Shown piece by piece: positions 1 to 10,876 of a stretch of 10,876 bases of DNA (position 1 is its first letter; the number at the start of each line of letters is the position of its first letter). The stretch is from assembly GCA_027297085.1 (NCBI GenBank), contig JAPUIL010000591.1, positions 1-10,876 of the forward strand. Direction: 5' to 3'. This DNA comes from Verrucomicrobiota bacterium (GTDB taxonomy: Bacteria > Verrucomicrobiota > Verrucomicrobiia > Opitutales > UBA2995). The notes beneath the pieces were generated by a model, which was not told the DNA's origin, did not search any database, and saw only the letters and a program-made list of their open reading frames with translations. Made by a program: the position numbers and the translations under genes.

Positions 1-39
1 TGATGTTTCGCATAATAAAGAGCGTATTGCCTAAGCCCT

Positions 40-444
40 TTATAACGTCAGGTCCAGAAATTCCTTTGGTGTAATAACAGGAATACCTTCAAAAGGCGCG
101 AGCTCTAGCAGGTCCTTATCTCCGGTAATGAGATAATCAGCCTCTCCATTTGCTGCAAGTTCCAGAAACTTGTCGTCCTTGGGGTCACGACAAGCCTTAA
201 CGTGCCGAATGACTTCCACAAACACTGAAATGCGGGCGAGTAAACGAAGAAATTCCTGGCGATCCTCGGTTGATGCATAGCGATCGAATTTTTTCCTCGA
301 TAGCACATCTGCCAGTTCTTCAAAGGTACTTTCAGATTGCAGTATAGTTCCATTTCTAGCCGCTTTCGTTACAGAAATAGCGGGTATGGAGTTGGGCAGA
401 AGCAATCGACTAACCAGCGTGTTTGAATCTATGACAATCCGAAC
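40..444 (-). CDS. PIN-domain toxin (putative ribonuclease), start codon unclear
   Basis: This is a PIN-domain protein of the 'putative toxin-antitoxin system toxin component, PIN family' type. Such toxins are Mg2+-dependent ribonucleases held inactive by a partner antitoxin. Counting from the GTT codon at 444-442 it has 134 residues. The N-terminal strand RIVIDSNTL carries the first catalytic Asp (D6). FEELADVL (E42/E43) supplies the next acidic position. CRDPKDDKFLELA (D87, D90, D91) and ADYLITGDKDLL (D103, D109, D111) are the family's typical C-terminal acidic motifs. The fold needs the RIVIDSN strand, but the codon where the family normally has Met is GTT, and an in-frame TAA lies directly upstream (447-445). 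The only common start codons in frame come after the first Asp: TTG at 405, or CTG at 417. Translation may use GTT or ATT (438), or the gene may be damaged. The antitoxin stop lies 10 bp upstream, so the two are co-transcribed. Confidence 0.8.
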   Translation of the reverse strand, partial: VRIVIDSNTLVSRLLLPNSIPAISVTKAARNGTILQSESTFEELADVLSRKKFDRYASTEDRQEFLRLLARISVFVEVIRHVKACRDPKDDKFLELAANGEADYLITGDKDLLELAPFEGIPVITPKEFLDLTL

Positions 445-454
445 TTATTCCACT

Positions 455-697
455 CTAGATAAGAATTTTTTTCAATTTATCTTCCGTCAGGCCTTTGGAT
501 TTGGCCTGAGTTCCGACCTTGTCGCAAAAGCGTTCGAATGCATCCACATGGGCCGCAGTCAGCTTTTCGTAATCTTGCATGGAAAGCAGGACAGCTGCAT
601 TGCGGTTGTAACGCTTGATCACCACAGGCTCTCTCTGGGCTGCATCAAGAATCTTTCCAAAACTTTGTTTTACTTCGTTGGCTGTGACTTGTCGCAT
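455..697 (-). CDS. Phd/YefM-family antitoxin
   Basis: An 80-residue antitoxin. The N-terminal half (MRQVTANEVKQSFGKILDAA, then EPVVIKRYNRNAAVLLS, then the DYEKL region) has the typical Phd/YefM DNA-binding layout: a short strand, an 'ANE.KQSFG..L' helix, an 'EPVVI.R..R..AVL.S' strand pair and a 'DYE.L' helix. Residues 50-80 would be the flexible toxin-neutralising tail. The ATG at 697 has an AGAAAGGA Shine-Dalgarno about 8 bp upstream, which is better than most sites in the window. It is the first gene of the pair and lies 10 bp before the PIN toxin. From family knowledge it should bind and mask the PIN active site and repress its own promoter; the inverted repeat upstream fits that. Phd/YefM antitoxins are commonly paired with PIN toxins. 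Confidence 0.85.
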   Translation of the reverse strand: MRQVTANEVKQSFGKILDAAQREPVVIKRYNRNAAVLLSMQDYEKLTAAHVDAFERFCDKVGTQAKSKGLTEDKLKKILI

Positions 698-717
698 ATG
701 AATTCAGTCCTTTCTAT

Positions 718-747
718 TTTCGTCTATTTCAGACGAATTAGACGAAA
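718..747. promoter_or_regulatory. Palindromic operator of the toxin-antitoxin operon
   Basis: A perfect 9-bp inverted repeat, TTTCGTCTA (718-726) and TAGACGAAA (739-747), is separated by 12 bp. The spacer contains a further AGACGAA (731-737), so the AGACGAA half-site occurs three times. It sits 21 bp upstream of the antitoxin ATG and overlaps the predicted antitoxin promoter. This is the usual position and form of a Phd/YefM autoregulatory operator. Binding by this antitoxin is inference. Confidence 0.7.
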
Positions 748-754
748 CTGTCAT
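726..754 (-). promoter_or_regulatory. Predicted promoter of the toxin-antitoxin operon
   Basis: On the minus strand ATGACA (754-749; 5 of 6 to TTGACA) is followed by a 17-bp spacer and TGAAAT (731-726; 4 of 6 to TATAAT). The spacer and -10 lie within the palindromic operator, so a bound repressor would block RNA polymerase. The -10 is weak, so this is a moderate-confidence call. Confidence 0.4.
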
Positions 755-776
755 TAATTGGATTTTAGTGGATAAT
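748..776 (+). promoter_or_regulatory. Predicted promoter for the sulfatase genes
   Basis: CTGTCA (748-753; 4 of 6 to TTGACA), a 17-bp spacer and GATAAT (771-776; 5 of 6 to TATAAT) point toward the first sulfatase. Transcription would start near 783, leaving a leader of about 100 bases. Its -35 overlaps the -35 of the divergent toxin-antitoxin promoter, and the operator palindrome ends directly beside it. Confidence 0.35.
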
Positions 777-884
777 AGTCTTCCACCCGTTTTTAACCTT
801 TGCGGAGTCACGTTGTTTCCCTAGGACTTGAATTCTTCTACTTACAAAAACTCCGGGATCGCAATCCCTCTTAAATCTCCACAC

Positions 885-2336
885 ATGCCTAAAACTCTAT
901 TATTTCTTTTTAGCGTCCTTTGTTTGTCTACGTTTTTGAACGCCAAGAATCCCAATATCCTCATCATCCTGGTGGATGACATGGGCTATGGAGATCTGAA
1001 GAGCTACAATCCTGATTCCAAGATACCGACGCCTCACCTGGATAAATTGGCGGCCCAAGGCATGAGGTTTAATGATGCTCACTCGGCTGGCTCTCTTTGT
1101 CATGCCTCTCGATACGGGCTGATGACCGGGCAGTTGCCCTTTCGCATCGATTATTCCCTCTGGCCAAAGCATGCACTGATCGAAGAAGACCGCATGACGA
1201 TTGCGTCACTACTGAATGGCGAAGGTTACCACACGGCCATGGTTGGGAAGTGGCATCTGGGATTTGAAGAAAACGGCTATGAAAACTCGCTGCCAGGCGG
1301 ACCGGTGGATGTGGGGTTCGATAGCTATTTTGGTATTCGGGCTTCTACGGATATTCCTCCCTATTTTTATATAAGTGGGAACCGGGCGCTGGTCCCACCG
1401 GTTGATCGAATTTCTGACAATTTTAGTGATGACCCCCCTTGGACGCGAATTCAAGGAGCCTTCTGGCGGGAAGGTGGAATTGCACCTAACCTGCAACTTG
1501 AGAATGTGCTTCCGCGTTTTACCGATGAAGCAGTTGGCGTGATTCGGGACCATGCTCGATTGGATTCTGAGAAACCGCTCTTTCTTTATCTAGCTTACCC
1601 AGCGCCTCATACTCCCTGGTTGCCATCAGAAGCCTTTGTCGGCGCGACCAACAATATGTATGGCGACTTCACTGCCATGGTGGATCACATGATTGGTCGT
1701 GTGCTAACCGCTTTGGAAGATGAAGGTATGCGCGAGGAGACCTTGGTGATTTTCAGTTCGGACAATGGCCCCGTCTGGTATCCAAAAGATGTCGAGCGAT
1801 ACGATCATGATTCAACCGGTGGTATGCGTGGTATGAAAGGGGATGCCTATGAAGGTGGGCATCGTATGCCTTTTATCGTGCGTTGGCCGGGTGAGGTGGA
1901 AGCCGGTTCTGCTACGGATCAGACTATTTGTTTTACCGATGTGTTGGCAACTTTTGCGGAGGTGACAGGCAAGAAATTGCCAAAAGGTCAGGGGCCGGAT
2001 AGTTTCAGTTTTCTGGCAGCCCTCAAGGGTAAGGGAAAACCAAATACCGATGTTCGAGGGCCATTGGCTCTAATTTCAGCTCGTGGACATTATTCTCTTC
2101 GCTCCGGAAAGTGGAAATATATCAATGGTCTGGGATCCGGTGGTTTCTCAGATGGTTTTGATAAGGATTACAAAGCAGTGAAACGAGGACCCAACGATCC
2201 GACGGCACAATTATATGATATGGAGAACAATTCAGGAGAGACGACCAATCTTTTTAATACTTATCCTGCCAAAGTGAAAGAGTTGGCGGCTGAATTGGAT
2301 CGAATTATTGAGGCAGGTCATACGCGTCCTTATTAG
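885..2336 (+). CDS. Secreted sulfatase 1 (S1 family, CxAxR variant)
   Basis: A formylglycine-dependent sulfatase of the alkaline phosphatase superfamily, expected to hydrolyse sulfate esters outside the cytoplasm. The ATG at 885 gives 483 residues and begins with a clear signal peptide (hydrophobic LLFLFSVLCLSTFLNA, cleavage after about A20). The in-frame TTG at 828 would only add a hydrophilic tail before the signal. Seen in order: metal ligands D31-D32 in LVDDMGYGD; the nucleophile motif C72-H-A-S-R76 followed by YGLMTG; K122 and H124 in GKWHLG; H242 in PAPHTPW; D293-N294 in SSDNGP; K318 in MRGMKGDAYEGG. All catalytic positions are present, but the usual Pro of C-x-P-x-R is Ala. Length is normal for the family. 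There is no Shine-Dalgarno. It ends 3 bp before sulfatase 2, so the two are surely co-transcribed. The substrate cannot be read from the sequence; sulfated polysaccharide is the likely class. Confidence 0.93.
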   Translation: MPKTLLFLFSVLCLSTFLNAKNPNILIILVDDMGYGDLKSYNPDSKIPTPHLDKLAAQGMRFNDAHSAGSLCHASRYGLMTGQLPFRIDYSLWPKHALIEEDRMTIASLLNGEGYHTAMVGKWHLGFEENGYENSLPGGPVDVGFDSYFGIRASTDIPPYFYISGNRALVPPVDRISDNFSDDPPWTRIQGAFWREGGIAPNLQLENVLPRFTDEAVGVIRDHARLDSEKPLFLYLAYPAPHTPWLPSEAFVGATNNMYGDFTAMVDHMIGRVLTALEDEGMREETLVIFSSDNGPVWYPKDVERYDHDSTGGMRGMKGDAYEGGHRMPFIVRWPGEVEAGSATDQTICFTDVLATFAEVTGKKLPKGQGPDSFSFLAALKGKGKPNTDVRGPLALISARGHYSLRSGKWKYINGLGSGGFSDGFDKDYKAVKRGPNDPTAQLYDMENNSGETTNLFNTYPAKVKELAAELDRIIEAGHTRPY

Positions 2337-2339
2337 GGT

Positions 2340-4094
2340 ATGCATAACATGAGTAGTGCTCGCGTGCCGAATGTGTCAGGTCGCAGCTTTCTGCGAAGCC
2401 CGAGCGAGCCGTTTCCGACCAGGCGGTTTGGGCCAAACCGCCCTGCCATATTAGCGTTTATTCTTATTGGTTTCTTCTATGTCATCTTTCTGCCTTCATC
2501 CTTCTGCGTTCCAAATCGCCCCAATATCCTTCTAATCGTTTCCGACGATCTTGGCTACAGCGACCTGGGTTGTTTCGGAGGAGAGATCGAAACGCCGAAC
2601 CTTGATCGGTTGGCAGAAGAAGGAGTGCGACTTACTCAGTTTTATAATACCGGCCGTTGTTGCCCTTCACGTGCAAGTATTTTAACTGGACAATACCCGC
2701 ATCGAGTTGGCCTGGGGCATATGACCATCGATTTAAACCGTCCTGGCTATCGTGGACGTGTTTCTGAGGAGGCGCAAACGATTGCCCAGGTTTTGGAGCC
2801 AGCTGGATATCGATCGTTTATCGCCGGTAAGTGGCATTTAGGTACGAAGGATCCGACGCAGCATGGGTTTGAGGAATTCTATGGAACGCTGGTCAGTGCC
2901 AAACGGTTTTTTGATCCGAGTCATTTACTGCGTCTACCTGAAGGGAGAAAGGCTCTCAGCTATGAGGAAGGCGAGTTCTACGCAACGGATGCGATCACCG
3001 ACCATGCGTTGGATTTTCTTTCCCTGGCGAGGGAAACGCCTGAACGGCCCTGGTTTCTATATCTTGCGCATCCAGCTCCACATTTTCCGTTGCATGCGCC
3101 CAAAGAGGAGATCGCCAAGTATGCCGATCGATACCATGAGGGATGGGATAAAATTCGCGAGGAGCGGTTAAAGAAGATGAAGGCTCTTGGAATCGTTTCG
3201 GAAGAAACAGAGCTCACGCCGCGGTCGCCTTATTGGAACTACGGAGAAACGGTAACCGGGACCAATCCGGCTTGGGCAGATATCTCAGACCCCAGTCGGC
3301 GAGAAGATCTTGCTAGGAGAATGGCAATCTTTGCGGCTATGGTGGATCGGATGGATCAGCAAATTGGTCGAGTGATTGAGGATCTGAAAGCCAATGACGA
3401 ATTTGAAAATACCCTGATCATTTTTTTGTCTGACAATGGAGCTTGTGCGGAGTGGGACTGGAAAGGTTTCGATGAGAGATCGAGTAACATAAATCATTTG
3501 CACGAAGGTTTTGAAGGTCTGGATAGCATGGGAGGCTCCGGCACTTTTCACAGTGTAGGTTCTGGATGGGCCAACTCATCGAATACACCTTGGCGGATGT
3601 ACAAGCATTATAACTACGAGGGTGGAACTAATTCCCCTGGCATTATTCACTGGCCGGCGCGATTGAATTCCATGGCCGGGCAACTGCATCGTCAGCCAGC
3701 TCATGTGATTGATCTTTTGCCGACTTTTGTAGCGGCTGCAGATATTTCTTATAAGGGAGAATTGCCACTGCCCGGTGAAGATTTATTGGCACAGATATTT
3801 GGCGAAGACTCCAGTTTCCGCACCCTGTATTTCGAACATGAAAGCAACCGGGCTATCCGGGAGGGTAACTGGAAGTTGGTCGCCTTAAAACACGAGCCTT
3901 GGGAACTCTATAATATGAGCCGGGTAAGAACGGAGATGGAGGACCTCTCTGGAAAATATAAAGATGTGGTCACCCGCTTGAGTGGGAAATGGGACGACTG
4001 GGCGGAGGAGAATTTTGTGACACCGCTGCCCAAGGATTATGGGGTGAAGTATCTTAAGAAAAGGGTCGAGGGACGTGGGGCGAGAGACGAGTGA
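2340..4094 (+). CDS. Secreted or membrane-anchored sulfatase 2 (arylsulfatase, CCPSR)
   Basis: A 584-residue sulfatase resembling the arylsulfatase (AtsA-like) branch: NTGRCCPSRASILTG contains the canonical C107-x-P-x-R111, converted to formylglycine in active enzymes. Other visible active-site residues are D69-D70 (VSDDLGYSD), K164 and H166 (GKWHLG), H248 (PAPHFPL), D365-N366 (LSDNGA) and K422 (MYKHYNYEGG). Residues 180-350 hold a larger insert than in the two neighbours. The ATG at 2340, or the one at 2349, follows the stop of sulfatase 1 almost directly. No other usable start lies nearer the hydrophobic segment AILAFILIGFFYVIFL (36-51), so the protein has an unusually long, basic N-terminal region of about 35 residues before its signal or anchor. 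That part of the DNA carries two hairpins. The C-terminus ends in a basic, purine-rich tail. Confidence 0.93.
   Translation: MHNMSSARVPNVSGRSFLRSPSEPFPTRRFGPNRPAILAFILIGFFYVIFLPSSFCVPNRPNILLIVSDDLGYSDLGCFGGEIETPNLDRLAEEGVRLTQFYNTGRCCPSRASILTGQYPHRVGLGHMTIDLNRPGYRGRVSEEAQTIAQVLEPAGYRSFIAGKWHLGTKDPTQHGFEEFYGTLVSAKRFFDPSHLLRLPEGRKALSYEEGEFYATDAITDHALDFLSLARETPERPWFLYLAHPAPHFPLHAPKEEIAKYADRYHEGWDKIREERLKKMKALGIVSEETELTPRSPYWNYGETVTGTNPAWADISDPSRREDLARRMAIFAAMVDRMDQQIGRVIEDLKANDEFENTLIIFLSDNGACAEWDWKGFDERSSNINHLHEGFEGLDSMGGSGTFHSVGSGWANSSNTPWRMYKHYNYEGGTNSPGIIHWPARLNSMAGQLHRQPAHVIDLLPTFVAAADISYKGELPLPGEDLLAQIFGEDSSFRTLYFEHESNRAIREGNWKLVALKHEPWELYNMSRVRTEMEDLSGKYKDVVTRLSGKWDDWAEENFVTPLPKDYGVKYLKKRVEGRGARDE
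2381..2442. repeat. Two tandem hairpins inside the start of sulfatase 2
   Basis: TCGCAG (2381-2386) pairs with CTGCGA (2391-2396) around a CTTT loop. Thirty bases on, GGCGGTTTGG (2422-2431) and CCAAACCGCC (2433-2442) form a perfect 10-bp inverted repeat. The stretch is visibly richer in GC than its surroundings and encodes the odd basic N-terminal extension of sulfatase 2. It may be a palindromic repeat inserted in the gene, or an RNA structure controlling translation of the downstream cistron. Confidence 0.5.
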
Positions 4095-4114
4095 AGTGAT
4101 GAGTAAGCAGGACT

Positions 4115-4120
4115 TATAAT
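4115..4120 (+). promoter_or_regulatory. Possible -10 box for sulfatase 3
   Basis: A perfect TATAAT lies in the 173-bp gap before sulfatase 3. The -35 position is poor (GTGAAG, 3 of 6, with an 18-bp spacer), so this is weak evidence. If real, the REP-like unit and a small hairpin (CATGGCT 4126-4132 with AGCCATG 4137-4143) would be in the leader. Confidence 0.25.
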
Positions 4121-4151
4121 ATAGCCATGGCTGTTAAGCCATGAATGAAAA

Positions 4152-4208
4152 TGTAGGAGCAAACTTGTTCGCGACTCTGTGAGTTTAATAATTGAAGGTT
4201 GCTCCTTA
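4152..4208. repeat. REP-like unit with truncated inverted partner
   Basis: A 23-bp unit at 4152-4174 begins TGTAGGAG, contains ACTTG, and ends CGA. Within it GCAAAC and GTTCGC pair (5 of 6) around TT, so a CTTG loop closes the stem. A second, inverted and shorter copy (AAGGTTGCTCCTTA, 4195-4208) pairs with the first half. The layout matches bacterial REP/BIME elements, and the same unit recurs at 5911-5977. Confidence 0.6.
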
Positions 4209-4267
4209 TACGCGTTAACACTGACACCTGAACGCTGAATTTGATTAAGATTATGATAAAAATTAAG

Positions 4268-5605
4268 ATGAGGACACTAACGACGATTTGTATACTTGGT
4301 CTAACCGTCGGCACTTTTCTGAGAGCCCAGGACCGGCCCAATGTGGTGGTAATCATGACGGACGATCAAGGGACCCTGGATCTGAATAGTTATGGTGCTA
4401 AGGATTTATTTACTCCCAACTTCGATCGGATGGCGGAGAATGGGGTGCGGTTTACTCAGTTCTATGTAGGGTCCTCGGTGTGTTCGCCATCACGAGCTAC
4501 TTTGTTGACTGGCAAGTCTCCTCCAGGAGCTGGCTTGACCGGGAACTCTGGAAAGACCGGAGGGCTGCCGTCTGAGCAAGTTACCATTGCTGAGATGTTG
4601 AAACCGGAAGGTTACGCCACAGCCCATATTGGCAAATGGCATTTGGGCAAAGATCGGGGGAGGCGTCCGGAAGATCAGGGCTTCGATTACACATTTGGCC
4701 ATATGGAGGGCTGCATAGATAACTACTCCCATTTTTTCTACTGGAGCGGTCCCAATTACCACGATTTATGGGAGAATGGGAAAGAGGTGTATGAAGACGG
4801 CTATTACTTTCAGGACAGTTTGGTAGAAAAAGCCCGTCGTTTTATTTATGAAAATAAGGATCAGCCTTTCTTTATCTACTTTGCCATTAACTTGCCCCAT
4901 TACCCGCTACAGCCGGATGCAAAGTGGTTGGAGCATTACAAGGATCTCCCGTCGCCTCGTAAAAACTATGCAGCCTGTGTATCCACAGTGGATGAAAAAG
5001 TAGGGAAGCTGATCGGAATCCTCGATTCCGCCGGCGAACTTGACAATACCTTGGTCATCTTTCTTTCGGACCATGGACATTCGGTTGAAGAGAGGACGAT
5101 GTGGGGTGGGGGATTTGCCGGACCTTATCGGGGATCGAAGTTTGGTTTCTTTGAAGGAGGTTTGCGCGTGCCGGCCATTATTATGGGACCGGGCATTTCG
5201 AAGGGAATAGAGATTCACAATTCGGCTATGAGTATGGATCTACTGCCGACCATTGCCGATTATTGTGAGGTTTCAAAACTTCCCCAAGGAGTGGAAGGCA
5301 CGAGTCTACGATCCATGCTGACGGGTCAGGATAAACGCCTCCGGGACACCATGTATTGGAATATGAAAAACGATCGTTGGGCGGTGCGTTATGGCTCGTG
5401 GAAATTGTTATTTAATCCACGTGATGACACCAAGGATTATCCGCCTTTGGATCCCAAGAAGGATCGATATTTTCTCGCCAATTTAGACATGGATAAGTCA
5501 GAAAGCCGTAATCTTGTCCGGGAATATCCAGAGAAGGCCAGGGAACTTATCGAAGTGTATAAAGGTTGGGAGCATGCGTTGCCGGTGGAACCTTTACGTT
5601 TATAA
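4268..5605 (+). CDS. Secreted sulfatase 3 (S1 family, CSPSR)
   Basis: A third exported sulfatase, 445 residues from the ATG at 4268. That start gives a standard signal peptide (MRTLTTICILGLTVGTFLRA, cleavage before Q21). In-frame starts at 4241 (TTG) and 4253 (ATG) only add lysine-rich residues and cannot be excluded. Active-site residues seen: D32-D33 (MTDDQGTLD), the canonical C72-S-P-S-R76 followed by ATLLTG, K123 and H125 (GKWHLG), H211 (NLPHYPL), D268-H269 (LSDHGH) and K291 (YRGSKFGFFEGG). The metal-site D-N pair of the two neighbours is D-H here, a known subgroup variant. It shares the general plan of the neighbours but differs in length and in the substrate-side loops, so it is not a recent tandem duplicate and probably acts on a different sulfate position or sugar. 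The 173-bp gap upstream suggests it may also be transcribed separately. Confidence 0.92.
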   Translation: MRTLTTICILGLTVGTFLRAQDRPNVVVIMTDDQGTLDLNSYGAKDLFTPNFDRMAENGVRFTQFYVGSSVCSPSRATLLTGKSPPGAGLTGNSGKTGGLPSEQVTIAEMLKPEGYATAHIGKWHLGKDRGRRPEDQGFDYTFGHMEGCIDNYSHFFYWSGPNYHDLWENGKEVYEDGYYFQDSLVEKARRFIYENKDQPFFIYFAINLPHYPLQPDAKWLEHYKDLPSPRKNYAACVSTVDEKVGKLIGILDSAGELDNTLVIFLSDHGHSVEERTMWGGGFAGPYRGSKFGFFEGGLRVPAIIMGPGISKGIEIHNSAMSMDLLPTIADYCEVSKLPQGVEGTSLRSMLTGQDKRLRDTMYWNMKNDRWAVRYGSWKLLFNPRDDTKDYPPLDPKKDRYFLANLDMDKSESRNLVREYPEKARELIEVYKGWEHALPVEPLRL

Positions 5606-5635
5606 TGGCAGAGCGGGACGTTTTTGCCCTACCAA

Positions 5636-5903
5636 TAAACCCAAACGTTTCAAACGCCTTCATAAGGGCAGGTCTTATATGTATTAAAAGCAATGAGTTA
5701 GGAATGTTAGTATAGATTTTCATATCCTCACAAAATGTGACGCTACAAAATTGCCCTTTTGAAGGCTAAAACCGACATGCGCGGATAGCTTCGTTCCAGC
5801 CCGCAACCCGCTTGGTCACGTAGTTTTCTACGCTCCCGCGCTTGCTTGCAGTCTGCGCCTTGCTCTCCATCACATCTCGATTTTTTTGAAACTGTTGGGT
5901 AAA
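5636..5903. mobile_element. MITE-like element, copy A, with TAAA target duplication
   Basis: A 260-bp non-coding element (5640-5899) is flanked by TAAA at 5636-5639 and again at 5900-5903. Its ends are imperfect inverted repeats: CCCAAACGTTTCAAACGCC at the left, and CCCAACAGTTTCAAA read inward from the right. It aligns along its whole length with copy B (8248-8506, reversed), and its left 115 bp or so with copy C. An internal hairpin CGTAG-TTTT-CTACG lies at 5819-5832. No open reading frame of note is present, so it must be mobilised in trans. Confidence 0.8.
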
Positions 5904-5910
5904 GAATAGA

Positions 5911-5977
5911 TCGTCAGCAACCTAACTCCTACAGTTGAGAGTTCCGAATCGAGGTGTAGGAGTTAGCTTGCTGACGA
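5911..5977. repeat. Paired REP-like hairpin (BIME-like)
   Basis: Two 23-bp arms, 5911-5933 and 5955-5977, are inverted copies with a single mismatch and a 21-bp loop. The right arm starts TGTAGGAG and contains GTTAGCTTGCTGAC, which itself folds into a small stem with a CTTG loop. It is the same family as the unit at 4152-4174, with different stem bases that still pair. It starts 7 bp beyond the target duplication of MITE copy A. Confidence 0.7.
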
Positions 5978-6001
5978 ATCGGTATTCCACGTAATGGTAC
6001 A

Positions 6002-6036
6002 ACAAAACAGCGATTAGAAGCTAATCGCTGTTTTGT
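6002..6036. terminator. Bidirectional intrinsic terminator
   Basis: A perfect 16-bp inverted repeat, ACAAAACAGCGATTAG (6002-6017) and CTAATCGCTGTTTTGT (6021-6036), is closed by AAG. Each strand therefore gives a stem followed by TTTTGT. It lies between the converging sulfatase 3 (stop at 5605) and lsrF-like (stop at 6086) genes, where a shared terminator is expected. Confidence 0.75.
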
Positions 6037-6085
6037 GAAAGTAGGCAGAGACTTAAAATCCACTAGGCCCTTGCTATTAATATGA

Positions 6086-6973
6086 TCACCGCGCGGCGTC
6101 CGCCCTCAGGCTATCGTACATGTCCAAAGCTTCGGCGGGTTTCATGTCTTCGTGGACCACCTTGCCGATGGTTTGGATCATAGCTTTAGGGTCATCGGCC
6201 TGGAAGATGTTGCGGCCCATGTCCACTCCGGACGCACCTTGCTGAATGGCGTTGTAGGCCATGGTCAGGGCATCGATAACAGGAAGTTTTTTTCCGCCAG
6301 CCATGACGATTGGAACCGGGCAGGAGGATGTTACTTTGGCAAAGTCTTCTGGAACATAATAGGTTTTTAGAATGTTCGCTCCCAACTCAGCGCACATTCG
6401 GCAGGCGAGTTGAAAATACTTCGAGTCTCGTTTCATGTCTTTGCCCACGGCTGTGACGGCCATGGTGGGAATACCGGCCTGGATGCCCATGTCGATGAGC
6501 TTGGTCATGTTCTTGATCGAGCGGCTTTCGTATTCGCCACCTATAAAGACTTGTAGGGTAATGGCCGATACATTCATGCGAATGGCATCTTCGATAGATA
6601 CTGATAAATGTTCGTCAGACAATTCTTTCAAAATACTGGGCCCACCACTGCAACGCATGACAATCGGTTTGTTGAGGGTAGGCGGTACGATCGAGCGCAG
6701 GATTCCACGTGTGAGCATGAGAGCATCCGCATAAGGCATGATCGGTACGATGTTCAGGTCGACTCGTTCGAGACCTGTGGTCGGTCCCTGGAAGTAACCA
6801 TGGTCGATTGCCAGCATGACGGTCCGTCCACTGCTGGGACGGAAGATGCGGGAGAGGCGGTTTTTCATTCCCCAATCCAGGTTCTGGGAGCCTTTTAGGA
6901 AAAAGCCCGGGCTTTTTTGTGGAACGTCTTCGTGGAAATTCTTTTCCGCTTTGGAAGTATCTGCTTCTGGCAT
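6086..6973 (-). CDS. lsrF: LsrF-like aldolase/thiolase (autoinducer-2 catabolism type)
   Basis: A 295-residue class I (Schiff-base) aldolase-fold protein that closely resembles enterobacterial LsrF. In that system LsrF moves an acetyl group from 3-hydroxy-2,4-pentanedione 5-phosphate to CoA, the last step of phospho-AI-2 breakdown. Recognisable blocks are [13 protein letters not shown] (32-44), [20 protein letters not shown] (51-70), the TRGILRS loop (88-94), [14 protein letters not shown] (167-180), ILKTYYV (201-207) with K203 at the same number as the catalytic lysine of E. coli Lsr[12 protein letters not shown] (221-231) and [13 protein letters not shown] (246-258). Length matches the family. 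The protein is cytoplasmic; no signal peptide is seen. The ATG at 6973 has no clear Shine-Dalgarno. It follows an alpha/beta hydrolase gene by 59 bp on the same strand and ends before a strong terminator. None of lsrK, lsrR or the lsrACDB transporter is nearby, so its substrate here may not be AI-2. Confidence 0.88.
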
Positions 6974-7032
6974 AATATATATCTTTGGTGTGTTAAAGAG
7001 TCTTAGTTATTAGTGACAAATAAGTTATTGTT

Positions 7033-7836
7033 TTAATGCGCCTGTAACCATTCGAAAACGCGCGGATTGAAGTCATCCGTGTATTCAAAATGGAAGGCAT
7101 GGCCGGCATCGTCATAAAAATGTGTGTCACAGTTGGGAATACCCGCGGCCACTTCTTTCCCCATCCAAAGCGGGGTAAAGATGTCGTCCTTGCCACCGAT
7201 GACCAGGCACGGCTGAGAAATGTCGCCCAGCTGGTCGAGAACATCGTGGGTAGTGCAAGCTGCGGCCTGACCTTCCAGACCATGAAGTGGTTGAGGATCA
7301 GGGGAGGTGGCAAATCCTTCGCGGCCTTCAATAAGACCGGCGTAACTTTCGGTGTTATCCCAAAATGGTTTAGTGAAAATCAGGAGCTGAACCCACTCCA
7401 TGAATTGCGCGGGAGAGAGGTGAGCGAAACATACTTTCATATGTTCGAAAATCGATGTGGCGTAGCTATCACAGCGAGCCCAGGGGCACATGAGAACGGC
7501 GCTTTTCACTTTCTGTGGATGGCGCAAGCAAAGTTGTTGAGCAATAATGGATCCCATAGAAACGCCTACCACCCTGGCGGATTCGATGCCTAGCGCATCC
7601 ATCAAGCCGGCATAGTCATCCGCCATCTCTGCGCTGCTATAATCTCCGGCTGGCTTGTCCGTCTGGCCTATGCCTCGGTTATCTACCATGATGCAGCGGT
7701 AATTCTGTTGCCAATGCTCGGCATGCACTTCCCAGACAGCTCCCGGGGCCGTAATCCCCATAATTAAAAAAAGCGGGTCACCGGAACCACGCTCCTCGTA
7801 ATACATCTGAATTCCGTTAGTTTCTACGTGAGGCAT
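7033..7836 (-). CDS. Alpha/beta-fold hydrolase
   Basis: A 267-residue cytoplasmic alpha/beta hydrolase. The nucleophile elbow is G-V-S93-M-G, the acid is probably D217 or D218 in GGKDDIFTP, and the base is H246 in DDAGHAFHFE, giving a complete Ser-Asp-His triad. The oxyanion-hole strand is LFLIMGITAPG (22-32), and VDNRGIGQTDKP (51-62) is the usual loop after strand 4. This layout is shared by 3-oxoadipate enol-lactonase-like and related esterases, a large group of mixed function, so the substrate is not predictable. The ATG at 7836 starts the protein exactly as the family does (MPHVETNGIQMYY); no Shine-Dalgarno is seen. It is the first gene of a likely two-gene unit with the lsrF-like gene 59 bp downstream. 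A shared pathway, for example hydrolysis of an ester or beta-diketone before or after the aldolase step, is possible but unproven. Confidence 0.87.
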   Translation of the reverse strand: MPHVETNGIQMYYEERGSGDPLFLIMGITAPGAVWEVHAEHWQQNYRCIMVDNRGIGQTDKPAGDYSSAEMADDYAGLMDALGIESARVVGVSMGSIIAQQLCLRHPQKVKSAVLMCPWARCDSYATSIFEHMKVCFAHLSPAQFMEWVQLLIFTKPFWDNTESYAGLIEGREGFATSPDPQPLHGLEGQAAACTTHDVLDQLGDISQPCLVIGGKDDIFTPLWMGKEVAAGIPNCDTHFYDDAGHAFHFEYTDDFNPRVFEWLQAH

Positions 7837-8243
7837 GTTTTGATTGAGATATTCGGGTTAGAAATTGGTAGGGAGAGAATGATTCCCCAAGAAGAGTCAG
7901 CAGTTTGTTGAGCCATTTTGAGCGGATCAATACTTTATCCAGAATTCCGCAGTTAAATGATGAAAAACTGTCTGGACACAAAAACACCCGCATTACTCCC
8001 AACCTGCTAAAGTTCCCTTCAGGAAGCAGTTAAGGTAATTTCATCGCAAATAGCTACCAGAGCGCTTGTCGGATTGGTTAGATAAATAACTACCCTATGC
8101 GTGTTAGTTTCCCTGCATCTCTCCTAATCCAAATCCCCGATGCTTTCCGCCGATCGAAATAAATCTCTGACCAATTTCTGACAGCAATAATCCAAGCTTG
8201 AGTCTCAACAGGGATTCTCTAGAAATATAGGGACCACTCCCAC
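7837..8243. other. Gene-free stretch upstream of the hydrolase gene
   Basis: About 400 bp contain no reading frame with protein-like composition on either strand, and I see no RNA gene. It must hold the promoter for the minus-strand hydrolase-lsrF pair, but no convincing -35/-10 pair stands out. The short frame at 7817-8002 is not supported by any recognisable motif. Confidence 0.5.
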
Positions 8244-8510
8244 TCTACCTCATAGTTTCAAAAAATCTAGATGTGATGAAGAACAAGGCGCTGTTTGCAA
8301 TCAAGCGCGGGAGCGTAGTATTCTACGTAACCAAGCGGGTTGCGAGCTGGAACGCAGTTCTTCGCGCATGTTGATTTTAGCCTTCGATAGGGCAATGTTG
8401 TAACGTCACTAATAGTGGTGCTTGAAAAGTTTATACTAATATCCATAACACACTGATTTTAAATGAGATAAAGCCTGCTCTTTCGAAGGCGTTTGAAACA
8501 TTAGGGTCTA
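8244..8510. mobile_element. MITE-like element, copy B, with TCTA target duplication
   Basis: A 259-bp element (8248-8506) is flanked by TCTA at 8244-8247 and 8507-8510. It is the reverse complement of copy A along its full length, differing mostly by scattered substitutions. Its outer ends read CCCTAATGTTTCAAACGCC from the right and CCTCATAGTTTCAAA from the left. The internal hairpin CGTAG-TATT-CTACG (8314-8327) keeps the stem of copy A with another loop. It carries no gene. Confidence 0.8.
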
Positions 8511-8576
8511 CTCAATCCGCTATGGACCAATATTATCCTCCCAGTCCAGACAACGGTTCTTCTCAATCACGAAAGG

Positions 8577-8693
8577 ATGAAAGCTGAAAATCAGTCGTCC
8601 GGTCTAGAGAAGTTCCGGCAGGAGTTGAAGCGCCGCAAGGTCACGCGGCTGGCGATTATCTATGCGGTGGTTGAGCAAAATCCCAAATTCTGA
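8577..8693 (+). pseudogene. 38-codon N-terminal remnant of an 'ELKRRKV' membrane protein
   Basis: The frame from ATG 8577 to TGA 8691-8693 encodes 38 residues containing LEKFRQELKRRKVTRLAIIYAVV. This resembles the start of a large group of membrane-anchored regulatory proteins in Verrucomicrobiota and other bacteria (TPR proteins, kinases or adenylate-cyclase-like proteins), which begin 'F..ELKRRKV.RVAIAYAVV' at their transmembrane helix. The match stops after AVV, and the frame ends eight codons further on in unrelated sequence leading to the epoxide hydrolase gene. I read it as the 5' stump of a gene lost by deletion. It starts 66 bp after the target duplication of MITE copy B. It could alternatively be a small expressed protein. 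Confidence 0.5.
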
Positions 8694-8736
8694 ACCTCTA
8701 ATTTTTGTATTTATCAATAGGTGCAACAGGACTGTT

Positions 8737-10008
8737 ATGAAAGAAAAGATGAACCGTCGCCAGGCGATACAATGTATTGCTGCTCTGGCGCCGGTAACAA
8801 TGATTAAACAAGCAGCGGCCGCCGATCCCGCAACTCAAGTCCAGAAGAGTGCCTGGTCCTTAGATCAAATCTCTGAAATAGGTCCTTACTCCAATAGCGT
8901 ACTTCCGAATGGGATTCGCTCGCGATTCGTGGACAACATTAACGGGCTCCGAATGCATGTGCTTGAGGCAGGTTTTGAAGACGGGAATCGACCGGGTGTT
9001 CTGCTTTTGCACGGCTTCCCGGAGCTTGCCTACAGTTGGCGGCGTGTAATGGTTCAATTGGCAGAAAATGGGTTCCATGTGATTGCACCAGACCAGAGGG
9101 GCTATGGTCGTACAACAGGATGGGATCGCGACTACGATGGCGACCTCGCTTCGTTTCGGCTGTTAAATCTAGTCCAGGATGTGCTTGGTTTGGTATACGC
9201 TATGGGGCATCGCCAGGTGGCAGTGGTTGGGCATGATTTCGGTTCGCCTGTTGCCGGTTGGTGTGCAGTCACCCGTCCAGACATCTTTACATCTGTTGCA
9301 ATGATGAGCGCACCATTCGGCGGTACTGGATCGTTGCCGCTCGATACAGCCAATGAACCGTCTCCAACTATCCTTAAGGATAATCTCTATGAGGACCTAG
9401 CCAATCTCCCGCGACCACGAAAACACTACTCGCGGTACTATTGGACCCGTGAAGCCAATGAAAACATGTGGCGTGCATCTCAAGGTCTTCACGCTTTTCT
9501 GCGAGGTTACTACCACTACAAGAGTGCCGATTGGAAGGGAAACAAGCCTTATCGACTAGCTTCGAGGACGGCCGTTGAAATGGCAAAAATGCCTACCTAT
9601 TATATCATGAATTATGCCGACGGCATGGCAGAAACAGTTGCTGAACATATGCCTTCAGCCTCAGAAATCGCCGCCAATAAATGGCTGCCTGACAAGGAGC
9701 TTCAAGTATATACGGATGAATACAGGCGCAACGGATTCCAAGGAGGATTAAATTGGTACAGAGCCTCTGTCCTTGGTCGCGCTGAGAAAGAGAGTTTTGC
9801 AGGTAGAAAGATCGAACAACCATCTATCTTCATCTCGGGAGTTAGCGACTGGGGTAGTTACCAGAATCCAGGAGCTCTGGAACGATTACAGAATGAAGTC
9901 TGCACGAACATGCGAACTGTTCATATGGTAGATGGTGCGGGACACTGGGTGCAGCAGGAGCAGTCGGAAAAAACCGGGCAATTGCTAGTTGACTTCCTGC
10001 GTACTTAA
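8737..10008 (+). CDS. Exported epoxide-hydrolase-like alpha/beta hydrolase
   Basis: A 423-residue alpha/beta hydrolase of the epoxide hydrolase type, which opens epoxides to diols through an Asp-ester intermediate. ATG 8737 is chosen because AGGA sits 5 bp upstream and because the protein then begins MKEKMNRRQAIQCIAALAPV, a twin-arginine-like leader with cleavage near AAAA-D30. The longer frame from 8662 runs back into the gene remnant and has no family support. Seen: oxyanion motif HGFPE (92-96), APDQRGYGRT (117-126), nucleophile D167 in VGHDFGSP, a lid rich in Tyr and Trp (228-345) with candidate ring-opening tyrosines such as Y341 in LNWYRAS, a possible acid D371, and base H403 in GAGHWVQQE. 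Haloalkane dehalogenases share the Asp nucleophile, but HGFPE and the lid fit epoxide hydrolases better. It appears to be transcribed alone. Confidence 0.85.
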   Translation: MKEKMNRRQAIQCIAALAPVTMIKQAAAADPATQVQKSAWSLDQISEIGPYSNSVLPNGIRSRFVDNINGLRMHVLEAGFEDGNRPGVLLLHGFPELAYSWRRVMVQLAENGFHVIAPDQRGYGRTTGWDRDYDGDLASFRLLNLVQDVLGLVYAMGHRQVAVVGHDFGSPVAGWCAVTRPDIFTSVAMMSAPFGGTGSLPLDTANEPSPTILKDNLYEDLANLPRPRKHYSRYYWTREANENMWRASQGLHAFLRGYYHYKSADWKGNKPYRLASRTAVEMAKMPTYYIMNYADGMAETVAEHMPSASEIAANKWLPDKELQVYTDEYRRNGFQGGLNWYRASVLGRAEKESFAGRKIEQPSIFISGVSDWGSYQNPGALERLQNEVCTNMRTVHMVDGAGHWVQQEQSEKTGQLLVDFLRT

Positions 10009-10118
10009 AAACCTCGGACGTCGAATCAGCCTCCCCATCTTTCTCAACCGCGGGGAAGGTAATAAGATCAATGGACCTCTATACATAAAATTGGAATAAT
10101 AAATCATGCATCGCCAAG

Positions 10119-10303
10119 TTTACCCAAACGTTTCAAACGCCTTCGTACTGAGCCCTTGGCGACAGCGAAGCGAAAATAACAAGAGCATTTTTGTAATGTC
10201 CCATTTTGTGAGGATTTTAAAATCTATTCTAATATTCCTAACTCAATGCTTTTTAAACACATAAGACCTGCCCTAATGAAGGTGTTTGAAACGTTTGGGT
10301 TTA
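10119..10303. mobile_element. MITE-like element, copy C (short form), with TTTA target duplication
   Basis: A 177-bp element (10123-10299) is flanked by TTTA at 10119-10122 and 10300-10303. Its terminal inverted repeats are nearly perfect over 22 bp: CCCAAACGTTTCAAACGCC at the left and CCCAAACGTTTCAAACACC read inward from the right. Its right 115 bp or so, reversed, match the left part of copy A; the rest (about 10145-10185) is not found in A or B, and the central hairpin is missing. It lies 21 bp from the encoded CCA of tRNA-Gln. No gene is inside. Confidence 0.78.
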
Positions 10304-10324
10304 GTACAGCGCTGGCAATAGAAG

Positions 10325-10398
10325 TGGCTGCCCGACATGGATTTGAACCATGACAAAGAGAATCAGAATCTCTCGTGCTACCATTACACTATCGGGCA
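10325..10398 (-). tRNA. tRNA-Gln (anticodon CTG), CCA encoded
   Basis: The minus strand folds as a full cloverleaf. The acceptor stem is TGCCCGA/TCGGGCA, the D-arm GTGT-AATGGTA-GCAC, the anticodon arm AGAGA-TTCTGAT-TCTCT with anticodon CTG, the variable loop TTGT, and the T-arm CATGG-TTCAAAT-CCATG. Discriminator G is followed by an encoded CCA (10327-10325). The first pair U1-A72 and G73 are the identity elements known for bacterial tRNA-Gln, which agrees with the anticodon. It reads the CAG codon; a TTG-anticodon tRNA-Gln should exist elsewhere. Confidence 0.95.
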
Positions 10399-10614
10399 AT
10401 GACTGATAGGAATTTGCTTGGGTGATGTCGTTTGTAACTCGGTAGGGTGATGTTGCTTCGTTCGGTACAGCGGCGGAGCCGCCGAGGTAGGGTTTTTGCG
10501 GATACGTCCGAAGATGCGGAACATGGCATTAGAGGGCGGCAGTTGCATCCAAAACATGATGACCGCCACGAACAGGATGATCGAGTAGAGGTCGATGAGC
10601 TGGATGAGGATCAT
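10384..10614 (-). pseudogene. Truncated YggT-like membrane protein fragment
   Basis: The frame from ATG 10614 begins MILIQLIDLYSIILFVAVIMFWMQLPP, which resembles the first transmembrane helix of the YggT family of small integral membrane proteins. Full-length members continue with a 'TEP..P.R' linker and a second helix. Here the similarity ends near SNAMFRIF, and the remaining 40 or so residues are polar, with no second helix. The stop codon falls inside the tRNA-Gln gene (10384-10386), which is not expected of an intact gene. The sequence after the break contains a two-copy tandem repeat and a GC-rich hairpin. It follows the phosphoesterase-like gene by 13 bp, so an intact ancestor was probably in its operon. 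The family call rests on one helix only. Confidence 0.4.
10420..10484. repeat. Tandem repeat with GC-rich hairpin next to tRNA-Gln
   Basis: Two imperfect direct repeats, 10420-10444 and 10445-10467, share GGGTGATGT at the start and CGGTA at the end. They are followed by CGGCGG-AG-CCGCCG (10471-10484), a short self-complementary sequence. The block sits between the tRNA and the recognisable part of the YggT-like fragment and looks like inserted repeat DNA. Its family is unknown to me. Confidence 0.4.
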
Positions 10615-10627
10615 GATGGGGTTCGAC

Positions 10628-10876
10628 TTAGTCAGTTGCGATCCTCATCGTCTCGTAGGTCAATACGCCGTACTCGTCGAACCAGCGAAAGGCGGCGGTT
10701 GGATCGTCCCCTGGGCTCACTGTTACCTCCAGAAAACCCCCGGTTGGTTCTGGCGAGCGCAAAGGCTGTTCGATCAGCGCATCCGGGTCGTTCGATTCCG
10801 GATCGCCCGGGTATCGACCCAACCGCGAGTTGGCGTCGACTAGGGCCCCGGTCGAGAACTCCTCGAAGCCTCGCGG
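10628..10876 (-). CDS. C-terminal end of a probable PhoD-like phosphoesterase (partial)
   Basis: An open frame enters from the right edge of the window and stops at TAA 10630-10628, giving the last 82 residues of a protein. It reads RGFEEFSTGALVDAN, then an acidic proline-rich loop, then PTGGFLEVTV, and FRWFDEYGVLTYET near the end. A '.EF.SG.L' strand followed by 'GGFL.V.V' and 'F...DEYG...Y' near the C-terminus is typical of PhoD-like and other calcineurin-type phosphodiesterases and alkaline phosphatases, whose metal-binding residues would lie upstream, outside the window. The composition is richer in GC than the sulfatase region. The frame is protein-like throughout with no internal stop, so the coding call is firmer than the family call. 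Confidence 0.5.
   Translation of the reverse strand, partial: PRGFEEFSTGALVDANSRLGRYPGDPESNDPDALIEQPLRSPEPTGGFLEVTVSPGDDPTAAFRWFDEYGVLTYETMRIATD

Follow-up and report, generated by a model that had tools for sequence, protein, structure and literature searches.

Three insertions in the window and the wider family

The window, the whole 10,876-nucleotide stretch of DNA analysed here, comes from an uncultured bacterium of the Opitutales and carries three short elements, copies A, B and C, each bordered by a 4-bp target duplication (Table 1). The initial annotation placed them correctly, the duplications are exact at all three, and B is oriented opposite to A. It also described terminal repeats shared by the copies; common ends do exist, with the pattern CCC-A--GTTTCAAA in the MITE copies, but the two ends of an element differ and only about 15 bp are inverted-repeated. 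The left-type end is CCCWAACGTTTCAAACGCCTTC; the right-type end approximates CCCWANNGTTTCAAAAAATCKAGATGTGATG, with CCTCATAG... for copy B. Copy C has a left-type end on both sides, because its other arm is missing, and gives no match to the right-arm model R1. No open reading frame of at least 80 aa is present within copies A, B and C in the list of open reading frames.

Table 1. Positions of the elements, their arms and their target duplications in the window.
Feature	Coordinates	Strand	Remarks
Target duplication, left of copy A	5636..5639	.	TAAA
MITE copy A	5640..5899	+	260 bp, left-type end first; flanks TAAA/TAAA
Right (folding) arm, copy A	5765..5899	-	R1: 149.3 bits on - strand vs 22.6 on + strand; copy A was among the 30 sequences used to build R1
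Target duplication, right of copy A	5900..5903	.	TAAA
Target duplication, left of copy B	8244..8247	.	TCTA
MITE copy B	8248..8506	-	259 bp, left-type end at right side; flanks TCTA/TCTA
Right (folding) arm, copy B	8248..8381	+	R1: 152.5 bits; copy B was among the 30 sequences used to build R1
Target duplication, right of copy B	8507..8510	.	TCTA
Target duplication, left of copy C	10119..10122	.	TTTA
MITE copy C	10123..10299	-	177 bp, one-arm derivative (left arm only); flanks TTTA/TTTA
Hairpin module X2 within copy C	10145..10174	-	1 mismatch in 30 bases against a form that recurs without change at 8 further places
Target duplication, right of copy C	10300..10303	.	TTTA

In the window's genome (G000), the family amounts to 68 merged places, 44 matches to copy A are found, and exact matches to the reduced end motif CCCWANNGTTTCAAA number 68, against 0 for a reversed control. 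The genome-wide search with copy A that the initial annotation had proposed, with ends and flanks recorded, yielded dispersed copies, and perfect 4-bp duplications flank 23 of the 37 strictly filtered two-ended ones (95–431 bp long), 3 of 4 bases agreeing in 9 more. Among 55 candidate end pairs, the duplication is exact in 25, whereas 1000 shuffles of the flanks gave 2.8 on average and never more than 10. The T-N-N-A pattern first read from the three window copies is the usual one, occurring in 16 of the 23 exact duplications against a background of 6.8%, but ATTA, TAAT, CAAT, TAGT, TTTC and TTAT are also present; a strict rule is rejected, and the target is better described as AT-rich, usually TNNA.

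Empty sites in sibling species were found at base level for two insertions: the C396 insertion (TCTA) corresponds to a G004 orthologue with a single TCTA, and the C18 insertion (ATTA) to a G002 junction without a gap. For copies A, B and C no such sites were obtained; 11 sibling loci were examined and contain none of the element motifs, but base-level proof is out of reach because the flanking intergenic DNA is too diverged. The dispersed copies with 4-bp duplications, together with the two orthologous single-target empty sites, bear out the earlier view of separate insertions of a transposable unit. Judged from sequence, copies A, B and C belong to a MITE family, apparently undescribed, whose members are short and dispersed, with terminal inverted repeats and duplicated targets, without a transposase gene and, for two insertions, with empty sites.

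The presence of three copies within 4.5 kb had been taken as a sign of recent or frequent activity. Under uniform placement of 68 copies, such a cluster has a P of about 0.11 and is not significant, so the density argument fails and a recent burst on that ground is rejected. Some activity of the family was recent, since three family copies are 96.6–97.6% identical to one another and copy B is 95.8% identical to a MITE copy at another locus in G002, despite only 65–78% identity between the genes around the window copies and their G002 matches.

The predicted fold of the right arm and the hairpin modules

The ends enclose two imperfect palindromic arms. The right one, about half of the element, is predicted to fold strongly on one of the two strands and shows covariation as well as conserved G-U pairs. 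In 30 module-free copies, paired cells reach 96.2% (91.3% when shuffled) and both sides have changed in 20 of 53 pairs (8.1 when shuffled), for copies that are related and a structure derived on the same strand and then scored. When the two strands were folded freely, the stronger fold lay on the same one in all 30 copies and at all 5 distant loci. With the structure derived on the scored strand, G-T pairs outnumber A-C mismatches by 204 to 14, or by 67 to 14 without majority-wobble pairs. Moreover, in an alignment of five MITE copies with five distant loci, fitted to the model, both sides have changed in 24 of 38 pairs against 12.2 shuffled. With covariation and a strand-specific fold both found, the right arm is a candidate structured RNA element, with the caveats of kinship and strand choice.

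The palindromic arms might matter only as DNA, in the form of cruciforms, protein-binding palindromes or by-products of a palindromic origin, with a strand bias inherited from one ancestor and not selected at the RNA level. This explanation falls short of even odds and keeps a substantial share of the probability: the copies are related, the folded arm is a predicted RNA with no known promoter or transcript, and neighbouring genes, by crude gene calls, would read the folded strand in only 9 of 28 cases against 19 otherwise, a result that does not support read-through from upstream genes as a use of the fold. However, the excess of G-T pairs, the constant strand in free folding and the two-sided changes that extend to the distant loci, each read within the limits given above, argue against it.

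The right arm recurs in 4 other genomes of the 387 searched, in one of them inside a diverged member of the same MITE family and in two inside different inverted repeats. MITE-type ends are not missing from every distant right arm, as the arm in G111 is accompanied by a related left end. At gathering scores, Rfam 15 recovered only the window's tRNA, and positions 8200–8560 gave nothing at E up to 1, so that no curated RNA family there matches the element. Copy B had no match in plasmid or phage collections and two exact-pattern scans of viral contigs were empty; carriage of the MITE by plasmids or phages is rejected on these searches. A tentative and rather doubtful extension would see in the right arm a structured noncoding RNA of a new class (or a folded single-strand signal) that spreads as miniature-transposon cargo, enclosed by IS1380-type ends here and by different inverted repeats in two or more further genomes of the phylum, and that grows in this family by added hairpin modules.

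The copies also differ by hairpin modules at fixed places. With up to 3 mismatches allowed, the 11 matches to module X2 and the 9 to X3 all fall within MITE sequence or immediately next to it, so modules as free-living repeats are unsupported. Cyanobacterial short dispersed repeats exemplify tiny mobile palindromes, and the modules could likewise be independently mobile and not recombination gains and losses between MITE copies. Such mobility would fit the finding of the same modules at the same positions in different subfamilies and the mean identity of X2 between 12 elements, 93.9% where the flanking arms have 72% and 81%, a figure inflated because the module set was chosen by similarity; it is nonetheless unlikely, given the confinement of every X2 and X3 match to MITE sequence or its edge.

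A candidate transposase of the IS1380 family

The initial annotation saw no transposase inside the elements and looked to an enzyme elsewhere. Movement in trans is supported, IS1380-family elements with matching ends being present in related genomes, and the absent enzyme is probably an IS1380-family transposase, because ends and target duplication are shared. In the sibling G004, a protein of 484 aa scores 228.8 bits against the NCBIfam IS1380 model NF033539 (cut-off 180). Its element starts with CCCAAACGTTTCATA, sharing its first 13 bases with copy A's left end, finishes with CCTCATAGTCTCATAAAAA, close to the copy B end CCTCATAGTTTCAAAAAA, and has ACAA/ATAA flanks (3 of 4 matching). G002 holds a truncated IS1380 copy whose first end is that of the G004 element, and G360, of the same order, an intact relative (68% protein identity) with similar ends and exact TAAA/TAAA flanks; a degenerate element in G005 is flanked by CAAA/TAAA (3 of 4). 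The IS-to-MITE end match is exact over 13 bases in G004 and G002 and similar in G360, an exact 4-bp duplication of an IS1380 element is seen only in G360, and the sequence common to IS and MITE, as far as seen, is confined to about 13–15 terminal bases.

When 30 PF13701 loci were scanned for the ends, 3 (in G004, G002 and G052) matched with at most 1 mismatch and a few more with 2; the end match near the G052 locus is followed by MITE right-arm sequence. A scan of the genome collection with the G004 transposase confirmed one locus, in G004's own record. An insertion sequence with matching ends, as had been suggested for follow-up, is present as an IS1380 element in G004, and with similar ends in G360, but was not found in the window's own assembly. 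No IS1380 gene was found there by PF13701 or protein match, which is weak evidence because the assembly is 76% complete and in 849 contigs, and facing ends spaced 0.6–5 kb gave only the A-to-B and A-to-C pairs of the window among 68 exact matches, a null that is weak because contigs are short. In the single contig of G001, none of 7 exact core matches lies, by eye, in an IS-sized facing pair. Movement of the same MITE family by a transposase of another DDE family, which would have a 4-bp target and CC-rich ends by coincidence while the IS1380 element may have converged on these ends or been captured by them, would agree with an own assembly lacking a detectable IS1380 gene, with the shortness of the common sequence and with a transposase search directed at the IS1380 family, but it is improbable against three related IS1380 elements with the same or similar ends properly placed, the exact TAAA duplication of one of them and, weakly, the scarcity of facing pairs.

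Proposed mechanism and known systems

The best overall explanation, with a probability of about 0.85, is a MITE family of about 259 bp served in trans by an IS1380-type DDE transposase, with a strand-specific right-arm fold that is maintained and with turnover of modules and arms. The enzyme would recognise some 15 bp at either end (CCC-A--GTTTCAAA), moving the elements by cut-and-paste transposition into AT-rich 4-bp targets, usually TNNA, which become duplicated; insertion, duplication and empty sites are read from the compared sequences themselves. The right arm would be held as a strand-specific RNA-like fold, and its maintenance suggests that the element folds and acts as a transcript, or with lower likelihood as a single DNA strand, possibly serving as a processing signal, a stability signal or a mobilised noncoding RNA. 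Copies would diversify as hairpin modules are gained or lost and, as in copy C, as a whole arm is lost.

For an apparently undescribed MITE family, found at dozens of places in one bacterium of an order that has received little study, this provides a probable driving enzyme, exact targets and also clean empty sites. The case is unusual in that a MITE body, for which free decay could be expected, appears to keep a strand-specific fold across bacterial families, and the role of bacterial MITE transcripts therefore becomes directly testable.

The IS1380 family has CC-starting ends and a target duplication of 4–5 bp. CC-starting ends and a 4-bp duplication are common to the present elements and to these insertion sequences, which in the relatives encode one DDE transposase of some 480 aa, whereas the window elements have no transposase, belong to a strict set of 95–431 bp and have, as far as seen, only end sequence in common with them. 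Paracoccus IS1247 is listed with a 5-bp target duplication (PMC3281130). RUP of Streptococcus pneumoniae, as described in PMC2229807, is likewise a MITE tied to an insertion sequence through end sequences and target, but it measures 107 bp, its proposed mover, IS630-Spn1, belongs to another IS family, and its target is different. Pneumococcal BOX elements are described as modular small repeats with transcripts predicted to fold and an optional internal module that spares the main fold (PMC3049150); their modules are boxB-type copies, whereas here the hairpins are of several kinds at several sites, with an exact target duplication. By description only, CIR of Caulobacter and Brucella resembles the present elements in its two long inverted-repeat arms, although it is listed without terminal inverted repeats (PMC2229807), and ERIC, whose transcript affects mRNA stability in an orientation-dependent manner (PMC2229807), offers a parallel to the strand-specific fold predicted here. 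Finally, GTAG-tagged REP repeats, reported in Verrucomicrobia and abundant in O. terrae, are palindromic repeats of the same phylum, but they are described as palindromes of 20–40 bp linked to RAYT transposases and not to a DDE enzyme (PMC3733652).

Copy number, target sites and empty sites

The MITE family has inserted repeatedly with a 4-bp duplication, has empty sites in related genomes, and has ends in common with IS1380 insertion sequences. Copies A, B and C, which the initial annotation had described as each carrying its own 4-bp duplication, were all confirmed with exact flanks (see table), and searches of the whole genome extended the family to 68 places. The genome is in 849 contigs and 75.9% complete, the window being contig C547, and yielded at least 44 matches to copy A (40 of 90 first-look candidates scored). 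The left end gave 67 matches at up to 3 mismatches versus 2 for the reversed control, and the core CCCWANNGTTTCAAA, common to the ends, 68 exact matches versus 0 in the control. The 68 places result from merging copy-A matches with exact core matches, 40 of the 44 copy-A matches having been entered and the remaining four lying at places already counted; surrounding sequence was inspected on 68 contigs, leaving out a few places known from exact core matches alone. The density of three copies in 5 kb, previously taken as a sign of recent or frequent activity, does not serve as such, since the cluster is not significant.

Features of the window
Feature	Position	Strand	Remarks
PIN-domain gene adjoining Phd/YefM-type antitoxin gene	40-697	-	likely a toxin-antitoxin pair
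Three sulfatase-like genes in a row	828-5605		first a Pfam Sulfatase match; second and third assigned by eye from similar start motifs, their neighbourhood kept in siblings
MITE copy A	5640-5899		flanks TAAA, exact 4 bp
Near-perfect inverted repeats	5911-5977 and 6002-6036		between copy A and aldolase gene; perhaps terminators or another repeat
MITE copy B	8248-8506		flanks TCTA, exact 4 bp
Sequence resembling a truncated gene start (by eye)	~8600-8665	+	beside copy B; ends before next gene
MITE copy C	10123-10299		flanks TTTA, exact 4 bp
tRNA-Gln (CTG)	10325-10398	-	25 bp from copy C

An exact 4-bp duplication flanks 25 of 55 candidate end pairs (shuffled mean 2.8, maximum 10). Filtering on both ends and on length (up to 450 bp) left a strict set of 37 elements, whose flanks agree at 4/4 positions in 23, 3/4 in 9, 2/4 in 3 and 1/4 in 2. 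A+T makes up 90% of the 23 exact duplications, of which 16 fit the proposed T-N-N-A pattern (background 6.8%) and the other 7 depart from it.

Empty sites in relatives were found for two copies elsewhere in the genome. The C396 copy (TCTA duplication) interrupts a gene that, judged by eye on its translation, is aldo/keto-reductase-like and whose reading frame has further stops besides the MITE; the orthologue in G004, a sibling of the same genus, is uninterrupted at the insertion site and has a single TCTA. The C18 copy (ATTA duplication) interrupts an open reading frame whose G002 homologue, 52% identical, is gap-free across the junction, with ATTG instead of ATTA at the target. For A, B and C no empty site was found at base level: the searched element motifs are absent from 11 sibling loci with the genes flanking these copies, where intergenic DNA is too diverged for base-level comparison.

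The copies in C18, C396 and C812 are 96.6–97.6% identical to one another. A G002 copy whose flanks differ is 95.8% identical to copy B, whereas genes around the window copies are 65–78% identical to their G002 matches, which implies that the MITE moved after the species split; transfer between lineages is also probable.

IS1380 elements as candidate transposase source

IS1380 was suspected because of the ends and 4-bp duplication of the MITE, which we take to point to this family. The Pfam transposase profile PF13701 matched in 14 of 53 genomes, the window's own among the 53, with no match in the own genome (849 contigs, 75.9% complete), from which the gene may be missing through loss or non-assembly. 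In G004, a 484-aa protein scores above the NCBIfam IS1380 cut-off, and its element starts with CCCAAACGTTTCATAAATC, ends with the complement of CCTCATAGTCTCATAAAAACG and is flanked by ACAA/ATAA; this protein was matched in 22 of 372 genomes of the order. An intact copy in G360, 68% identical to the G004 protein, is flanked by TAAA/TAAA, and its ends, CCCACCAGTTTCATAAAAACG and GCTAACTGTTTCATAAATACTC, are similar to those of the MITE. A truncated copy in G002 has the same first end as the G004 element, and a degenerate one in G005 is flanked by CAAA/TAAA. Across the 30 PF13701 loci scanned, one locus besides those of G004 and G002, L138 of G052, has the end motif with 1 mismatch, but with MITE right-arm sequence following it; the motif occurs with 2 mismatches at L118, L131 and L136.

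A MITE and the insertion sequence acting on it in trans are commonly related by end sequences alone. The ends shared with IS1380 elements of related genomes support the earlier proposal that the MITE depends on an enzyme encoded elsewhere, and the MITE would move by cut-and-paste through an IS1380 transposase acting in trans.

Anatomy and strand-specific fold

Module-free copies (n = 30 aligned, seven genomes) measure 252–264 bp, mostly 257–262 bp, and hold two imperfect palindromic arms between the ends common to the MITE copies; copy C and the C461 copy retain the left arm alone. In longer copies, of up to 431 bp, discrete modules occupy fixed positions, and several of the modules look, by eye, able to form hairpins. 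Module X2 gave 11 matches and X3 gave 9, every one in or directly adjoining MITE sequence. X1 and X2 are not always together in one copy; in the 431-nt copy they pair over 15 bp, lengthening the same helix. X2 is more similar between copies than its surroundings, a difference inflated by how X2 was chosen. Separately, the MITE-like starts at L058 (C116:3527) and L067 (C555:86) have the same 12 bp on their left side and contain additional inserts; they may reflect a segmental duplication or an artefact of contig ends. MITE copies at L036 (C588) and L197 (C580) are seemingly interrupted at contig ends by further repeated sequence, which may be an insertion sequence that failed to assemble.

Copy B folds at -88.5 kcal/mol (z -5.6) when read from its right end towards its left, versus -64.9 (z -3.1) for the other strand, and free folding favours the same strand in 30/30 module-free copies by a mean of 22.5 kcal/mol. 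In the consensus structure of these copies, 96.2% of cells are paired (91.3 shuffled), falling to 30–43% when partners are slid. Both sides have changed in 20 of 53 pairs (8.1 shuffled), with 60 such cells (15.0 shuffled), counts that do not represent independent events because the copies share ancestry and the scored strand is the one from which the structure was derived. G-T cells outnumber A-C cells by 204 to 14, or 67 to 14 without majority-wobble pairs. No Rfam family matches the element.

Conservation of the right arm and known systems

R1, a covariance model built for the right arm, was searched against 387 genomes of the phylum; the filters were strict and 8 candidates were scored in each genome, which makes missed loci likely. 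It matched in at least 5: the own genome, three of the same order (G081, G102 and G111) and one of the same class (G656). The G111 locus (L253), with ends CCCTAATGATGCAAACG and CCCGGATTATGCAATCGG, is a distant member of the family because its left end agrees with that of the MITE in 15/17 bases and it has a CCC right end; this diverged relative is probably full-length. In G081, the arm at L250 lies inside a ~240-bp element with other inverted ends, TAGCCCG-A-ATCTCA (14/16 paired); L250 and L255 belong to another repeat, with a left part unlike that of the MITE and the conserved palindromic right arm in common. In G656 the arm lies alone within AGACTCGGGA-type inverted ends, and no inverted ends were found at G102 or L255. 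The model strand folds better at 5/5 distant loci, and among these and five MITE copies both sides have changed in 24 of 38 pairs (12.2 shuffled), in an alignment fitted to R1.

The right arm might be kept through some effect of its folded transcript. However, in no more than 9/28 cases would the folded strand be the one read from neighbouring genes, which counts against the simplest form of this idea; therefore, an own promoter or a single-strand DNA role should also be considered.

No description of this MITE family was found in the literature searched, PMC3733652 and PMC3281130 included, and a text search for IS1380 gave no mention in one review (PMC10969869). The surprising part is the conserved strand-specific arm, common to repeats with other ends. 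In published accounts (PMC2229807, PMC3049150), RUP is likewise a MITE tied to an insertion sequence, BOX likewise a modular folding repeat, and CIR likewise a two-armed repeat.
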